From Planctomycetaceae bacterium (GTDB taxonomy: Bacteria; Planctomycetota; Planctomycetia; Planctomycetales; Planctomycetaceae), in the NCBI GenBank assembly GCA_021732785.1, contig JAKFUG010000031.1:1-64000 (forward strand): a DNA stretch of 64,000 nucleotides. The letters run 5' to 3'. Numbering within the stretch: the stretch's first letter is position 1; each line of letters starts with the position of its first letter. A model generated the notes under the pieces. That model was not told the DNA's origin, did no database searches, and saw nothing but the letters and a program-made list of their open reading frames with translations. Below, in pieces: positions 1 through 64,000 of this stretch. The position numbers were made by a program, and so were the translations under genes.

Positions 1-1
1 A

Positions 2-88
2 CTCACGGCCATCAACGGCATGCTTCGTCGATTGGCCCCGACCCACGACCAACCTCCTTTCAAATACCGCCCCGCTGTCGCCGCATGA
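2..88 (+). CDS. possible C-terminal end of a gene cut by the window edge
   Basis: One plus-strand frame is open from the first bases to a TGA at 86-88 and would give 28 residues beginning LTAINGMLRRLAP. The composition is protein-like, but no family is recognised and the other two frames are not clearly worse. It could be the tail of a gene that starts before the window or chance. Between it and the terminator at 247 there is about 150 bases in which I see nothing. Confidence 0.25.
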   Translation, partial: LTAINGMLRRLAPTHDQPPFKYRPAVAA

Positions 89-246
89 AATCGATCCGGT
101 GAAGCAAAAACTTTATGGATAGACTCTTACACAAACACTTCGCGAGCCAAGGCTCACCGGTGACTGCACCGCGAAGCGTCGAATCCTCGAAATCGTCTGT
201 TTGAACTGCCGGCTCGTCGACGCAAAGCTATGCCCGCAAATAAGAA

Positions 247-274
247 AGCCCTTCGACATTCTCGTCGAAGGGCT
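247..274 (-). terminator. Rho-independent terminator of tmRNA
   Basis: A perfect 11-bp stem (247-257 with 264-274) closes a 6-base loop. Reading the minus strand it is followed by TTTCTTA. It lies 16 bases past the tmRNA 3' end, so it is the natural terminator of ssrA. Confidence 0.85.
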
Positions 275-289
275 TCTTGTCCCCGATAG

Positions 290-649
<360 letters not shown>

Positions 650-680
650 ACATCGAGCCGCAGGCGACTCAACATTGCTT

Positions 681-708
681 ATCATATCGACAGAAGAAAG
701 CCGGTCAA
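681..708 (-). promoter_or_regulatory. sigma70-type promoter of ssrA
   Basis: On the minus strand TTGACC (703-708) is followed after 16 bases by TATGAT (681-686). Transcription would begin some 25-30 bases before the mature 5' end, leaving a short leader for RNase P to remove. It is the only strong promoter-like pair in the spacer before ssrA. Confidence 0.7.
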
Positions 709-754
709 TGTGCAATCGAACTCCACACGAAAACTTTAGACCAAAGAGCACACT

Positions 755-1882
755 TTATTTTCCCGGGCCGAGGCGCTGGGCGAGTTTTTCATGGGCACCC
801 GCGGTTTGACGGATAAGCACCAGCGGCCCGAACACGGCGACCGCTCCGCCCGTGCCGTCCACGTCTTCCCAGGAACCGACTTCCTTCATTTGTGTGACTT
901 GTGCCGCGATGTCCTCGGCCGGACGTTTTGCGGCTCGGGAATCGTAAATCTGCACGGTCATCATTTCATCGGCCATCGCTTTGGTGGTGATGTAGAACAC
1001 CTCGTGACGAATCACCGCCGTCAAATTTGGGGCCGCGAGTGCTGTAGTGATGGCCGTTCCCGCAGACTGCTTCTCTCCGGAAAGTGTAATTTTGGTATCG
1101 AGGCTGAGTCCTTCGTCCTGCAAAGCCGTTTCCGCCACAACGACGTTGATCTTCAGCTTCGCTCGCAAAAGTTCGCCGAGTTGGGCAACCGTCATCTCAC
1201 CGGCGGAAAGCGTCGATGGTTTGGATAAATTACGACGCAGCAGATCTTCACTGCGCTCAATCAGTGTTGGCGGACGGCGTTTGCCGGAAAGGGCCGCGGC
1301 AATATCGGCCAGCAGGTCCGCAATTTCGGCATGCGTCGACTTGGTTTGTAAGATCGTGGCGCTTTGAGGCGAGATTGCCGTAATCTTGCCGCCCTCACCA
1401 TCAAGCTCTTCCCACAACCCCGAACACATCACTTCCAGCGAATTGGTCAACATCTCCGGATCGACGGCTCCCAACCCGGCCAGGGGATAGGTGAGCGTTA
1501 GCATCTGTTTGTCGGCATTCGCTCTGGTTCCGATGGACAGCGTTCCCTTGTCGATCGTGTAGGTCAACTGCAGCGGTTCGAGGATGAGATTGAACGCGGA
1601 TGCCAGCGTGATTCCATCAACCTGAAGCGGGGAAATCGAAACGGAGGAATCGATTCCTTCTTCGGTCAGTGACGCTTTGTCGATTTCCAGTTTCAACTTA
1701 TGTTTGGCGCAGAGTTCTTGCAGCAGTTGCTCCAGGGTGCGGGCTTCTCCCGTCAGCGTTGTTTTCTGGATCAGACGTTTATCCAGATTGGCCTGAGCCG
1801 ACACCGTGCCGCAGGCATAGACGAGAAAGCCGACGGCGATCAACCAGCTCGTCGTCTTCTGCCGAAAGCAACATGGAAGCAT
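755..1882 (-). CDS. secreted protein with two STN/secretin-like repeats
   Basis: 375 residues with an N-terminal signal peptide (hydrophobic about 12-29, ending near VSAQA). Two copies of a similar unit follow: an opening LEQLLQELCAKHKLKLEID and later VAQLGELLRAKLKINVVV. Each leads to a segment in which a residue run is compared with a tabulated value (TLTYPLAGL; MMTVQIYDS) and ends in EELDGEGG/EDVDGTGG. This arrangement resembles the secretin and TonB short N-terminal (STN-like) fold seen in many planctomycete exported proteins. No secretin barrel or TonB plug follows, so it is likely a free periplasmic or surface protein. Function is unknown. Confidence 0.6.
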   Translation of the reverse strand: MLPCCFRQKTTSWLIAVGFLVYACGTVSAQANLDKRLIQKTTLTGEARTLEQLLQELCAKHKLKLEIDKASLTEEGIDSSVSISPLQVDGITLASAFNLILEPLQLTYTIDKGTLSIGTRANADKQMLTLTYPLAGLGAVDPEMLTNSLEVMCSGLWEELDGEGGKITAISPQSATILQTKSTHAEIADLLADIAAALSGKRRPPTLIERSEDLLRRNLSKPSTLSAGEMTVAQLGELLRAKLKINVVVAETALQDEGLSLDTKITLSGEKQSAGTAITTALAAPNLTAVIRHEVFYITTKAMADEMMTVQIYDSRAAKRPAEDIAAQVTQMKEVGSWEDVDGTGGAVAVFGPLVLIRQTAGAHEKLAQRLGPGK

Positions 1883-1951
1883 GTAATGACCCTGAATTTG
1901 GATGCCCGGTTGATCACAATGATTGAGGACACAGATATTATGTAGAGTCGT

Positions 1952-2203
1952 TTAACGACCGCGCAAAGCCCCGAGAACCATCAGCAAGACGATCGCGCCG
2001 AGAACCGACAAACAGATGCCGCGGATGTCGAATGTGTTGACGGTGCCCCAATTGAGTTGGGTGCCGATCCAGCCGCCGATCGCTGCACCGACGATGCCGA
2101 TGACCATGGTCATGAACAAGCCGCCGGGTTGTCGGCCCGGCATAATGATGCGTGCCAGCCAACCGGCGACTAAACCCAGGAAAATCCAGCCGAGAATGGT
2201 CAT
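1952..2203 (-). CDS. GlsB/YeaQ/YmgE-family stress membrane protein
   Basis: 83 residues, almost wholly hydrophobic, with three predicted membrane segments (about 3-22, 30-48, 58-78). The pattern GWIFLGLVAGWLARIIMPG, then GLFMTMVIGIVGAAIGGWIG, is typical of the transglycosylase-associated / GlsB family, found widely as small inner-membrane proteins induced by stress. No enzymatic role is established for the family. It stands alone between the secreted protein and the cyclophilin, on the same strand. Confidence 0.85.
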   Translation of the reverse strand: MTILGWIFLGLVAGWLARIIMPGRQPGGLFMTMVIGIVGAAIGGWIGTQLNWGTVNTFDIRGICLSVLGAIVLLMVLGALRGR

Positions 2204-2226
2204 GTCGTTGTTCCAGGGAAAAGAGA

Positions 2227-2248
2227 CCCAGGGATCGGAATCCCTGGG
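2227..2248. repeat. CCCAGGGAT hairpin repeat
   Basis: A 9-bp perfect stem (2227-2235 / 2240-2248) with the tetraloop CGGA, flanked by GAGA and CTTCC. The same layout recurs at 25344-25422 and 47772-47793. It sits between the cyclophilin start region of spacing and the membrane-protein gene, both on the minus strand. Confidence 0.75.
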
Positions 2249-2266
2249 CTTCCAGGGGTTGATTGA

Positions 2267-3385
2267 CTAGGGGCGCGGGTCGGGCTGCGTGACGGGGGAG
2301 TATTCGTGTTTGCGCTTGCGGATCACCTTCGCGGACTCAATCACGTCCCCGACTTCCAGCGCGGCGGCGACATCCATGCCTTTCACGATGCGGCCGAACA
2401 CGGTGTGGCCCCGTTCTTCATCCGCGTTCGGGTTCAAATGGGCCGTGGGCAGGTGCGTGAGGAAGAATTGTGACCCGCCGGTGTCTTTGCCTGCATGCGC
2501 CATGCTGAGACTGCCGCGGAAATGGAGGCGGGCGTTCGGTTGATAGCACTCGCATTTGATGACGTAACCGGGTCCGCCACTGCCATCGTTGCGCGGGTCG
2601 TCGTCTTTGGAAAGGGGGTCGCCACCCTGTGCCATGAAATTGGGAATGACGCGGTGAAATTTGATTTTGTCATACTCTTTGGCTTCGACCAGGCTAATGA
2701 AGTTCGCGACCGTGTTCGGCGCTTCGTTCTCAAAAAGCTCCAGCAGGACGTCACCCTTCGTCGTCTTGAACAGCACCTGCGGGAGTTGCTTGTCGCCTGT
2801 CGCAGCGGCTTCCTTCGCGCGAATGGCTTGCTCCGCTTCCCAATATCCGGCGTAGGTGTCGGTCTCTTCGAGATAGCGGCCACCGAGTTGCGGATGCAGC
2901 ACGCCATCCTTGTCCGCGGCTTCCAGGACGGACTTCGCTTTGGCAAAATCGTGCCGGGCGAAATGCGCGACGCCGGTAATGTTCATCACGATCTGTGTTT
3001 TGCGACCAGCGGTAATCAACTGATCGCCAATCCTGGCCGCGTCGTCATACTTGTTGGCTTGAAAGTACGCTTCCAGCGCTGTTTCCCCGGCCTCGAAGTT
3101 CTTCGGATCGGCGGCGTAAACTTCCGGCGCGAGCTTCGCCAATTCCGGGTAGACCTTTCCCTGAAACTCATCGCGCAGTTCGCCGAATTCCTTGGCGATT
3201 TTTTCCCGGTCTTCCGCTTCGGTCGCGGCCCGAAATGCCTTCTGCAGTTCAGGCAACCGTTCCAGAATGACCGCCTTGCGAGCGAGAACTTTTTCCCACG
3301 CCTTCAGATCGGGTTCCGCCGCCGACACCATCGTGACGCAGGAACCAAGGACTGCCACCACTGTCAGGACACGCAACGAAACCAC
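2267..3385 (-). CDS. exported cyclophilin-type peptidyl-prolyl isomerase
   Basis: 372 residues. A GTG start gives a signal peptide (VSLRVLTVVAVLGSCVTMVSAA). Residues about 25-190 are helical and TPR-like, with alternating Ala/Leu and KAKSVLEAA-type repeats. The C-terminal half, about 200-355, is a cyclophilin domain: VLFKTTKGDVLLELF, FHRVIPNFMAQGGDP, SLSMAHAG.DTGGSQFF and HTVFGRIVKGMDV. The catalytic Arg of FHRV and the QGGD and FF signatures are intact, so cis-trans isomerisation of X-Pro bonds outside the cytoplasm is expected. The TPR-like front may bind clients. A GGAG lies just upstream of the GTG. Confidence 0.9.
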   Translation of the reverse strand: MVSLRVLTVVAVLGSCVTMVSAAEPDLKAWEKVLARKAVILERLPELQKAFRAATEAEDREKIAKEFGELRDEFQGKVYPELAKLAPEVYAADPKNFEAGETALEAYFQANKYDDAARIGDQLITAGRKTQIVMNITGVAHFARHDFAKAKSVLEAADKDGVLHPQLGGRYLEETDTYAGYWEAEQAIRAKEAAATGDKQLPQVLFKTTKGDVLLELFENEAPNTVANFISLVEAKEYDKIKFHRVIPNFMAQGGDPLSKDDDPRNDGSGGPGYVIKCECYQPNARLHFRGSLSMAHAGKDTGGSQFFLTHLPTAHLNPNADEERGHTVFGRIVKGMDVAAALEVGDVIESAKVIRKRKHEYSPVTQPDPRP

Positions 3386-3497
3386 AGGACACTCCAGACG
3401 GCAAGGGGGGACGACGATTCAGAAGAGTTAGTTTAAGCCGTTGGTGTGCTTGATCCTAGCAAGTGGGGCAGGATTTTCCGGGTGATTGCCTCTGGAA

Positions 3498-3908
3498 TTA
3501 TGGAGCGAGAAATTCAAACAGCCCATCGTCCATGAGCAACTGGCGGTAAATGACGCGACGATCTGAATTGATCTTCAAGAGTGCGATTGTCGCCCGGGCC
3601 ATGTCGGACTTGCCGCGAAGCAGGGCACCATCCCAAACGAAGTGTTCGCTCCAAACATCCATGCGGGGATTGAACAAACGGACTAATTTGTCGGTGGCAG
3701 GAACATACGCTGAGACATCGCTCCCCTTGAAATCATTGCAGCGAGCGCACGCCCAAGCCAGATTTGCCATTTCTGTCGGGCCATCGTGTTTGACAGCCCG
3801 AATGTGGTCCGCTTCGTGAGGCAATTCCGTCACCGCATCCGGCAACTGGCAGGATTCGCACCGTCCTTGCGCGCGAAGCCGCACCTGTTCTCGCAAGGCC
3901 GCATTCAT
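3498..3908 (-). CDS. HNH endonuclease
   Basis: 136 residues. The zinc knuckle C17-x2-C20, the ADHI motif (D34, H35), H41, N49 and the second knuckle C54-x2-C57-N58 with FKGSD form a complete HNH nuclease core. It starts four bases inside the upstream small gene (ATGA overlap at 3905-3908), so the two are co-translated. Free-standing HNH proteins of this size are common, and their targets are usually unknown. It is not next to restriction or phage genes. Confidence 0.85.
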   Translation of the reverse strand: MNAALREQVRLRAQGRCESCQLPDAVTELPHEADHIRAVKHDGPTEMANLAWACARCNDFKGSDVSAYVPATDKLVRLFNPRMDVWSEHFVWDGALLRGKSDMARATIALLKINSDRRVIYRQLLMDDGLFEFLAP

Positions 3909-4189
3909 GACGCCGGCAAACTGCTCTGACGCAGGGTTCGCCGTGCCTTGGCATGCAGCAAATCGAGAAGCTCACCCGTGAGGAGGTATTCCTCCAGAGT
4001 GGTTTGCTCGACCGTTGAGATGGTCCCCGCGTTCTGCTTCTGCAGGAGCTCGCGGATCCGAGTCTTGGCCGAGTCCTTCAGGTGCAGCGACAACAATTCG
4101 CGCGCGAACTCGGGACTGGCCATTGAGGCTGTGGGCTCCACCACCTCGGTGAGAAATCCAGGCGATGGTAGAGTAGCTTCGGGATTCAT
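3905..4189 (-). CDS. hypothetical protein translationally coupled to the HNH nuclease
   Basis: 94 residues, mostly helical, with no membrane segment. The middle reads ELLSLHLKDSAKTRIRELL, then TTLEEYLLTGELLDLLHAK, resembling short helical proteins that sit before HNH genes in planctomycetes. It could modulate the nuclease, but nothing in the sequence proves this. Its ATG is at 4189, and its TGA overlaps the start of the nuclease by four bases. Confidence 0.65.
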   Translation of the reverse strand: MNPEATLPSPGFLTEVVEPTASMASPEFARELLSLHLKDSAKTRIRELLQKQNAGTISTVEQTTLEEYLLTGELLDLLHAKARRTLRQSSLPAS

Positions 4190-4351
4190 AATTTGAAGTC
4201 TATCATGATTAGAATACGGCGTCGAGTTTTTTACGACGATTGTCCGATGGTCGAAAGAATTGACTTCTCCATCGTCTGCGGGGAAAATGCCTTCAAAAAC
4301 GTCCTATTCGGGAGTCGAACCTCGCGCTCTTTTGCCCTCTTGGAACTCTCT

Positions 4352-4570
4352 ATGACCATTGATACCGAAGAACTTCGTGCGCTTTCTCCAGCAGAGAAGC
4401 TGCGATTGGTCGAATTCCTCTGGGACGACCTTGGCGACGCGACGGAATCCATTCCACTTCCCGACTGGGTCGATCAGGAAGCCGTCAAACGACGTAATGA
4501 AATGCGGGATCCGGCGTTTGGCTTGACTCATGACGAGGTATGGCGTCGGATTGAACGCCGCCATGCCTAG
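4352..4570 (+). CDS. antitoxin, addiction-module (PF09720-like) family
   Basis: 72 residues from the ATG at 4352. An upstream frame extension to 4193 is unlike the family and is ignored. The opening ELRALSPAEKLRLVEFLWDDL and the later HDEVWRRIERRHA are hallmarks of the unstable antitoxins that pair with ParE/RelE toxins. Its last eight bases overlap the next gene (4563), the usual coupling of such a pair. Confidence 0.85.
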   Translation: MTIDTEELRALSPAEKLRLVEFLWDDLGDATESIPLPDWVDQEAVKRRNEMRDPAFGLTHDEVWRRIERRHA

Positions 4571-4868
4571 CAATGTTCGCTATCACCCGCTTTTCGACTA
4601 CGACGTTCGTGAAGCCGCGCGCTGGTACGATCAACGGTCGATGGGACTTGGTGACGCATTTGTCGCGATTGTACGGCAGAGCACTGCGAACGTGATTGCT
4701 GACCCGGAGAGGTTCGCCCGTTCCACATCGGGTTGCCGCTATGTTCGCTTGCCGCGTTTCGCCTATGTCCTGTTGTTCGATGTCATTGACGATGAGTTGT
4801 TGATGTTGGGCGTTCTGCATACGGCTCGATCCATAGAAAAATGGCGTGAACGTCTGGCGGAGATTTGA
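4563..4868 (+). CDS. ParE/RelE-superfamily toxin
   Basis: 101 residues from the ATG at 4563. The fold signature is clear: YHPLFDYDVREAARWYDQR, then GLGDAFVAIVRQSTANVIADPERF, then CRYVRLPRFAYVLLFDVID and a closing strand LLMLGVLHTARS. This matches ParE/RelE-type plasmid-stabilisation toxins, which act on gyrase or on ribosome-bound mRNA; the sequence does not say which. It overlaps its antitoxin by eight bases. The next 170 bases hold only a 27-codon frame at 4871 without supporting features. Confidence 0.88.
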   Translation: MPSNVRYHPLFDYDVREAARWYDQRSMGLGDAFVAIVRQSTANVIADPERFARSTSGCRYVRLPRFAYVLLFDVIDDELLMLGVLHTARSIEKWRERLAEI

Positions 4869-5038
4869 CGATGCACAGCCACAATGACGGGGATTTTGCT
4901 TGGCTGGATCCTGCCGATCACGGTTCGCTTCTCGTTATCGCACAAGCACTGTAGGATGTTCTCTGGTTCAGGACGTTCAATCATTGCGTGGGATGATCGA
5001 TCCCACCACCGCCCGACATCCCGTGGATTTTTGCGAGC

Positions 5039-5935
5039 ATGGATGCCGCCGCCACCGATCTGGAGATTGCGTTCCGCCTCTGGCGTGAATCGATCAACCA
5101 ACGTCTCTCCGGTTACATGGCGGAACGGCTCGATTGCCCGCCACGGTTACGGGAGTCGATGGCCTACAGCCTGCTGGCGGGCGGCAAGCGACTTCGGCCC
5201 TTGTTGGCGATGGTCGCCTGCGAAGCCTGTGGCGGCGACCCATTCGCCGCGCTTCCGGCCGGGTGTGCCCTCGAAATGGTTCACACCTACTCATTGATCC
5301 ACGACGATCTCCCGGCGATGGACGACGACGATTTCCGCCGCGGCCGCCCCACGAATCACAAAGTTTTCGGCGAATCCCTCGCGATTCTGGCCGGTGACGC
5401 CCTGCTGACATTAGCGTTTGAAGTGCTTGCGCGGGATGTGCAGCCGGGCAATGTCGCCGCGGCGTGCTGTGCCGACCTGGCGTCCGCGGCCGGGGAATGC
5501 GGGATGGTCGCCGGGCAGGTGGTCGATCTCGAAGCGGAACAGACGGGCGTCAAAGACGTTGCGCATCTGGAAGGGATCCATCGTCGCAAGACCGGACGGT
5601 TGTTGATGTCGGGTCTGACAATGGGAGGCCGCATCGCCGGGGCGGATGCGCCCACGCTTCGCCGTTTGGAAGAGTACGGACAAGGTGTTGGTTTAGCGTT
5701 CCAAATTGCGGATGATCTCTTAGATGTCAGCGGCGACCCCGAAAAAATGGGGAAGGGCGTCCAGAAAGACGCCGGGTTGGGGAAGCTGACGTATCCCGGT
5801 TTGTTGGGCGTCGACGAAAGTCGTCGGCGGCTGTGGGGTTTATTGGACGAAGCGAAACAGCAGGCGGCGTCATTCGGCACGCAGGGAGCAAAGCTCGCCG
5901 CCCTCGCTGATTTCGTGGGGAAGAGGGACCACTGA
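5039..5935 (+). CDS. ispA: polyprenyl (farnesyl/geranylgeranyl) diphosphate synthase
   Basis: 298 residues. The enzyme joins isopentenyl diphosphate to an allylic diphosphate in isoprenoid synthesis in the cytoplasm. Visible motifs are the substrate loop GGKRLRPLL, the first Asp-rich motif DDLPAMDDDDFRRG, HNK-like KVFGE, and the second Asp-rich motif FQIADDLLD. The length matches IspA-type short-chain synthases. The final TGA shares one base with the dxs start (5935), so the two pathway genes form an operon. Chain length of the product cannot be decided by eye, so the gene symbol is by context. Confidence 0.9.
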   Translation: MDAAATDLEIAFRLWRESINQRLSGYMAERLDCPPRLRESMAYSLLAGGKRLRPLLAMVACEACGGDPFAALPAGCALEMVHTYSLIHDDLPAMDDDDFRRGRPTNHKVFGESLAILAGDALLTLAFEVLARDVQPGNVAAACCADLASAAGECGMVAGQVVDLEAEQTGVKDVAHLEGIHRRKTGRLLMSGLTMGGRIAGADAPTLRRLEEYGQGVGLAFQIADDLLDVSGDPEKMGKGVQKDAGLGKLTYPGLLGVDESRRRLWGLLDEAKQQAASFGTQGAKLAALADFVGKRDH

Positions 5936-7851
5936 TGGAATTCCAGATTCTGCCCCGCATTACGTCGCCGTTGGATTTGCGGGGGCTGACCGATCTCCAA
6001 CTGAAGCAGCTTGCGGACGAAATCCGCGAAGCCCTTTGCACCGTGGTGACCGATCGGACCGCCCACTTCGCCAGCAATCTCGGCGTGGTCGAGTTGTGCC
6101 TCGCGTTGCATCTGGTCTTCGATTTTTCCAAAGACCGGTTGATCTGGGACACCGGCCATCAGATTTATCCGCACAAGTTGATCACCGGACGATTCAAAGA
6201 TTTCCACACGATTCGCCGCCGTCATGGGTTGATGGGCTTTCCGAATCCGAACGAAAGTCCGTACGACCTGTTCATGACGGGGCATGCCGGGGCAAGCGTG
6301 TCGACCGTGCTCGGCATGAAAGCCGGGGACGATCTCGCCGGGCATCTCGGGCGGAAATCGGTCGCGGTCATTGGCGACGGGGCCTTACCATCCGGAGTCG
6401 TCTTTGAGGCGATGAACAACGCCGCGGAGTTGAAGAAAGACCTGCTGGTCATTCTCAACGACAACAAGATGGGCATCTGCCCGCGTGTCGGCGGCCTGGG
6501 GAGATATCTCGATAAAGCCCGCGTCGCACCGTTCTATAACGGACTGAAACGCGATGTTTCGTGGTTGCTGAATCGCGTGCCCATGGTCGGGGAAAGTGCA
6601 TCACAGGCGATTTCCCACTTCAAGGATGCTCTCCGCGGCTACCTCCACGGCGGCATGCTCTTTGAAGAAATGGGCTTCCGCTACATCGGCCCGGTGGACG
6701 GTCACGATCTCGTCGGTCTGCGAAAATCGCTGGAGATGGTGAAGGATGTCAGCGGTCCGGTCCTGCTGCACGTCTTCACGCAGAAGGGCCACGGTTTCGG
6801 CCCGGCGTGTGATGACCCCGTGATGTTCCATGCCCCGCCGCCGTTCCAGCGCAATGGTCAGCAGGAAGTCGGCAGCATCAAGAAAAGTTCGTCCGTCGCC
6901 TACACCAACACGATGAGCGATGCGCTTTACGACGAGATGCAACGCAATCCGGCGGTGTGTGTTCTCACTGCTGCCATGTGTGAAGGCAACAAACTCGCCC
7001 GCGTCCGAACCGATTTCCCCGAGCGATTCTTCGACACCGGCATCTGCGAAGCCCACACCGTCGCCTTTGCGGGCGGGATGGCCAAAGCCGGGATGCGGCC
7101 GGTCGTCGACATCTACAGCACCTTCCTGCAACGCAGTTTCGACCACATTTTCCAGGAAGTCGCCCTGCAGAATCTGCCCGTGACGTTCTGCCTCGATCGT
7201 GCCGGCCTCGCCGGTCCCGATGGCCCCACACATCACGGTGCTTTCGACAATACCTACATGCGTGTTTTCCCGAACATGGTGGTCACCGCGCCTGGTGATG
7301 CCCACGATGTCGCGCCGCTGTTGCAATTCGCGGTGCAGTATCCGGGACCGGTGTCGATCCGTTATCCGAAGGCGAACATTGAAATCGTCGAACGTCCCGA
7401 ACAGCCGGTCGAACTCGGCAAAGCGGAAGTCTTCCGCTGGGGTCGTGATGGGGTATTCGTGGCTTTCGGGACGTTGTTCACGGCTTGCGTGCAAGCGGCC
7501 GAACAACTCCGCGAACAGGGTCTCGATGTCGGCGTGATCAATGCCCGCTTCGTGAAACCGCTGGATACGGAAACCATCTTCCGCGCGATCGAAGAGACTG
7601 GCTTCGTACTGACGGTCGAAGAGGGCACGCTGCTCGGCGGTTTCGGTGCGGCGGTATTGGAAGCCGCGAACGCCGCGCGGATCTCGACCGACAATGTCCG
7701 GTGTCTCGGTTTGCCCGACCGTTTCATCGAACACGGCGAACGGGACGAATTGCTTGCCGAACTGGGGTTGGACGTCAGCGGTCTGATCCGTGCGGCGCTG
7801 GAGATGGCGGGGCAAAATGTCACCGAACCGGAAACCGTCGTCGCCACCTAA
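5935..7851 (+). CDS. dxs: 1-deoxy-D-xylulose-5-phosphate synthase
   Basis: 638 residues. It condenses pyruvate and glyceraldehyde 3-phosphate, with thiamine diphosphate, in the first step of the MEP isoprenoid pathway. The N-terminal half shows WDTGHQIYPHKLITGR and the cofactor loop VAVIGDGALPSG followed by NDNKMGI. The transketolase-like centre has FDTGICEAHTVAFAGGMA and RAGLAGPDGPTHHG, and the C-terminal domain has VEEGTLLGGFG and GLPDRFIEHG. The usual GDG-A-TGG is here GDGALPSG, a mild departure. It follows ispA with a one-base overlap and precedes a secreted hypothetical by 33 bases. Confidence 0.95.
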   Translation: MEFQILPRITSPLDLRGLTDLQLKQLADEIREALCTVVTDRTAHFASNLGVVELCLALHLVFDFSKDRLIWDTGHQIYPHKLITGRFKDFHTIRRRHGLMGFPNPNESPYDLFMTGHAGASVSTVLGMKAGDDLAGHLGRKSVAVIGDGALPSGVVFEAMNNAAELKKDLLVILNDNKMGICPRVGGLGRYLDKARVAPFYNGLKRDVSWLLNRVPMVGESASQAISHFKDALRGYLHGGMLFEEMGFRYIGPVDGHDLVGLRKSLEMVKDVSGPVLLHVFTQKGHGFGPACDDPVMFHAPPPFQRNGQQEVGSIKKSSSVAYTNTMSDALYDEMQRNPAVCVLTAAMCEGNKLARVRTDFPERFFDTGICEAHTVAFAGGMAKAGMRPVVDIYSTFLQRSFDHIFQEVALQNLPVTFCLDRAGLAGPDGPTHHGAFDNTYMRVFPNMVVTAPGDAHDVAPLLQFAVQYPGPVSIRYPKANIEIVERPEQPVELGKAEVFRWGRDGVFVAFGTLFTACVQAAEQLREQGLDVGVINARFVKPLDTETIFRAIEETGFVLTVEEGTLLGGFGAAVLEAANAARISTDNVRCLGLPDRFIEHGERDELLAELGLDVSGLIRAALEMAGQNVTEPETVVAT

Positions 7852-7884
7852 CGAATCAAGACACAATCCGGAAAGGATGTTCGG

Positions 7885-9246
7885 ATGAAATTGCGATTCT
7901 GGACGGCACTCGTCGTTATCGTCTGGTCACTGAACGGCACCGTAATTGCCGCCGGTGAGAAATACACGCTCGAAGAACCCGTGGACGATGAACGGGTCTT
8001 TGGCATCGGCTTGCGGCTCGATGTCCAGGGGAAAGTGCAGACGCGCGGGGCCGAGAACAAAAATGTCGATCTGCCCCTCACCGGTTCCGCGGCGTTATCG
8101 TATCGGGAACGGCGACTGCTCGGCATTGGCACGAGCTCGGAATCGTTGCGGGCCATTCGTGATTATGAGAACGCGCAAGTCGACATCGAAGTCGCCGATG
8201 AAAAAACGCAGGTTTCCCTGCCCGACGCTTTGAAACTCATCGTTGTCCAAGGCAAGCCATCGGGTCTGGAAGCCTACAGCCTCGGCGGATTGCTTTCCGC
8301 GCAGGAAGTAGAACTTCTTTCTCCACCGACGGATAGTTTGGGGCTCGTGGCGCTCTTGCCGACATCGCCCGTCGAAGTGGACGAGGAATGGTCGCCCCCC
8401 AAATGGGCCGGGCAATTCCTCGCCCGTCTCGAAGCCACGACGAAGAATGAACTCACGTGTAAATTGGCTAGTGTCGAAAAGAACGTGGCCAAAATTACTT
8501 TCACGGCCAGCATTCATGGAGCGGTGCAGGGGGCTCCGTCGGAACTGACGATCAAGGGTTCGATCGATTACGATCTGGCCTCCAAATCCATCAGTGCGGC
8601 GGATGTGCAACAGGCCGAAAAGCGGACCGTGGGAGCCGTGAGCGTCGGCCTGGATGTCGCTGCCCGGATGCGGTTGCTGCGAAAAGTGGCCCAGGTCGGC
8701 GGCCGTGTCGCCACGCCCGAGGTGCTCACCGTGGCCGGAACGGAGCAAGCGGAATCGGCACTTCTGCTGCGCTTCGAAGCCCCCGGCAAACTCGGGATGC
8801 TCCACTCACGACAATGGCATCTCTTCAAGCAAACCGAGCAAACGTCCATTCTGCGGCTGCTCGACGATGGGCTGTTCATCGCCCAGGTGAATCTCTCGCC
8901 GATCCCAGCCGCTCGTGCTGGCGAACACACGTCGCCGGAAGTCTTTGAGGCCGATATCCGTCAATCGCAGAAGGAACGGCTGAAGGCGATCACCGAGGCC
9001 AAAGTGATTCCCACCAAAGACGGGCGGTACGTCTACCGCGTCGTCGCCGAAGGGGCCATTGCCGATCGGCCGCTCACGTGGATTTACTACCTCATCGCCA
9101 ATCCCAAAGGCGAACAGGCATCCATGCTGGTTTCACTCGATCGGGAACTGGTGGAAAAGCTCGGCAACCGCGATCTCGACCTGGTGCAATCGCTCCGCTT
9201 CGGGGCCCCGCCGGTGACCGCGTTATTAAAGACAACGCCGAAATGA
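7885..9246 (+). CDS. secreted hypothetical protein
   Basis: 453 residues with a signal peptide (KLRFWTALVVIVWSLNGTVIAA). An AGGA lies about 10 bases before the ATG. The mature part is mixed alpha/beta without cysteine clusters or repeats I can assign. It includes a stretch LALLPTSPVEVDEEWSPPKW, typical of planctomycete exported proteins that compute a measured quantity over beta-rich domains. It follows dxs closely and may share its transcript, but nothing suggests an isoprenoid role. Function unknown. Confidence 0.65.
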   Translation: MKLRFWTALVVIVWSLNGTVIAAGEKYTLEEPVDDERVFGIGLRLDVQGKVQTRGAENKNVDLPLTGSAALSYRERRLLGIGTSSESLRAIRDYENAQVDIEVADEKTQVSLPDALKLIVVQGKPSGLEAYSLGGLLSAQEVELLSPPTDSLGLVALLPTSPVEVDEEWSPPKWAGQFLARLEATTKNELTCKLASVEKNVAKITFTASIHGAVQGAPSELTIKGSIDYDLASKSISAADVQQAEKRTVGAVSVGLDVAARMRLLRKVAQVGGRVATPEVLTVAGTEQAESALLLRFEAPGKLGMLHSRQWHLFKQTEQTSILRLLDDGLFIAQVNLSPIPAARAGEHTSPEVFEADIRQSQKERLKAITEAKVIPTKDGRYVYRVVAEGAIADRPLTWIYYLIANPKGEQASMLVSLDRELVEKLGNRDLDLVQSLRFGAPPVTALLKTTPK

Positions 9247-9260
9247 TGATGACGGCAACC

Positions 9261-9285
9261 AGCCCGCAGCGCCAGCGACGGGTGT
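9261..9285. repeat. single arm of the AGCCCGNAGCGCCAGCG family
   Basis: AGCCCGCAGCGCCAGCGACG matches the arms of the inverted repeats at 11644 and 14675, but no complementary second arm is present. It looks like a decayed or half copy placed just after the stop codon of the preceding gene. Confidence 0.55.
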
Positions 9286-9323
9286 GATAAAAACGGCTCG
9301 TAACAGCCGCTTCGGGGCGCACT

Positions 9324-10085
9324 GTGTTCGAACTCGTCAATCTGCTGTTTCCCACGAAGCTGATGGCGCTCTTCATCAAGCCGATCGTGCGGATCATTCT
9401 CGGCATGGTCATCGCTCCGTTGTTCCGGTTGACGCTACACAAGGTCATCAAGAAAGAGCTCAACGAGGAACTCGAAAAGGACATCGCACAATGGCTGCGC
9501 GGCTCGCTGTTGCTGCTGATTGCGACCGCAAACACCGAGTCATTTTTCTTCCACTGGGTGCCGCCGGAATTTCGGGAAGAACACATCTGGTTACTCGCCG
9601 GGCGGTTGCTGCTGGCGATCAGCGTCATCGAGAATATGCCCGATCAGGCGTTGTTCTCGCTCATTCACCCCGGCCCGCCGAAGCCGCACATCGAACGCGG
9701 CCGCATTCTGGCAAGCCTGCTGGCGTACATTCCCTTGTACCTGCATGGCCTGCTCTGCCAGCACCTGAACCGTTCTTCGCCCGTGCTGGCGATCCTCACG
9801 GTCTTCATCAAAGGAAACATTGGCTGGGTCTGTTACGGCTTCGCGATCTTCAACTATTTGATCATTGGGTTAGTGTCGTCGAAGGACAAAGCCCTCAACG
9901 TTTTGCAGCAGTTCGACAAGGCGATGATCGAAAAACGTCGCGAACTGGAAGCCGAAGTGCCGTTGCAGAATGAGCCCTCTCTCACGCCGCCGCAACGGCT
10001 CGCCGCCGCGGAACAAGCGTCCGCGTTTCCGCCGCTGCTGCCTCCCATATTGACGGCCGGGGAGGAGACCGAGGCCAAGGGTTGA
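9324..10085 (+). CDS. hypothetical membrane protein
   Basis: 253 residues from a GTG; an ATG at 9363 is an alternative. Hydrophobic stretches occur near 28-40 (PIVRIILGMVIAPLF), 65-75, 90-102, 140-155 and 165-185 (FIKGNIGWVCYGFAIFNYLIIG). There is a Lys/Glu-rich segment VIKKELNEELEKD between the first two, and a Pro/Ala-rich cytoplasmic-type tail. It is not recognised as a known family. It may be peripheral or integral membrane. The preceding gene is 77 bases away on the same strand. Confidence 0.6.
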   Translation: MFELVNLLFPTKLMALFIKPIVRIILGMVIAPLFRLTLHKVIKKELNEELEKDIAQWLRGSLLLLIATANTESFFFHWVPPEFREEHIWLLAGRLLLAISVIENMPDQALFSLIHPGPPKPHIERGRILASLLAYIPLYLHGLLCQHLNRSSPVLAILTVFIKGNIGWVCYGFAIFNYLIIGLVSSKDKALNVLQQFDKAMIEKRRELEAEVPLQNEPSLTPPQRLAAAEQASAFPPLLPPILTAGEETEAKG

Positions 10086-10127
10086 ACTTACCAGTCGTCC
10101 GTGGGAGGGCGTTCTTTCTAGAGCCCG

Positions 10128-10343
10128 TTACACGTCTTCGGGAGTCAACCCCGTGTGCTTGGCGATTCGTGCTAACATACGCGGACCGATCTCATCCTGG
10201 TCATGAAAGGCGAACGTGTAGTCCGGCCACTCCGGCCGAGAGAGAATGCGATGCGACGATCCCGATTGCCGCTTGAGCATCCAACCGCTCCGGAGCAATG
10301 CGGCGAGGACGATGCGCGCTTTCGTGGAAGGCCATTGACTCAT
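10128..10343 (-). CDS. hicA: HicA mRNA interferase toxin
   Basis: 71 residues. The dsRNA-binding-like fold of HicA is seen in the order ARIVLAALLRSGW, then KRQSGSSHRILSRP with the catalytic His31, then the closing helix PRMLARIAKHTGLTPEDV. Such toxins cleave mRNA in the cytoplasm when free of HicB. The start overlaps the hicB stop by four bases. Confidence 0.88.
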   Translation of the reverse strand: MSQWPSTKARIVLAALLRSGWMLKRQSGSSHRILSRPEWPDYTFAFHDQDEIGPRMLARIAKHTGLTPEDV

Positions 10344-10540
10344 GCGGGGATTGCAAACATATCGTGAAGTTCGGGGACCGGTTCGCCTTGTTCGAGTTGA
10401 TCTGCCAACACCCGCAAGGCCAGCGCCTTTACCTTGGAAATCGCTTCGTCCCGATCCTGGCCGTAAACCATCACCCCCGGAAGTTCGGAAACTTCCGCAA
10501 TCCAGCGTCCATCGTTTTCACGCTCAATTGCGATGTTCAC
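10340..10540 (-). CDS. hicB: HicB-family antitoxin (short form)
   Basis: 66 residues from a GTG at 10538-10540. The partial-RNase-H-like HicB fold is shown by NIAIERENDGRWIAEVSELPG, VMVYGQDRDEAISKVKALALRVLAD and the tail. The C-terminal DNA-binding domain of long HicB proteins is missing, so autoregulation, if any, must come from the complex. Antitoxin-first order is normal for part of the family. The frame stays open far upstream to 11059, but that part reads as non-coding. Confidence 0.85.
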   Translation of the reverse strand: MNIAIERENDGRWIAEVSELPGVMVYGQDRDEAISKVKALALRVLADQLEQGEPVPELHDMFAIPA

Positions 10541-10769
10541 AGCCGATCCTCCATCGAAGTCTCGCGCGATATGTCCACAGGCAGCACAGTGACGCAAACG
10601 ACTTAGTTCAACTACGCCTCGATTCGGTTGTATCCTGCGATGAGGGACATCGCAACGGGAATCAATGCCAATTCTCGGTCGAATTCCGCGGAAGGGAAGT
10701 GGCTCCAAACGCAACCTCATCGCTCCGCACGGTTTCTCTGCGGACTGCGAAGCCGTGGCAAATGGAATG

Positions 10770-11558
10770 TTATCGCTGCCAATCGGTCGGATGAATCGCT
10801 TCGTCGCCGTTGACGGAGCATAATGCGGAAAGCAGTTTCGGATCGATGGTGCTGGCCAGTAATTTCGCAGAACCATCAGCAAAGAGGACAACCGCGCCGT
10901 AACTCCCATAGCTGGAGAGGAGCCGGTCCGATGTCGGCTGATGCGATGTGACCCGTGCGAAGCCCATTTGCTCACGGGAAACATCCGGATCGCGCGGTTC
11001 CGTCCAGATGATCTGTAATCCCGAGCATTCGCCGACGAGCAGGGTCGTCCCCAATCCATCGTGCTCTAAAATGAAATCCAGTGTTACCGGGCCTTCCGGA
11101 GGATTCGCCGTACCGGGGCCTGAGATCATGCCGTAATCCGCGAAGCCTTTTCCGTTTTCATCCACCCGTTTCTGGCGGAATGGACTCGTCATCACGGAAA
11201 CCGATTGGCCAGTGACCTTGTGGTTCTCCGCAGCATCCCATGCCTTATCAAAATCGTAGAAACGCTCAACATTCTGACTGAGCAGAAACGGGGTCATAGA
11301 CAGACGCCAACTCGGACCTGATTTCCCGAGACGACCAGTGGGAAGTGAGCCGCCAGCTCCTGTGGCATAGTTCGCCATGGCAATTCCAATCTGATGCAAG
11401 TTATTCAGATCACTCCTCATCAAAACGTCTCGCCGTGCGCGTGCGATCATCGGTGACAATAAAGAAAACATTATGACCAGCAGTGCTGCAACGATGGCGA
11501 TCGTGATGAGCCGTTCCCATATTTGCGAGGATTTTGTTGGTGACTCAAACATCGACAT
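10770..11558 (-). CDS. DUF1559 prepilin-like protein
   Basis: 262 residues. DUF1559 proteins are abundant in planctomycetes and resemble type II/IV pseudopilins exported by the general secretion route. Here the leading hydrophobic helix ERLITIAIVAALLVIMFSLL lacks the usual GFTLIE cleavage motif. It is followed by RARRDVLMRSDLNNLHQIGIAM, where family members have the NLKQIGLA-type motif. The C-terminus has VVLFADGSAKLLAST and LLSALCSVNGDEAI, the counterpart of the usual LFADGSV and RNGGE motifs. The absent prepilin site suggests either a membrane-anchored variant or a different cleavage route. Confidence 0.8.
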   Translation of the reverse strand: MSMFESPTKSSQIWERLITIAIVAALLVIMFSLLSPMIARARRDVLMRSDLNNLHQIGIAMANYATGAGGSLPTGRLGKSGPSWRLSMTPFLLSQNVERFYDFDKAWDAAENHKVTGQSVSVMTSPFRQKRVDENGKGFADYGMISGPGTANPPEGPVTLDFILEHDGLGTTLLVGECSGLQIIWTEPRDPDVSREQMGFARVTSHQPTSDRLLSSYGSYGAVVLFADGSAKLLASTIDPKLLSALCSVNGDEAIHPTDWQR

Positions 11559-11643
11559 GCTCTTTTTGCAGAACCACGATCAACGGAGAACCAATTTCGC
11601 GGTGGATTGTCTATTCTAGGTCGCGATGGGCGCACGACTGCAT

Positions 11644-11718
11644 ACGAGCCCGGAGCGCGAGCGACGGGTGCATTTGACAATGGGAGAAATTCACCCGTCG
11701 CTCGCGCTTCGGGCTTGT
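11644..11718. repeat. inverted repeat, AGCCCGNAGCGC family
   Basis: A 27-base arm (11644-11670) pairs with 11692-11718, with two G-U-compatible mismatches and a 21-base loop. It lies upstream of cca and shares the family of 9261 and 14675. It falls within the open frame upstream of the cca start, but no gene is proposed there. Confidence 0.8.
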
Positions 11719-11780
11719 TGACACACTTTGTGGAACGAAACTTCGCCCGCGGTCTCAACACGCCGCGTTTGAAAATCATC

Positions 11781-13025
11781 ATGTCGCAACGGGAATTTGC
11801 TACTGACGTTGTGCGTCGCCTGCGGGAGGCGGGGTTTGTGGCGTATTTTGCCGGGGGGTGCGTGCGCGACTTGCTGCTCGGGCGGGCGGCGAAGGATTAC
11901 GATGTCGCCACCAGCGCCCGGCCGGAGCAAGTGCGGGAACTGTTTGGCCGCCGCAAGACGCTCGCCGTCGGGGAAAGTTTTGGGGTGATTATCGTTATCG
12001 GTCCCAAACCCGCGGGGCAGGTGGAGGTCGCGACCTTTCGGACCGACGGCGAATATCAGGACGGTCGCCGGCCGACGGATGTCGCGTTCTGTTCGCCGGA
12101 GGAAGACGCCCAGCGGCGGGACTTCACGATCAATGGCATGTTCTACGATCCGGTCGACAGCCGCGTGCTGGATTACGTCGGCGGCGAAGCGGATCTGGCG
12201 AAAGGCGTCATCCGGGCCATCGGCGATCCCCGCGCCCGCATGACCGAAGACAAACTCCGGATGCTTCGCGCGGTCCGTTTCACCGCCACGCTGGAGTTCC
12301 AACTCGACCCCGCAACCGCAGACGCCATCCGCTCGATGTCCGACCAATTGCATGTTGTGAGTGCGGAACGGATCGCGCAGGAACTCCACAAGATGCTGCT
12401 CGATCCGCATCGACGGCGAGCGATGGAGTTGTGCGAGGCAGTGGGATTGTTGCGCGTGGTGTTGCCGGAAGTGTCCGTGGGCAGTAGTCCGTGGGCAGTG
12501 GGAAAGACCGGTAAGATGCTCGCGTTGCTCGACGGGCCGTCATTCCCCTTGGCGTTTGCCGCCTTGTTGCATGAACTCTCCGTCGAAGTGGTGCGGGACA
12601 TCGGTCGGCGGTTACGGCTCTCCAACGATGAACTTGACCGCACGGCGTGGTTGATCGCGCAGCAGGACGTGTTGCGATCCGCGCCGGCGATGACACTCGC
12701 CTCCCTCAAGCGATTACTCGCCCATCCGCATCGGGATGAACTGCTGACGTTGTTGCGGGTCAAATTGCTCGCCGAGGAAGCGGACCTGCATCCGGTACTG
12801 TTCTGTGAGGAATTTCTCGCAAACACGCCGCCGGAGGTGCTCGATCCGCCGCCGTTGATCTCGGGCAATGATCTGATTCGACAGGGACTGAAACCGGGGC
12901 CGCGGTTCAAATTACTGCTGGAGGAAATCCGCGATTCGCAGCTCAATGGCGAGATCACCACGGCCGAAGAAGCGCTGACGCTCGCGCGACGATTGCAGGA
13001 ATCCCCCGGCGCGGATACACCTTGA
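11781..13025 (+). CDS. cca: CCA tRNA nucleotidyltransferase / poly(A) polymerase family
   Basis: 414 residues from the ATG at 11781. The longer open frame to 11607 runs through a repeat and is rejected. This enzyme adds or repairs the CCA end of tRNA. The class II nucleotidyltransferase head has GGCVRDLLLGR (GG at 25-26), KDYDVAT (Asp39, Asp41 for metal), RTDGEYQDGRRPTDV and RRDFTINGM. The RNA-binding helices follow, with RARMTEDKLRMLRAVRF. At about residues 230-246 a local tandem repeat (12473-12499) encodes SVGSSPWAVG and replaces the usual sequence. Class II enzymes of this form include both CCA-adding enzymes and poly(A) polymerases, which cannot be separated by eye. Confidence 0.88.
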   Translation: MSQREFATDVVRRLREAGFVAYFAGGCVRDLLLGRAAKDYDVATSARPEQVRELFGRRKTLAVGESFGVIIVIGPKPAGQVEVATFRTDGEYQDGRRPTDVAFCSPEEDAQRRDFTINGMFYDPVDSRVLDYVGGEADLAKGVIRAIGDPRARMTEDKLRMLRAVRFTATLEFQLDPATADAIRSMSDQLHVVSAERIAQELHKMLLDPHRRRAMELCEAVGLLRVVLPEVSVGSSPWAVGKTGKMLALLDGPSFPLAFAALLHELSVEVVRDIGRRLRLSNDELDRTAWLIAQQDVLRSAPAMTLASLKRLLAHPHRDELLTLLRVKLLAEEADLHPVLFCEEFLANTPPEVLDPPPLISGNDLIRQGLKPGPRFKLLLEEIRDSQLNGEITTAEEALTLARRLQESPGADTP

Positions 13026-13137
13026 GTCGGAAAACACGCGGTGGATCGGCGCGGGGCGCGAAACCGCAAGCGGATGATCACACGCTCTCCCCCACTGACA
13101 ACTATCAACGGACAACTGACAACTAACGAAAGACACC

Positions 13138-14241
13138 ATGACGGGCAAGGTACGCATCGCGATTATCGGAGCGGGGCTGGTTTCGGACTTTCACCATGTG
13201 CCGGGAATCAAGCTCGACCCGCGGGCGGAACTCGTGGCGGTGTGCGATCCGAACCAGGCGTTGCTGGACCAACGCAAAGGCGAATGGGGTCCGGCGAAGT
13301 ACACCACAAAATACGAAGAGATCGCCGCCGATCCGGACATCGACGCGGTGATCATCGCCACGCCGAACTTCACGCACAAAGCCATCGCCATCGCCTGTGC
13401 GAACGCCGGCAAGCACATCATGGCGGAAAAGCCGCTCGGCGTGAATTACGAAGAAGCTCGCGACATGTACCGGGCCGCGCGAGACAACAACGTCCGCCAC
13501 ATGACGGCCTTCACATACCGCTTTGCTCCCTCAATGTTGTACCTCAAGCATCTCGTGAAATCGGGGGCATTGGGCACGCCGCGACATTTCCGCAGCCAGC
13601 GGTTTCTCGATCTCCCCGAAACGAGCTGGGGCTGGCGGCAGTACAAGAAACTCGCCGGGGCGGGCGATCTCTACGACATGACGATTCACCGGATCGACTT
13701 CGCGCAAGATTTGCTCGGCCCGATTCAATCCGTGTGCGGCGCCGTGCAGACCTTCGTCCCACGCACACAGACACCGGACGGCAAAACCTGCGAGCCGTCG
13801 GATGTCGATGACTGGTCGGCGATGATCGGCCGCTTCCAATGTGGTGCCGTCGGCGTGTGGGAAGGGAGCACGCTGATGAAGGGCCATCATAACAACGGCG
13901 TCGGTTTCGAATGGGCCGAAATCAATGGCAGCGAAGGCTCCGCTGTGTATCAACTGGTCGATCCGAACTACATCCTCGTCGGGAAGCACGGCGGTTCGAT
14001 GGAAAAGATGCCCGTCCCCGCGGAATTCATGAAGCCGAAAGACAGTCCCCGGAACCCGGCGGATGGCAAGCCGAGCACGGTCTTCCGTTACGACTTGATG
14101 TGGGAGTTCGTCTCCGCCATCGTCGAAGGCCGTGATGCCATGCCGGGGTTTGATCACGGTGCGAGTGCTCAAGCCGTCGCCGATGCGGTCTTGGAATCAT
14201 CCGCGGCAGGCAAGTGGGTCGATGTGCGGTACGATTTGTAA
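13138..14241 (+). CDS. Gfo/Idh/MocA-family oxidoreductase
   Basis: 367 residues. The N-terminal Rossmann domain shows IAIIGAGLVSDFHH and the helix-strand pattern to AVCDPN. The cofactor motif MAEKPLG follows at about 98. The C-terminal beta-sheet domain has LYDMTIHRIDFAQDL, in which the HRID His/Asp are typical catalytic residues. These are NAD(P)-dependent sugar or inositol dehydrogenases, and the substrate cannot be told. Planctomycetes carry many copies, often exported with a Tat signal, but this one has no such signal and is likely cytoplasmic. Confidence 0.9.
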   Translation: MTGKVRIAIIGAGLVSDFHHVPGIKLDPRAELVAVCDPNQALLDQRKGEWGPAKYTTKYEEIAADPDIDAVIIATPNFTHKAIAIACANAGKHIMAEKPLGVNYEEARDMYRAARDNNVRHMTAFTYRFAPSMLYLKHLVKSGALGTPRHFRSQRFLDLPETSWGWRQYKKLAGAGDLYDMTIHRIDFAQDLLGPIQSVCGAVQTFVPRTQTPDGKTCEPSDVDDWSAMIGRFQCGAVGVWEGSTLMKGHHNNGVGFEWAEINGSEGSAVYQLVDPNYILVGKHGGSMEKMPVPAEFMKPKDSPRNPADGKPSTVFRYDLMWEFVSAIVEGRDAMPGFDHGASAQAVADAVLESSAAGKWVDVRYDL

Positions 14242-14291
14242 GTTCAGGATGTTGAAGAAAACTCGTTCCTGATCAACGCTGGTGAAGCGCA

Positions 14292-14353
14292 CCGCTCATC
14301 ACGCGGAGCGTGATGGCTACGATGGTGGCCATCATGCTCCGCGCGATGAGCGG
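14292..14353. repeat. inverted repeat CCGCTCATC family
   Basis: A 26-base arm (14292-14317) faces 14328-14353 around a 10-base loop, with two mismatches that are both G-U compatible. It lies about 50 bases past the oxidoreductase stop codon and could act as its terminator, though no T-tract follows. Confidence 0.8.
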
Positions 14354-14447
14354 ATGAACCACCAGCGTGGTTCAACGAATTGGTTGAAGACCGCAGCGCG
14401 GAGCAGGGAAACGAGCAGCGAGGTTTGTCGTATCGGAAGTCATCACC

Positions 14448-14666
14448 ATGCCGAAGACGTCTAAAAATAGTGCCGCGAAGAAGCTGCAATGCCCGATGTG
14501 CAAAGGGGCGCTGCCGGAGCACATTACGTTCTGCGCGAAGTGCGGTATCGATGTGGGTGAATCGAACGCCGCCGTCGCAGGGATGCTTGCCGACAACGAA
14601 ATCGAAAAGTACAAAGCTCGCGCCGCCTGGCAACGATTCTTCCGCCGCTTTATCCCGTGGTGGTGA
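14448..14666 (+). CDS. small zinc-ribbon protein
   Basis: 72 residues. Two CxxC pairs, LQCPMCKGAL and FCAKCGIDVG, form a zinc ribbon. A Lys-rich start (PKTSKNSAAKK) and an aromatic/Arg-rich end (RAAWQRFFRRFIPWW) surround it. This resembles single-zinc-ribbon proteins of the DUF-type used as RNA or membrane-adjacent adaptors, and no enzyme domain is present. It stops at 14666, just before a perfect palindrome, so it is likely a real small gene transcribed alone. Confidence 0.65.
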   Translation: MPKTSKNSAAKKLQCPMCKGALPEHITFCAKCGIDVGESNAAVAGMLADNEIEKYKARAAWQRFFRRFIPWW

Positions 14667-14674
14667 GTGAAATC

Positions 14675-14740
14675 ACGAGCCCGAAGCGCCAGCGCCGGGT
14701 GTATTGTAAGAAGAACCCGGCGCTGGCGCTTCGGGCTCGT
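14675..14740. repeat. perfect 26-bp inverted repeat between convergent genes
   Basis: Arms 14675-14700 and 14715-14740 pair over 26 bases with no mismatch, around a 14-base loop. The element fills nearly all the space between the stop of the zinc-ribbon gene (+) and the stop of the barrel gene (-). It is a probable bidirectional terminator by structure. It belongs to the same family as 11644. Confidence 0.9.
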
Positions 14741-14746
14741 AAGACG

Positions 14747-15808
14747 TCAATAATCGACCCAGATGCGGGTGATGAAACTGTCCGACGGATTGAAATCGCC
14801 GCGGCCGGTACGGGATTCGACCGCACGGCTGAAAAGCCAGCCCGCTTCAATCGCTCCGCGGCGGCCTTTCTTGCGGCGGAACTCAAAGCCGGACATCAAC
14901 CGGTAATCACGGTAGGTCACCACATCGGGCGTCCGATCGAGACGCTTGATTGCCCACGACCCGCCGCCGAGTTCACCATTCACGTAGAACCAATGGTCCG
15001 CGGTTTCGGTTTCGGCAATCCGCCACGCCATTTTTGGGCGCGGAAACACGAGTTCAAAGCGGCGGCCACTCTCTTCATTCCCCAGCACCACGCCGGCAAT
15101 CGGCAGGGCGGGGATGTCATCGCGATTGAGATACACGAACCCGGCGGCCAGTTGCACCGATTCATCGAAACGGTAATACCACGCTCCGCGGCCGCCCAAC
15201 CGAAAGGCTTCCGGGCGGCGGTTGACCCAGTCCGTATACCACGCGGGGGTGATCGCCAGATCGACCGCCCATTCGTCATTGATCGCCGCGATGCCGCCAA
15301 TGTCGATGGTGACATGAAACAGTTGCGGTGGCAGATCGGTGGAACTCGGCCCATTCAGCCAGGTGATGCCCCAACCGGTGTTCATGGTCAGGGTCGAGGC
15401 TTGTGGCAGATTCGTCGGCGGGACGGAACGGAAATCGAATCCAAACAAACCGAGTTGATCGCCTGAACCAGGGGCATACGTGAAAACCAGTCCCGACCCA
15501 TGCGATTTCTGCGCGTCGTTTTCGTCGGCGTCTTCGTCTTCATCGTCTTCCAATGCCCCCGGACCTTCAATGCGGACTTCCTTGCCAATCGGCAACGGCG
15601 GCGGAGGCAAGGGGGCAGGGGGTTCGACGGTCGCCGTGCCAATGTCATTGAGCAATTCGTCGGCCGCGGCGTCCACGAAAATGGTGCGGGCGCTCAGACG
15701 ATCGGCGGGGCGGGACAACGGCCATTCCGCAGCGGACAAAACGCTGCCGGCCCACAAGGTGACGCACCACATCCACACACCGCGCCGGAGACGCGAACGG
15801 CGCTTCAT
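14747..15808 (-). CDS. predicted outer-membrane beta-barrel protein (DUF6268-like)
   Basis: 353 residues from the ATG at 15808, which places a signal peptide (RRGVWMWCVTLWAGSVLSAA) at the start. An upstream in-frame ATG at 15886 seems spurious. A Pro-rich stretch and an acidic linker (EDDEDEDADEND) precede about 230 residues of alternating hydrophobic strands such as FELVFPRPKMAWRIAE and HWFYVNGELGGGSW, ending in ITRIWVDY with the aromatic last residue typical of barrels. This resembles planctomycete DUF6268-type proteins, an identification made by eye. A role in the outer membrane is inferred. Confidence 0.6.
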   Translation of the reverse strand: MKRRSRLRRGVWMWCVTLWAGSVLSAAEWPLSRPADRLSARTIFVDAAADELLNDIGTATVEPPAPLPPPPLPIGKEVRIEGPGALEDDEDEDADENDAQKSHGSGLVFTYAPGSGDQLGLFGFDFRSVPPTNLPQASTLTMNTGWGITWLNGPSSTDLPPQLFHVTIDIGGIAAINDEWAVDLAITPAWYTDWVNRRPEAFRLGGRGAWYYRFDESVQLAAGFVYLNRDDIPALPIAGVVLGNEESGRRFELVFPRPKMAWRIAETETADHWFYVNGELGGGSWAIKRLDRTPDVVTYRDYRLMSGFEFRRKKGRRGAIEAGWLFSRAVESRTGRGDFNPSDSFITRIWVDY

Positions 15809-16165
15809 CGCTGATTTCCCCGACGGATTCGCTGTCGCATCCTGTGGCAACGGGCGAACTATCCCCATCGGCGGCAAACCGGTCAATCGCGCTGCCCTTT
15901 GATTCCATTCGCGGCACCCTGGGAATAGGCGCTACGTCTGATAACAGCATCGTAACCGGCAGAATCCGCAGTTCGGGACCCGAAAACGACTCACTTCAGC
16001 GCCGGATGAAAGCGGACTTTGCCGTCATGTTGCCGTTTCGCCACCAATGTCGACGGTGACAATCCCGTTCCGAATTTGCCACGTGCATCTGGTGAACTAG
16101 GTTTGGAGCAGACTCTTGCCGCGATGCGTTCGCCAAGAGCATCCCACTTCAGGAACTTGACGCGC

Positions 16166-17335
16166 ATGGTGGCATTGCTGGCTGGTGATGGGAAGTCGAC
16201 CGCGGCTCCGGTAAAGCGGGACGCCGAGTGGTGGGTGGAAGTCCACGATCAGCCCAGCGAACTCGCCGCGCGCGTGGCGATGTGGGACGACCTTGCCTGG
16301 AACGCGATTGAACCGAATCCATTCTATGAATCGTCGATGTTGCTCCCGGCGATGGAACGTTTTCACGAGGACACCGTGTCCGTCGCGCTCGTCTACCGCA
16401 GTGGGGCCCGTCCGAAAGATCCCGCGGAGTTGTGCGGCCTCTTTCCGTTTGTGATCCAACGCCACGGGGGTCTGAAAGTCCGCAGCCTCTGGAAACATTC
16501 GTACTGTTTCCTCTGCACACCGCTCGTCCGGCAAGGCGTGGCCGTCGACACCTTGCGAACGATCTGGAACTGGCTGGAAAAGGATCGACAAGGCCCGGCC
16601 GTCTGGGAAATGCCGCACGTCGCCGCAGATGGTCCTTTCCAGCAAGCGCTGGTCGATGTCACGCTGGAACGGAAGGCGTTGACGTATGTGGCTCATCAAT
16701 ACAATCGGGCGTTGTTGCGACCGCGAGAGAACGCGGAAGCGTATTGCGCGGCCCACATGACGTGCCACAATCGTCAGGAGTTGCGACGACAACGACGACG
16801 CCTGAGCGAACGCGGCCGTGTCGAAGTGCGAACGTCGACACCAACACAGGACATGGGAGTGTGGGCCGATCAATTCCTCGCTCTCGAAGCGGGGGGTTGG
16901 AAAGGGAAGGAGCAATCGGCCCTCGCGGCTGCGGAAGCCGATGCCACCTATTTCCGTCTGATTGTTGCGCACGCGGCGGTCAAGAATCAGGTCGGGTTTC
17001 TCGGGTTGTTTCTCGATGATCGGCCGATTGCGTTGAAAGTGAATTTTCTCAGCGGCGCGGGGAGCTTTTCCTTCAAAATCGCGTTTGATGAATCTCTCTC
17101 CAAGTTCTCGCCCGGCGTGCAACTGGAACTGGAAAATATCGACTGGGTCCATCAACAACGCGGCGTCGAATGGATGGATTCGTGCGCTAAACCGGACCAT
17201 TTCATGATCGGTCGACTGTGGGGGCAACAGCGCACGATCCAGCATCTCGTGCTTTCCACCGGACGACGGTGGGGTGACCTCGGCGTGGCATCCATGCCCG
17301 CCATCCGTGCCTTGCGCCGTTTGTTTCGCCGTTAA
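16166..17335 (+). CDS. GNAT-fold acyltransferase, CelD/BcsL-like
   Basis: 389 residues from the ATG at 16166 with AGGAA 10 bases upstream; earlier ATGs at 16019 and 16124 remain possible. The first half has FVIQRHGGLKVRSLWKHSY and the second NRQELRRQRRRLSERGRVEV, a basic helix that introduces the acetyltransferase domain in CelD-type proteins. FLGLFLDDRPIALKVNFLSG and SFKIAFDESLSKFSPGVQL match the family's central strands and acyl-CoA loop. Such enzymes modify exopolysaccharide or other secondary products. It is followed by a JmjC-like gene after 41 bases, forming a likely operon. Confidence 0.75.
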   Translation: MVALLAGDGKSTAAPVKRDAEWWVEVHDQPSELAARVAMWDDLAWNAIEPNPFYESSMLLPAMERFHEDTVSVALVYRSGARPKDPAELCGLFPFVIQRHGGLKVRSLWKHSYCFLCTPLVRQGVAVDTLRTIWNWLEKDRQGPAVWEMPHVAADGPFQQALVDVTLERKALTYVAHQYNRALLRPRENAEAYCAAHMTCHNRQELRRQRRRLSERGRVEVRTSTPTQDMGVWADQFLALEAGGWKGKEQSALAAAEADATYFRLIVAHAAVKNQVGFLGLFLDDRPIALKVNFLSGAGSFSFKIAFDESLSKFSPGVQLELENIDWVHQQRGVEWMDSCAKPDHFMIGRLWGQQRTIQHLVLSTGRRWGDLGVASMPAIRALRRLFRR

Positions 17336-17376
17336 TCACACACACATTTTATCCCCGTGACTACAGGAACATTGTT

Positions 17377-18279
17377 ATGAGCACCGCCGTCCTCGAACCG
17401 ACCCTGCACCTCGCGACGACTACTGAACCGGAAACGCTGCTCGACATTGAGCCGATCGAGTTCGCGACGTGCTTTGATCGCCGACCTTTTTTGATCGGCC
17501 ATCATCTGTGCCATCATCCCTTGTTCCAGCTTGACCGGTTGTTGCAGTTGGCGAAGGACTTGCCGGAGAGCCACATCGAATATAATGCAGGGACATTGCC
17601 GGTCAATCAGGATCAGGCGAAGACGCCGCGGAACGGTCTATCGCCGGAGGAAACCATTCAGCGCATTCGCGAATGCAAATCGTGGATGGTGATGAAGTGG
17701 GTGGAGAACGATCCGGAATATGGTGCGCTGCTCGAACAATGTCTCGCGGAAGTCCGTCCGCATTCGGAACCGATCGTGCCGGGGATGCGACAGCCGCAGG
17801 CATTTATTTTCGTGACGTCGCCGGGCTCGGTGACACCGTACCACATGGATCCGGAACACAATTTTCTGCTGCAAGTTCGCGGCAGCAAAACCGTGCGGCT
17901 GTTCGATGGCCGCGACCCGACGATTCTCACGCATGAAGAACTGGAAGAGTTCTACGCTCTCCGCAAACGGAACATGACACTCAAGGAAGAGAATCGCGAG
18001 CGGTGCTGGACCTACAACCTGCAATCGGGGCAGGGTTTGCACTTCCCGGTGACGTTCCCGCATTGGGTGCAGAATGGCGACGAGGTGTCGATCTCGTTCA
18101 GCATTACGTTCCGCACACCCGATCTCGATCGCCGCCGCGCGACGTATCAATTCAATCACGGACTGCGGAACTGGGGGATGTCGCCGCAGCCGTATGGACA
18201 GTCTTCATCCACCGATGAAACGAAGTATCAAGTGGTCCGCACGTGGAACAAGGTGTCCAATTTGTGGAAGCGCGATTGA
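17377..18279 (+). CDS. JmjC/cupin-like oxygenase domain protein
   Basis: 300 residues. The jelly-roll metal site appears as PYHMDPEHNFLLQVRGSK (His156, Asp158) with the distal His229 in FPVTFPHWVQNGDEVS. This HxD...H set is the Fe(II)/2-oxoglutarate type binding triad of JmjC and related cupins. Its job may be hydroxylation of a small molecule or a protein. It follows the GNAT gene in the same direction, so the pair probably acts on one product. The next gene converges and ends three bases after its stop. Confidence 0.75.
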   Translation: MSTAVLEPTLHLATTTEPETLLDIEPIEFATCFDRRPFLIGHHLCHHPLFQLDRLLQLAKDLPESHIEYNAGTLPVNQDQAKTPRNGLSPEETIQRIRECKSWMVMKWVENDPEYGALLEQCLAEVRPHSEPIVPGMRQPQAFIFVTSPGSVTPYHMDPEHNFLLQVRGSKTVRLFDGRDPTILTHEELEEFYALRKRNMTLKEENRERCWTYNLQSGQGLHFPVTFPHWVQNGDEVSISFSITFRTPDLDRRRATYQFNHGLRNWGMSPQPYGQSSSTDETKYQVVRTWNKVSNLWKRD

Positions 18280-18281
18280 GC

Positions 18282-19889
18282 TCACGCCGTTGCGATTCGC
18301 TTCACCACGACCGCGGTCAAATCGTCTTCGGCGTCCGCCCCGCCGCGGTAGTCGTCGAGTTGTTGGCGGAGTTGCGCGAGCAATCCACTCGCGCTCTGTT
18401 TTGATGCGTTTGCCGCTGCTTCGGCTAACCGCCGCGGTCCAAACAATTCGCCGCTGGGAGACCGGGATTCTTCCCAGCCATCGGTCGCGAGAAACAGACA
18501 GTCCCCCGGTTCCATGACGAACGATTCACCGCACGGAATCGCACCGACGGTGACACCCAAAACCGGCGCGGTGGAATGCAGTTCCCGGACGGTACCCGAT
18601 GAATTCACCACGATCGCGGTCAACCCGGCGGCCGCGTAATGCACCTCACGGCGGTCGGGGTGAATCGTGGCGATCAACAAACTGACAAACCGCCGGTCGC
18701 GGACATCGTGCGTGACAAATTCGTTGACCCGCGTGAGGAGCACACCGGGGTCCGCGGTGGCCACGGCTGTCGCGCGCAAGGACGCCCGCGTTTGTGCCAT
18801 CACGAGTGCCGACCCGAGTTCATGACCGCTGACATCGCCGATGACGATCGCCCAGTCGCCGTTGGCCAGGCGGAAATAATCGAACCAGTCACCGCCGACC
18901 GCATCCGTCGCCGCGGAAATCCCGGCGATGTCATACCCCGCGATCTCCGGCGCGTGTTGCGGTAAGAGCCCCACCTGCAACTCCCGCGCGACGCGCAGTT
19001 TTTCGCGCGTCGACACGAACTCGCCCTCGGCCCGATAGACCCGTCCATAGTCAATCAACAACCCGGCCAGCGGCACCGCATAGCCCACCAGTTTCAATCC
19101 TTGCCCCGTCACAAAGGCCACATCGAATTCACCCCGCGCGGCGAACGTCACATACGTTTCGCCCAGAATATGCGGGACCAAACTCAACATTAACCCGTAG
19201 GCAAACACGCTCGGATGCCGCCGATAAAACCGGGGCAACAGAATCCCCCCCGCAATGAGATAAATGATGAGTGCCACGCTATCCCACGGCCGGACGATGA
19301 TCGCCGCGGGGGCTATTGCCACCGGCAACGGGGAGAATTGACCACAGAACCGAATGAGGATGTACGTCGCACCGATACAGACGAAGGTGGCGGCGGCGAG
19401 AAATCCCAGCTTGAAACTGCCGATCTGTCGACCCACGGGACGGCCCAATGCAAAGGGTGCCGCACCGATGGCCACGACTCCCGCATGGAAGATCCGCGAG
19501 AGCGACCAGGTAAACGGGACGAATTGACCGTCGTCGACGACACTGCCGATGATGCGCGTCGCCGCGAGCGTTTGAAACGCATCCATACACCCGGCGAACA
19601 AGAGCGCCGCACCGACGATGGACGTCGCAAAGTTTCGCCGCAGCGCATGGTGGGCCATGGCACACGCCGCGGTCAGCAGAGCACAGCACACGCCGGTCCA
19701 TTGCAGAACCGTGTGGACGAACAGCCCCTGCAGCGAGCGGACGGTGGCATCAATCTGGCTGGGGGGAAGGGTGTTGGGTCCCGCCACGACCCAGCCAAAC
19801 TGCCCGGCGACGGACATCCCGATGGGGATTGCCGTGACCAGCATCACCGCGATGAAAAACCAGCGCGGTGCAGATTTGGGGGATTCCAT
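18282..19889 (-). CDS. membrane PP2C-family (SpoIIE-type) phosphatase with MASE-like sensor
   Basis: 535 residues from the ATG at 19889. The first about 270 residues hold eight or so hydrophobic segments, in a pattern like the MASE-type sensors (VLQWTGVCCALLTAACAMAH, FAGCMDAFQTLAATRIIG, VIAIGAAPFAL). The cytoplasmic half, about 300-535, is a PP2C/SpoIIE domain: ARELQVGLLPQ, DAVGGDWFDYFRL, IVIGDVSGHELGSALVMAQ, VLGVTVGAIPCG, FLATDGWEE and EDDLTAVVVK. The Asp residues of GGDWFD, GDVSGH and TDG are present, so metal-dependent Ser/Thr phosphatase activity is expected. A partner anti-sigma or anti-anti-sigma protein is not in the window. An alternative start at 20033 is unlikely. Confidence 0.85.
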   Translation of the reverse strand: MESPKSAPRWFFIAVMLVTAIPIGMSVAGQFGWVVAGPNTLPPSQIDATVRSLQGLFVHTVLQWTGVCCALLTAACAMAHHALRRNFATSIVGAALLFAGCMDAFQTLAATRIIGSVVDDGQFVPFTWSLSRIFHAGVVAIGAAPFALGRPVGRQIGSFKLGFLAAATFVCIGATYILIRFCGQFSPLPVAIAPAAIIVRPWDSVALIIYLIAGGILLPRFYRRHPSVFAYGLMLSLVPHILGETYVTFAARGEFDVAFVTGQGLKLVGYAVPLAGLLIDYGRVYRAEGEFVSTREKLRVARELQVGLLPQHAPEIAGYDIAGISAATDAVGGDWFDYFRLANGDWAIVIGDVSGHELGSALVMAQTRASLRATAVATADPGVLLTRVNEFVTHDVRDRRFVSLLIATIHPDRREVHYAAAGLTAIVVNSSGTVRELHSTAPVLGVTVGAIPCGESFVMEPGDCLFLATDGWEESRSPSGELFGPRRLAEAAANASKQSASGLLAQLRQQLDDYRGGADAEDDLTAVVVKRIATA

Positions 19890-20118
19890 ACGCCGGCGCG
19901 ACCTTGGAAATGGTGACTGTCGGCCGTCGCCGCGATCGGCGCAGGAAAGCACGATCTGTACCGGGCGATTCAACCTCGCAAAACTGTATCGACTGCCACG
20001 GTCAACTGCGAGTCTCGACCGACGGCGGATCATGTAAACGCAGAATGTTCACCGGCTTGGTCTGGAACGCCCGGCACGTTACCGTAGGGGACTGACGAAC
20101 ATGCTGCAGGAGTGATTC

Positions 20119-20496
20119 ATGGCGATGCCGAAGAACGTGCTGGGAAGCGAACTGGAAGTTTGCAGCCTCAGCCCGACCACGGGATTTTTTCGCGACGGTT
20201 GTTGTCGAACGGGCAAGGATGACGTCGGGTTGCACCTGGTTTGCACTCGCGTTACCGAAGAGTTTCTCGAGTTCTCTCAGAAACACGGAAATGACCTGTC
20301 CACACCCGTTCCCGAATGGGACTTTCCCGGTCTGCAGCCCGGCGATCAATGGTGTGTCTGTGTCGAACGCTGGAAAGAAGCCTACGAAGCCGGTGTCATT
20401 GCCCCGGTCGTTCTGGCCGCGACGCACATTTCCACATTGGAATTCGTCTCGCTGGAAGAACTCGCCGCACATGCCGCGGAAGAAGTGGATGATTGA
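20119..20496 (+). CDS. DUF2237 family protein
   Basis: 125 residues. The family signature is unmistakable: NVLGSELEVCSL, TGFFRDGCCRTGKDDVGLH, FSQKHGNDLSTPVPEW, FPGLQPGDQWCVC and VVLAATHISTLE. DUF2237 proteins are small, cytoplasmic and cysteine-containing, and their function is not established. The stop overlaps the region before the GT39 gene, which starts 33 bases later, so the two may be co-transcribed. Confidence 0.9.
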   Translation: MAMPKNVLGSELEVCSLSPTTGFFRDGCCRTGKDDVGLHLVCTRVTEEFLEFSQKHGNDLSTPVPEWDFPGLQPGDQWCVCVERWKEAYEAGVIAPVVLAATHISTLEFVSLEELAAHAAEEVDD

Positions 20497-20528
20497 CATC
20501 ACGACATCAACGGGCTGGCTGCGCTGCT

Positions 20529-22322
20529 ATGAATGCCCCACGGCTCGCGGATGACATCGCACACGCACCGCCCCTCGAATCCGTCGCCGGTCCGTATCGC
20601 CGACGTGAACGACTGGGCATTCTGACAATCCTCGGCGGTCATGCCCTTCTGCTGGCGTACTGCGGCTGGATGCACACTCCGGCCTGGGATGAAGTCGGCC
20701 ATCTTCCCGCCGGTGTGGCCCATTGGCAATCGGGCGTGTTTGACCTTTATCGCGTCAATCCGCCACTGGTACGAACCGCAGTGACGGCGCTGCCATTTCT
20801 CTGCGGCGCGCGGCTCGATTTCGAGGGAGCCACCATCACCTGTCCGCCATCCCGACGCTACGAATTCACCGATGGGGCCGCATGGATGCGTGCCGACGGG
20901 CTGGGCTTTCTGAACTATTTGCGAATGGCTCGTCTCTGTGCGATTCCGTTCTCACTCTTCGCCGGGTGGATGTGTTACCACGCGGCGCGAACGATGTACG
21001 GCATTCCGTCCGCGTTTATGGCCTTGCTGTTGTGGTGTACCTCGCCGATGGTCATCGGTCACGCCAGTCTGATCACGCCCGATGTGGGGGCGGCGGCCAC
21101 GGCCGCGTTCGCCGTCTGGACGTATTCCGAATGGTTCCAACGCCCGACGCGTGGCACAACGATCCTCGCCGGCGTGGGACTCGGGCTGGCGCTGCTGACC
21201 AAATTCACCAATTTGTTGCTGGGCGTGATGCTCGTCACGCTGCTGAGTTACCGCCTGTTTCGACCGGGGGCGCAGCAGCCGCAACGCTGGTGCTGGGGCC
21301 TTCAATTCATCGGCATCGGGCTCCTGGCGCTCTATCTCGTGAACTTGGGTTACGGGTTTGAGCGCGTCGGCATGCGTCTCGGCGATTACCCGTTTATTAG
21401 CGCCGCCTTCAGTGGTGCTTCTTCCGAGCAGAAGAACCCGGAAGGCAACCGCTTTGCGGGAACGTTCCTCGGCACGATTCCGGTCCCGTTGCCGGAGAAT
21501 TATCTGCTGGGGATCGATGTCCAGAAACGGGAATTCGAGCAAAAGAAGATGTCGTACCTTCGCGGCGAATGGCGACACGGGGGCTGGCTGCACTATTACG
21601 TCTATGCGTTCTTGGTCAAAGAACCGCTGGGCACGCTCGCGCTGCTCACATTCGCGCTGGGACGATTGCCGTGGGCGACGCGCCAAATCCAGGTGCGAAC
21701 ACTCTCCTGCCTGGTCTTTCCCGCGGCGATGTGCTTTGGCTTCGTCAGCCTGCAGACGGGATTCAATCACCACTTTCGTTATGTCTTGCCCGCGTATCCG
21801 TTCCTGTACGTACTGGCATCTTCGGCCGCCGTTCCTGTACGTTCCCTTTCTTCAAGTCGATGGTGCATCGTCGCTTCGGTGCTGGTGCTGGCCACGGCGC
21901 TGGAATCATTTTCGGTCTTCCCCCATTCGCTGTCATTCTTGAACCGCGCCGCCGGGGGACCGGAGAACGGTCCGCGGCACTTGCTGAACAGCAATCTCGA
22001 TTGGGGACAAGACGTTCTGGGACTGGCAGCATGGGCGAAAGATCATCCCGCAGCCCGTCCGTTGCAGATCGATTTCTGGGGCGGATTCCGCCCGAAAGAC
22101 CTGCCTCTGTGGGACGGCAACGTGATCCATCGCGGCTGGACTGAACAAGATGCGGCCGCCTTTGCCGCCGGGGGATTGCGCGACCGTTGGGTTGCGCTGA
22201 GCGTCAACAAGATTTACGAGCCGCCGGGACCAGCCGATCGCTACCGATATTTCCGCACGCACCCGCCGGATGCGAGGGTCGGATACAGCATTTACATTTA
22301 TGATTTGACGCGAGTGCCATGA
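20529..22322 (+). CDS. GT39-type (ArnT/PMT-like) membrane glycosyltransferase
   Basis: 597 residues from the ATG at 20529; a TTG at 20493 would add 12. About ten membrane segments begin near residue 35 (LTILGGHALLLAYCGW). The loop HTPAWDEVGHLPAGVAHW carries the Asp-Glu pair that is catalytic in GT39 enzymes, followed by YRVNPPLVR. Such enzymes transfer a sugar from polyprenyl phosphate to lipid or protein. The C-terminal third has GGPENGPRHLLNSNLDWGQ, a conserved loop in planctomycete homologues. The donor and acceptor are unknown. Confidence 0.8.
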   Translation: MNAPRLADDIAHAPPLESVAGPYRRRERLGILTILGGHALLLAYCGWMHTPAWDEVGHLPAGVAHWQSGVFDLYRVNPPLVRTAVTALPFLCGARLDFEGATITCPPSRRYEFTDGAAWMRADGLGFLNYLRMARLCAIPFSLFAGWMCYHAARTMYGIPSAFMALLLWCTSPMVIGHASLITPDVGAAATAAFAVWTYSEWFQRPTRGTTILAGVGLGLALLTKFTNLLLGVMLVTLLSYRLFRPGAQQPQRWCWGLQFIGIGLLALYLVNLGYGFERVGMRLGDYPFISAAFSGASSEQKNPEGNRFAGTFLGTIPVPLPENYLLGIDVQKREFEQKKMSYLRGEWRHGGWLHYYVYAFLVKEPLGTLALLTFALGRLPWATRQIQVRTLSCLVFPAAMCFGFVSLQTGFNHHFRYVLPAYPFLYVLASSAAVPVRSLSSSRWCIVASVLVLATALESFSVFPHSLSFLNRAAGGPENGPRHLLNSNLDWGQDVLGLAAWAKDHPAARPLQIDFWGGFRPKDLPLWDGNVIHRGWTEQDAAAFAAGGLRDRWVALSVNKIYEPPGPADRYRYFRTHPPDARVGYSIYIYDLTRVP

Positions 22323-22357
22323 AGTTGTCTTCCACTGCGGATGATCTGCTCAACATT

Positions 22358-22424
22358 TGAGCGGCACGGCGTTAGCCGCCGGTGTCTCGTCCAGACAAAC
22401 CGGCGGCTAGCGCCGTGCCGCTCA
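22358..22424. repeat. inverted repeat, TGAGCGGCACGGCG family
   Basis: A 26-base arm (22358-22383) pairs with 22399-22424, with one G-U mismatch and a 15-base loop. It lies between the convergent stops of the GT39 gene and the Dabb gene. The same arms recur at 37927-37988, where the match is perfect. Confidence 0.9.
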
Positions 22425-22443
22425 TGTGAACTCGTTAAATACG

Positions 22444-22845
22444 CTACTTCTTCGCCCAATAGTCGAAGACGAGCACTTTCTCGATCCGTGGGCCGACGAG
22501 CTTTTTGAACTCTTCGTGCGCTGGATGCGGCAGGTAAATCTCGCGGGCTTTTTCGTCGGCGAACGTCACCAGAAAACCGTGCGTGAATCCCGCGGCAACC
22601 CCTTCCGGGCTGTTGTCCGTACCCCATTCGAAGTCCTTGATGACGTCAATTTTCTTCGGCAGCGCCGCGAACGCATCCGCGACTTCCTGAACCTGCGCCG
22701 GCGTCACCTCGGTCTTGAACTTGAACAGCACGACATGCCGCAACATCTTTTCGTTCTTCTCCGCCGCGATATTTTGCGTCATCTGTGCAGTTCCCCAAGC
22801 CACGAGCAATCCTGCAACAACCAACCATTCCCACTTCGATTTCAT
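22444..22845 (-). CDS. exported Dabb-domain (stress-responsive alpha/beta barrel) protein
   Basis: 133 residues. The N-terminus is a signal anchor (KWEWLVVAGLLVAWGTAQM). A GGGGAAA lies just before the ATG. The Dabb fold follows: LRHVVLFKFKTEVTPAQVQEV, then DAFAALPKKIDVIKDFEWG, then THGFLVTFADEKAREIYLPH and HEEFKKLVGPRIEKVLVFDY. The pattern is complete for a single ferredoxin-like domain that dimerises into a barrel. Dabb proteins are often associated with stress responses, and the ligand is unknown. Confidence 0.88.
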   Translation of the reverse strand: MKSKWEWLVVAGLLVAWGTAQMTQNIAAEKNEKMLRHVVLFKFKTEVTPAQVQEVADAFAALPKKIDVIKDFEWGTDNSPEGVAAGFTHGFLVTFADEKAREIYLPHPAHEEFKKLVGPRIEKVLVFDYWAKK

Positions 22846-23222
22846 CTCGTTTCCCCTTCATTCTTGGAGGCGAATCACCTAGCGATACGCTACGAACAAC
22901 CGACCCGAGTCGCAAGTAAACTCTGGCATACCGCAAGAACTCGTCATACAATGCAGTCGCAATTCTGAATTGGACAAGTCGGGGTTCGGCACTGTCAGGC
23001 CGCACGCGAGATAGGCGCGAGCGGCGGCACGAGTGTTCCCGGTGATGCCACGAGACGCTCGCTGCTTCCCGCTCGGGACGTTCCATCTCACGTAGACCTC
23101 TCAGACCGGTCACCGACCGCGGTCGTGAGGACGGTCTTGCTCATTCTCGGTGCGTTCATTCTGAACCTCCGGGCCGACTCCTCAGCCGCAGAGACCGGAC
23201 TCATGCCCGAGGAGAGGACTCC
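22846..23222. other. 377-base spacer between divergent genes
   Basis: This stretch lies between the Dabb gene (minus) and the EF-G-like gene (plus), so it must contain the promoters of both. I find no convincing -35/-10 pair, no hairpin with a T-tract and no open frame with family-like features. An AGGAGAGGA just before 23223 is the ribosome binding site for the EF-G-like gene. Confidence 0.5.
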
Positions 23223-25328
23223 ATGTCGAAGTATCGCACCGAACAAATTCGCAACATTGTGCTTGTCGGACACGGCGCGGTGGGAAAGACCACACTCGCC
23301 GATCTGCTGCTGTTCAAGTCGGGTGTCGGCACGCGAGCCGGGTCCGTCGACGATGGCACCAGCCAACTCGACATCGATGACGAAGAACGCCAGCGGCATT
23401 TCAGCATCTCATCAGCGATGGTCCACTTCGAACACCACGGCGTCCGTGTGAATGTGATCGACACGCCCGGCTATCCGGACTTCGTCGGGCAGGCCATTTC
23501 CGCGCTGTGCGCCGCCGAAACCGCCGTCGTGGTGATCAACGCGGCGGCGGGAATTGAAGCCAACACCCGACGGACGTTTGATCTCGCGGGGAAAGCCCAT
23601 CTCGCGCGCTTCATCGTCGTCAACAAACTCGATCAGGAAAACATCGACTTCCGCAACATCGTATCGACTCTGCAAGAAACGTTCGGCCGCCATTGCGTGC
23701 CGATGAACGTCCCCGCCGGTCATGGGGCGAGCTTCAAGGGTGTGGTCTCAACCCTCCGTCCCGACGCCGCCAGTAACGGCTCCGCGGCAATGGCGTCCGA
23801 ATATGGTGCCGCGCTCTTGGAAGCGATTATCGAAGCCGATGAAGAATTGATGGAGCGGTATCTCGAAGGCGAAACGCTGGCGGCCGATGAAATCCTCGGC
23901 GGGGCCATCAAGGCCGTGGCCACGGGAACGTTGATCCCCATTTTCTGCACCTCCGCACGCAATGGCGCGGGCCTTCCCGAGTTCCTCGATGCCATTGTCG
24001 ACTTCGCATTGTCGCCCGGAGAAATGGTTCGCCACGGCCGTAATGAATCGGGCAACGAGGTGGATGTCCCGGCCGCCGACGATGCGCCGTTGATTGCCCA
24101 GGTCTTCAAAACGCGCATCGATCCCTTCGTCTCGAAGATGAGTTTCCTGCGGGTGTTTTCCGGCAAATTGACGAAGGACTCCACCGTTCGCGATCTCCGC
24201 ACGGGGAAGGGGATCAAGATCCACCAGTTGCTCGATGTGCAGGGCGGACAAGTCGAAGCCGTGGATGAAGCGCATGCCGGGGATGTGATTGCGGTTGCGA
24301 AGATCGACGATTTCCAGGTCGGCGACACCATCGTCAGCAACGGCGATGGCGTGATGCTGCCGACGATGAGTTTTCCGACGCCAATGATCGGCCTCGCCGT
24401 CGAACCGAAGAGTCGGTCCGATCAGCAGAAAATTTCCGGGGCGCTGCACAAAATCGAAGAGGAAGACCCGACGTTCCGCGTGTCGCGCGATCCGCAGACG
24501 CACGAAATGGTGATGCGCGGGATGAGCGAATTGCACCTGCAAATCGTGCAGGATCGACTCCATCGCCGCGAGAAGGTCGACATTGTCACTCATCCGCCGA
24601 AGGTGCCGTACCGCGAAACGATTCTCCAACAGGCCGAGGGAAGTTACCGTCACAAGAAGCAGTCCGGCGGTTCGGGACAATTCGCGGAAGTGCATCTCCG
24701 GGTCTATCCGTTGCCGAACGACATCGACCCGGGCGAGCACTTCACCCGGGCGCGGTTTGAATCGTTGCGATCATTCCACTACGACCGCGATCTGAACTTT
24801 GCGTTTCTGGATTGTGTCTCCGGGGGAACGGTCCCGAACCAGTTCATTCCCGCGGTGGAGAAGGGCATCCGCGAACAGATGGACCTGGGTGTGCTCGCCG
24901 GTTATCAGGTGCAGGACTGCGCGGTCGCCTTGTTCTTCGGCAAAGATCACCCCGTGGACAGCAACGAAGCGGCCTTCCGCACCGCCGCGGCGCATTGTTT
25001 CCGCGAGGTCTTCATGAAGGCCAAGCCGGCGCTGCTGGAACCGATCATGCAACTCGACGTGATTGTGCCCGGCGAAAAGCTGGGGGACATCAGTAGCGAT
25101 CTCAATACCCGCCGCGGTCGGGTCGAAGGAATCGAGTCGCTTCCCAGCGGCATGCAGCAGGTAACCGCCCGGGCACCCCTCGCGGAACTCACCACCTACG
25201 GTCGCACCCTGTCGGGACTCACCGGCGGACAGGGTGCGTTCACCGTCAGTCTGGGCCATTACGAAATGGTTCCCGCGAACGAGCAACACAAAATCGTCGC
25301 CGCATCGGGCGTGCATCACGCAGAGTAG
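23223..25328 (+). CDS. elongation factor G-like GTPase (EF-G paralogue)
   Basis: 701 residues, the length of EF-G. Motifs are G1 GHGAVGKTT (16-24), G3 DTPGYPDF (80-87) and G4 NKLDQEN. EF-G domains II-V follow, including GMSELHLQIVQDRL and the RRGRVEGIE end motif of domain V. True EF-G has AHIDAGKTT, a switch I RGITI and DTPGHVDF. Here the catalytic His is Tyr84 and the switch I Thr is not visible (RQRHFSI). It is therefore a divergent paralogue, like the actinobacterial FusA2 group, and may have a slow or altered GTPase. No str-operon neighbours are present. Confidence 0.88.
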   Translation: MSKYRTEQIRNIVLVGHGAVGKTTLADLLLFKSGVGTRAGSVDDGTSQLDIDDEERQRHFSISSAMVHFEHHGVRVNVIDTPGYPDFVGQAISALCAAETAVVVINAAAGIEANTRRTFDLAGKAHLARFIVVNKLDQENIDFRNIVSTLQETFGRHCVPMNVPAGHGASFKGVVSTLRPDAASNGSAAMASEYGAALLEAIIEADEELMERYLEGETLAADEILGGAIKAVATGTLIPIFCTSARNGAGLPEFLDAIVDFALSPGEMVRHGRNESGNEVDVPAADDAPLIAQVFKTRIDPFVSKMSFLRVFSGKLTKDSTVRDLRTGKGIKIHQLLDVQGGQVEAVDEAHAGDVIAVAKIDDFQVGDTIVSNGDGVMLPTMSFPTPMIGLAVEPKSRSDQQKISGALHKIEEEDPTFRVSRDPQTHEMVMRGMSELHLQIVQDRLHRREKVDIVTHPPKVPYRETILQQAEGSYRHKKQSGGSGQFAEVHLRVYPLPNDIDPGEHFTRARFESLRSFHYDRDLNFAFLDCVSGGTVPNQFIPAVEKGIREQMDLGVLAGYQVQDCAVALFFGKDHPVDSNEAAFRTAAAHCFREVFMKAKPALLEPIMQLDVIVPGEKLGDISSDLNTRRGRVEGIESLPSGMQQVTARAPLAELTTYGRTLSGLTGGQGAFTVSLGHYEMVPANEQHKIVAASGVHHAE

Positions 25329-25343
25329 TTTGTCTTCCAGAAG

Positions 25344-25422
25344 CCCAGGGTTTCTGAACCCTGGGTCTCTTTTCGATTCATAATCTGCGAGTGAAGAGGA
25401 CCCACGGTTCAGAAACCGTGGG
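25344..25422. repeat. two tandem CCCA-type hairpins
   Basis: The first hairpin pairs 25344-25352 with 25357-25365; the second pairs 25401-25409 with 25414-25422. Each has the flank AAGCCCA or GACCCA and a stem of nine base pairs. The flanks and stem lengths are as in the copies at 2227 and 47772. They lie between the EF-G-like stop (+) and the stop of the large gene at 25430 (-). Confidence 0.8.
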
Positions 25423-25429
25423 CTTCCTT

Positions 25430-28400
25430 TCACGTCCCCGGTTTGCGTTTGCGGCCGGTGAGCGGGTCGCGCCATTGCCGCAGTTGCTGCTTGGTTTCCC
25501 GCAGGTTGAGCAGACTCGGCGGCAAATCGAGGTCCGCGTCGAGATCGAGCGATCCAATGGATTGGTCGGCATGCTGCACGCGGTTGAGTTCGTCCTCGAG
25601 CTGTCGCAGCCACGGCGGGACTTCCAATCCCGACCCCGATGTCGACTTCAGATAATCATCGACCAGTTTCTGCAACAAACGGAACGGGTCGGGGCGATGG
25701 GAAATCGCTCCGCGCGATTTCGGCGGCGGTTCGGGCGAAGTGCTGGCACACGCCGGGCCAATGAGCGCGGCCATCGTGTTCACCGAAAGTGGTTTCACGA
25801 ACCGTTCGCGGAGATGGTTGCTGATCGACGGCAACCGCATGCCGTATTGCCGTTCGAGCTTGGTGAGATCGGCTAAATGCCGGTCGGCCATGTCTTCCGT
25901 CTTCGTGGAAAACACGTCTTCCCAAATTTGCGCGGCGTCATCCTTTCCCGTGCGGGACAACACCTCATGCGCCAGGCTGACCGGCACGAGGTTCCACGCA
26001 TCGCGGTCGTAGGTCGTTTCCAGCCGGAGAAAATCGAGCAGCGAATGAAACACTTCGCCGTAATCGGATTGCGTGGTCGTGGTGTTGTATTCGAGGAACC
26101 GGTCGTACCGTTCGACGACGATCTGATAAATCAAACGGAGATGATCGATCGCATCTTCGCGCGTGATTTCACCGTCTTCGATGTCGCGCAGCAGCTTGAG
26201 GGGATGCAGCGGATCCTCATTCTCCAGCAGGTAATCCAGAAACCGGTCGACGCCCTGATGCAGGATCGCGCGCACATTACCGAGCGTGAGTTGCCGGGCA
26301 TGGAAGAGTTCGCCGCCGTATTTCTGAATGAACGTTTTGGTCTCGTCCCACACGCCGTCGAGCTTCAACGCTTCCACGGTCGACAACCGCATGGTGCTGC
26401 TATGTTCGAGCCATTGATCGAGGTACAACTCGACAATCGACCCGACGAATTCGATCAACTCTTCATCCGTGAACCGACCCGACTTCCACCGCGTGGATGC
26501 CTGAATGACGGCTTCCAGCGAACTTTTCAGCGCGATGCGGAAGAGGCGGTCGTACTCGGTGACCGCCAAACCCTGCGGACGCGAAGCCCGCTCCATTTGT
26601 TGCGCCGTTCGCAGCACGTGCCAGGTTTCCCGTAGCAAGCCGAGCTTCGGCAGATGACGCAGCAGAAACCGCATGAGGGCCTGCATCGTCCGGGCGGCGA
26701 GAATCTGCGCGGGAGCACCGCCGTGATCGAGCGGCACGTACAACAGCGGCTCTTTCTTCAGCGCCCGCAGCAAGCCCGGCAGCGCTTTGCGGACTTCCGC
26801 CGCGTCGCCACGCACCAGGGAACGGAAGAGGGCCAGACTGCTGGCTTCCACTGGCCCGCGGTCACCCTTCGGCGGACTTTCCGGCAACGCGGCCCACAAG
26901 ACCCACTGCGCCGTACGGAACGACACAATCGTCGACAACGTCACCTGCACCAGATACAGCTTCGTCTGCAACTGGGCATCATATTCGACGTTGGCATCGT
27001 GATCCCCCGCGGGTGCGGAGAGTTCGCGCTCCCACAGTTCGTTGCACAACCGTTCGAGATCGCGCTGCACATCGACCACGCGGCTTAACCACACGCCGAG
27101 GTGTTCCACCGCCTCGTTGGGCAGCGATTCTTCGGCGGCGCTTCGGCCGCATAAAGATGCGGCCACCTGCCATAACCGGGCGAGTGTTCGCAAGAACTGC
27201 AGCCGCGGCTCTAGCAACCGTTCAAAGACTTCGAATTCACCGGCGTCAGGGATCCCGCCGCGGTCGTCGGCCGTATCGCTGAACTGGCCATCGTCGGCGC
27301 TGTCCCGGAACGTGACCCCTTCGTAAGCCGCCCCGTAGAGTTCGCGGTCGGGATCGTCGTCTTCGGGGCCTTCATTCGTTTCCTGAGTGATGTTGCCGAC
27401 GGCCGCCTCATTCAAACGCGGCACCAGCCAGAAATCGCCGGCGTTGGCTTCCAGATAGGCGAACAACCGCCGCAACAACGGCCAAATCTGCGAATTCGCC
27501 GCGGTGGCTTTCTCGGCACGTTCGGTGCTGGCGAGATCGCCGAGAGAATCAATCCAGCGGCTGAGCAAGCGATCGAACGACAACGGTCCTGCCACAAGGC
27601 CCACGTCATCGGCTTGCGACAACCATTGCATCAACAAGCCCAGCGACGCCACGAGATCGTTGCGATCGAGCAGGGCGGAAACCACCTGCGCGTAAGCCCG
27701 CGCGGTCTGAAACTCCTGCACGTGCTCGCGCCAGAAGGGAATTTGCCCGGCGGCTTCTCCGGCAGCACGCCATTCGGCCAGTGCCCGGGCCACCCGCCGC
27801 GCGGAATCGAGATGATCCTGCGCAAGCACCGTCGGCAAATCCTGCACGGTCACCGAACCGAACCGGTCCCAGAAATCGGCGAAGCGTTCAAACCGCCGGT
27901 CGACATCCGTAACAATCAGCGTCATCGCCCGTGCCGCGGCCTCTTCCAGGACGCGGGTGTAGCTTTCGAGAATCCCTTCGACCAGTTGCAACAGCACTTC
28001 GATCCGCTGGTCGGGAACGCTGTCTTCGCGAGTGGTGAAGAGCGGGAATTGGCCTTGAAAACCGAGGATATTCCACGGATCGACCAAAGCGCCACAGGCA
28101 ATGCCGCGATGCAAATTGTCTTCCGCTTCACCGAGTAACGTGACCGCTTCGTTAACTTTTCCCTGATCGACGGCTTGCTTGATGGCGGCGATCCGCCATT
28201 GGATTTCGCTTTCAAACCGAGCCGACGCCGAGGGGATGATCGCCGCTTGTTTCCGGGCCGCTTCCGGTCGGGCCATGCGGGCATACAGGTACGCCACGTG
28301 CCGGCGCTGGACCTGCTGCGTTCCATACTGCGCGAGATAGAAGTTGAGATATTGCCGGACGTGGCCGAACGGTTGCTGGGTGGTTTGTGCATGCTTGTTG

Positions 28401-29401
28401 AGCCGCTTGGCCCGCGCACCGGTAGCGACGGCCATGAGCCGCGCGTAGAACGCATCGCGCTGTCGGGCCACGCGCGGCAACAACGTGGTCAGCGACACCG
28501 TCGAATCGTGCGTCCCCGGACCGGAACCGCTGATCGCCGATGCCATGAGGATGGTTCCCCCCAACACTGCGGCGGCGTCAAAGAGAACTTCCTCCATCGA
28601 GACCCGTTTCTGTTCGCCGATCCATTGTTCCAGCGCGTCGAGAATCACCTTGCGAATGATGAACCGCCGATAGCGGCCCTTGATGTCGATCTGGTGCGGG
28701 TCCCATTCGCCGAAGAGGTAATTCGTTCGTTTGTTCGCGGGATGCAGATGATCGTGCGCGCGAGGATCGAGCGCCAGTTCCTGCATGTTATCGAGCGTGA
28801 AGTGGGCTTCGGCCAGCAGTTCTTCCGGCATCGCGCGGAGCAATTCCAGCGATCGCGAGAGAACTTCCCGGAATGGTCCACAGGCAATCCCCGCCCCTTG
28901 CAGATAAAGCGGGAACGGGCGGAAACGTTCGTGCGGATACGCCTGCATCCGCTGGCCGTTCTCCAGTACGGCGACGGGGCGGTAACCGATGAAGTCGTTC
29001 AGCCGGTCGAGCGTCCGTTCGACAATCAACGCGGTTTCGTCCCACGGTCCGCCTTGCTCCAGCAGCAGTTCCCACACCCGGGCGAGGAAGAACGGCTGGT
29101 GAAAATCCTCATCGGAAAGATGAAACAGCAGATCGCGATGGAACTCACGGTACGCCGGCAGGATGTGATCGAAGGCCAGCGTGATGACGGCCTTGGCCTG
29201 GCGGCTATCCTCAAACGCCGGCGCTTCCTCTCCCAGTTGCGACAGCGATTTCAGCAAGGCCGGACCGAGCTTTTTCCACGTCAACCGTTCGGTAAGGTCG
29301 TTGACCAACCGCTGAAAGGACGGGTCCGGCCGCCCGCCCGAGAAGTTCAGGTAGCCCAGCACTTCGCGCGTGGCGGCAAGATCCTCGGGACGACGTTTCA
29401 A
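25430..29401 (-). CDS. very large hypothetical protein, alpha-helical
   Basis: 1323 residues, no signal peptide and no obvious membrane helix. Most of it is predicted helix. An acidic linker lies at about 683-720 (EGPEDDDPDRELYG, SADDGQFSDTADD). No ATPase, nuclease or TPR motif is visible. The C-terminus is basic (DPLTGRKRKPGT). Tryptophan and aromatic residues are spaced as in a helical scaffold. It stands divergent, 386 bases away, from two ExbD/TolR-like membrane proteins, and this context suggests one system. Base composition is like its neighbours. It is likely planctomycete-specific, an inference that a database search would settle. Confidence 0.6.
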   Translation of the reverse strand: MKRRPEDLAATREVLGYLNFSGGRPDPSFQRLVNDLTERLTWKKLGPALLKSLSQLGEEAPAFEDSRQAKAVITLAFDHILPAYREFHRDLLFHLSDEDFHQPFFLARVWELLLEQGGPWDETALIVERTLDRLNDFIGYRPVAVLENGQRMQAYPHERFRPFPLYLQGAGIACGPFREVLSRSLELLRAMPEELLAEAHFTLDNMQELALDPRAHDHLHPANKRTNYLFGEWDPHQIDIKGRYRRFIIRKVILDALEQWIGEQKRVSMEEVLFDAAAVLGGTILMASAISGSGPGTHDSTVSLTTLLPRVARQRDAFYARLMAVATGARAKRLNKHAQTTQQPFGHVRQYLNFYLAQYGTQQVQRRHVAYLYARMARPEAARKQAAIIPSASARFESEIQWRIAAIKQAVDQGKVNEAVTLLGEAEDNLHRGIACGALVDPWNILGFQGQFPLFTTREDSVPDQRIEVLLQLVEGILESYTRVLEEAAARAMTLIVTDVDRRFERFADFWDRFGSVTVQDLPTVLAQDHLDSARRVARALAEWRAAGEAAGQIPFWREHVQEFQTARAYAQVVSALLDRNDLVASLGLLMQWLSQADDVGLVAGPLSFDRLLSRWIDSLGDLASTERAEKATAANSQIWPLLRRLFAYLEANAGDFWLVPRLNEAAVGNITQETNEGPEDDDPDRELYGAAYEGVTFRDSADDGQFSDTADDRGGIPDAGEFEVFERLLEPRLQFLRTLARLWQVAASLCGRSAAEESLPNEAVEHLGVWLSRVVDVQRDLERLCNELWERELSAPAGDHDANVEYDAQLQTKLYLVQVTLSTIVSFRTAQWVLWAALPESPPKGDRGPVEASSLALFRSLVRGDAAEVRKALPGLLRALKKEPLLYVPLDHGGAPAQILAARTMQALMRFLLRHLPKLGLLRETWHVLRTAQQMERASRPQGLAVTEYDRLFRIALKSSLEAVIQASTRWKSGRFTDEELIEFVGSIVELYLDQWLEHSSTMRLSTVEALKLDGVWDETKTFIQKYGGELFHARQLTLGNVRAILHQGVDRFLDYLLENEDPLHPLKLLRDIEDGEITREDAIDHLRLIYQIVVERYDRFLEYNTTTTQSDYGEVFHSLLDFLRLETTYDRDAWNLVPVSLAHEVLSRTGKDDAAQIWEDVFSTKTEDMADRHLADLTKLERQYGMRLPSISNHLRERFVKPLSVNTMAALIGPACASTSPEPPPKSRGAISHRPDPFRLLQKLVDDYLKSTSGSGLEVPPWLRQLEDELNRVQHADQSIGSLDLDADLDLPPSLLNLRETKQQLRQWRDPLTGRKRKPGT

Positions 29402-29787
29402 CGGAGCCAGCCTTTTCAGAAAACAAATGATCCTTCAAGGTCATAGATTAAACAGTGATTGGCAAAGGGGATAGAGAACGGCGACGCGAAATGGTGCGCG
29501 GGAAGAGGAATGGAAAGTGAAAAATGGGGGGCCCGCGGGACGCTCGGTTCGGCGAAAACTGCCGACATCGCGAAATGATTCGCGGGCGATGTTCGATGGA
29601 CGCTTGCCGCTTCGCAGAATCACAACGCTGTAAATCATTTCCAGAAAAGCAATTAGCGTCCTGCAAAGCGGCAAGCGCGGGTGATTGGATTCCTCTTCGC
29701 TCAGACAAGTTGAATCGACCTGCGCAATTGTGCCGATTATAGGGAGCGGGAACGTTCTATCCTCCTTTTGATCGAGACCCACCGGCG
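29402..29787. other. divergent intergenic region, 386 bases
   Basis: It lies between the large hypothetical gene (minus) and the ExbD-like gene (plus) and must hold their promoters. It contains an inverted repeat at 29601-29617 and 29661-29677 (CGCTTGCCGCTTCGCAG with one mismatch). The region is a possible regulatory site shared by both directions. A TTATAGGGAG near 29735 is a weak -10-like sequence for the plus gene, without a clear -35. Confidence 0.5.
29601..29677. repeat. inverted repeat CGCTTGCCGCTT(C/T)GCAG
   Basis: Seventeen-base arms 29601-29617 and 29661-29677 pair with one mismatch and surround a 43-base loop. A single arm of the same sequence recurs at 41984-42000 upstream of rpmF. 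The position between divergent promoters makes it a possible operator-like or mobile remnant. Confidence 0.7.
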
Positions 29788-31986
29788 ATGAGTCGCCATC
29801 GTTCGATGCACCCTGCGATTCAGTTGTTTCCGTTCCTGGCGGTCCTCGTCAGCGTGATGGGGGCGCTGATCTTTTTGCTACTGGTCACCAGCAAACGCAT
29901 TCCGCAAGTGGCGGTGGCCCGCGCCCGGGCGGCTCAAACCAAAGTCGTGACGGCACCGGCGCAAAATGTCGGACCGGTTCTCTCGATTCCCGAATTGGAA
30001 TCGTCTCCCACCGATGCCGACTTCCCCGAAATGCCGCTCGCGGATCTGGACGAAGAAGGCCCGTCATTGGCCGAGTTAGAAGCCCAGAAGCGCGACGCCG
30101 CGCACGAAGCCGAACAGGCCTCGCTCATCGACCAGTGGCGTCGCCGCATCAAAACGATGCAAGGCAATCGAGACGAAGTGGCGGCCAACGTGGAACGCCA
30201 GAAGCTTCTCATGACCGCCGCCGAACGCCAACAGTTAAAAATGCTCGCGGAATTGCAGGAACTCGAACGCAAGCTGGGCAGCCTCACCGGGAAGATCACG
30301 GCCGGCTCGATGCACGCCGGTCATGCCGACCGGGAACGGATTCAACTGGAACAGCGCATCCTCGGTTTGCGGCGGCAGTTGAAATTGACCGCCGATCAGC
30401 AACGTGTGGATTCCGGGAAGTATTCGATTGTCCCGTTTGATGGCAAATCGGGCACGACACGGCGGCCGATTCTCATCGAATGCACGTCCACCGGGTTTCG
30501 GTTTGTCCCCGAAGATGTCGCCATTTCCGCGGCGGACATCGAAGGCTTCACCGAGCGTCAGAACCCGCTGCTCGCCGGAGCGGCCGCGCTCACGCAGTAC
30601 TGGAATCAGGTCAATCAGGAACAGGGCGGGGCGACACCCGACACGCAACCCTACGTGTTGTTGATCGTGCGTCCCAGCGGCACGCTCGGATATTACGTCT
30701 CCGTTCGCTTGCTGGCGGCGCTCAAACAACAACACGGTTATGAACTGGTTGCGGAAGATGTCGACCTGAAATGGCCCGCGGTGAATGCCGGCGCTCAGGC
30801 CGCGTGCCGCGCTGCCGTGCAGACCATGCTCGCCCAGCGCGATTCCGTCGCGCTCAACCCCAACGGTGTGCCGAGCAGCGGCGAACCCGGAATCGGTGGC
30901 GGTCGAGGCGGCGCAGGGGTTGCCGGACGGGCAAGCAATGGGACCGGCGGCAGTCCGGGAAATCGCACTGCCATCGGCAATGGCGGAACGGGCAGACCGG
31001 GCGGCGGCACCGGGACGGGGCAGCGCAAGGGCTTCGAGCTTTCTGACCTGGACCCGCCGTCGAACGAAGTTGGCGACCGCAGTTGGGAAGATCCCAGCCG
31101 TTTCGGCGGACTCGAACATCGGCGCGACAAAACCAAAGCCACCGGCAACGGAAACAGCGGCAATGGGGCCAGCGCAGGCGGAAACATCCCTCGTGGAAAT
31201 AGCGGCGGAAGAACTCCCGGCAATGCGATTCCGGCCGAAGGGAGAAGCGACAACGAAACGGGCGAACCCATCGCCAACGAATCCAATCGCGCCGTTCCGG
31301 TGAAGACGACTTCATCCACGCAACCCAACTGGACCGCGCGGCCCACTTCCACTCAGCGCGTCGCGCCCCATCCTGACACCGCCGCCGAACCCACCGATGA
31401 TGGCCCAAGCCCGACGACATCCGAACTACCCGCCGGTTCAACCGCACCACGCAACTCGTCCGTCGCGGCCCCAATGGTTCCCAGGCCAACGGGGTCACGA
31501 CCGACTGGTGGCCAAGGGGGACAACGTCCCCCGCGGAATGTCGGTTCCCCACCGAATGGCGAACAACGCCTGGCTCGTGGACCGAAGCGGGGCAACGGTC
31601 AGGATATTCCCTACGAAATGCTGCAGCACCGTCGCTGGGGTCATTTCGAAGAAGGGGCCAACATCGGTCTCGAAAAACCGGTGACGATTCTAGTCGACGC
31701 CGAGCAAATCATCGTCGCCGATCAATTGATCATTCCCATTCGCCCTGGGGCCAGCCGTAACGAACTCTTTGATCAGTTGCTCGCGGCAATCGATGAAAAT
31801 TCGGCGACCTGGGGCAAAGCGGCCGCGGGATTCTTCTGGGTGCCGTCGTTGCGGTTCATCATCAGCCCCGGCGGCAATCAGATTTATGATCGCCTCGCTC
31901 CGCTGGTCATCCGCAGCGGGCTGCGGGCCGATACTGAGTTCACGCTGGAACGACCGCAGGCATTATTGAAAGGGGGCCGACCATGA
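29788..31986 (+). CDS. ExbD/TolR-like single-TM protein with coiled coil and long linker
   Basis: 732 residues. The N-terminus is MSRHRSMHPAIQLFPFLAV, then one membrane helix to about residue 33 ending in VTSKR. Residues about 90-200 form a helical coiled coil (EQASLIDQWRRRIKTMQGNR). A folded segment at about 210-350 contains RRPILIECTSTGFRFVPEDV and YVLLIVRPSGTLGYYVSV. A Gly/Asn/Pro/Ser-rich linker spans about 360-610. The last about 115 residues form a second folded segment (EKPVTILVDAEQIIVADQL). The layout is that of a proton-channel stator subunit, but position 18 is Ala where ExbD has Asp. It overlaps the next gene by four bases. Confidence 0.7.
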   Translation: MSRHRSMHPAIQLFPFLAVLVSVMGALIFLLLVTSKRIPQVAVARARAAQTKVVTAPAQNVGPVLSIPELESSPTDADFPEMPLADLDEEGPSLAELEAQKRDAAHEAEQASLIDQWRRRIKTMQGNRDEVAANVERQKLLMTAAERQQLKMLAELQELERKLGSLTGKITAGSMHAGHADRERIQLEQRILGLRRQLKLTADQQRVDSGKYSIVPFDGKSGTTRRPILIECTSTGFRFVPEDVAISAADIEGFTERQNPLLAGAAALTQYWNQVNQEQGGATPDTQPYVLLIVRPSGTLGYYVSVRLLAALKQQHGYELVAEDVDLKWPAVNAGAQAACRAAVQTMLAQRDSVALNPNGVPSSGEPGIGGGRGGAGVAGRASNGTGGSPGNRTAIGNGGTGRPGGGTGTGQRKGFELSDLDPPSNEVGDRSWEDPSRFGGLEHRRDKTKATGNGNSGNGASAGGNIPRGNSGGRTPGNAIPAEGRSDNETGEPIANESNRAVPVKTTSSTQPNWTARPTSTQRVAPHPDTAAEPTDDGPSPTTSELPAGSTAPRNSSVAAPMVPRPTGSRPTGGQGGQRPPRNVGSPPNGEQRLARGPKRGNGQDIPYEMLQHRRWGHFEEGANIGLEKPVTILVDAEQIIVADQLIIPIRPGASRNELFDQLLAAIDENSATWGKAAAGFFWVPSLRFIISPGGNQIYDRLAPLVIRSGLRADTEFTLERPQALLKGGRP

Positions 31987-33143
31987 GTGCCCGCCATCGT
32001 GGTGAATTGCAGTTCGGCTCCGATTCGTTCCTCGACGTCGTGTGCAACATCGTCGGCGTGCTGATCATTCTGCTTGTGATGGCCGGGATGCGGGCCAATA
32101 ACTCGCCCGTGATCCTGCCGGATGCGGACGCCACCGCCCCTGAAACCGGCGAAGAAACCGCACCGTCCGCGGCCCCGGCGATGCTTCCGCCGTCATTCCT
32201 TGCCGATGCCGCTGAAATCCCCACCGGTGAATCCCCCGAGGATTTGCCTTCCGCGCCCCTGTTCCAGTCCGATGACGGAGAAACGCTCCCACCGGTGGAA
32301 CCGCCCGCGGAGTTTGTCGCCGCGGCGAAATCGCTCGAAGAAGAGATTCGATCTCTCAATGAAACGGGCCGGTCGGCGAAGCGGAAACTCACCGAGACAC
32401 ACGAATCGCTGGAGAACATTGAACAGCGATTGCAGGCCATGAAAGCCATCTACGAACGCAAAGCCACGGATGCGGTGGTCGTCGAACAACAGCAAGCCGC
32501 GACAACTACGGAGATGGAGAATCTCCGCACCACCATTTCGCAATTGCAGGGCGAATTGCGGGAAATTCAGGCCCAACCGCCGTCCACGGGCAGCCAGATC
32601 GAACACCGCATCACGCCCCTCAGCCGCGTGGTCTCCGGCGAAGAACGGCACTTTCAACTCTCGAACAACCGCGTCGCGATTGTCCCGATGGAAAAGTTCA
32701 AGGACCGTTTGAAGGATCAGGTGGAGCGCAAGAAGGACGTCCTCGCCAAAACCCGGCAGCATCACAGCCAGATTGGTCCGATCGACGGGTTCGTGCTGAA
32801 GTTCATCATGCAGCGTGAAAACCTGTCGGGGCTGGACGAACTTCGCAACGGCCCGGGCATGTACCGCATCAGCGTCGTGCATTTTGAAATCGAACCGCAG
32901 CGCGATCTCGTCACGGAGAGCGCAGACGAAGCCCTCACGCCGGGATCGAAATTCTACGGCGCGATTCTGGACGCCCCACCCGAGACCACGATGACATTCT
33001 GGGTCTACCCGGACAGCTTCGAAATCTACGGCAAGCTGCGAAAACTCTGCCACGACGACAATTTTCTGGTCGCCGGGCGTCCGTTGCCGGAAGGGATGCC
33101 GATCGCCGGTTCGCCCACGGGTTCACGGTCGTCGGGACAATAG
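31983..33143 (+). CDS. ExbD/TolR-like single-TM protein, Asp-bearing partner
   Basis: 386 residues. After MSARHRGELQFGSDSFLDVV comes one membrane helix (VCNIVGVLIILLVMAGM). Asp18 sits at the helix start in the same place as the conserved Asp of ExbD/TolR/MotB. A coiled coil spans about 105-195 (KSLEEEIRSLNETGRSAKRK, EMENLRTTISQLQGELREIQ). The C-terminal 150 residues are folded and contain YRISVVHFEIEPQRDL and TMTFWVYPDSFEIYGKL. The ATG overlaps the preceding stop by four bases. A MotA/ExbB-type channel partner is not in the window, so it may be elsewhere. Confidence 0.7.
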   Translation: MSARHRGELQFGSDSFLDVVCNIVGVLIILLVMAGMRANNSPVILPDADATAPETGEETAPSAAPAMLPPSFLADAAEIPTGESPEDLPSAPLFQSDDGETLPPVEPPAEFVAAAKSLEEEIRSLNETGRSAKRKLTETHESLENIEQRLQAMKAIYERKATDAVVVEQQQAATTTEMENLRTTISQLQGELREIQAQPPSTGSQIEHRITPLSRVVSGEERHFQLSNNRVAIVPMEKFKDRLKDQVERKKDVLAKTRQHHSQIGPIDGFVLKFIMQRENLSGLDELRNGPGMYRISVVHFEIEPQRDLVTESADEALTPGSKFYGAILDAPPETTMTFWVYPDSFEIYGKLRKLCHDDNFLVAGRPLPEGMPIAGSPTGSRSSGQ

Positions 33144-33146
33144 ACA

Positions 33147-33248
33147 GTTTAGCCGCGACCCGGAGTCCGCGGAGGGGAGCGCGGCGTTGATCACACAACA
33201 CGCGATGCGTGCTCCACACAGCGCTCCCCTATCGGGTTGCGGCTAAAC
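33147..33248. repeat. inverted repeat GTTTAGCCGC family with inner hairpin
   Basis: Outer arms 33147-33162 and 33233-33248 match with one mismatch; inner arms near 33172-33182 and 33221-33230 carry GGGGAGCGC and its complement. It fills the space between convergent stops at 33143 and 33256. A close copy is at 61258-61351. Confidence 0.85.
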
Positions 33249-33255
33249 AACGTAG

Positions 33256-34440
33256 TTATTTATCCGCTTCCACGACCTTCAAATATCGACGAATCGATTC
33301 ATCGAAGCTGGTGAAGTGATCCCCCGGGACGGTCTCGACTTTCAGTTTTTCGACCGGGGCTTTCTGCAGCTTCTCGACGGCGTCGTCGAACGGATCATCA
33401 TCAATCCCGATGTAGGCGTAATGCGTCCGCTGCATGAGTTGCGTGTTGCCGACGAGTAACCGCACCGACCGTTCGCGCGGCGTATTCTCGAAGGGAATCA
33501 TGTCGTTCCAGCCGAGAAACGTGAGCTGATCGTACATCCCGCCGGAGCTGCCGCCGTGCCGGATGGGGACGTTGTCCATCATCGACAACATCGCCGAAAC
33601 GCCGCCGCCGATGCTGTGGCCGAAGGTGTAAATCCGCTGGTTGTTCACATACGGTTGCTGGGCGAGCCACTGGCACGCCGCGCGGGCATCATCGATTTCT
33701 CCGTAAAACATCTGAAACTCGCCGGGGTTGCCGTTTTCGCCGCGGAGCATGGGTGCCATGACCACAAAGCCGGCGTCCATAAACGGTTGGCACGTTTCCG
33801 TCAGATCTTCCACACCGAACGCAAAGCCGCCATGAAAATAGACGAGCGCTGGCCGCGGTTCCTCCACGCCCGGCGGTCGGTAGACGCAGGCTTTCAATTG
33901 CAGATTGCCGGAGGGATAAATCACTTCCGTGATATTCGGCGGCATCGGTTCGACATCGTAAGGCTGCGGAGCCGGACCGTGCTCTTTCAATTGCGTCGGT
34001 GCCGACGCTCGCCATTGTTCGAACGTCATCCCCGCGGGGGCGGTTTCCCCGACGGTAAAGTGGCGGAAGGCAAACAACCCGAACAGGGAGGGCACACCGC
34101 AGCACAACAGGAGTACGCTGACCACTCCCACGCCGATGCCGATCGTCCATTTGGCACCGCTGCTCATCCCCGACGATTTCCCAGACTTCGTCGATTTCTT
34201 GCTGGATGAACCGGCTGACGAACTGCGATTCTTCGATTTCCGGTTGAGATCCTGCAGAAAATCGTCTTCGGCGCTTCCCGTGGGTGCCTCTTCGGGAAAA
34301 TCCTTGAAGTCGTCATCCGCGGCCGCATCGGGAACCCGGATCGCCGCCTCGCAGCCTTTGCATTTGATCTTTTTCCCGGCGAGTTCGTCCTTCAGCACAT
34401 AGTTCCGGCCGCACTCCGGACAATCAAACGAAATCGTCAT
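33256..34440 (-). CDS. membrane-anchored alpha/beta hydrolase with N-terminal zinc ribbon
   Basis: 394 residues from the ATG at 34440; a longer frame to 34551 is not supported. An MJ0042-type zinc ribbon opens it (ISFDCPECGRNYVLKDELAG, KCKGCEAAIRVP). A Ser/Lys-rich linker and a membrane helix (WTIGIGVGVVSVLLLCCGVP) follow at about 100-125. The remainder is an alpha/beta hydrolase: PALVYFHGGFAFGVEDL, a nucleophile elbow IYTFGHSIGGGVSAM (Ser), and a His near VPGDHFTSFDES. The fold places the hydrolase outside the cytoplasm while the ribbon stays inside. The substrate is unknown; a prolyl oligopeptidase-like or esterase role is possible. Confidence 0.8.
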   Translation of the reverse strand: MTISFDCPECGRNYVLKDELAGKKIKCKGCEAAIRVPDAAADDDFKDFPEEAPTGSAEDDFLQDLNRKSKNRSSSAGSSSKKSTKSGKSSGMSSGAKWTIGIGVGVVSVLLLCCGVPSLFGLFAFRHFTVGETAPAGMTFEQWRASAPTQLKEHGPAPQPYDVEPMPPNITEVIYPSGNLQLKACVYRPPGVEEPRPALVYFHGGFAFGVEDLTETCQPFMDAGFVVMAPMLRGENGNPGEFQMFYGEIDDARAACQWLAQQPYVNNQRIYTFGHSIGGGVSAMLSMMDNVPIRHGGSSGGMYDQLTFLGWNDMIPFENTPRERSVRLLVGNTQLMQRTHYAYIGIDDDPFDDAVEKLQKAPVEKLKVETVPGDHFTSFDESIRRYLKVVEADK

Positions 34441-34530
34441 GACAAGGCTTTCCCGCGGGGCAGGGAGAGGAATGGGAGACAACGGTAGTGTGAAAACCGA
34501 GCGGCGGCAGGTCAACCCGCCTGGAAAGAA

Positions 34531-34675
34531 GTTCCAAATTCCAAGCTCCACACAAATTTAAAAGATCAAATTCCAAACGAACAAAATGACGTCTGAGATG
34601 AATCTCGCATCGCGTCAGCCTTCACTATTTGGAATTTGCCTTTTGTTTGGAATTTGGCGTTTGGAACTTGGATTT
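34531..34675. repeat. AT-rich inverted repeat in a 331-base spacer
   Basis: The spacer 34441-34771 holds repeats of AAATTCCAAAC-like words (34531-34586) with complementary TTTGGAATTTG-like words at 34628-34675. The composition is much richer in A+T than the flanking genes. It lies between the divergent hydrolase gene and the small membrane gene. I see no gene and no convincing promoter in the rest. Confidence 0.6.
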
Positions 34676-34771
34676 TTGTTTGCAGTACTGTTGGACTCGA
34701 CAGATGCCACTCTGCTGCTCAGAATAGCGGCGACAGATTGAACCTCGATGGCGATTTCGGGAATTGCGTTG

Positions 34772-35038
34772 ATGAGCGACCATTCACACGACGACCACGG
34801 ACATGCCGCGACGGCCGTCGCACCCTTGGACACGTTGCGGTTCGAAAAGCAGGAACTGCAATTTTTCGACGATGAAGACCGGGCCGCGGGTGTGGCGATC
34901 TTCAAGTTGCTAGCGTCGTTTTTCTGCATTCTGCTGACGTTGATGGTGGGTGTCACCACGTGGATGTGCTTCAACGCCAACGCCAGCGACGATCCGCAAG
35001 CCGGTGTCGGTGCGGCGTATCACACGGAAGAACATTAA
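34772..35038 (+). CDS. small single-TM protein, His-rich start
   Basis: 88 residues from the ATG at 34772; an ATG at 34748 is an alternative. The first 20 residues are rich in His and Asp (SDHSHDDHGHAAT). One membrane helix is evident (IFKLLASFFCILLTLMVGVT) near residues 48-68. The rest has no motif. Such proteins are common in this phylum and of unknown function. It is separated from the next gene by a perfect palindrome. Confidence 0.5.
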   Translation: MSDHSHDDHGHAATAVAPLDTLRFEKQELQFFDDEDRAAGVAIFKLLASFFCILLTLMVGVTTWMCFNANASDDPQAGVGAAYHTEEH

Positions 35039-35060
35039 GGTCAGCCGCTCGCTGCCGCTG

Positions 35061-35139
35061 GTGTGCCACGGCCGTGTCGGCCGTGAAAAAGTAACAAAGC
35101 GCTGCCCAAAATCCCACGGCCGACACGGCCGTGGCACAC
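35061..35139. repeat. TGTGCCACGGCC inverted-repeat element (copy 1)
   Basis: Arms 35061-35085 and 35115-35139 pair over 25 bases without a mismatch and enclose a 29-base loop. Each arm contains its own small hairpin (CACGGCC/GGCCGTG). Another copy is at 46103-46178, where the loop is also similar. It lies between convergent stops at 35038 and 35142. Confidence 0.92.
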
Positions 35140-35141
35140 AA

Positions 35142-36377
35142 TCAGTCCAATGGGTGCTGATTGGGTTCGTGATTCGCGCCCAGCCGTTGCCGGGCGAGTT
35201 CCGCCCACGGGCCGCGTTGATCGAACGTGAGATACCGCTGCCAATGCTGTTGCGCGGCGAGACTGTCCCCGAGCCGTTCTAATAACTGCGCCAGATGAAA
35301 ATGCGCGTCCGGGAAATCTGGGTGCAGATCGAGCGCGACTCGGAACGCATCCCGTGCGGCGTCGAGATCATTGCTCTCCGCCAGCGTGCAACCGAGTTGC
35401 GTCCACGCTTCGAGAAACTCGTGGTCGTGCTCGACGGTCACGAAGTACCGCTCGATCGCCCCGCGGAGATTTCCCTGCCGATACAGCGTATCCGCTAAGT
35501 GAAAGTGGTAATCCGCCTCGTTTGGACTGGCGATCAGTGCCAATCGGTACGCTTCCACCGCAGCGGCGAGGTGGCCTTCTTCCGATAACCGGCAACCTTC
35601 CCGAAACCAATGGTCCGGGGGATGCGCGGGCGTGTCCGGTCGCACGGCGGGGAAGGGGACGCTCGCCACGGGTTCCGGCGGCACATCGCTCGGCGGCGGC
35701 GGTTCCTCGAACGTGAAGACCCGCTGGCCCGAGGACGGTTCCACCCATCCCTTGGGATCGCGGTAGAGAACGTGCGATCCCTGTGTCAGCAACTGCAATT
35801 GCGCGAGCGGCCGGTCAATCCCAGGCACGACGTGTCGCAAACGGTCCAGTGAGATTGCCAGCGATTCCGCCGACGCCCCGGAGGCAATCAGATCGGCCAA
35901 TCGCCGGGCGGCAACAACTTCCGCATAATCAAAGTACGGCAACCGCATCACCCGGCGGACGGGGTGAATCAGCCCCATTCGTTCCCAGCGGCGGATGTCG
36001 TACACGGACAACCCGAGCAACTGACTCAGTGTCGCCGGGGTGTACAACTGATGCGGCCGCACGGCTTCCAAACCCAGCGCCGTGAGCCATTCCGATTCAC
36101 TCAGAATCCGCAGCGGCGTCCCCTTTTGTTGAGCCGCCTGTGCCTGAACCAGTTTCACCGACGGTTGTCCATCCAGTTCGAGCGGCCAGCCTTCTTCACC
36201 AACAACGAGCAATGTCGTCTGCTGGGTGATGTGTTGAAGGGGCTGTCCGCCGTGCTGTTCAACGAGGTCCGCCGCTTGCCGATGCGTCATCGACGCGAGT
36301 ATGCCGGTGAATGCCACACGCTCTCCCGCGAGCAGGGGAGAGGAGACAACAGCGGGTTCAGCGGGAGCGTCGGGCAT
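35142..36377 (-). CDS. BRCT-MerR-TPR fusion protein
   Basis: 411 residues from the ATG at 36377. Residues about 15-95 form a BRCT domain (VAFTGILASMTHRQAADLVE, GGQPLQHITQQTTLLVVGEE). Residues about 115-175 are a MerR-type helix-turn-helix (YTPATLSQLLGLSVYDIRRW, FDYAEVVAARRLADLI). A Pro-rich linker leads to TPR repeats at about 290-400 (EGHLAAAVEAYRLALIASPN). A DNA-damage or protein-interaction role is hinted by the BRCT, a promoter-binding role by the MerR domain. I am unaware of this trio being a standard family elsewhere. No ligand-binding domain is present, and the target is unknown. Confidence 0.8.
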   Translation of the reverse strand: MPDAPAEPAVVSSPLLAGERVAFTGILASMTHRQAADLVEQHGGQPLQHITQQTTLLVVGEEGWPLELDGQPSVKLVQAQAAQQKGTPLRILSESEWLTALGLEAVRPHQLYTPATLSQLLGLSVYDIRRWERMGLIHPVRRVMRLPYFDYAEVVAARRLADLIASGASAESLAISLDRLRHVVPGIDRPLAQLQLLTQGSHVLYRDPKGWVEPSSGQRVFTFEEPPPPSDVPPEPVASVPFPAVRPDTPAHPPDHWFREGCRLSEEGHLAAAVEAYRLALIASPNEADYHFHLADTLYRQGNLRGAIERYFVTVEHDHEFLEAWTQLGCTLAESNDLDAARDAFRVALDLHPDFPDAHFHLAQLLERLGDSLAAQQHWQRYLTFDQRGPWAELARQRLGANHEPNQHPLD

Positions 36378-36404
36378 GCTGCGAAGTCTGATAGGTTCAC
36401 AGGA

Positions 36405-36514
36405 TTGCAAAGTGCAAACTGAAAATTGCAAAGTGCAAAATTGACCAGAGAGTCGTTCGTTGCCGTTTTCTGATTCAATTTGCAATTTTCAATTCTCAAT
36501 TTTCAATTTGCACT
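36405..36514. repeat. AT-rich inverted repeat upstream of glyA
   Basis: TTGCAAAGTGCAAACTGAAA, repeated in part, faces CAATTTTCAATTCTCAATTT at 36475-36514. The stretch is very AT-rich in a GC-rich setting and occupies most of the 279-base divergent spacer between the BRCT-MerR-TPR gene and glyA. It may carry promoters; none was clearly found. Confidence 0.6.
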
Positions 36515-36656
36515 CCTCTAATCTTTGCGGCCTTCGATACGTGTCGATCCCGGTGCAACTCGCGACTGGGATGGCTACAATAGTCATACACACTCGCCAT
36601 TATAGGGTGGGTGGTGCCTGAATGTCGCTCTGCCGCTTGCGAAGGAAATGCCGACC

Positions 36657-37898
36657 ATGTCCGCGCTCTCCGCGTTCGATCCCGCACTGTCCCACGCTAT
36701 TGACGAAGAGCGGGCCCGGCAACGCGACGGTCTCGAACTCATCGCTTCAGAAAACTATACCAGCGCGGCCGTGCTTGAAGCCGTCGGCACCGTCCTCACG
36801 AACAAATACGCCGAGGGGTATCCCGGTCGGCGGTATTACGGCGGCTGCGAATTTGTCGACAAAGTCGAGAATCTGGCACGGGATCGGGCCAAGCAACTCT
36901 TCGGTGCAGAACACGTTAACGTGCAGCCGCACGCGGGGTCGCAGGCGAACATGTCGGTCTACATGTCGGTGCTGCAACCGGGCGATGCTTTTCTGGCGAT
37001 GGACCTCGCCCACGGCGGCCACCTCACCCACGGCATGAGCCTGAATTTCAGCGGCCAACTCTACCGCCCGGTCCATTACGGCGTGCGGCAGAGTGATCAC
37101 CGTATTGATTTCGATCAGGTCGCACGGTTGGCGCGGGAACATCGCCCCAAGTTGATTGTCGCCGGGGCAAGTGCCTATCCTCGTGAGATTGATCACGCGA
37201 AATTTGCAGAAATCGCGAAGGAAGTCGGTGCCTTGCTGATGGTCGACATGGCCCACTATGCGGGTCTGGTCGCCGCGGGAATTCACAACAGCCCGGTGCC
37301 GGTCGCCGATTTTGTCACGTCAACATCGCACAAAACACTGCGCGGCCCGCGATCGGGATTCGTGCTCTGCAAGGAAGCCCAGGCGAAGGGGATCGACAAA
37401 ACCGTCTTCCCCGGATTGCAGGGGGGGCCGCTGGTCCACGTGATTGCCGGCAAAGCGGTCTGCTTTCAGGAAGCGTTGCTGCCGTCGTTCAAAGACTATG
37501 CGAAGCAGATCGTCGCCAATGCGAAAGTGCTCGCTGAGACATTGATGGCCGGCGGGCTGAAACTCGCGAGCGGCGGAACCGATAATCACCTGATGCTTGC
37601 CGACGTGACCACCATCGGCCTCACCGGAAAGATCGGCGAGCAGACGCTCGATCGCGCTGGCATCACCGTCAACAAGAACATGATCCCGTACGATCCCCGC
37701 AAACCGCTCGACCCCAGCGGCGTCCGCCTCGGGACAGCGGCCCTCACCACGCGCGGTATGAAAGAAACCGAAATGCAGCGCGTGGGAGCGTGGATTCTCA
37801 CCGTCCTGAAACACGCCGATGACGCCACCGTGATCGAACGCACCCGCGGCGAGATCAAAGAATTCTGCCAGGCGTTTCCGGTGCCGGGGATTGGTTGA
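36657..37898 (+). CDS. glyA: serine hydroxymethyltransferase
   Basis: 413 residues from the ATG at 36657. The AAGGAA at 36638 is well spaced for this start, while the ATG at 36648 would sit too close to it. The enzyme converts serine and tetrahydrofolate to glycine and methylene-tetrahydrofolate with PLP in the cytoplasm. Visible motifs are [49 protein letters not shown] and the PLP-lysine motif [15 protein letters not shown]. The length agrees with bacterial GlyA. The inverted repeat at 37927 is its probable terminator. Confidence 0.97.
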
Positions 37899-37926
37899 GA
37901 CCGGACAAGCCGACGCGGTCGATTCA

Positions 37927-37988
37927 TGAGCGGCACGGCGCTAGCCGCCGGTTCCGTGCAAAACCGGCGGCTAGCGCCGTGCCGCTCA
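37927..37988. repeat. perfect 26-bp inverted repeat, TGAGCGGCACGGCG family
   Basis: Arms 37927-37952 and 37963-37988 pair without mismatch around a 10-base loop, between the convergent stops of glyA and the small gene at 37997. The arms equal those of 22358-22424 except for one base. Confidence 0.92.
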
Positions 37989-37996
37989 GAGGACGA

Positions 37997-38278
37997 TTAC
38001 TCGCCGCCGATTTGCTGACGGAGTTCGTCGCGTTCTTTGCGGGTGACTTCCAGATCGAACATCAGGTACTTGATGTCCAATCGCAACTGCGATAACGCTT
38101 CCTGAACGAGCGCGAGAATGCGGCGACGGCGGCGGATCGCGTCCACCACTTTGCCGTACGCTTCTTCTAATTCCACACTGCGACCGCCCGACAGTCTGGC
38201 GATTTTCTCGCCCAGTTCGGCGAGTTCACGCGGCATGTCTTCGAGGTCATTTTCGGGAAGGCGGGAATTGGGGAGCAT
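37997..38278 (-). CDS. small coiled-coil protein, conserved in planctomycetes by resemblance
   Basis: 93 residues, all helical. The middle reads VDAIRRRRRILALVQEALSQ, followed by LRLDIKYLMFDLEVTRKERD, which is unusually regular and matches a small protein I associate with planctomycetes. No membrane segment or zinc motif is present. A scaffold or DNA-adjacent role is possible because of the Arg cluster. The ATG at 38278 has no nearby family-like extension. Confidence 0.6.
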   Translation of the reverse strand: MLPNSRLPENDLEDMPRELAELGEKIARLSGGRSVELEEAYGKVVDAIRRRRRILALVQEALSQLRLDIKYLMFDLEVTRKERDELRQQIGGE

Positions 38279-38638
38279 GCCCGTGGTGTCCGAAAGTCGT
38301 GTTCTGCGTCTTCAGTCATTCTGAGCACGACGGGGAGCACAATACAAGGGATTGCCGGAAACCAATAAGTGGACAGGAGTTACGAAGCCAATACAGGCTT
38401 ATGACGATTCTGCGGGCGACTTCAGCAGCCGTGCAAGTGATCTAGCAGACCCACGCCAACTCTCGTACAATCCACGAGTTAGGAAAACGGGACTGCGATG
38501 CTGATGGCTTTCTGCTGCGTCCGACAGCCGTACTTCGCAAATTGAAGTTTGTTAACCGTATTTCAGAAAAATCTCCAAGTCGCCCGACAAGAAGTTCCGG
38601 TGGCGGGGAATTCAGTGAGTTTTTCGGCTTCAGGGACG
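38279..38638. other. 360-base spacer, no gene seen
   Basis: It separates the small minus-strand gene from the large plus-strand secreted-protein gene. A frame open from 38549 continues into the next gene but lacks a credible start before 38639. No strong promoter or hairpin was seen. Confidence 0.5.
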
Positions 38639-41548
38639 ATGCCGACGGAATCGATTCTAGCGTGCCGCGGAGAACGACTCGGCTGGTTAGCCGCGGTCGC
38701 GTTCGTCTTTATACCCGGCTCGCTTCCTGCCGCGGATCCGTTTCATGAACCGTTCGATGCCGCGGTAACGTCGTGGAAATGGAGCGATCCGGCCGGAGCG
38801 GTCCGAATCGTTCAACACGCACGGCAACGTGAACGGGGCTTACACGACGGGGCCGAACAGATCCGAATGATCGGCCGCACGGAAGGGACGCACGTTCGCT
38901 TCAATCACGCCACAACCCGGGCCCGTGTCTTCGAAGAATTGACGGCTAGCGTCCTCATTCGCTCGGATCAGCCGGGCTGGGCATTGGGAGTCGTGATTGT
39001 CCTGCCGAACGTGATCGATCCAGAGACGCAGAATCCACTGGAAATTGAACTCGCGGGAGACGTCTACAGTGCGGCCAACGTCGGCAAATGGCAACGATTA
39101 CAAGTCCAGACTCTCGACAGCCAGGTTCAGCAGCACATCATCCACCAGCGGGCTCGTCTGCGCAGCGCCTTTGAGCCGGGCGAAATGTATGTCGATCGCC
39201 TGGTGCTGGGCTGCTCTTTACCGAATCGTGAATGCGAAGTTCTGACCGATGATCTTCGCCTCAGCCCGATTGTGACGCCGTCGAGTGTCCAACCGGCAGC
39301 CGCGGTGACGTACTCCAGTGGTCCCGCCGTTCCCAATGTCTCGTTTCGGCTGGATCGCCTGCAGGTTGATGGCCGGCCGTTTTTTCCCCGGTTAGTGCGG
39401 CACCAGAAAGAGTCGGCGGAAGAACTCGCGACCGCCGGTTTCAATACCGTCTGGATTGCTGATTACGCCGACGCCTCGACACTGGCCGCGTTGCGAAAAC
39501 ACCAGCTCTGGGCGGCGGCGACACCACCACAACCGCTGGCGGAATCCGGCGATGCTTTGAGTTCCCGCACCGCCGGTCTGATTCCGTTTACCCCCACTAA
39601 TGACGCCGTTCTCTGCTGGATGCTCGGGACGCGTGTGGAAGGCAACGAACGGAGTCGATTGGTCCATTGGATCGAGCAAGTCGAAATGGCAGACCGTCGC
39701 CGCAATCGCCCGATTGCCGTCGATGTTCTCGGGGAAGAGCGGTTGTTTTCGCGTGATGTCGGCTGGCTGGGTTCGTCCCGGCATCCCTTGCAGACGACCT
39801 TTTCCCTGACGGAATACCGCGACTGGCTCGCCGAACGAAAGTCCTTCGCGCGACCGGGGGCCTTTTGCTGGACGTGGATTCAAACGGAACCGTCCCCTCA
39901 ATTGCGCTCCGCTGGCCCCAGCGATGGGGATGTACCGATGCTGGAACCGGAGCAGATCCGGCTGCAAACCTACGCCGCGCTGGCTGCCGGTTGCCGCGGC
40001 CTTGGATTCTGGACGACAACGCCGATCAACGATCCTTCACCGGCAGCCCGGGAACGGGCACTGATCCTCCAGCAATTAAATCTCGAACTCGGCCTGATGG
40101 AACCGTGGCTGGCCACGTCGGGTCATGTCGAGCGCATCGCCTGCACGGCGATCACACCGTCTTCGACAAACCCGTCACGCGATGTTCCGATCGGACGCTC
40201 GCTTTCCAACAACCTCGAACGGGAAGGGCAGCTCCGGGCCCATTCGCAACAACAGCGACAGCACGAACACCTGTCGGAAGACCTCTCGGCCTACGTTTTG
40301 CGGACGGATTACGGCACGTTGGTCCTGCCCGTCTGGCTGGAACAACAATCTCAATTCGCTCCTGCTCAAGCGGCTGCCCAGGAGGTGGTGATCACCGTGC
40401 CCGGGGCGGGCCAAACCGCGACGGCGTGGGAAATCTCCACCACCGATGTGTCCTCGCTGCCCAGTACGCGCGTCGCTGGCGGACGCCGCATTACGCTGCC
40501 GCGGCTCGATCAGACTACCATGATCTGGTTGACGAATGAGCCGAAATGGAAAGACAGCCTCGTGGAACGGGTGCAGGCCATCAAAGCCAGCAGCGCTTTG
40601 GCAAGCGTCGAACTTGCACGCCTGAAATTTGACCGCGTCGCCAAAGTTCATGAAGCTCTGCAAACGCTCGCGCCGTCCATTCCCGATGGTCCGCAATTAT
40701 TGGGTCGTGCCCGGTTGCGACTAGAGCGTGCCGAGGCCACCTTGCGGGCGAAGGATTACCACACCGCGCGATTGAATGCCTGCGAAACAATGCAGAGCCT
40801 GCGGATTCTCCAGCGCGCCCACTGGGAGGAAGCCGTTCGAACGCTGACGTCCCCGGTGAGTTCGCCCTATACCTTCTGCTTCCAGACATTGCCGCAGCAC
40901 TGGAAACTCGTCGCCGATTTTGGCCGCAGCCGCTCGCGCGATTCCCGCAATCTGCTTCCCTCCGGTGAGTTTGAGGATCTGGATACACTCATCGCCGAAG
41001 GCTGGAAGAATGAGCAAAATGTCCCGGACGAACTGCGGGCGAAAGCGGAATTGTTCCCGTCCGGGCGATCCAGCCGGTACGCGCTGCGGCTGGCGTGCGA
41101 ACCCGCGGCCGGGATCACGCCCCCACGTTATCTGGAACGGGCGGCTGTCACACTGACCACCCCAGCCATATCCGCTCGGGCTGGCCAGGTTTTGCACATC
41201 AGCGGTTGGGTGAAAATTCGACAACCCATTACGGGACATCGCGATGGGTTGATGATCTACGACAACCTGCTAGGCAAACCGGGCGCGCTCCGGTTTCATG
41301 AGGCAACGTCGTGGACCAAGTTTGAACTGCTCCGGGAACCGCGGGAAAGTACCGATTTGACGCTCACATTTTCCCTCTGCGGGATGGGAGATGTACTGAT
41401 TGACGATTTGCGGATCGTCCCGCAAGATCGCTGGCTGGAAGGGGCGACACCCGCCGAATCTCCGCGGGTCGAACCGGCTTCCGGCACCCGATTGTTCGAC
41501 CGCTTGCCGAAATTGCCATCGTTTTCGCCGCCGCGCCGGCAACCGTAA
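38639..41548 (+). CDS. large secreted protein, possible glycosidase-like barrel
   Basis: 969 residues from the ATG at 38639 with CAGGGA just before; a start at 38549 adds a non-signal leader. The signal peptide is GERLGWLAAVAFVFIPGSLPAADP. Residues to about 230 are beta-rich and end with a jelly-roll-like set (VDRLVLGCSLPN). The centre has GFNTVWIADYADASTLAALR, HQLWAAATPPQPLA and LAAGCRGLGFWTTTP, a pattern of strands and helices like a TIM barrel of cellulase or beta-galactosidase type. The catalytic pair was not identified. A C-terminal domain at about 820-940 resembles a carbohydrate-binding module (VLHISGWVKIRQPI, GMGDVLIDDLRIVP). Substrate unknown. Confidence 0.6.
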   Translation: MPTESILACRGERLGWLAAVAFVFIPGSLPAADPFHEPFDAAVTSWKWSDPAGAVRIVQHARQRERGLHDGAEQIRMIGRTEGTHVRFNHATTRARVFEELTASVLIRSDQPGWALGVVIVLPNVIDPETQNPLEIELAGDVYSAANVGKWQRLQVQTLDSQVQQHIIHQRARLRSAFEPGEMYVDRLVLGCSLPNRECEVLTDDLRLSPIVTPSSVQPAAAVTYSSGPAVPNVSFRLDRLQVDGRPFFPRLVRHQKESAEELATAGFNTVWIADYADASTLAALRKHQLWAAATPPQPLAESGDALSSRTAGLIPFTPTNDAVLCWMLGTRVEGNERSRLVHWIEQVEMADRRRNRPIAVDVLGEERLFSRDVGWLGSSRHPLQTTFSLTEYRDWLAERKSFARPGAFCWTWIQTEPSPQLRSAGPSDGDVPMLEPEQIRLQTYAALAAGCRGLGFWTTTPINDPSPAARERALILQQLNLELGLMEPWLATSGHVERIACTAITPSSTNPSRDVPIGRSLSNNLEREGQLRAHSQQQRQHEHLSEDLSAYVLRTDYGTLVLPVWLEQQSQFAPAQAAAQEVVITVPGAGQTATAWEISTTDVSSLPSTRVAGGRRITLPRLDQTTMIWLTNEPKWKDSLVERVQAIKASSALASVELARLKFDRVAKVHEALQTLAPSIPDGPQLLGRARLRLERAEATLRAKDYHTARLNACETMQSLRILQRAHWEEAVRTLTSPVSSPYTFCFQTLPQHWKLVADFGRSRSRDSRNLLPSGEFEDLDTLIAEGWKNEQNVPDELRAKAELFPSGRSSRYALRLACEPAAGITPPRYLERAAVTLTTPAISARAGQVLHISGWVKIRQPITGHRDGLMIYDNLLGKPGALRFHEATSWTKFELLREPRESTDLTLTFSLCGMGDVLIDDLRIVPQDRWLEGATPAESPRVEPASGTRLFDRLPKLPSFSPPRRQP

Positions 41549-41583
41549 TTCGCATCGCTGCGCAGCTTTGATAGTCTGACTCA

Positions 41584-41958
41584 ATGTGCGATCCACCTGA
41601 TCCATTCCCACCGCCCCAAACAATCGACACTCAAGAGGAGTGGAACTCGTTACGGACGAGTTTTTTACCCGGAACTGCCGTTAGCGGAATCGTGGTTTCT
41701 CGCCACCATTTCGGCGTGTTCGTCCAAGTCGACGAATTACCCGGCGTGACCGCATTATTAGAGATATTTTGTTTTGCCATCTTGGAATGCGATCCGTTAC
41801 ATCGTATCCAATTCTGGAACGATTTCCCGCAACAGGGCGCCCCGATCGAAGCTCGCATCCTTTGGTGGCATCGACAGCCGACATCGGCGGTGCTTTTCAC
41901 GCAACTGACTCGACACGATTGGAGCGATCTTTGCAGCCGAACTCTGGATGATCTGTAA
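41584..41958 (+). CDS. S1-domain-like protein
   Basis: 124 residues. The segment GTAVSGIVVSRHHFGVFVQV followed by DELPGVTALLEI and a second strand group has the G-x-V-x-x-x-x-x-F-G-x-F-V rhythm of an S1 RNA-binding domain. The flanks are short. It is 35 bases after the large secreted protein and about 170 before rpmF. A role in RNA binding is inferred only from the fold. Confidence 0.6.
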   Translation: MCDPPDPFPPPQTIDTQEEWNSLRTSFLPGTAVSGIVVSRHHFGVFVQVDELPGVTALLEIFCFAILECDPLHRIQFWNDFPQQGAPIEARILWWHRQPTSAVLFTQLTRHDWSDLCSRTLDDL

Positions 41959-41983
41959 AAGAGTAGATTCGCGATTTTACCGC

Positions 41984-42000
41984 CTGCAAAGCGGCAAGCG
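41984..42000. repeat. single arm of the CTGCAAAGCGGCAAGCG repeat
   Basis: Matches the arms of the inverted repeat at 29601-29677 exactly over 17 bases, but no partner is found downstream. It lies just after the S1-like gene. Confidence 0.65.
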
Positions 42001-42128
42001 GGACATGCTTGACACTCTTTCCCCGTGTGCCGTAGACTTTGGTCCTTGTGAAATGGACTGTGAACGGGCGTTCGCCGAGGGTGGTGCGCCGTCGCTGCCC
42101 GCGTGTTTGCCTTGTCAGTGAGTGAATC

Positions 42129-42308
42129 ATGGCCGTACCGAAGCGTCGTCAATCCAAAGCCCGTTCGGCGAAACGCCGTAGCCATAACGCTTTGAAAGCG
42201 ATCCAACTGGCGAATTGTCCGCAGTGTCAGACGCGCGTGCCGACCCATCTGGTCTGCCCCGTCTGTGGGTACTATCAGGGTCGGACCCTCGTCGAAACTG
42301 AGGAATAA
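42129..42308 (+). CDS. rpmF: 50S ribosomal protein L32
   Basis: 59 residues. The opening MAVPKRRQSKARSAKRRSHN and the zinc-ribbon cysteines NCPQC and VCPVCGYYQGR are those of L32, a small component of the large ribosomal subunit. It precedes plsX by six bases, an arrangement widely conserved in bacteria. Confidence 0.97.
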   Translation: MAVPKRRQSKARSAKRRSHNALKAIQLANCPQCQTRVPTHLVCPVCGYYQGRTLVETEE

Positions 42309-42314
42309 TTTCGA

Positions 42315-43325
42315 ATGCGGATCGCACTGGACGCGATGGGCGGGGACTTTGGCCCCGGCCCGAATGTCGACGGAGCGATCGCCGCCCTGAAAGAGAATCC
42401 GGGACTGGAAGTGGTGCTCGTCGGCGACATTCGTGCCGTCGAGCCGCTGGTGTCTCAATCCGGGTACTCAGGGGAGCGGCTGGAGCTGCGCGGCGCTGAC
42501 GGCTTTGTCTCCATGGAAGAGAAGCCGACGGAAGCGCTGCGCAAAAAGCCCAACTGTTCGATCGTCGTCTGCTGGCAATTGATGGCGGCGAAAGAAGTGG
42601 ATGCCGTCGTCAGCGCCGGGCACACCGGTGCGGTGGTCGCTGCGGGCTTGCGGACGCGGCTCTTCCTGAAACACGTCAAACGCCCCGGCATTGCTGTCGC
42701 CATGCCCACGCTCACCGGCAAAGCCGTGCTGATGGACGTCGGCGCGAACCCCGCCGCCCGCCCCGAACACCTGCTGCAATACGGCGTGATGGGTTCAATC
42801 TACGCTCGAGAAATCTTGCGGATTCCCAACCCGCGCGTCGGACTGATGAACATCGGCAGCGAAGACGGCAAGGGCAACGATCTCGTCCGCGACACGCAGG
42901 CGCTGTTCGACCATTGCCGCTTCCGCGATCGCTACATCGGCAACATCGAAGGCCGCGATCTTTATCAGGGCACTAGCGATGTGGTGATCTGCGAAGGCTT
43001 CGTCGGCAACGTCCTGCTGAAGGCCGCCGAAGGGATGGCCGACATGATGATGCGGACCATTTCCCAGGAAGTCTTTGCGAATCTGCAAACCGAGAAACAT
43101 CTCGCTGAAAAAGCCTTTGGGAATCTCAAGAAGCGGTACGAATACCACGAGTCCGGTGGAGCACCGCTGCTGGGCGTCGACGGCATCTGCATCATCTGCC
43201 ACGGTTCGAGTAATTCGCGTTCGATCTACAATGCGCTCCGCGTGGCGACAACGCACCACGACCGCCGCTTGAATCAGCAGATCGTCGAAGAACTGGAACG
43301 CGAGGAAGCCCCCGTCACGGCGTGA
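42315..43325 (+). CDS. plsX: phosphate acyltransferase PlsX
   Basis: 336 residues. It makes acyl phosphate from acyl-ACP, the first step of PlsX/PlsY phospholipid synthesis, at the membrane face. Motifs are IALDAMGGDFGPGPNVDGA, VDAVVSAGHTGAVVAAG, MPTLTGKAVLMDVGANPA, NIGSEDGKGND and VICEGFVGNVLLKAAEG. It follows rpmF by six bases and starts a run of fatty acid genes on one strand. Confidence 0.96.
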   Translation: MRIALDAMGGDFGPGPNVDGAIAALKENPGLEVVLVGDIRAVEPLVSQSGYSGERLELRGADGFVSMEEKPTEALRKKPNCSIVVCWQLMAAKEVDAVVSAGHTGAVVAAGLRTRLFLKHVKRPGIAVAMPTLTGKAVLMDVGANPAARPEHLLQYGVMGSIYAREILRIPNPRVGLMNIGSEDGKGNDLVRDTQALFDHCRFRDRYIGNIEGRDLYQGTSDVVICEGFVGNVLLKAAEGMADMMMRTISQEVFANLQTEKHLAEKAFGNLKKRYEYHESGGAPLLGVDGICIICHGSSNSRSIYNALRVATTHHDRRLNQQIVEELEREEAPVTA

Positions 43326-43337
43326 TCACCAATCGCC

Positions 43338-43421
43338 GTGTGCCACTGGCTCTGCCAGTGCTCTTATGATGATTTCGTAAGCCAAACCAATCTTAAGACA
43401 TTGGCAGAGCCAGTGGCACAC
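43338..43421. repeat. inverted repeat GTGTGCCACTGGC between plsX and fabD
   Basis: Arms 43338-43357 and 43402-43421 pair over 20 bases, perfectly. The first arm contains CACTGGC...GCCAGTG, a nested hairpin. The head GTGTGCCAC is shared with the elements at 35061 and 46103, but the rest differs. It lies between co-directional genes. Confidence 0.85.
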
Positions 43422-43478
43422 AAGTTACGACAAGCTGCCAGCCTCACAATGCGGCGGCATCTTTCTGAAAGCGGCCAC

Positions 43479-44387
43479 ATGACTCAAACCGCGTTTTTGT
43501 TTCCGGGGCAGGGGGCTCAATTCGTCGGCATGGGCCGCGGCGTGGTCGAGAAAAGCCCCGCCGCCGCCCGATTATTCGACGAAGCCAACGCCATCCTCGG
43601 CTATGACCTCAAATCGCTGTGCTTCGATGGACCGGCCGAACGCCTCGACACGACCGCCGTCAGCCAACCCGCGCTGTATGTATGCAGTCTCGCCGCTGTC
43701 GCGATGTTGCGCGAGCAATCCCCCGAGGTGGTCGAAAACTGCCGATTTGCGGCGGGCCTGAGTCTCGGCGAATACACGGCCCTCACGTTTGCCGGGGCGC
43801 TGTCATTCGCCGATGGCCTTAAAGTTGTCCGCGTTCGTGGTGAAGCCATGCAGGCCGCCGCGGAAGCCAATCCATCGGGTATGGTGAGTGCGCTGCTGCT
43901 CGATGGTCCGAAGGTCGAAAAAGTCTGCGCAGACGCACAATCTGCCGGTCGGCTGTGGATTGCCAATTATCTTTGCCCCGGCAACACCGTTCTCTCTGGG
44001 GAAAAACCGGCGTGTGCCCGCGCTGTGGAATTGATCACCGAAGCGGGTGGAAAACCGATCCCGCTCACCGTCGCCGGAGCATTTCACACGGCGTTGATGG
44101 AATCGGCCTGCTCGACACTCACCGCGGCCCTGGCATCGGTTCCGTTGCAGCCCCCGCGAATTCCCGTGGTGTCCAATGTTGATGCTCAACCGCACACCGA
44201 TCCGGAAAAAATCCGCGCGATTCTCGTCCGGCAGGTCACTCAGCCCGTTCGTTGGGAAGACTGCGTGCGGTGGCTGATGGGGCAGGGGGCCGATGCGTTC
44301 TACGAAGTCGGGCCGGGAAAAGTGCTGAAAGGCCTGCTGAAGCGTATCGACCGTAAAGTGGAGTGTACTTCGGTTGGCGAGGTGTAA
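43479..44387 (+). CDS. fabD: malonyl-CoA:ACP transacylase
   Basis: 302 residues from the ATG at 43479; the longer open frame to 43338 lies in the repeat. The enzyme moves malonyl from CoA to ACP. Motifs are FLFPGQGAQFVGMG, the nucleophile GLSLGEY (Ser95), the His of VAGAFHTALM and the closing YEVGPGKVLKGLLKRI. The length is normal. Normal order would put fabG next, but a 219-base spacer and acpP follow. Confidence 0.96.
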   Translation: MTQTAFLFPGQGAQFVGMGRGVVEKSPAAARLFDEANAILGYDLKSLCFDGPAERLDTTAVSQPALYVCSLAAVAMLREQSPEVVENCRFAAGLSLGEYTALTFAGALSFADGLKVVRVRGEAMQAAAEANPSGMVSALLLDGPKVEKVCADAQSAGRLWIANYLCPGNTVLSGEKPACARAVELITEAGGKPIPLTVAGAFHTALMESACSTLTAALASVPLQPPRIPVVSNVDAQPHTDPEKIRAILVRQVTQPVRWEDCVRWLMGQGADAFYEVGPGKVLKGLLKRIDRKVECTSVGEV

Positions 44388-44390
44388 TGA

Positions 44391-44452
44391 GATTTTGTGC
44401 GGAGTGACAGGGCGACGGGGCGGCAGTGATTCCGGGCAACCGGCGCAAAATC
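44391..44452. repeat. inverted repeat after fabD
   Basis: GATTTTGTGC (44391-44400) faces GCGCAAAATC (44443-44452), nine of ten bases pairing, with a long loop. No T-tract follows. It might slow transcription or stabilise the message before acpP. The rest of the spacer to 44606 shows nothing further apart from a GAGGAGT ribosome-binding site at 44594-44600. Confidence 0.5.
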
Positions 44453-44606
44453 TTAGGCTGAGGACGCCGTTGGCGTTTACACGGTTTTCAGGGCGCGTTA
44501 TACCTTCGGCGAACCTATCCCGGTCGTTGTAAGTAACACAGAGAGCAACGGCTACGAATGATTCGGGTCGAAAACTTACCGGATTGGGCTGCAGAGGAGT
44601 GCCAGC

Positions 44607-44846
44607 GTGTCGTCAGTGGAAGAAAAAGTCATCGGGATTGTTAGCGAACAGCTCAATGTCCCGAAAGAAGATATCAAGACTGAGAGCAAATTCGTCGACG
44701 ACTTAAAAGCCGACTCGCTCGACGTCGTCGAACTCGTGATGGAATTCGAAGATGAATTCGAAGTCACGATTCCGGACGAAGATTACGAAAAAATTCGTAC
44801 CGTCGGCGATGCCGTCAAGTACATCACGGAGAAGCAGGCCGGATGA
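44607..44846 (+). CDS. acpP: acyl carrier protein
   Basis: 79 residues from a GTG with GAGGAGT upstream. The phosphopantetheine site is Ser37 in [18 protein letters not shown]. The acidic helices [19 protein letters not shown] and [11 protein letters not shown] are typical. The stop overlaps the fabF start by four bases, so the two genes are coupled. Confidence 0.97.
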
Positions 44847-46084
44847 CCAGGCGTGTCGTCGTGACAGGGATGTCGGTCGTCACCGCTCTCGGGAATGATC
44901 TCGAAGAGTTCTGGGAGCGGTTGTGCGCCGGTAAAAGCGGCATCGGGCGGATTGAACGCTTCGATAGTGCCGACTTCAAAGTGCATTTCGGCGGCGAAGT
45001 CAAAGACTTCCACCCCGAGCAATTCATCGACCCGAAAGAATGCAAGCGGCTCGACCGCTTCTGCCAATTCGCGGTCGTTGCGGCCCAAAAAGCCGTCACG
45101 CACGCCGGGATTGATCTGATTCACCATCCCGACCCGTATCGTTGCGGCGTCGTCATCGGCAGCGGTATCGGCGGCTTGAACGAAATCGAATCGCAGCACG
45201 CGACGCTTTATGATCGTGGTCCCAGCCGCGTTTCACCGTTCATGATTCCCAAGCTGATCGTCAATGCGGCCAGCGGAAACGTGTCTGTGCGGTTCGGGCT
45301 GAAGGGTCCGAGCAGTGCGGTCGCCACGGCGTGTGCCTCCGGGAACAATGCCATCGGCGATGCGTTCCGGATGATCCAGACCGACATGGCCGACGTGATG
45401 ATTACCGGCGGCAGCGAAGCGGCTCTCACGCCGATGGGACTGTCCGGTTTCGCCCGCATGAATGCCCTGTCGACCCGCAACGAGTCACCGGAAACGGCGA
45501 GCCGTCCCTTCGACAAAGACCGCGATGGTTTCGTCCTCTCCGAAGGGGCGGGCGTTGTCGTCCTCGAAGAATACGAGCATGCCCGCAAACGCGGAGCGGT
45601 GATTCTCGGGGAAGTCCGCGGCTACGGCATGTCTTCCGATGGCAGCCACATGACGGCTCCCGATCCCACGGGTGCCGGTGCCGCACGGGCCATGCAAGCC
45701 GCGATTCGTGACGCCAAGCTGAATGCGACCAACATCAACTACATTAACGCGCACGGCACCAGCACTCCGCTGGGCGATAGAGCCGAAACCGCGGCGATGA
45801 AGCGCGTGTTCGAATCGCACGTGAAGTCGCTGTGCGTCTCGAGTACGAAGAGCCAGTTGGGACACTTGCTGGGGGCTTCCGGCGGCGTCGAATTCGTGAT
45901 TTCCGTCCTGGCGTTGATGAATCAGGTCGCCCCGCCAACGATCAACATCGAGAATCAGGATCCGGAGTGCGATCTCGATTACGTCGCCAACGAAGCCCGA
46001 CCGTTGACGATCAATCAGGTGCTCACGAACAGCTTCGGCTTTGGCGGCCACAACGCCTGCCTGGTCCTGGGACGAGCCGCTTAG
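44843..46084 (+). CDS. fabF: 3-oxoacyl-ACP synthase II
   Basis: 413 residues. The elongating ketosynthase of fatty acid synthesis. The catalytic Cys164 is in [13 protein letters not shown]; His in [14 protein letters not shown] and in [15 protein letters not shown] follow, together with the conserved Lys. FGFGGHN closes the C-terminus. It starts in the acpP stop. The next homologue at 46420 lacks these active-site residues. Confidence 0.96.
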
Positions 46085-46102
46085 CAGCGTGTGGATTGAT
46101 TT

Positions 46103-46178
46103 TGTGCCACGGCCGTGTCGGCCGTGCGAAGTGGCAAAACGCTCGGCAAAATTGCACGGCCGACACGGCCGTGGCACA
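46103..46178. repeat. TGTGCCACGGCC inverted-repeat element (copy 2)
   Basis: Arms 46103-46127 and 46154-46178 pair over 25 bases. The loop (46128-46153) carries GTGGCAAAACGCT and GCAAAAT, close to GTAACAAAGCGCT and CCAAAAT in the loop of copy 1 at 35086-35114. It is between fabF and the degenerate ketosynthase, in one direction of transcription. A further weak inverted pair lies at 46277-46286 and 46358-46367. Confidence 0.9.
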
Positions 46179-46419
46179 CAGGACCGAAGACTTCCACGGG
46201 CTGCTCGTGGCGGTGGTAAATTCAACGCGGCTAAATTCTCGCCGGTTCAGTCCCGGGCAAATGGCATCGGGGGTTGCAAAATCGCGTCGGTTCGACTCTC
46301 TTAACGAGGGACGGAACACACGAACGGCTGCTGGGCGGTTCGTCGTATCGCAGGGATCGCGATTTTGGGCCTGACAAACACGCCGATGAACCGATTGGTC
46401 ATCGCGCAGGAATTGGGAA

Positions 46420-47733
46420 GTGGTGCGAGCGGTGAGTTCCTCGGACGTGGTAATGACCGGTGTCGGTGTGATGAGCCCCATCGGCGTCGATCTCGATGCC
46501 TTTTGGAATCGCCTCGCGACCGGTCGCTCGGGAATTACGACGACCACACTTTTCCCCGGTTGTGCCGCTCCGGATCAAGCCGGCGGCCAGGTGATCGAAT
46601 TCACCGAGGAATCAGCCCGCAAAGTCTTTTTGAAAGAGCATCGCAAGAATCTCAAAGCGATGTGCCGGGAGATCCAGCTCGGCGTGGCTTCCGCCATGCA
46701 GGCGCTGACGAACTCGAAGCTCGATCTCTCCCAGATCAATCACGAACGGCTGGGAGTCGAGTTCGGGGCCAACCTGATGCTGAGCGCCCCGGATATTCTG
46801 GCTTCCGCCTGTGATGCGTCGATCAGCCCCGAACACCCCACGCTGCAAACGTCCGCCTGGGGACGCCTGGGTTTACCACGGATGGAACCACTGTGGCTGT
46901 TGCGGTATCTCCCCAACATGCCGGCATGCCATATCAGCATTGCCGCCGACGCCCGCGGGCCGAGCAATTCGCTCACACTCGATGATGCCTCGGGGAACAC
47001 CGTCCTCGGAGAAGCCCTGCGGATTCTGCAACGCGGGGCGGCCGACATCATGATCACCGGCAGTACCGGAACGACGCTGCATCCGATCAAGACGATGCAC
47101 CTCGGACTGTGGCACGAACTGGCCACTTCCCCTGCCGATCCTGCGAAGCGTTGCCGCCCGTTTGACCGTGACGCCAACGGACGGGTCGTCGCGGAAGGGG
47201 CCTGCACTTTTATTCTCGAAACCCGCACGCACGCCGAAGCCCGCAACGCCCCCATTCTGGGGCGCATTCTCGGTACCGGCAGCGGCGTGGTGACGGCCCG
47301 CGACGGTAAGCCGCTCTTCCGCGAAGCCCTGGTGCGGGCGATGCGGGCCGCTTTGAAATCGGCGGACCTCTCGGTCGATCAGATTGGCCACATCAACGCT
47401 CACGGACTCGGCATCAAGGATCTCGATGTCGCAGAAGCCCAAGCCATTCACGACGTCTTCGGACCGGAACTCGGTCGCCGCGTGCCGGTAACGGCAATGA
47501 AGAGCGTGCTCGGCAACTCCGGTGCTGGATCGGGCACGCTGGAATTGGCCGCGTCGGTCATCGGCCTGCAGCACGGTGTCATTCCCGCCACGCTCAACTG
47601 CGACAATCCCAATCCCGATTGCCCGCTGAACATCGTCCGCGGCGAACCGCAGAGCACGACCAACAAAGTCGTGCTCAAGGCGAATGTCAACCGCGCCGGA
47701 CAGGCGAGCGCTGCGATTGTCGAAGTGTTCTAG
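46420..47733 (+). CDS. ketosynthase homologue with degenerate active site (CLF-like)
   Basis: 437 residues from a GTG. The thiolase fold is intact (VVMTGVGVMSPIGVDLDAFW; RPFDRDANGRVVAEGACTFI; GHINAHGLGIKDLDVAEA). The catalytic Cys of TACASGN is Asp189 in LTLDDASGN. The first His (His328) and Lys361 are kept, but the second His is Asn366 in KSVLGNSGAGSG. Loss of the Cys is the mark of chain-length-factor subunits, which pair with an active ketosynthase. It lies 335 bases after fabF and may pair with it. The 335-base spacer holds the repeat at 46103 and no gene. The reading frame is intact, so it is not a pseudogene. Confidence 0.85.
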   Translation: MVRAVSSSDVVMTGVGVMSPIGVDLDAFWNRLATGRSGITTTTLFPGCAAPDQAGGQVIEFTEESARKVFLKEHRKNLKAMCREIQLGVASAMQALTNSKLDLSQINHERLGVEFGANLMLSAPDILASACDASISPEHPTLQTSAWGRLGLPRMEPLWLLRYLPNMPACHISIAADARGPSNSLTLDDASGNTVLGEALRILQRGAADIMITGSTGTTLHPIKTMHLGLWHELATSPADPAKRCRPFDRDANGRVVAEGACTFILETRTHAEARNAPILGRILGTGSGVVTARDGKPLFREALVRAMRAALKSADLSVDQIGHINAHGLGIKDLDVAEAQAIHDVFGPELGRRVPVTAMKSVLGNSGAGSGTLELAASVIGLQHGVIPATLNCDNPNPDCPLNIVRGEPQSTTNKVVLKANVNRAGQASAAIVEVF

Positions 47734-47771
47734 CAGCCCGGGGATTGTGATCCCTGAGGAGCGTGAAGAGA

Positions 47772-47793
47772 CCCAGGCATCGGAATGCCTGGG
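47772..47793. repeat. CCCAGGCAT hairpin repeat
   Basis: A 9-bp stem (47772-47780 / 47785-47793) with the tetraloop CGGA and flanks GAAGAGA and CTTC, as at 2227 and 25344. It sits between the ketosynthase homologue (+) and the TPR gene (-), convergent. Confidence 0.8.
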
Positions 47794-47811
47794 CTTCATG
47801 GGCGGTGTTGA

Positions 47812-49275
47812 TTACTTGCTTGCGGGAAACTGCCGCAGCGCGAATTGCGAGCCGCGATACGCCGACAGATGCGACTGTTTAGTCGCGATCGCTTGCTGGT
47901 AATACTGCGTCGCGCCGCCCATATCCGCGGCGACGGTTCGCTTTTCACCAGAGAAGTAAAACGCCTCGCACAACTGCGCCTGCTTCAAGGTTTCTTCCTT
48001 GTTGTCCGCCGCGTTGATCACTTCCTGTTCGGTCGATTTCCCCGCCAGAAACACCAGCAGATGATCGGCCCAGTCTTTCTTATCGGCGGGCTTGGTCAAC
48101 GCATCGCCGAGTTTCGTGGTCGCCACGCCGCCTTGGCCGGCCTTCACGAGGGCCCAATAACGCCACGGAAGCACGTAGCGCAGATTCGCTTCCAGCGTGA
48201 TGGCTTGCTCGAACGACGCCGCAGCGCCGGCGAAATCGCCCGAGAAATACTTCGCGAAACCGAGATCCACGTGGGCGATCGGATTCTTCCCGTCCGCCGA
48301 CAACACCTGCGCGTAATCTTCCATCGCGGCTTTCGCATTGCCTTGAGAAAGCCGCGCCGTGCCACGCAGGCTGTAAACCAATGGTTGCGACGGATCAATC
48401 TTCAGCGCGGCCGAAAAGTCATTTTCCGCGGCCACGAGGTTACCTTCCGCCATCGAGGCAAACCCGCGATTGGTGTACGCCACGGCATAATCGGCATCGA
48501 GTTCAATGGCCCGAGAAAAATCGGCAATCGCTTTTTGCGTCTTTCCCTGCTGCTGGAAGAACATTCCGCGGTTGTTGAAGACCAGTGGATTATTCGGAAC
48601 CGCTTCCGCAGCCGCATTGAACGCCGTTTCTGCTTGCTCCAGATTCTTCAGTTGGATGTAACAGTCGGCGAGACCAAGACGAGCACCGACATGCGTCGGC
48701 ACAAGCTTGATCGCCGCTTCGTAATCCTTGGAGGCCGACTCGACATTCCGCTGGAAGAGGTACGCCGCCGCCCGTTGGTACAGCAGATTGGCCCGGTCTT
48801 CGGGTTTGATATTCGTCCGCGCGAGGATTTGTGAACCAAAGGTGACGACCACATCCGCGTGTTCCTTGCGATTCTCCATCTGCGCGAGGGTGGTCATTCC
48901 GTAGAAATAGGGGAGGTAGTAATTGATCTGATCGGTGCCGCCGTGACGCATAGCTTCCCGGGCATCTTCGATTCCGCCGCGCACGTCTTTGAGATCGCGG
49001 CGCATCTGGCCGAGTTCCACGCGGGAGCTGGCACGGAGGTAGAGTGCGACATGATCTTTCGGATTCTGGGCCAGCACTTTCGTGGTCAGTTCGATGGCCT
49101 TGGGAAACTCACCGTTCTGGTACGCGTTTTCCGCGTCACTTTTCATCCGTTCCTGTTCGGGATTCGCACCGGGCTTGGCCGGAGCCGGGCTGGGCGGGGC
49201 ATTCTGGGCGACAGTTTCGACTTGAAATCCGGCCAGGAAAATCCATACCGCGGCGAGAAATCCCAATGGTCTCAT
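47812..49275 (-). CDS. exported TPR-repeat protein
   Basis: 487 residues with a signal peptide (LGFLAAVWIFLAGFQVETVAQ). At least eight TPR-like pairs of helices run from about residue 45 to 410, such as PKAIELTTKVLAQNPKDHVA and AIADFSRAIELDADYAVAYT. The protein is probably a periplasmic scaffold. A PP-type GAPPSPAPAKPG stretch precedes the repeats. AGGGTTGG lies before the ATG. No partner gene is next to it. Confidence 0.8.
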   Translation of the reverse strand: MRPLGFLAAVWIFLAGFQVETVAQNAPPSPAPAKPGANPEQERMKSDAENAYQNGEFPKAIELTTKVLAQNPKDHVALYLRASSRVELGQMRRDLKDVRGGIEDAREAMRHGGTDQINYYLPYFYGMTTLAQMENRKEHADVVVTFGSQILARTNIKPEDRANLLYQRAAAYLFQRNVESASKDYEAAIKLVPTHVGARLGLADCYIQLKNLEQAETAFNAAAEAVPNNPLVFNNRGMFFQQQGKTQKAIADFSRAIELDADYAVAYTNRGFASMAEGNLVAAENDFSAALKIDPSQPLVYSLRGTARLSQGNAKAAMEDYAQVLSADGKNPIAHVDLGFAKYFSGDFAGAAASFEQAITLEANLRYVLPWRYWALVKAGQGGVATTKLGDALTKPADKKDWADHLLVFLAGKSTEQEVINAADNKEETLKQAQLCEAFYFSGEKRTVAADMGGATQYYQQAIATKQSHLSAYRGSQFALRQFPASK

Positions 49276-49490
49276 GAGTCCAACCCTATTTGTTCAACTT
49301 CCTTGACGCCACTATGTCGGCCAACACCCGCGAGAGCACTGCGCCAACGTCATTGAAGCCGGAATCGCGTGTCGGGTCAATTCGGTTACACCGGGAAGGC
49401 CCGCTGAATCGGCGGTAGAAGGAACGCGGCACGCGCCAACCGGACAAGGACCAACTGCCATTCGCACACACGATCAATTCCACAAACTCC

Positions 49491-49519
49491 TTGACAGTCT
49501 GCTGGCCCGCGGGTATCGT
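49491..49519 (+). promoter_or_regulatory. sigma70-type promoter upstream of nusA
   Basis: TTGACA (49491-49496) and TATCGT (49514-49519) are spaced by 17 bases. The -35 is a perfect match to consensus; the -10 matches three or four of six. It would start a transcript near 49526, about 370 bases before nusA. Confidence 0.65.
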
Positions 49520-49764
49520 CGGAATTGCTGGATGATGTGGAGTCCTCTCAAGTCGGCCGATTGACGGTCGGGTTGGGAATCCGCCGGCCGCAACCGCGGC
49601 AGGGGTGGCTCCCGGTGAGGGTCTCGGTAGGACAAACGGGGGAGAGGGGCGAAAATGGCCACTCCGTGAAGAATTCCGGACGCAGCTGGGCGCCAAACCC
49701 AGGGGAGTATTTCGCTTCCTGTGTAGGGCGGTCAGAATTTGGCGGACTGCCAGGTTTTGAAGAA
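49520..49764 (+). ncRNA. candidate structured leader RNA of nusA
   Basis: This stretch between the promoter and the terminator-like hairpin is G-rich and contains several possible stems, including GGTGGCTCCCGGTGAGGG and ACGGGGGAGAGGGGCG. It has no open frame of protein character. It could be a regulatory leader or a short separate RNA. I cannot assign it to a known class; a folding comparison is needed. Confidence 0.4.
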
Positions 49765-49790
49765 AGTGGGACTCGAGCCCGCTTTTTTTG
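49765..49790 (+). terminator. terminator-like hairpin in the nusA leader
   Basis: AGTGGG (49765-49770) pairs with CCCGCT (49778-49783), with one G-U, around a 7-base loop and followed by a run of seven T (to 49789). This is an intrinsic-terminator signature placed about 100 bases before nusA, so it may act as an attenuator or end a small RNA. Confidence 0.6.
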
Positions 49791-49894
49791 TTTAATGAGC
49801 TGAACAATTCGGTCGGAGGGGACTGATCGGCTGACTCCAGGGGGAGTCGGCGAATCTTTCACCTGCGATCGATACGAATTGGGGAGACGCGGAC

Positions 49895-51193
<1,299 letters not shown>

Positions 51194-51492
51194 TGGTCGC
51201 AGCAGCATCATTGAGAATTTGAGAACCGTGTTTCAGGATCAGGATTGTTGTTCCCTAGAACTATAAAGAGACTTAACAAAAAGACGAAGGCGATACGAAC
51301 AGCCGTGTGTCCGTCAGCCGGCGTGACGGAGAGGGTCAGTCCAATGGTTTGTCAACGGAGTCGCGACTCCCACAGAATGTGATGTCTCGTCCGTTCAGGT
51401 TGCCTCTGGCGAGGGATCTCCGTCGCCGTGCGTGGTTCAAGTAGTTCCGTCCGACAAGGCCATGACCTTTATCCGGCACCGAGGATTCGCGT
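51194..51492. other. 299-base spacer between nusA and infB
   Basis: No open frame with family features was seen; the ylxR gene common here in other bacteria is absent. CCGTGTGTCCGTCAGCC and GGCGTGACGGAG suggest a small hairpin. It may be an infB leader. A CTATAAAG near 51260 is a weak -10. Confidence 0.5.
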
Positions 51493-54348
51493 TTGAAGAT
51501 TCGCATTTTCGCTCTTGCCAAAGAGCTCAATCTCGACAGCAAGCTGTTGATCGATCACTGCGTGAAGGCGGGGATCGCGGTCAAGAACGTGCTTGCCAGT
51601 ATCTCGCCCGAAGAGCGGGATAAACTGCTGGCCTACATGGCCGCGCAGAAGGGTTCCGCTCCCCACGCCGCCGTGGCCGAAAAGGCCGTCGTTGCTCCGC
51701 GAGAGCCCGCGCCCGAAGCGCCGGTGAAAAAGCCGTTGCGCACCATCGGCGGGGGGACAATGGTCGCCCGTGCCCCCATTACGAGCACACGCCCGCGCAC
51801 CGCGGAACCGGAGTCGGCACCGACGACGGCGGTCGCTGAACTGCCGCCCTCCAAATCGCGTCCGGCCGCAGAAACGACGGTCACCGCTCAAATCGCGGAA
51901 CCCGCCACGGAAGTGGAACCTGCGGTCATTCCCGAGGAGCCGCCGCTCGAAGACGAAGTCGCGACGCCCGAGCTGGAAGTCGCCGAACCCGACACGGAGA
52001 CGCAGGCCCCCCCGCAAACCGTCGTCGTTGAGGACGCCGCGCCGAAAGGTCCCGCTCCGTTGACGCGCGGCGACTATGTGTCCGCGACCGGTGCCGGTCG
52101 GCAGATGCGCGTCATGCAGCAATCGATGCAGGCCCGGGGAACAACCGACACGACCGGCTCCCGGCAACTGGAAAAGAAGCCCGGCCAGCCCAAACCTAAA
52201 GCCGCGGAAGGGCCGCGCATTGCCGCGCTGTCCGAATTCAAGGCCCCGGTCAGCAACAAACCCAAGCCGGAAGAACAGAAGGCTCAAAAGCCCGACTTCA
52301 AGCTCACGCCGGCCGATGCTCTCAAGAGTAGCAGCCCCCTTGCCGACCATCTGCGCAAGAACACCGAAAAGAAGACCCGCAAGCCGGGCGACGACGAACC
52401 GGTCGATGATCGCAAGGACGGCATCAAGCGTCCCGGTGATCGCGCGGTGGGTTCGGGCCTGGAGGAAAGTCGGGCGCAGCGCCGCGACAAACGTAAAGTC
52501 ATCCCCTCCGAAGAAGAGGGTGCCGGCGGCGGTCCGCGCTTCCACAACCGGAAGCGCAAGGTCGCCAAGCCGCAAATTGTCGCCAAGACGTCGGCTGAAA
52601 TCGAGTTGCCGATCACGGTCCGGTCGTTGTCCGAAGCGCTCGGTCGGTCTTCCAAGATCTTGATGCAAGCCCTCTGGTCGGAAGGCCAGATGGTCACCAT
52701 CAACTCGTCCTTGAGCGAAGAAGAAGCCCTCGAATTGGCGATGGAATGCGGCATCGAGCTGACTATCGTCAAGGAAAAGGACCTCGAAGACGAACTCAAC
52801 GACATCTTCGAAGAAGCCGATCCGCCGGAAACGCTGGTGCTCCGTCCGCCGATGGTCACGATCCTGGGTCACGTCGACCACGGCAAGACCACGCTCGTCG
52901 ACAAGATTCGTTCGGCCAACGTCGCGGCCTCGGAACACGGCGGGATTACACAGCACATTGCGGCGTATCAGGTCGAACACAACGACCATAAGATTACGTT
53001 CGTCGATACTCCCGGCCATGCAGCTTTCAGCGAAATGCGCGCTCGCGGAGCCACCACTACCGATATCGTGGTGCTGGTGGTCGCGGCGAACGACGGCGTG
53101 ATGCCGCAGACGGTGGAATGTATCGCCCACGCGAAAGCCGCCGGAGTGCCGATTATCGTCGCGCTCAACAAGAGCGATCTCCCGGACCGCAACGAACAGC
53201 GCGTGCTGCAAGACCTCGCGCAGCACAACCTGCTCGCGTCCGAGTGGGGCGGCGATGTGGAAGTCGTCCGGACCTCGGGGCTCACCGGACAGGGGATCCC
53301 CGAACTGCTCGATACGATTCTGCTCACCGCGGAACTCCATGAATACACGGCCAACCCGGCTCGCCCGGCGTGCGGTGTGGTTCTGGAAGCCTTCCGCGAC
53401 GAAGGTCGCGGCCCGGTGGTCTGGCTCATCGACCAGAAGGGGACGCTCACCGTCGGCGATGTCGTTATCTGCGGCGAGGCTTATGGCCGTATCCGCGCGA
53501 TGTACAACGATCGTGACGAAGAGATTCTGGAAGCCGGCCCGTCGACACCGGTCAAAGTTTCCGGACTCGACATCATTCCTCGTTCGGGCGATCGTTTCCT
53601 CGCGGTCGATGACATCGATCTCGTGCGGGAAATCGCAGAAGAACGTCGGCAGACCGGTCGGCAAAAGTATCTGGCCAGTACCTCGTCGAAGCGGACGCTG
53701 GAAGACATTCTCAATGCCGCTCGCGATGGCGAAGTGCAGGACTTGAATCTGATTCTGAAGGCCGATTCGCCGGGTTCGCTCGAAGCCTTGGTCTACGAAC
53801 TGAAGAAGTTCGAACATCCCGAAGTGCGGGTAAGAATTCTGCATCAGGGCGTCGGCGGGGTGAACGAAAGCGATGTCTATCTGGCCTCCGCCTCGGAAGC
53901 CGTGATCGTCGCCTTCCACGTGATCGCGGATGATCGATCCGCATTACTGGCCTCGAACGAAGACGTCGATATCCGCCGATACAACATCATCTACGAAGTG
54001 ATCGACGATATTCGCACGACACTCGAAGGAATGCTGCGGCCGGAGAAAAAGCAGGTCACCACTGGTCGGGCCATCGTGCTGCGGGTGTTCAATATCGGCA
54101 AGTCCACCATTGCGGGTTGCCGGATTTTGAACGGGACCATCGAACGTTCCAGTCGGGTGCATCTGATTCGCGAACAGAAGGTGCTCAACGATTACAGTCT
54201 CGGCTCGCTGCGTCGCGAAAAGGACGATGCGAAGGAAGTTCGCGAAGGGATGGAGTGCGGGATTCGGCTGGATGGATATAACGACATCCGGGAAGGGGAC
54301 TTGCTCGAAGCCTTTAAGGTCGAAGAGATCGCCCGCACCTTCGAGTAA
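51493..54348 (+). CDS. infB: translation initiation factor IF-2
   Basis: 951 residues. IF-2 places initiator tRNA on the ribosome with GTP. The TTG start at 51493 has GAGG upstream and gives the conserved [20 protein letters not shown] opening. A long charged, Ala/Pro-rich linker spans about 60-350. The G domain shows [18 protein letters not shown] and NKSD, and domains II-IV follow with [19 protein letters not shown] and [17 protein letters not shown]. The length is normal. It is transcribed with rbfA, which starts 70 bases after. Confidence 0.97.
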
Positions 54349-54417
54349 ACGTTCGACAGGAACAAACCGAGTGATGCCATGCTGTCGGCATGGCCTGTGA
54401 AAGTACGAGAGTTCGGC

Positions 54418-54903
54418 ATGACGACCCGGCGGATGGCCAAAGCCTCTGAAGCAATTCGCGAGACCGTCAGCACGACGATCTTGTTCGAATTGAAGGATCC
54501 GCGCGTCAAGAACGTGACGGTCCTTCGCGCGGAAGCCGCCGGCGACATGAAAACCGCCAAGGTCTACATTTCGGTGATGGGGGATCCGAAGAAGCAATCG
54601 CTGTGCATGCACGGACTGGAATCGGCCCGCGGCTTTATTCAGTCCAAACTCGCCGATCGGCTGCAGACGCGGTACACTCCGATCTTGAAATTCATCCTGG
54701 ACCCGGGCGTGCAGTTCAGTGCGGCAACCTCCCGGTTGCTGAAAGAAATCGAGTCCGAATCACTTCCCTCCGATGAGACGAACGAAGCGGCGGCAGAAGC
54801 CAGCGACGATGAGGACGAGGGGGAAGACGACGACAATGAAGACGCGGAGAATGATGCGTTGACGGCGGCGGATCACGAATTGGGTGCCCAGGACGGGCCC
54901 TGA
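54418..54903 (+). CDS. rbfA: ribosome-binding factor A
   Basis: 161 residues from the ATG at 54418, giving MTTRRMAKASEAIRETVSTT; a start at 54379 is an alternative. RbfA helps mature the 30S subunit. The KH-like core shows LKDPRVKNVTVLRAEAAGD, KTAKVYISVMGD and RYTPILKFILDPGVQ. The C-terminus carries a long acidic tail (DDEDEGEDDDNEDAE) not present in E. coli RbfA. Its place after infB is the usual one. Confidence 0.92.
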   Translation: MTTRRMAKASEAIRETVSTTILFELKDPRVKNVTVLRAEAAGDMKTAKVYISVMGDPKKQSLCMHGLESARGFIQSKLADRLQTRYTPILKFILDPGVQFSAATSRLLKEIESESLPSDETNEAAAEASDDEDEGEDDDNEDAENDALTAADHELGAQDGP

Positions 54904-54939
54904 CGTGCCACAACAAGAGGCTCACGCTGGCGAGAGATT

Positions 54940-55902
54940 ATGGCTGCGCGCGCGAAAACCGCGGATCGGCAATCGGTACTGAAAAAGCTGCTGCCTCTGC
55001 TGAAAAAGCATTACAAGGTGGCGGTGAGCAAACTCGATCGTCCCGTCATGGAGACGATGCTGTATGCCGTTTGCCTGGAGAACGCTTCTGTCGAAGAAGC
55101 CGACCGGGCTTATGCGCGGCTGTTCGAGTTGTTCCCCGACCTGAATGAGGCCCGAGTCAGTTCGATCTCCGAACTGGAACCGGTCTTTGACGGTTTGGAC
55201 GACCGCGATTGGCGCGGCTTTCGGGCCCGGAGCGTCCTGCAGTATGTCTTCGAGAAGTCCTTCAATTTTGAGCTGGAATCGCTCAAAAAGAAGACCCTCG
55301 AACTCGCGGCGAAACAGCTCGGAAAGATCCGGCATCTGTCGCCCTTCATTCGCACCTTCACGCTGCAGCAGGCCGTGGGCGCGCATCTCTTGCCCATCGA
55401 TGACGCCGCGGCGCGGTTGCTCGTCTGGCTTGGATTGGCGACCGCCGACCAATCCTCCGAAGACATCGGCGAATCGCTGAAGGCCGTCGTTCGCAAAGCC
55501 GAAGCACTCCCGTTCCTGTTTTCCATTCGCTGCCTGGCGGCCGACCGGAAGTTGCGACCGGCGTTTGATCCGGCGATCTATCCCATTCCCGATGACGGGC
55601 ACGATTCCGCCACGGCGATCGATCGTCTCACGACGTTGTTCAAATCGGGCCCCCCCGCGGTGAAGGCCAAGGCCAAAGTGGTTCCCGTGGTCGAAGCCCC
55701 GAAGGCCAAATCCGCGGTGAAGGAGACGGCGAAAAAGCCCGGCAAAGTTGCCCCCAAGGCCGCTCCCGCCCCCGCCAAGGCTGCCGCCAAACCCGTTGCC
55801 CATGGAAAGGTTCCCCCACCGAAGGCGACCTCCGCCAAAGCCGCCCCCGCCAAGTCGGCCACCGCGAAGACCAGCCCCAAAAAACCGACTCGAAAATCCT
55901 GA
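54940..55902 (+). CDS. endonuclease-III-like protein with Lys/Ala/Pro-rich histone-H1-like tail
   Basis: 320 residues. Residues about 15-210 follow the order of an HhH-GPD glycosylase: MLYAVCLENASVEEADRAYA, then LPIDDAAARLLVWLGL, where Asp154 aligns with the catalytic Asp of Nth. The glycosylase Lys of the HhH motif is not seen and no 4Fe-4S cysteines follow, so lyase activity is doubtful. Residues about 238-320 are Lys/Ala/Pro-rich (KSAVKETAKKPGKVAPKAAP), like histone H1 tails or DNA-compacting proteins. It lies 36 bases after rbfA. A DNA-binding role is plausible. Confidence 0.6.
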   Translation: MAARAKTADRQSVLKKLLPLLKKHYKVAVSKLDRPVMETMLYAVCLENASVEEADRAYARLFELFPDLNEARVSSISELEPVFDGLDDRDWRGFRARSVLQYVFEKSFNFELESLKKKTLELAAKQLGKIRHLSPFIRTFTLQQAVGAHLLPIDDAAARLLVWLGLATADQSSEDIGESLKAVVRKAEALPFLFSIRCLAADRKLRPAFDPAIYPIPDDGHDSATAIDRLTTLFKSGPPAVKAKAKVVPVVEAPKAKSAVKETAKKPGKVAPKAAPAPAKAAAKPVAHGKVPPPKATSAKAAPAKSATAKTSPKKPTRKS

Positions 55903-56069
55903 TCCTCGGCATGTCGCTGTTCGCAGTCCCAGGGAGGTCCTGTCGAATCGCGAGCATCGAAAAATCGACTTCGCTATCGTCACTGGGACGCCGTTGACCA
56001 GACGGCATCAATCGAAGGCGGCCTCAGCACCGCGCCGAAGCCCGGCCCCTTCCAGGAAGGAAGAGCAGA

Positions 56070-58304
56070 ATGAACCGCGTGATTCCGAATGCGGCCCTGC
56101 GGATCTCCGTGGCGCTGTTCCTGGTGCTTGGTCTTGTCGTTTCGCAGGGAACGGCGGCTCCGGACTTCCGGCGGCAGGAGGCCGATGACGCGGTCTTGCC
56201 GCTCGTACCCAAACGGCCGCGAACTCCCACCGAGCAAAACAAGATCGAAGCCGCAGCCCATTTCGCGACGGGGCGGTTGCTGGAAACCCGCAACGAACTC
56301 CGCCGGGCTCTCGAACAATATCGCAAAGCGGTCGAACTCGATCCGACCGCCGTCGAGGTGTACCGCGCGCTCGTGCCCCTGGCGATGCAGTTGGATCAAT
56401 CCGAAGATGCCGTGCGTCTGGCTTTGAAAGCCGTCGAACTCGATCCCAACGACTACGAACTGCTGATGCGAATCGGCGTCGAGTTCTCCCGTCAGCGGGA
56501 TTTTGCGCTGGGGCTGAAGTATCTCGAACAGGCCGTCAAATCCCCCCGCTTGAAGCACGACTCGCCGACATTCGTGATGTTGAATGTCGAACTGGGCGTC
56601 CTGTATTACGCCACGAAGCAAAACGACAAGGCCGCCGATGCGTATGCGGTGATCTTTGAAGCCGTCAAAGACCCCGAAAAATTCGGCATGGAGTTCCGCG
56701 CACGGACGGCCATGCTCGCCGATCCCCGCACGAACTACGAGCGGATCGGTCAGGTGCTCCTCGATGGTGGTCGCCTCGAATTGGCATCGGAAGCGTTTGA
56801 ACTCGCAGCGAAATCCAGCCGGAATGCCGCGGGGAACCTCACTTACAACCGTGCGAAAATCCTGCTCCTGTCCAACAAAGCCGAACCCGCGCTGGCCGAA
56901 CTGCAAAAGTATTTTGACGAACAGCGGCAGTCCAAAGGTCGCGAAGCCTACCAACTGCTGGCTGACATTCTCGCCAAGCTGAATCGTTCGGACGAATTGA
57001 TTGGCCGCCTGGAAGGTCTCGTCGACAAAGACTCCAAGAACAATCAACTCCAATTCTTCTTCGCCGAAACGTTGATGTCCGCCGGGGAATTGGAACGCGC
57101 GAAGACCATTTATGAGGCTGCGCTGAAACGGAGCGGCGATGCCGTGGGTTATCTCGGACTCGCCGGCGTGCTGCGACGCATGAAGCGGGCCGATGAGCTG
57201 CTCGATGTGCTGGGCCGCGGGCTGGAGAAAATCGGCCCGGAGGCGATGGAACAACTCGACACGGAACTCAAAGCCGTCGTGGCCGATGCCACGTTGTTCG
57301 ATGCCCTCATCACCGCCGGTCGGGCTCAAGCCACGGCGACGCCCCCCACGCTGACCTTTGAAGAAGGCTATCTGCTGGCGAAACTCGCAGCGGAACTCGA
57401 TCGGATCGATCAAGCCGTTGAGTTCTACCATCTGGCCATCAACAAGGAAAAAGAACGGGCCCCGCTGGCCTATAAAGAGATGTGCGATCTGTTGATGGAG
57501 AAGGAGCGTTATAGCGACGCGGCAGCCGCCTACGACGAAGCCCTCAAATTGCGCTTACCGCAGGAACTGAAGGCTCGGTTCTTCCTCGGCGGAATCCAGT
57601 CGCACGAGATGGCGGGGAATACCAAGGCCGCGCTCGAGACCGTCGCCGAAGCCCGCAAGCAATTCTCGAATCTGCCGTTCTTCCAATTTCAGGAAGCCTG
57701 GATTTACTACCACAGCCGCCAGTTCGATGAAGCCGTTCCGCGGCTCAAGCAGATCATGCAGGACCATCCCGACCAGACCGATCTTCTCCGCCGTTGCCAG
57801 TTCAGTCTGTCGAACATCCATGTGCTGAAAGGCGAAATCCGCAAAGGGGAGGAGATCCTCGAACAAGTCCTCGCCGAAGAGCCCGATGACCCGGCAGTCA
57901 ATAACGACCTGGGTTACCTCTATGCTGACCAGGGGAAAGACCTGCCCAAAGCGGAATCGATGATCCGTAAATCGGTCGCTGCGGAACCCGAAAACGCGGC
58001 CTATCTCGACAGTCTGGGATGGGTCCTCTTCAAGCAGGGCAAGTTTAAGGACGCGATTGAGCCGTTGGAAAAAGCCACGAAGAAACGCCAGGGGGGCGAT
58101 GGCACCATCTGGGATCACCTCGGCGATTGCTACCACGCGTTGACGCGCACTCCGGAAGCCGTCGACTGCTGGAAAAAAGGCCTCGCCGACGCGGAAAAGG
58201 AAAAGCATCCGGATCTGAAGCTGATCGAAAAGATCAAGCAGAAAATCAAGGACAACGCTGGCGTCGCCGCGAATCCCAAACCGGCCAAACCCGATAATCC
58301 GTAA
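56070..58304 (+). CDS. large exported TPR protein
   Basis: 744 residues. A signal-type N-terminus (AALRISVALFLVLGLVVSQG) precedes TPR repeats through almost the whole length, e.g. RRALEQYRKAVELDPTAVEV, ALKAVELDPNDYELLMRIGV and DAIEPLEKATKKRQGGDG. The final tail is Pro/Ala-rich. It is a scaffold, possibly in the periplasm. The gene follows the H1-like protein after 167 bases. Confidence 0.85.
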   Translation: MNRVIPNAALRISVALFLVLGLVVSQGTAAPDFRRQEADDAVLPLVPKRPRTPTEQNKIEAAAHFATGRLLETRNELRRALEQYRKAVELDPTAVEVYRALVPLAMQLDQSEDAVRLALKAVELDPNDYELLMRIGVEFSRQRDFALGLKYLEQAVKSPRLKHDSPTFVMLNVELGVLYYATKQNDKAADAYAVIFEAVKDPEKFGMEFRARTAMLADPRTNYERIGQVLLDGGRLELASEAFELAAKSSRNAAGNLTYNRAKILLLSNKAEPALAELQKYFDEQRQSKGREAYQLLADILAKLNRSDELIGRLEGLVDKDSKNNQLQFFFAETLMSAGELERAKTIYEAALKRSGDAVGYLGLAGVLRRMKRADELLDVLGRGLEKIGPEAMEQLDTELKAVVADATLFDALITAGRAQATATPPTLTFEEGYLLAKLAAELDRIDQAVEFYHLAINKEKERAPLAYKEMCDLLMEKERYSDAAAAYDEALKLRLPQELKARFFLGGIQSHEMAGNTKAALETVAEARKQFSNLPFFQFQEAWIYYHSRQFDEAVPRLKQIMQDHPDQTDLLRRCQFSLSNIHVLKGEIRKGEEILEQVLAEEPDDPAVNNDLGYLYADQGKDLPKAESMIRKSVAAEPENAAYLDSLGWVLFKQGKFKDAIEPLEKATKKRQGGDGTIWDHLGDCYHALTRTPEAVDCWKKGLADAEKEKHPDLKLIEKIKQKIKDNAGVAANPKPAKPDNP

Positions 58305-58306
58305 GC

Positions 58307-58415
58307 GTCGCTCTGTCGCTCCGCGACAGGGACAGCCGAGCGGAGAACCAACTTTCCTATCATCAGCAAGCCGTTCTGACAGAATGGCTTTCCTGTCGCG
58401 GAGCGACAGGGCTAC
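58307..58415. repeat. REP-like element with self-complementary arms
   Basis: The first arm contains CTGTCGC/GCGACAG (58313-58319/58323-58329); the second contains CCTGTCGC/GCGACAGG (58392-58399/58403-58410). The arms 58307-58330 and 58392-58415 also match one another inverted, with a few mismatches. Read in reverse, the second arm begins GTAGCCCTGTCGC, with a GTAG head as in REP sequences. It separates the TPR gene and yebC. Confidence 0.8.
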
Positions 58416-58436
58416 TTTTTGTGTTGAGCGCAGGTT

Positions 58437-59186
58437 ATGGCTGGACATTCCCACTGGGCCAATATTTCCGCCAAGAAGGGCGTGATTGACAAGAAGCGCG
58501 GGAAGCTCTTTGGCAAGCTCGCGCGGCTCATTATCGTGGCCGCCAAACGGGGTGGCGACCCGGCCGCGAACCTTGCCTTACGGTATGCGATCGACCGGGC
58601 CAAGAAGTCGAGCATGCCCGCCGATACCATTGAAAAGGCGATCAAAAAAGGGACCGGCGAACTCGGCAGCGAGTCGTACGACGAAGTTCTCTACGAAGGC
58701 TACGGCCCCGGTGGCGTCGCGGTTCTCTGTGAAATCCTCACCGACAACCGTAACCGCACGGCAGGGGAAGTTCGTCGCCTGTTTGAACACCAAGGCGGCA
58801 ACCTCGGCAGCACGGGCTGTGTCGCCTGGATGTTCGAACGCCGGGGCATCTTCCAAATTGTGAAAAAGTCCGTCGATGAAGATAGGCTGTTTGAAGTCGC
58901 TCTCGAAGCGGGCGCGACCGATGTGCTTCCCGAAGGCGATTACTTTGAAGTCCATTGCCCGCCGGAAGCGTATCAAGCCGTGACGGCGGCCTTGGAAGCA
59001 GCGAAGATCGCGACGGAATCCGCGGAGTTCCGCCGCGTCCCCGCCAACACGGTGGAACTCGACGGTGACTCGGCAAAGACCATGCTCAAACTGCTCGATG
59101 CCCTCGAAGATCACGAAGATATTCAAAGCGTCACCGCGAACTTCAGCATGTCGGAAGCGCTGATGGCCGAACTCGCCGGGGAGTGA
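58437..59186 (+). CDS. YebC/PmpR-family protein
   Basis: 249 residues. The opening AGHSHWANISAKKGVIDKKR, the stretch IVAAKRGGDPAANLALRYAI and KKGTGELGSESYDEVLYEGY match the YebC family. Members act as transcription regulators or, in the YebC2 group, as ribosome-bound factors for proline runs. Which subgroup this one belongs to cannot be told by eye. The length is normal. Confidence 0.9.
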   Translation: MAGHSHWANISAKKGVIDKKRGKLFGKLARLIIVAAKRGGDPAANLALRYAIDRAKKSSMPADTIEKAIKKGTGELGSESYDEVLYEGYGPGGVAVLCEILTDNRNRTAGEVRRLFEHQGGNLGSTGCVAWMFERRGIFQIVKKSVDEDRLFEVALEAGATDVLPEGDYFEVHCPPEAYQAVTAALEAAKIATESAEFRRVPANTVELDGDSAKTMLKLLDALEDHEDIQSVTANFSMSEALMAELAGE

Positions 59187-59215
59187 TGGTATCTAAACGA
59201 GAGCCCGAAGAAACC

Positions 59216-59298
59216 GCACCCCGGCTGCGTCTTCGCAGCCGGGGTGCTTTCCGAACGCTCTGACAAGCATCCCGGCTGCTCGGAAGCAGCCGGGATGC
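59216..59298. repeat. pair of hairpins GCA(C/T)CCCGGCTGC
   Basis: Two perfect stems of 14 bp, 59216-59229/59234-59247 and 59267-59280/59285-59298, each with a 4-base loop. They follow the yebC stop. The same hairpin sequence appears twice at 63071-63164. Confidence 0.88.
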
Positions 59299-59355
59299 GA
59301 CCAACGCAATATTGCTGCTGCCGACCAACCACACCTGCCAACGACCAACGCTTCC

Positions 59356-61263
59356 ATGTCGACCTACGATTTTGACATCGCAATCATCGGTGCCGGGCAC
59401 GCGGGGTGTGAAGCCGCGCTGGCGGCGGCACGGCTCGGGGCGAAGACCGTCCTGTTGACGATGAACTGCGACACCGTCGGGCAGATGAGTTGCAACCCCG
59501 CGATCGGCGGCGTGGCGAAGGGGCAGATCGTCCGCGAGATCGACGCTCTCGGCGGAGAAATGGGCCGCGTCATTGATGCCACCGGCCTGCAATTCCGCAT
59601 GCTCAACCGCAGCAAAGGGGCGGCCATGCACAGCCCCCGCGCGCAGGCTGACAAAAAGGCGTATCAGTTCGAGATGAAACGCCGCATTGAGGATCAGCCG
59701 CTGCTGACGTTGCGACAGGAAGGCGTCGAGGAAATTCTGGTTGAAGAAAGTCGAGAGTTGAGAGTTGAGAGTCCAGAGCCAGACAGAGACACCGCTTCTC
59801 TGGCTCTCAACTCTCAACTCTCAACTCTCGACTCCCCCCGCATTGTCGGCGTGCGCGTGCGGGGTGGGGCGGTCTATCGCTGCCGTGCGGTCGTCATCAC
59901 CACCGGCACGTTTCTCCAGGCGATTATGCACACCGGCGAAACGAAAACGCCGGGCGGTCGGGCAGGGGACGGCACGACTGGAACAATGTCCGATTCGCTG
60001 CGTGAACTCGGCTTTGAACTCCATCGTTTCAAGACGGGCACGCCGTGTCGGTTGAATGGCCGCACGATCGACTTCAGCGCGTGTACCGAACAGCCCGGCG
60101 ATGACGAACCGGTGCCGTTTTCGTTTCTCACGGAAGCGATCACCGCGCCGCAGTTGCCGTGCTGGTTGACGGAGACGAATGCGCACGTGCATGACGTGAT
60201 CCGTGCGAACCTGCATCGCGCGCCGATGTACAGCGGCCAAATCCAATCGACCGGGCCGCGGTATTGCCCGTCGATCGAAGATAAAGTCGTGCGGTTTGCC
60301 GAACGGTCGAGTCACCATATCTTTCTCGAACCCGAGGGCCGCAATACTTGGGAGTATTACTGCAACGGGATTTCGACCAGTCTGCCGCGAGACGTGCAGG
60401 ACGAAATGGTCCGTTCGATCCGTGGTTTGGAACGGGCCGAAATCATGCGGTACGGCTATGCCGTCGAGTATGACTTCGCCCCGCCGACGCAATTGCAGCG
60501 CACGCTGGAAACGAAGCGGGTCGCGGGCCTGTATTTCGCGGGTCAAATCAACGGCACCACCGGTTATGAAGAAGCCGCAGGGCAGGGGTTGCTCGCGGGC
60601 ATCAACGCCGCCCTGAAACTCCGTGGCGACGAGCCGCTCATCATCGATCGCAGTCAGGCGTACCTCGGCGTCCTCATCGACGACCTCGTGACGAAGGGCG
60701 TCGACGAACCGTACCGCATGTTTACTTCCCGCGCGGAGTACCGGCTGCTGCTCCGTCACGATAATGCTGACCGCCGGCTGACACCGCTGGGCCGACGCAT
60801 CGGTCTCGTTACCGACGACCGCTGGCAACAGTACGAACGGCACGAAGCGCAAATCACCCGCGGGACCGAATGGTTGCAGACGAACCGTCATCAGGGACCG
60901 ACGCTCGAAGAATGGTTGCGGCGACCGGAGATCGATTGGCCCGCCATGCTCGCGCTCGCCCCGGCTCTCGGCGAGTGCATTTCATCAGCTCGTGCCGCCG
61001 AGCAAGTCGTGATTGAAACGAAGTACGCGGGTTACATCCGTCGCCAGGCCGCGGACATTGAACGGCAGGACAAGATTCAATCCATTCTGATCCCGTCGAC
61101 GTTCAATTATGTTGCGGTCCCGCAACTGCGCAAAGAGGCGAAGGATAAATTGACGCGGGTTCGCCCCACCGACGTCGGTCAGGCGGGCCGCATCAGCGGC
61201 ATCACCCCCGCCGATCTCACGGTATTGCTGCTTTATCTGCGCGAGCCAGACCGCCTCGTTTAG
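59356..61263 (+). CDS. mnmG: tRNA uridine-5-carboxymethylaminomethyl modification enzyme MnmG
   Basis: 635 residues. With MnmE it makes cmnm5U at the wobble position of tRNA. The FAD-binding motif is [18 protein letters not shown]; the conserved [20 protein letters not shown] and [20 protein letters not shown] follow. A 4-base-pair-paired insertion (59750-59832) encodes about 26 extra residues at about 132-158. The C-terminal domain has [20 protein letters not shown] and YAGYIRRQ. The stop codon TAG lies in the arm of the repeat at 61258. Confidence 0.95.
59750..59832. repeat. in-frame inverted-repeat insertion inside mnmG
   Basis: Arms 59750-59783 and 59799-59832 match inverted over 34 bases with two mismatches. 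They consist of repeated GAGAGTTGAGAGTT words and the complement. The frame stays open and adds residues such as [11 protein letters not shown] and [11 protein letters not shown] between VEEILVEE and RIVGV, where MnmG homologues have a short loop. Confidence 0.85.
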
Positions 61264-61351
61264 CCGCAACCCGCAGGGGAAGCGCTGCGTGGAGCGTACG
61301 ACGCGAGTGGAGCGCTCCAAACAGCGCTCCCCTACCGGGTCGCGGCTAAAC
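61258..61351. repeat. inverted repeat GTTTAGCCGC family (copy 2)
   Basis: Arms 61258-61273 and 61336-61351 match with one mismatch. The TAG of mnmG (61261-61263) lies inside the first arm. Inner parts match the copy at 33147 (AGCGCTCCCCTA). It is between mnmG and the regulator gene. Confidence 0.88.
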
Positions 61352-61532
61352 AGTGATAATCACACTGGTGAAGTTGCGTCGAATTTTCTGCGGACTGGGC
61401 GGTTTCGTGGGGCTGCAATTTCCGTGCGAATTCGCGATTCCCCCTAAGTTCCGACAGTGACGCGAATTACGTTCAACGTGGCGAGTTGGCGGCGGTGCGG
61501 GTTGTGGGGAACTTTAACGAAGGAAAGCAATG

Positions 61533-61560
61533 TTGACCGATCTGAAAGAATGGTTACAAT
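61533..61560 (+). promoter_or_regulatory. sigma70-type promoter of the regulator-kinase pair
   Basis: TTGACC (61533-61538) and TACAAT (61555-61560) with 16 bases between. It lies about 200 bases before the regulator gene. The 503-base spacer 61264-61766 also holds the repeat at 61258 and nothing else that I could assign. Confidence 0.65.
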
Positions 61561-61766
61561 CGGAACATCTGGAAGAATCGGTAAACTCAGCACATTCGGC
61601 CGAACAGCACATCCGGGTTCTGTTTGAGGCAAGCTGGGTCAAGCCTTGGTGAACATCGACATTTCAGCAACCCGTCGGGGGGCTGCTCTCGCATAGGACG
61701 TGAGACGCAGTTCAAGGAATCGGCCTGACACCCGCGGACAGGCCGCAGCAAGGATGGTGAAACGCC

Positions 61767-62351
61767 ATGAAAACAGTCTTCACGACGGGCGAAGCCGCCA
61801 AGATCTGTAAGGTGAGCCAGCAGACGATCATTCGCTGCTTTGATTCGGGCCAACTCAAAGGCTTCCGTGTCCCCGGCTCCCGCTTCCGTCGCATCCCCCG
61901 CGACGTGCTGTACAAGTTCATGAAAGAAAATGGTATCCCGACCGATGCCCTTGAAAGCGGCCGCCGCAAAGCCCTCGTCGTCGATGATGACGAGGAACTC
62001 GTCGAACTGATCCGGGATGCCCTCGAAGCGGATGGCCGCTTCGAAGTCCGTGTCGCGAACAACGGTTTCGACGCCGGGATGATGGTGAAGGAATACCGTC
62101 CCGATATCCTCGTGCTCGATGTGATGCTGCCGGATATCAACGGCAAGGAAGTCTGCCAACGGGTCCGCATGGACTCGGCACTCGACGACACCAAGATCAT
62201 CTGCATCTCCGGGATGGTCGAGCAGGACAAGATCGACGAGTTGAAGCTGGCCGGTGCCAACGATTTCGTGCAGAAGCCGTTTGAAATCGAAACGCTGATG
62301 GACCGCATGTGCCATCTGCTCGACGTCGAACCGGTGGAAGCGCGCCAATAA
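61767..62351 (+). CDS. response regulator with N-terminal excisionase-type HTH
   Basis: 194 residues. An N-terminal helix-turn-helix of the excisionase/MerR kind (TTGEAAKICKVSQQTIIRCF, KGFRVPGSRFRRIP) is followed by a C-terminal receiver at about 67-185: VVDDDEEL, the phospho-acceptor Asp118 in DILVLDVMLPD, and Lys170 in FVQKPF. Most response regulators have the reverse order. The partner kinase starts one base into its stop codon (TAATG at 62349-62353). Confidence 0.88.
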   Translation: MKTVFTTGEAAKICKVSQQTIIRCFDSGQLKGFRVPGSRFRRIPRDVLYKFMKENGIPTDALESGRRKALVVDDDEELVELIRDALEADGRFEVRVANNGFDAGMMVKEYRPDILVLDVMLPDINGKEVCQRVRMDSALDDTKIICISGMVEQDKIDELKLAGANDFVQKPFEIETLMDRMCHLLDVEPVEARQ

Positions 62352-63106
62352 TGTCGGACGAACCCACGCTCTCATCACAGGACTCGGCCGCCAGTTGGTT
62401 GCCGAGTCCTGAGCGTTTGGAAGCTCTCGCGGAGTTTGCCGCCGGGGCAGGGCACGAGATCAACAACCCGCTGGCGACGATCATCGGCCGCGCTCAACAA
62501 TTACTGCGCGACGAGACCGATCCGCAGCGCCGGCAATCGCTCTCGATCATCGCCACCCAGGCATACCGGGTGCGGGACATGATCGGCGATGTGATGACCT
62601 TCGCCCGGCCGCCGGCCCCCGAACGAAGTGTCTTCGATGCGGTCACACACATCCGCACGGTGACGGAACGGTTAATCGAGCCGTTGAAGACTGGTTCGTG
62701 CCGCGTCGAAATCGATGGCCCGCCTGCCGCGAAGATCAACGCCGATCCCGTGCAATTCGCGGTGGTAATCAGCGAACTCATCCGCAATGCAATCACGGCC
62801 CTGCAACCCGCCGGTGGAGACATTCGCATCACGGTCACCACACAGGAAAACACGGTCGATGTCGCGGTCCTCGACCACGGCCAGGGCTTCACGCCACTGG
62901 AGCGGGAACACGCCTTCGACCCGTTCTACTCCGGTCGCCAGGCGGGTCGCGGGTTAGGATTTGGGTTGTGCAAAGCGGCCCGGATCGTGGCGCTGCACGG
63001 CGGGACGATTACGATTACGTCGCCGCCGGGTGGACCGACGACCGTCATTACGCGCTGGCTGAATCACGCCGCATCCCGGCTGCTTCCTGGCAGCCGGGAT
63101 GCTTGA
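62351..63106 (+). CDS. soluble histidine kinase
   Basis: 251 residues from the ATG at 62351. It has no membrane segment or sensor domain. HisKA has His35 in [20 protein letters not shown]; the ATPase domain has [10 protein letters not shown] (N box), VLDHGQGF and [18 protein letters not shown]. The signal must come from a partner protein. The last eleven codons ([11 protein letters not shown]) are part of the hairpin 63071-63102, so the end of the protein is supplied by a repeat. Confidence 0.88.
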
Positions 63107-63164
63107 TCAACTGCAAGCGTGGTCTCCACCCAGCATCCCGGCTGCGAAGAAGCAGCCGGGATGC
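63071..63164. repeat. pair of GCATCCCGGCTGC hairpins at the kinase 3' end
   Basis: Stems 63071-63083/63090-63102 and 63133-63145/63152-63164, each 13 bp perfect. The first is inside the kinase coding sequence. Same family as 59216-59298. The remainder of the 238-base spacer up to the next gene is without assignable features. Confidence 0.88.
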
Positions 63165-63344
63165 GACCGCATTGACCGGCAATTTTCGCCGCCCCTGCGG
63201 TCGGTCTATAACGATTATGCGGGCCGTAGCGCCAGTTTTGGACGGGCGGCGGCCCTCCGGTCGACGCTTTCGGAAACGGCCGCGCGGTATCATCGCGGTG
63301 CGGTCTCGGTCCGCGCTCATTGTTCCCACAATCGAAGTGGTTCC

Positions 63345-64000
63345 ATGCACAGTCAGGCCAAACTCCGCGGCATCTTTACCCCCAACATCGTCCCGCTCGA
63401 TCAGCACGGGGAGATCCACGAGCGCGAGTTGCGGAGCTATGTCGACTGGCTCATCGCCAAGGGTGTCCACGGTCTCTACCCCAACGGCAGCACCGGCGAG
63501 TTCACCCGCTTCACGGTGGAAGAACGTGTCCGCATCATGGAGATTATCTGCGACCAAGTGAATGGCCGCATTCCGGTGCTTGCGGGGGCTGCGGAAGCCA
63601 ACGTGAAAGAAACGATCCGCGCTTGCGAGACTTACTACGAAATGGGTGCCGCGGCGGTGGCGATTGTCGCCCCGTATTACTACAAGCTCAGCCCGCGGGC
63701 CGTGTATGCGTACTTCAAGGAGATCGCGGACAACACGCCGATCGACGTCACGCTCTACAACATCCCGATGTTCGCCAGCCCGATCGATGTCCCCACGGTG
63801 GCGCGGCTGGCGGAAGAATGCCCCAAGATCATCGGCATCAAGGATTCGTCGGGCGACATCCCGCACATGATCCGCATGATTCAAGCCGTGCGGCCGTCGC
63901 GATCCGACTTCTGCTTCCTCACGGGTTGGGACGCAGCGCTGATGCCGATGCTCCTCATCGGTGCCGACGGCGGGACGAACGCCACGTCGGGTGTCGCGCC
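63345..64000 (+). CDS. dihydrodipicolinate synthase/N-acetylneuraminate lyase-family protein, incomplete
   Basis: About 218 residues are present and the gene runs past the window end. The aldolase barrel shows [48 protein letters not shown] and [20 protein letters not shown]. The Schiff-base Lys is in [10 protein letters not shown], and the [10 protein letters not shown] turn follows. The family covers DapA, neuraminate lyase and sugar-acid aldolases, and the substrate is not decided here. No lysine genes are adjacent, so DapA itself is not assumed. Confidence 0.9.

Follow-up and report, generated by a model that had tools for sequence, protein, structure and literature searches.

The window, by which we mean the whole 64,000-nucleotide stretch of planctomycete DNA that was analyzed, contains three neighboring genes in a divergent arrangement. 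On the minus strand, positions 25430..29401 encode a protein of 1323 residues (TTG start), referred to here as the giant protein, which is predicted to be a soluble alpha-solenoid. A divergent spacer of 386 bp (29402..29787) separates it from two genes on the plus strand, P2 (29788..31986, 732 residues) and P3 (31983..33143, 386 residues), whose open reading frames overlap by 4 bases. This arrangement, described in an earlier note on the same DNA, was confirmed from the open reading frames. Homologues of the giant protein were detected in 149 of 150 order-level genomes and those of P3 in 143 of 150, and P2 could be aligned across 24 genomes. Because homologues are this widespread, we regard all three as real genes. 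A TPR/MerR gene lies 2 kb past P3 on the opposite strand.

The spacer is where several relatives carry a channel gene (type A, see below). There was no remnant of a channel gene in the window's spacer, and no promoters or terminators were found there. The inverted repeat that the earlier note had pointed out is present (17 nt, 94% paired, with arms at 29601-29617 and 29661-29677 that are 43 nt apart), but its right arm is altered in L223, the nearest relative, and the spacers of L223 and the window are 65% identical (236/363). The spacer folds no better than shuffled sequences (z -0.28).

P3 was modeled with a mean pLDDT of 83.4. The model has an N-terminal helix at residues 13-39 (32019..32099), assigned as the transmembrane (TM) helix from the model and the alignment, a coiled-coil-like stalk helix of 89 residues at 109-197 (32307..32573), and a folded outer domain that begins at about residue 205 and extends to 386 (mapped as about residues 215-386; 32625..33140), with a conserved C-terminal tail. 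Asp18 of P3 (codon 32034-32036) is at the position of the TM aspartate of MotB, ExbD and TolR, and P2 of the window has Ala18 (29839-29841) opposite it. In P2, as read from its sequence, an N-terminal hydrophobic segment leads into a coiled-coil-like stretch, and a middle domain is followed by a Gly-rich linker and then by a C-terminal part. The TM segment (residues 13-35; 29824..29892) is the only one, at the N-terminus, as judged by the hydropathy of relatives and the alignment. The middle domain (about residues 217-350; 30436..30837) and the C-terminal part (about residues 600-725; 31585..31962) are conserved in the alignment and faintly similar to each other (hhalign probability 36). No correlation was seen between the stalk lengths of P2 and P3 over 37 loci (Spearman 0.26, p 0.11). 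The membrane helix, coiled coil and outer domain that the earlier note had assigned to both proteins are borne out by the model for P3, and for P2 they fit features of its sequence.

The likeness of P2 and P3 to subunits of the MotB/TolR/ExbD kind, also proposed earlier, holds for topology, but no profile match of either protein to ExbD or TolR was found among the matches listed, and no such fold match among those listed for P3. Neither protein matched ExbD, TolR or MotB profiles among the matches listed (for P3, 25 of 39 from Pfam and 25 of 31 from PADLOC). PF02472 was likewise missing from the matches listed for P2 and P3 of the window or its relatives; it matches seven places in the window's genome, and P2 and P3 are not among them. 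In hhalign comparisons based on small profiles, parts of P2 and P3 aligned with six ExbD-like proteins of the window's genome at probabilities of 0.09-17, and homology was not accepted on this basis. The PDB sequence-profile matches listed were to coiled-coil proteins or due to chance. Foldseek returned nothing below E 0.04 for the P3 outer domain. The best VIA row for the P3 model was YqgF, an RNase-H-like fold (Z 5.8, rmsd 3.1, 85 aligned), in a range that the tool calls common; ExbD was not among the VIA rows listed, an absence that excludes nothing.

We found that the usual operon in relatives is channel-P2-P3, in which the channel is of the MotA/TolQ/ExbB type (PF01618). All ten channels that were scanned scored above the PF01618 cut-off (36-53 bits vs 22.9). 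Of 19 further genomes in the window's family, 18 had channel, P2 and P3 together (16 from the list of open reading frames, 2 by tblastn), and outside families f1 and f69 the channel was beside the pair at all 11 loci fetched. P3 and the channel are present or absent jointly outside f69: the specific channel, counted at E 2e-67 or better, was found in 16/16 genomes with P3 and in 2/20 without it (Fisher 4e-8, kinship ignored). The comparison drew on 16 of the 92 class genomes that have both the giant protein and P3; genomes lacking P3 number 30 outside f69, of which 20 were included. In f69 (36 genomes, membership read directly), both TM motifs and the adjoining channel were absent in 7/7 loci, and a distant channel homologue was present elsewhere in 35 of the 36 genomes.

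The TM aspartate of P3 was present in 62/62 loci outside f69, a count in which some genomes appear twice, as a named record and under a handle; the same double entry applies to the f69 loci counted for TM motifs and to the loci compared for stalk length. The residue at the same position of P2 varies with the type of channel on the same fetched locus. It was Ala, Ser or Thr at all 42 loci with a type-A channel, and Asp at all 11 that carry type B. For this analysis, 61 of 132 loci were kept, namely those with P2 and P3 on the locus and a P3 segment no shorter than 250 aa, with identical P3 rows used once; the P2 residue of L308 was unreadable. On a quick tree of the loci, in which 16 of the 58 inner branches stay open, the P2 residue switched at least four times. 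The independent pairs agreed in 4/4 cases, for which a kinship-aware sign test gives p 0.125 and cannot reach significance at this sample size. The window departs from the rule, combining an unlinked type-B channel with Ala in P2, and L223, L104, L224, L227 and L247 likewise break it.

One possible reading, which we hold only tentatively and consider somewhat doubtful, is that the motor comes in two gears: a type-A channel would work with a P2-P3 axle that has one ion site, and a linked type-B channel with a two-site axle. A swap of channel would then accompany gain or loss of the second Asp, at least four times in one family, and the lineage of the window would represent a third state, an unlinked type B with a one-site axle. 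An aspartate that comes and goes with the type of channel, even inside one genus, lends itself to tests among close relatives.

In the window, unlike in most relatives, the channel and the pair are not encoded together. The sole close channel homologue in the window's genome is a divergent type B on another contig (C17), and the genome holds seven PF01618 places in all. The suggestion in the earlier note that the channel is encoded elsewhere fits these observations: a PF01618 homologue is on a different contig from the pair, and such a gene adjoins the pair in most relatives. L223 and three Schlesneria records have the same channel-less arrangement at the pair, so a gap in the assembly is an unlikely reason for the missing channel.

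Whether the C17 channel serves the pair can be weighed from both sides. The pair in this lineage could be idle, or could do without that channel, by using another of the PF01618 channels or by being channel-free, as the motif-less pairs of f69 may be, with the C17 channel working for an ordinary ExbD instead. The lack of an adjoining channel, the departure from the residue rule and the seven PF01618 places are consistent with this. So is a further genome (G105), in which type A adjoins the pair and an unlinked type-B gene has a divergent ExbD gene 0.5 kb away (PF02472, 89 bits), whose nearest relative in the window's genome is 49% identical and on contig C1. Because of this neighbor, unlinked type-B channels may serve an ordinary ExbD. 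However, an ExbD-like gene adjoined only one of six unlinked type-B loci (L318), and no neighbor recurred in more than two of the six, shadow open reading frames aside. In addition, in the window and in L223 (P3 82% identical) both P2 and P3 are still full-length and P3 retains its Asp, and G034 also has no channel at the pair and a type-B-like gene elsewhere, as presumably do G038, G045 and G054. An idle pair, or one independent of the C17 channel, thus seems distinctly unlikely to us.

The earlier note had joined the giant protein, P2 and P3 in a single machine. In favor of this, the giant protein gene was linked divergently to the pair, inside the window's family only, in 23 of 53 named loci whose 5' flank spanned 6 kb or more; EF-G, used as a control, was on the 3' side of the giant protein gene in 8 of 59 loci with 3 kb or more on that side. 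For the 43 loci that had both flanks, the counts were 19 for the pair and 5 for EF-G; all of these numbers are from the best 80 of 138 loci. The families of the giant protein and P3 also both center on one class within the phylum. Within that class, however, the two occur independently. Among 158 genomes, 92 had both, 28 had the giant protein only, 33 had P3 only, and 5 had neither (Fisher p 0.25, odds ratio 0.5); of the genomes without a match, 20 of 38 for the giant protein and 20 of 33 for P3 were read directly and the remainder was deduced from handle numbers. The two are parted in both directions, with P3 lacking the giant protein in 33 of 36 f69 genomes and the giant protein lacking P3 in 28 of the 158. 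A genome assembled as a single contig (G005) retains the giant protein, and neither P3 nor the channel was found in it. Outside the window's family, the giant protein was missing from all 11 channel-P2-P3 loci fetched, and in 7 of 19 loci the gene opposite it is a homologue of a BamB-like propeller gene, one of the seven having been scanned against Pfam. On the co-occurrence counts we rejected a three-gene system, and a single machine of all three proteins now appears highly improbable. A restriction to one class was followed within the phylum only; outside the class the giant protein was found in 0 of 181 genomes, and P3 gave only weak matches there and a few cousins of its TM region.

The giant protein is helical in its model, as had been noted. 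The model of residues 11-1210 is almost entirely helix (pLDDT 84.9, pTM 0.75), and we judge the protein, a predicted alpha-solenoid of a conserved family, to be separate from the motor. We claim no relative for its fold, for which the best Foldseek hit had E 3e-4 and TM 0.10, and the best VIA match, a karyopherin (Z 11.2, rmsd 7.5, 223 aligned), was under the tool's mark for helical repeats. A motor need not account for the giant protein, which removes a false lead.

Motors of the MotA/TolQ/ExbB type are 5:2 motors, in which five channel subunits surround two B subunits and ion flux drives rotation. We consider it probable that P2 and P3 are two different axle (B) subunits of a motor of this kind in the inner membrane, with the channel supplied in trans in the window and the giant protein separate. 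P2 and P3 would each insert one helix into the ring of channel subunits, as a heterodimer, and would hold their long helical stalks and folded parts in the periplasm; they may have a function in the envelope. P3 would be the source of the ion-binding aspartate. With no such Asp in P2, the axle of type-A systems and of the window would be left with a single ion site, not two. The divergent type-B channel from the other contig would most likely fill the ring in the window, and the giant protein would be conserved independently, sharing the spacer with the pair by ancestry.

Alternatively, P2 could be a transducer outside the ring, like TonB or TolA, with homodimers of P3 alone entering the channel. 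The missing Asp of the window's P2, and its long low-complexity linker followed by a C-terminal part, are in keeping with this; such a linker and C-terminal part are reported for TolA and TonB (PMC12204202). Against it, the TM helix of P2 resembles that of P3 (hhalign probability 71 between the two TM profiles), and P2 has Asp at the matching position in every type-B-linked locus. We therefore regard a transducer as unlikely, and favor P2 as a second axle subunit.

Among the papers listed in searches of the open PMC literature we found none on the channel-P2-P3 system, which does not prove that there is none. The MotAB flagellar stator likewise has a channel and a one-helix B subunit with a TM Asp, as in P3, but there was no OmpA/MotB domain among the matches listed for P2 and P3. 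ExbBD and TolQR share the PF01618 channel and a B subunit whose single TM helix is N-terminal and has the Asp, as in P3; they differ in that P2 and P3 gave no PF02472 match, P3 gave no ExbD fold match among those listed, and the pair consists of two different B subunits and includes a modeled stalk helix of 89 residues. The TPR-tolQ-tolR-tolR-vWA loci of the PVC group, including planctomycetes, have a tolQ-like channel adjoining a heterologous tolR-like pair. P2 and P3 of the window are long and have other outer parts, and no vWA was among the matches listed for ten window proteins (18.3-41.5 kb); the two sets are told apart by description and may overlap. In the AglRQS gliding motor of Myxococcus xanthus, AglQ and AglS both match PF02472 (PMC3169522) and both are said to carry the TM Asp (PMC9389320), whereas P2 and P3 have no PF02472 match and P2 often lacks the Asp. 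As in the P2/P3 system, however, one MotA/TolQ-type channel is encoded in a single gene cluster with two different TolR-like partners (PMC9389320, PMC3169522).

The three open reading frames described in the earlier note are present in the window where it placed them. The giant (1323 aa; 25430-29401, minus strand) is separated by a 386-bp spacer from P2 (732 aa; 29788-31986, plus strand), which overlaps P3 (386 aa; 31983-33143, plus strand) by 4 bases. The surrounding genes are ordinary neighbours: EF-G on the giant's 3' side and, past P3, genes for an alpha/beta hydrolase, a TPR/MerR protein and serine hydroxymethyltransferase. Compared with Pfam, NCBIfam and PADLOC, the giant, P2 and P3 gave only coiled-coil-like or sub-threshold hits among the matches listed. 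A 999-aa open reading frame elsewhere in the window (38549-41548, plus strand) had no match in these three collections.

In relatives, a channel gene usually accompanies the pair. P2 and P3 were divergent beside the giant at 6 of 20 extended giant loci, and all six had, between the giant and P2, a gene whose 404-536-aa product shows two to four predicted transmembrane (TM) segments. The same gene lay 5' of P2 in 16 of 19 further genomes of the window's own family, picked by P3 match, as judged from the ORF list, and in two more by tblastn; G034 was the sole exception. All ten channels scanned matched PF01618 (MotA/TolQ/ExbB) above the cut-off. We found no channel trace in the window spacer. 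An assembly fault is unlikely to be the source of the missing channel, because L223, a locus whose giant is 95% identical, and three Schlesneria loci share the channel-less arrangement. There are seven PF01618 places in the window's genome. One of them, encoded on contig C17, is close to the usual channel, as a divergent homologue with 32% identity over residues 37-323. The ExbB/MotA-type gene whose co-occurrence the earlier note had raised accompanies the pair in most relatives but not at the window locus, the C17 homologue being on another contig.

We refer to the usual channel as type A and to the C17-like divergent form as type B. G010, from the window's own genus, keeps type A at its usual place and lacks a close type B. 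Type B immediately follows P3 in G051, G064, G046, G107, G120, G139 and G142, precedes P2 in G119 and G110, and is arranged tail to tail with P3 in G130; it is unlinked in the window's genome (G000), G034, G043, G047, G080 and G105. No neighbour of the six unlinked genes was common to more than two loci. In G105 (L318, 5106-7333), the unlinked type B has a divergent neighbour 0.5 kb away, an ordinary ExbD gene (PF02472, 89 bits). This neighbour speaks for type B, when unlinked, being able to have a partner other than P2/P3. The nearest relative of this ExbD in the window's genome is 49% identical and lies on a contig other than C17. At L308 (4246-7098), a P2 homologue has a P3-like N-terminus (SDSFLDVLANMVG), as though it had swapped its TM part; that genome has a type-B-like channel on another contig.

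The giant, P3 and the channel are all widespread in the order, being found in 149, 143 and 145 (type A or B) of 150 genomes, respectively. Among 196 genomes sampled across the phylum, every one of the 12 from the window's family and of the 3 from elsewhere in the class had the giant, whereas none of the 181 outside the class did. Strong P3 matches fell in the same genomes minus G005; elsewhere in the sample matches were weak and chiefly to the coiled-coil part, with a few cousins of the TM region (e.g. G328 and G311).

The earlier note had suggested that the giant, P2 and P3 may make up one force-transducing or envelope machine, a proposal that the distribution of the giant and P3 in 158 genomes of the class does not support. 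The giant was found in 120 and P3 in 125 (E 1e-10 or better), both in 92, the giant only in 28, P3 only in 33 and neither in 5 (Fisher p 0.25, odds ratio 0.5). All 33 P3-only genomes belong to family f69, and the giant-only genomes comprise 24 of f70, two of f73 and two of the window's family (G005 and G021). The giant and the pair are not tied to each other. Within the window's family, 53 named loci had 6 kb or more of 5' flank, and the two were linked at 23 of these, compared to 8 of 59 for EF-G, the control on the giant's other side, and at 19 versus 5 of the 43 loci with both flanks (all from the best 80 of 138 loci). This linkage is real, and we take it as shared ancestry, perhaps with shared regulation as well. 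Outside the family, there was no linkage at 11 channel-P2-P3 loci, and 19 giant loci had no pair, save two weak coiled-coil-level P2 matches. At seven of the latter loci (L201, L202, L206, L208-L211), the giant faces a divergent homologue of a BamB-like PQQ propeller gene, 8-426 bp away.

Unlike the giant and P3, the channel and P3 are mostly kept or lost jointly. We ran a channel profile on 72 genomes, counting E 2e-67 or better as the specific channel. Outside f69, it was present in 16/16 genomes with P3 and in 2/20 without (G021 and G418, in which P3 may be undetected). The single-contig genome G005 has the giant and neither P3 nor channel. The specific channel was found in none of 36 f69 genomes; 35 of these encode a more distant homologue at another place (E 9e-17 to 9e-37).

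The TM helix of P3 has xFLD in 62/62 loci outside f69, and from its position and the operon context we infer that the Asp corresponds to the ion-binding Asp of MotB, ExbD and TolR. The P2 helix resembles that of P3 (hhalign probability 71), with the motif FPFLA. In f69, both motifs and an adjacent channel are missing at 7/7 loci, in keeping with a motif that serves the channel. The P2/P3 relatives at L173-L179 of this family, showing neither motif nor adjacent channel, keep a hydrophobic N-terminal segment and may represent a version naturally uncoupled from the channel.

The residue in P2 tracks the type of channel on the locus: Ala in 39, Thr in 2 and Ser in 1 with type A, and Asp in 11/11 with type B (raw Fisher 1e-11, kinship ignored). 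Of the fetched genomes in genus g25, two combine type A with Ala and six combine type B with Asp. On the P3 tree, channel type switches at least four times and P2 Asp at least five; the four independent pairs all agree (p 0.125; four pairs cannot reach 0.05). Where the locus has no channel, the P2 residue is Ala in six cases (including the window) and Asp in one, and is unreadable in one. Against a residue rule, the channel elsewhere is type B in the window's genome, G034 and G080.

What is apparently a second, paralogous system with a channel lies at L321 (3080-6205), L322 (5398-7315) and L319 (2412-5867). It has a short P2-like protein with FPFLS in L321 and L322 and a P3-like protein with LLDT/LMDT in L321 and L319, again with Asp in one partner only. 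In the window's genome, an ExbD-like pair near a PF01618 gene (G000:C25:7314-8056; L006, L007) has TM segments without the usual Asp motif; each member of the two other ExbD-like pairs, on C2 and C19, has the motif.

In the P3 model, the helix at residues 13-39 is followed by one of 89 residues and by an alpha/beta domain, both of these latter parts at high confidence; if straight, the predicted stalk would be about 13 nm long (1.5 A per residue). Structure searches with it gave no ExbD match among the matches listed. The giant is modelled as a large solenoid of helices together with a small beta part, and structure searches gave no specific relative. Most likely, P2 and P3 would form the axle of a putative PF01618 ring, a motor energised by ion flow whose stalk and folded parts would have the cell wall or the outer membrane as their target. 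An axle with P2 Ala would have one ion site and, if rotating, might need half the number of ion steps for each turn.

The channel fits a known kind (PF01618). P2 and P3, which the earlier note likened to ExbD and TolR, both fail PF02472 and are not counted as members of that family. In a reported search for MotB relatives, ExbD and TolR typically fell below detection thresholds (PMC12505986). AglRQS is reported to combine one channel with two TolR-like proteins, both with Asp, and whether these form hetero- or homodimers is said there to be unknown (PMC9389320; PMC3169522; PMC3858216). Loci reported from the PVC group contain a heterologous tolR pair alongside a tolQ-like gene, together with a TPR and a vWA gene (PMC12204202).
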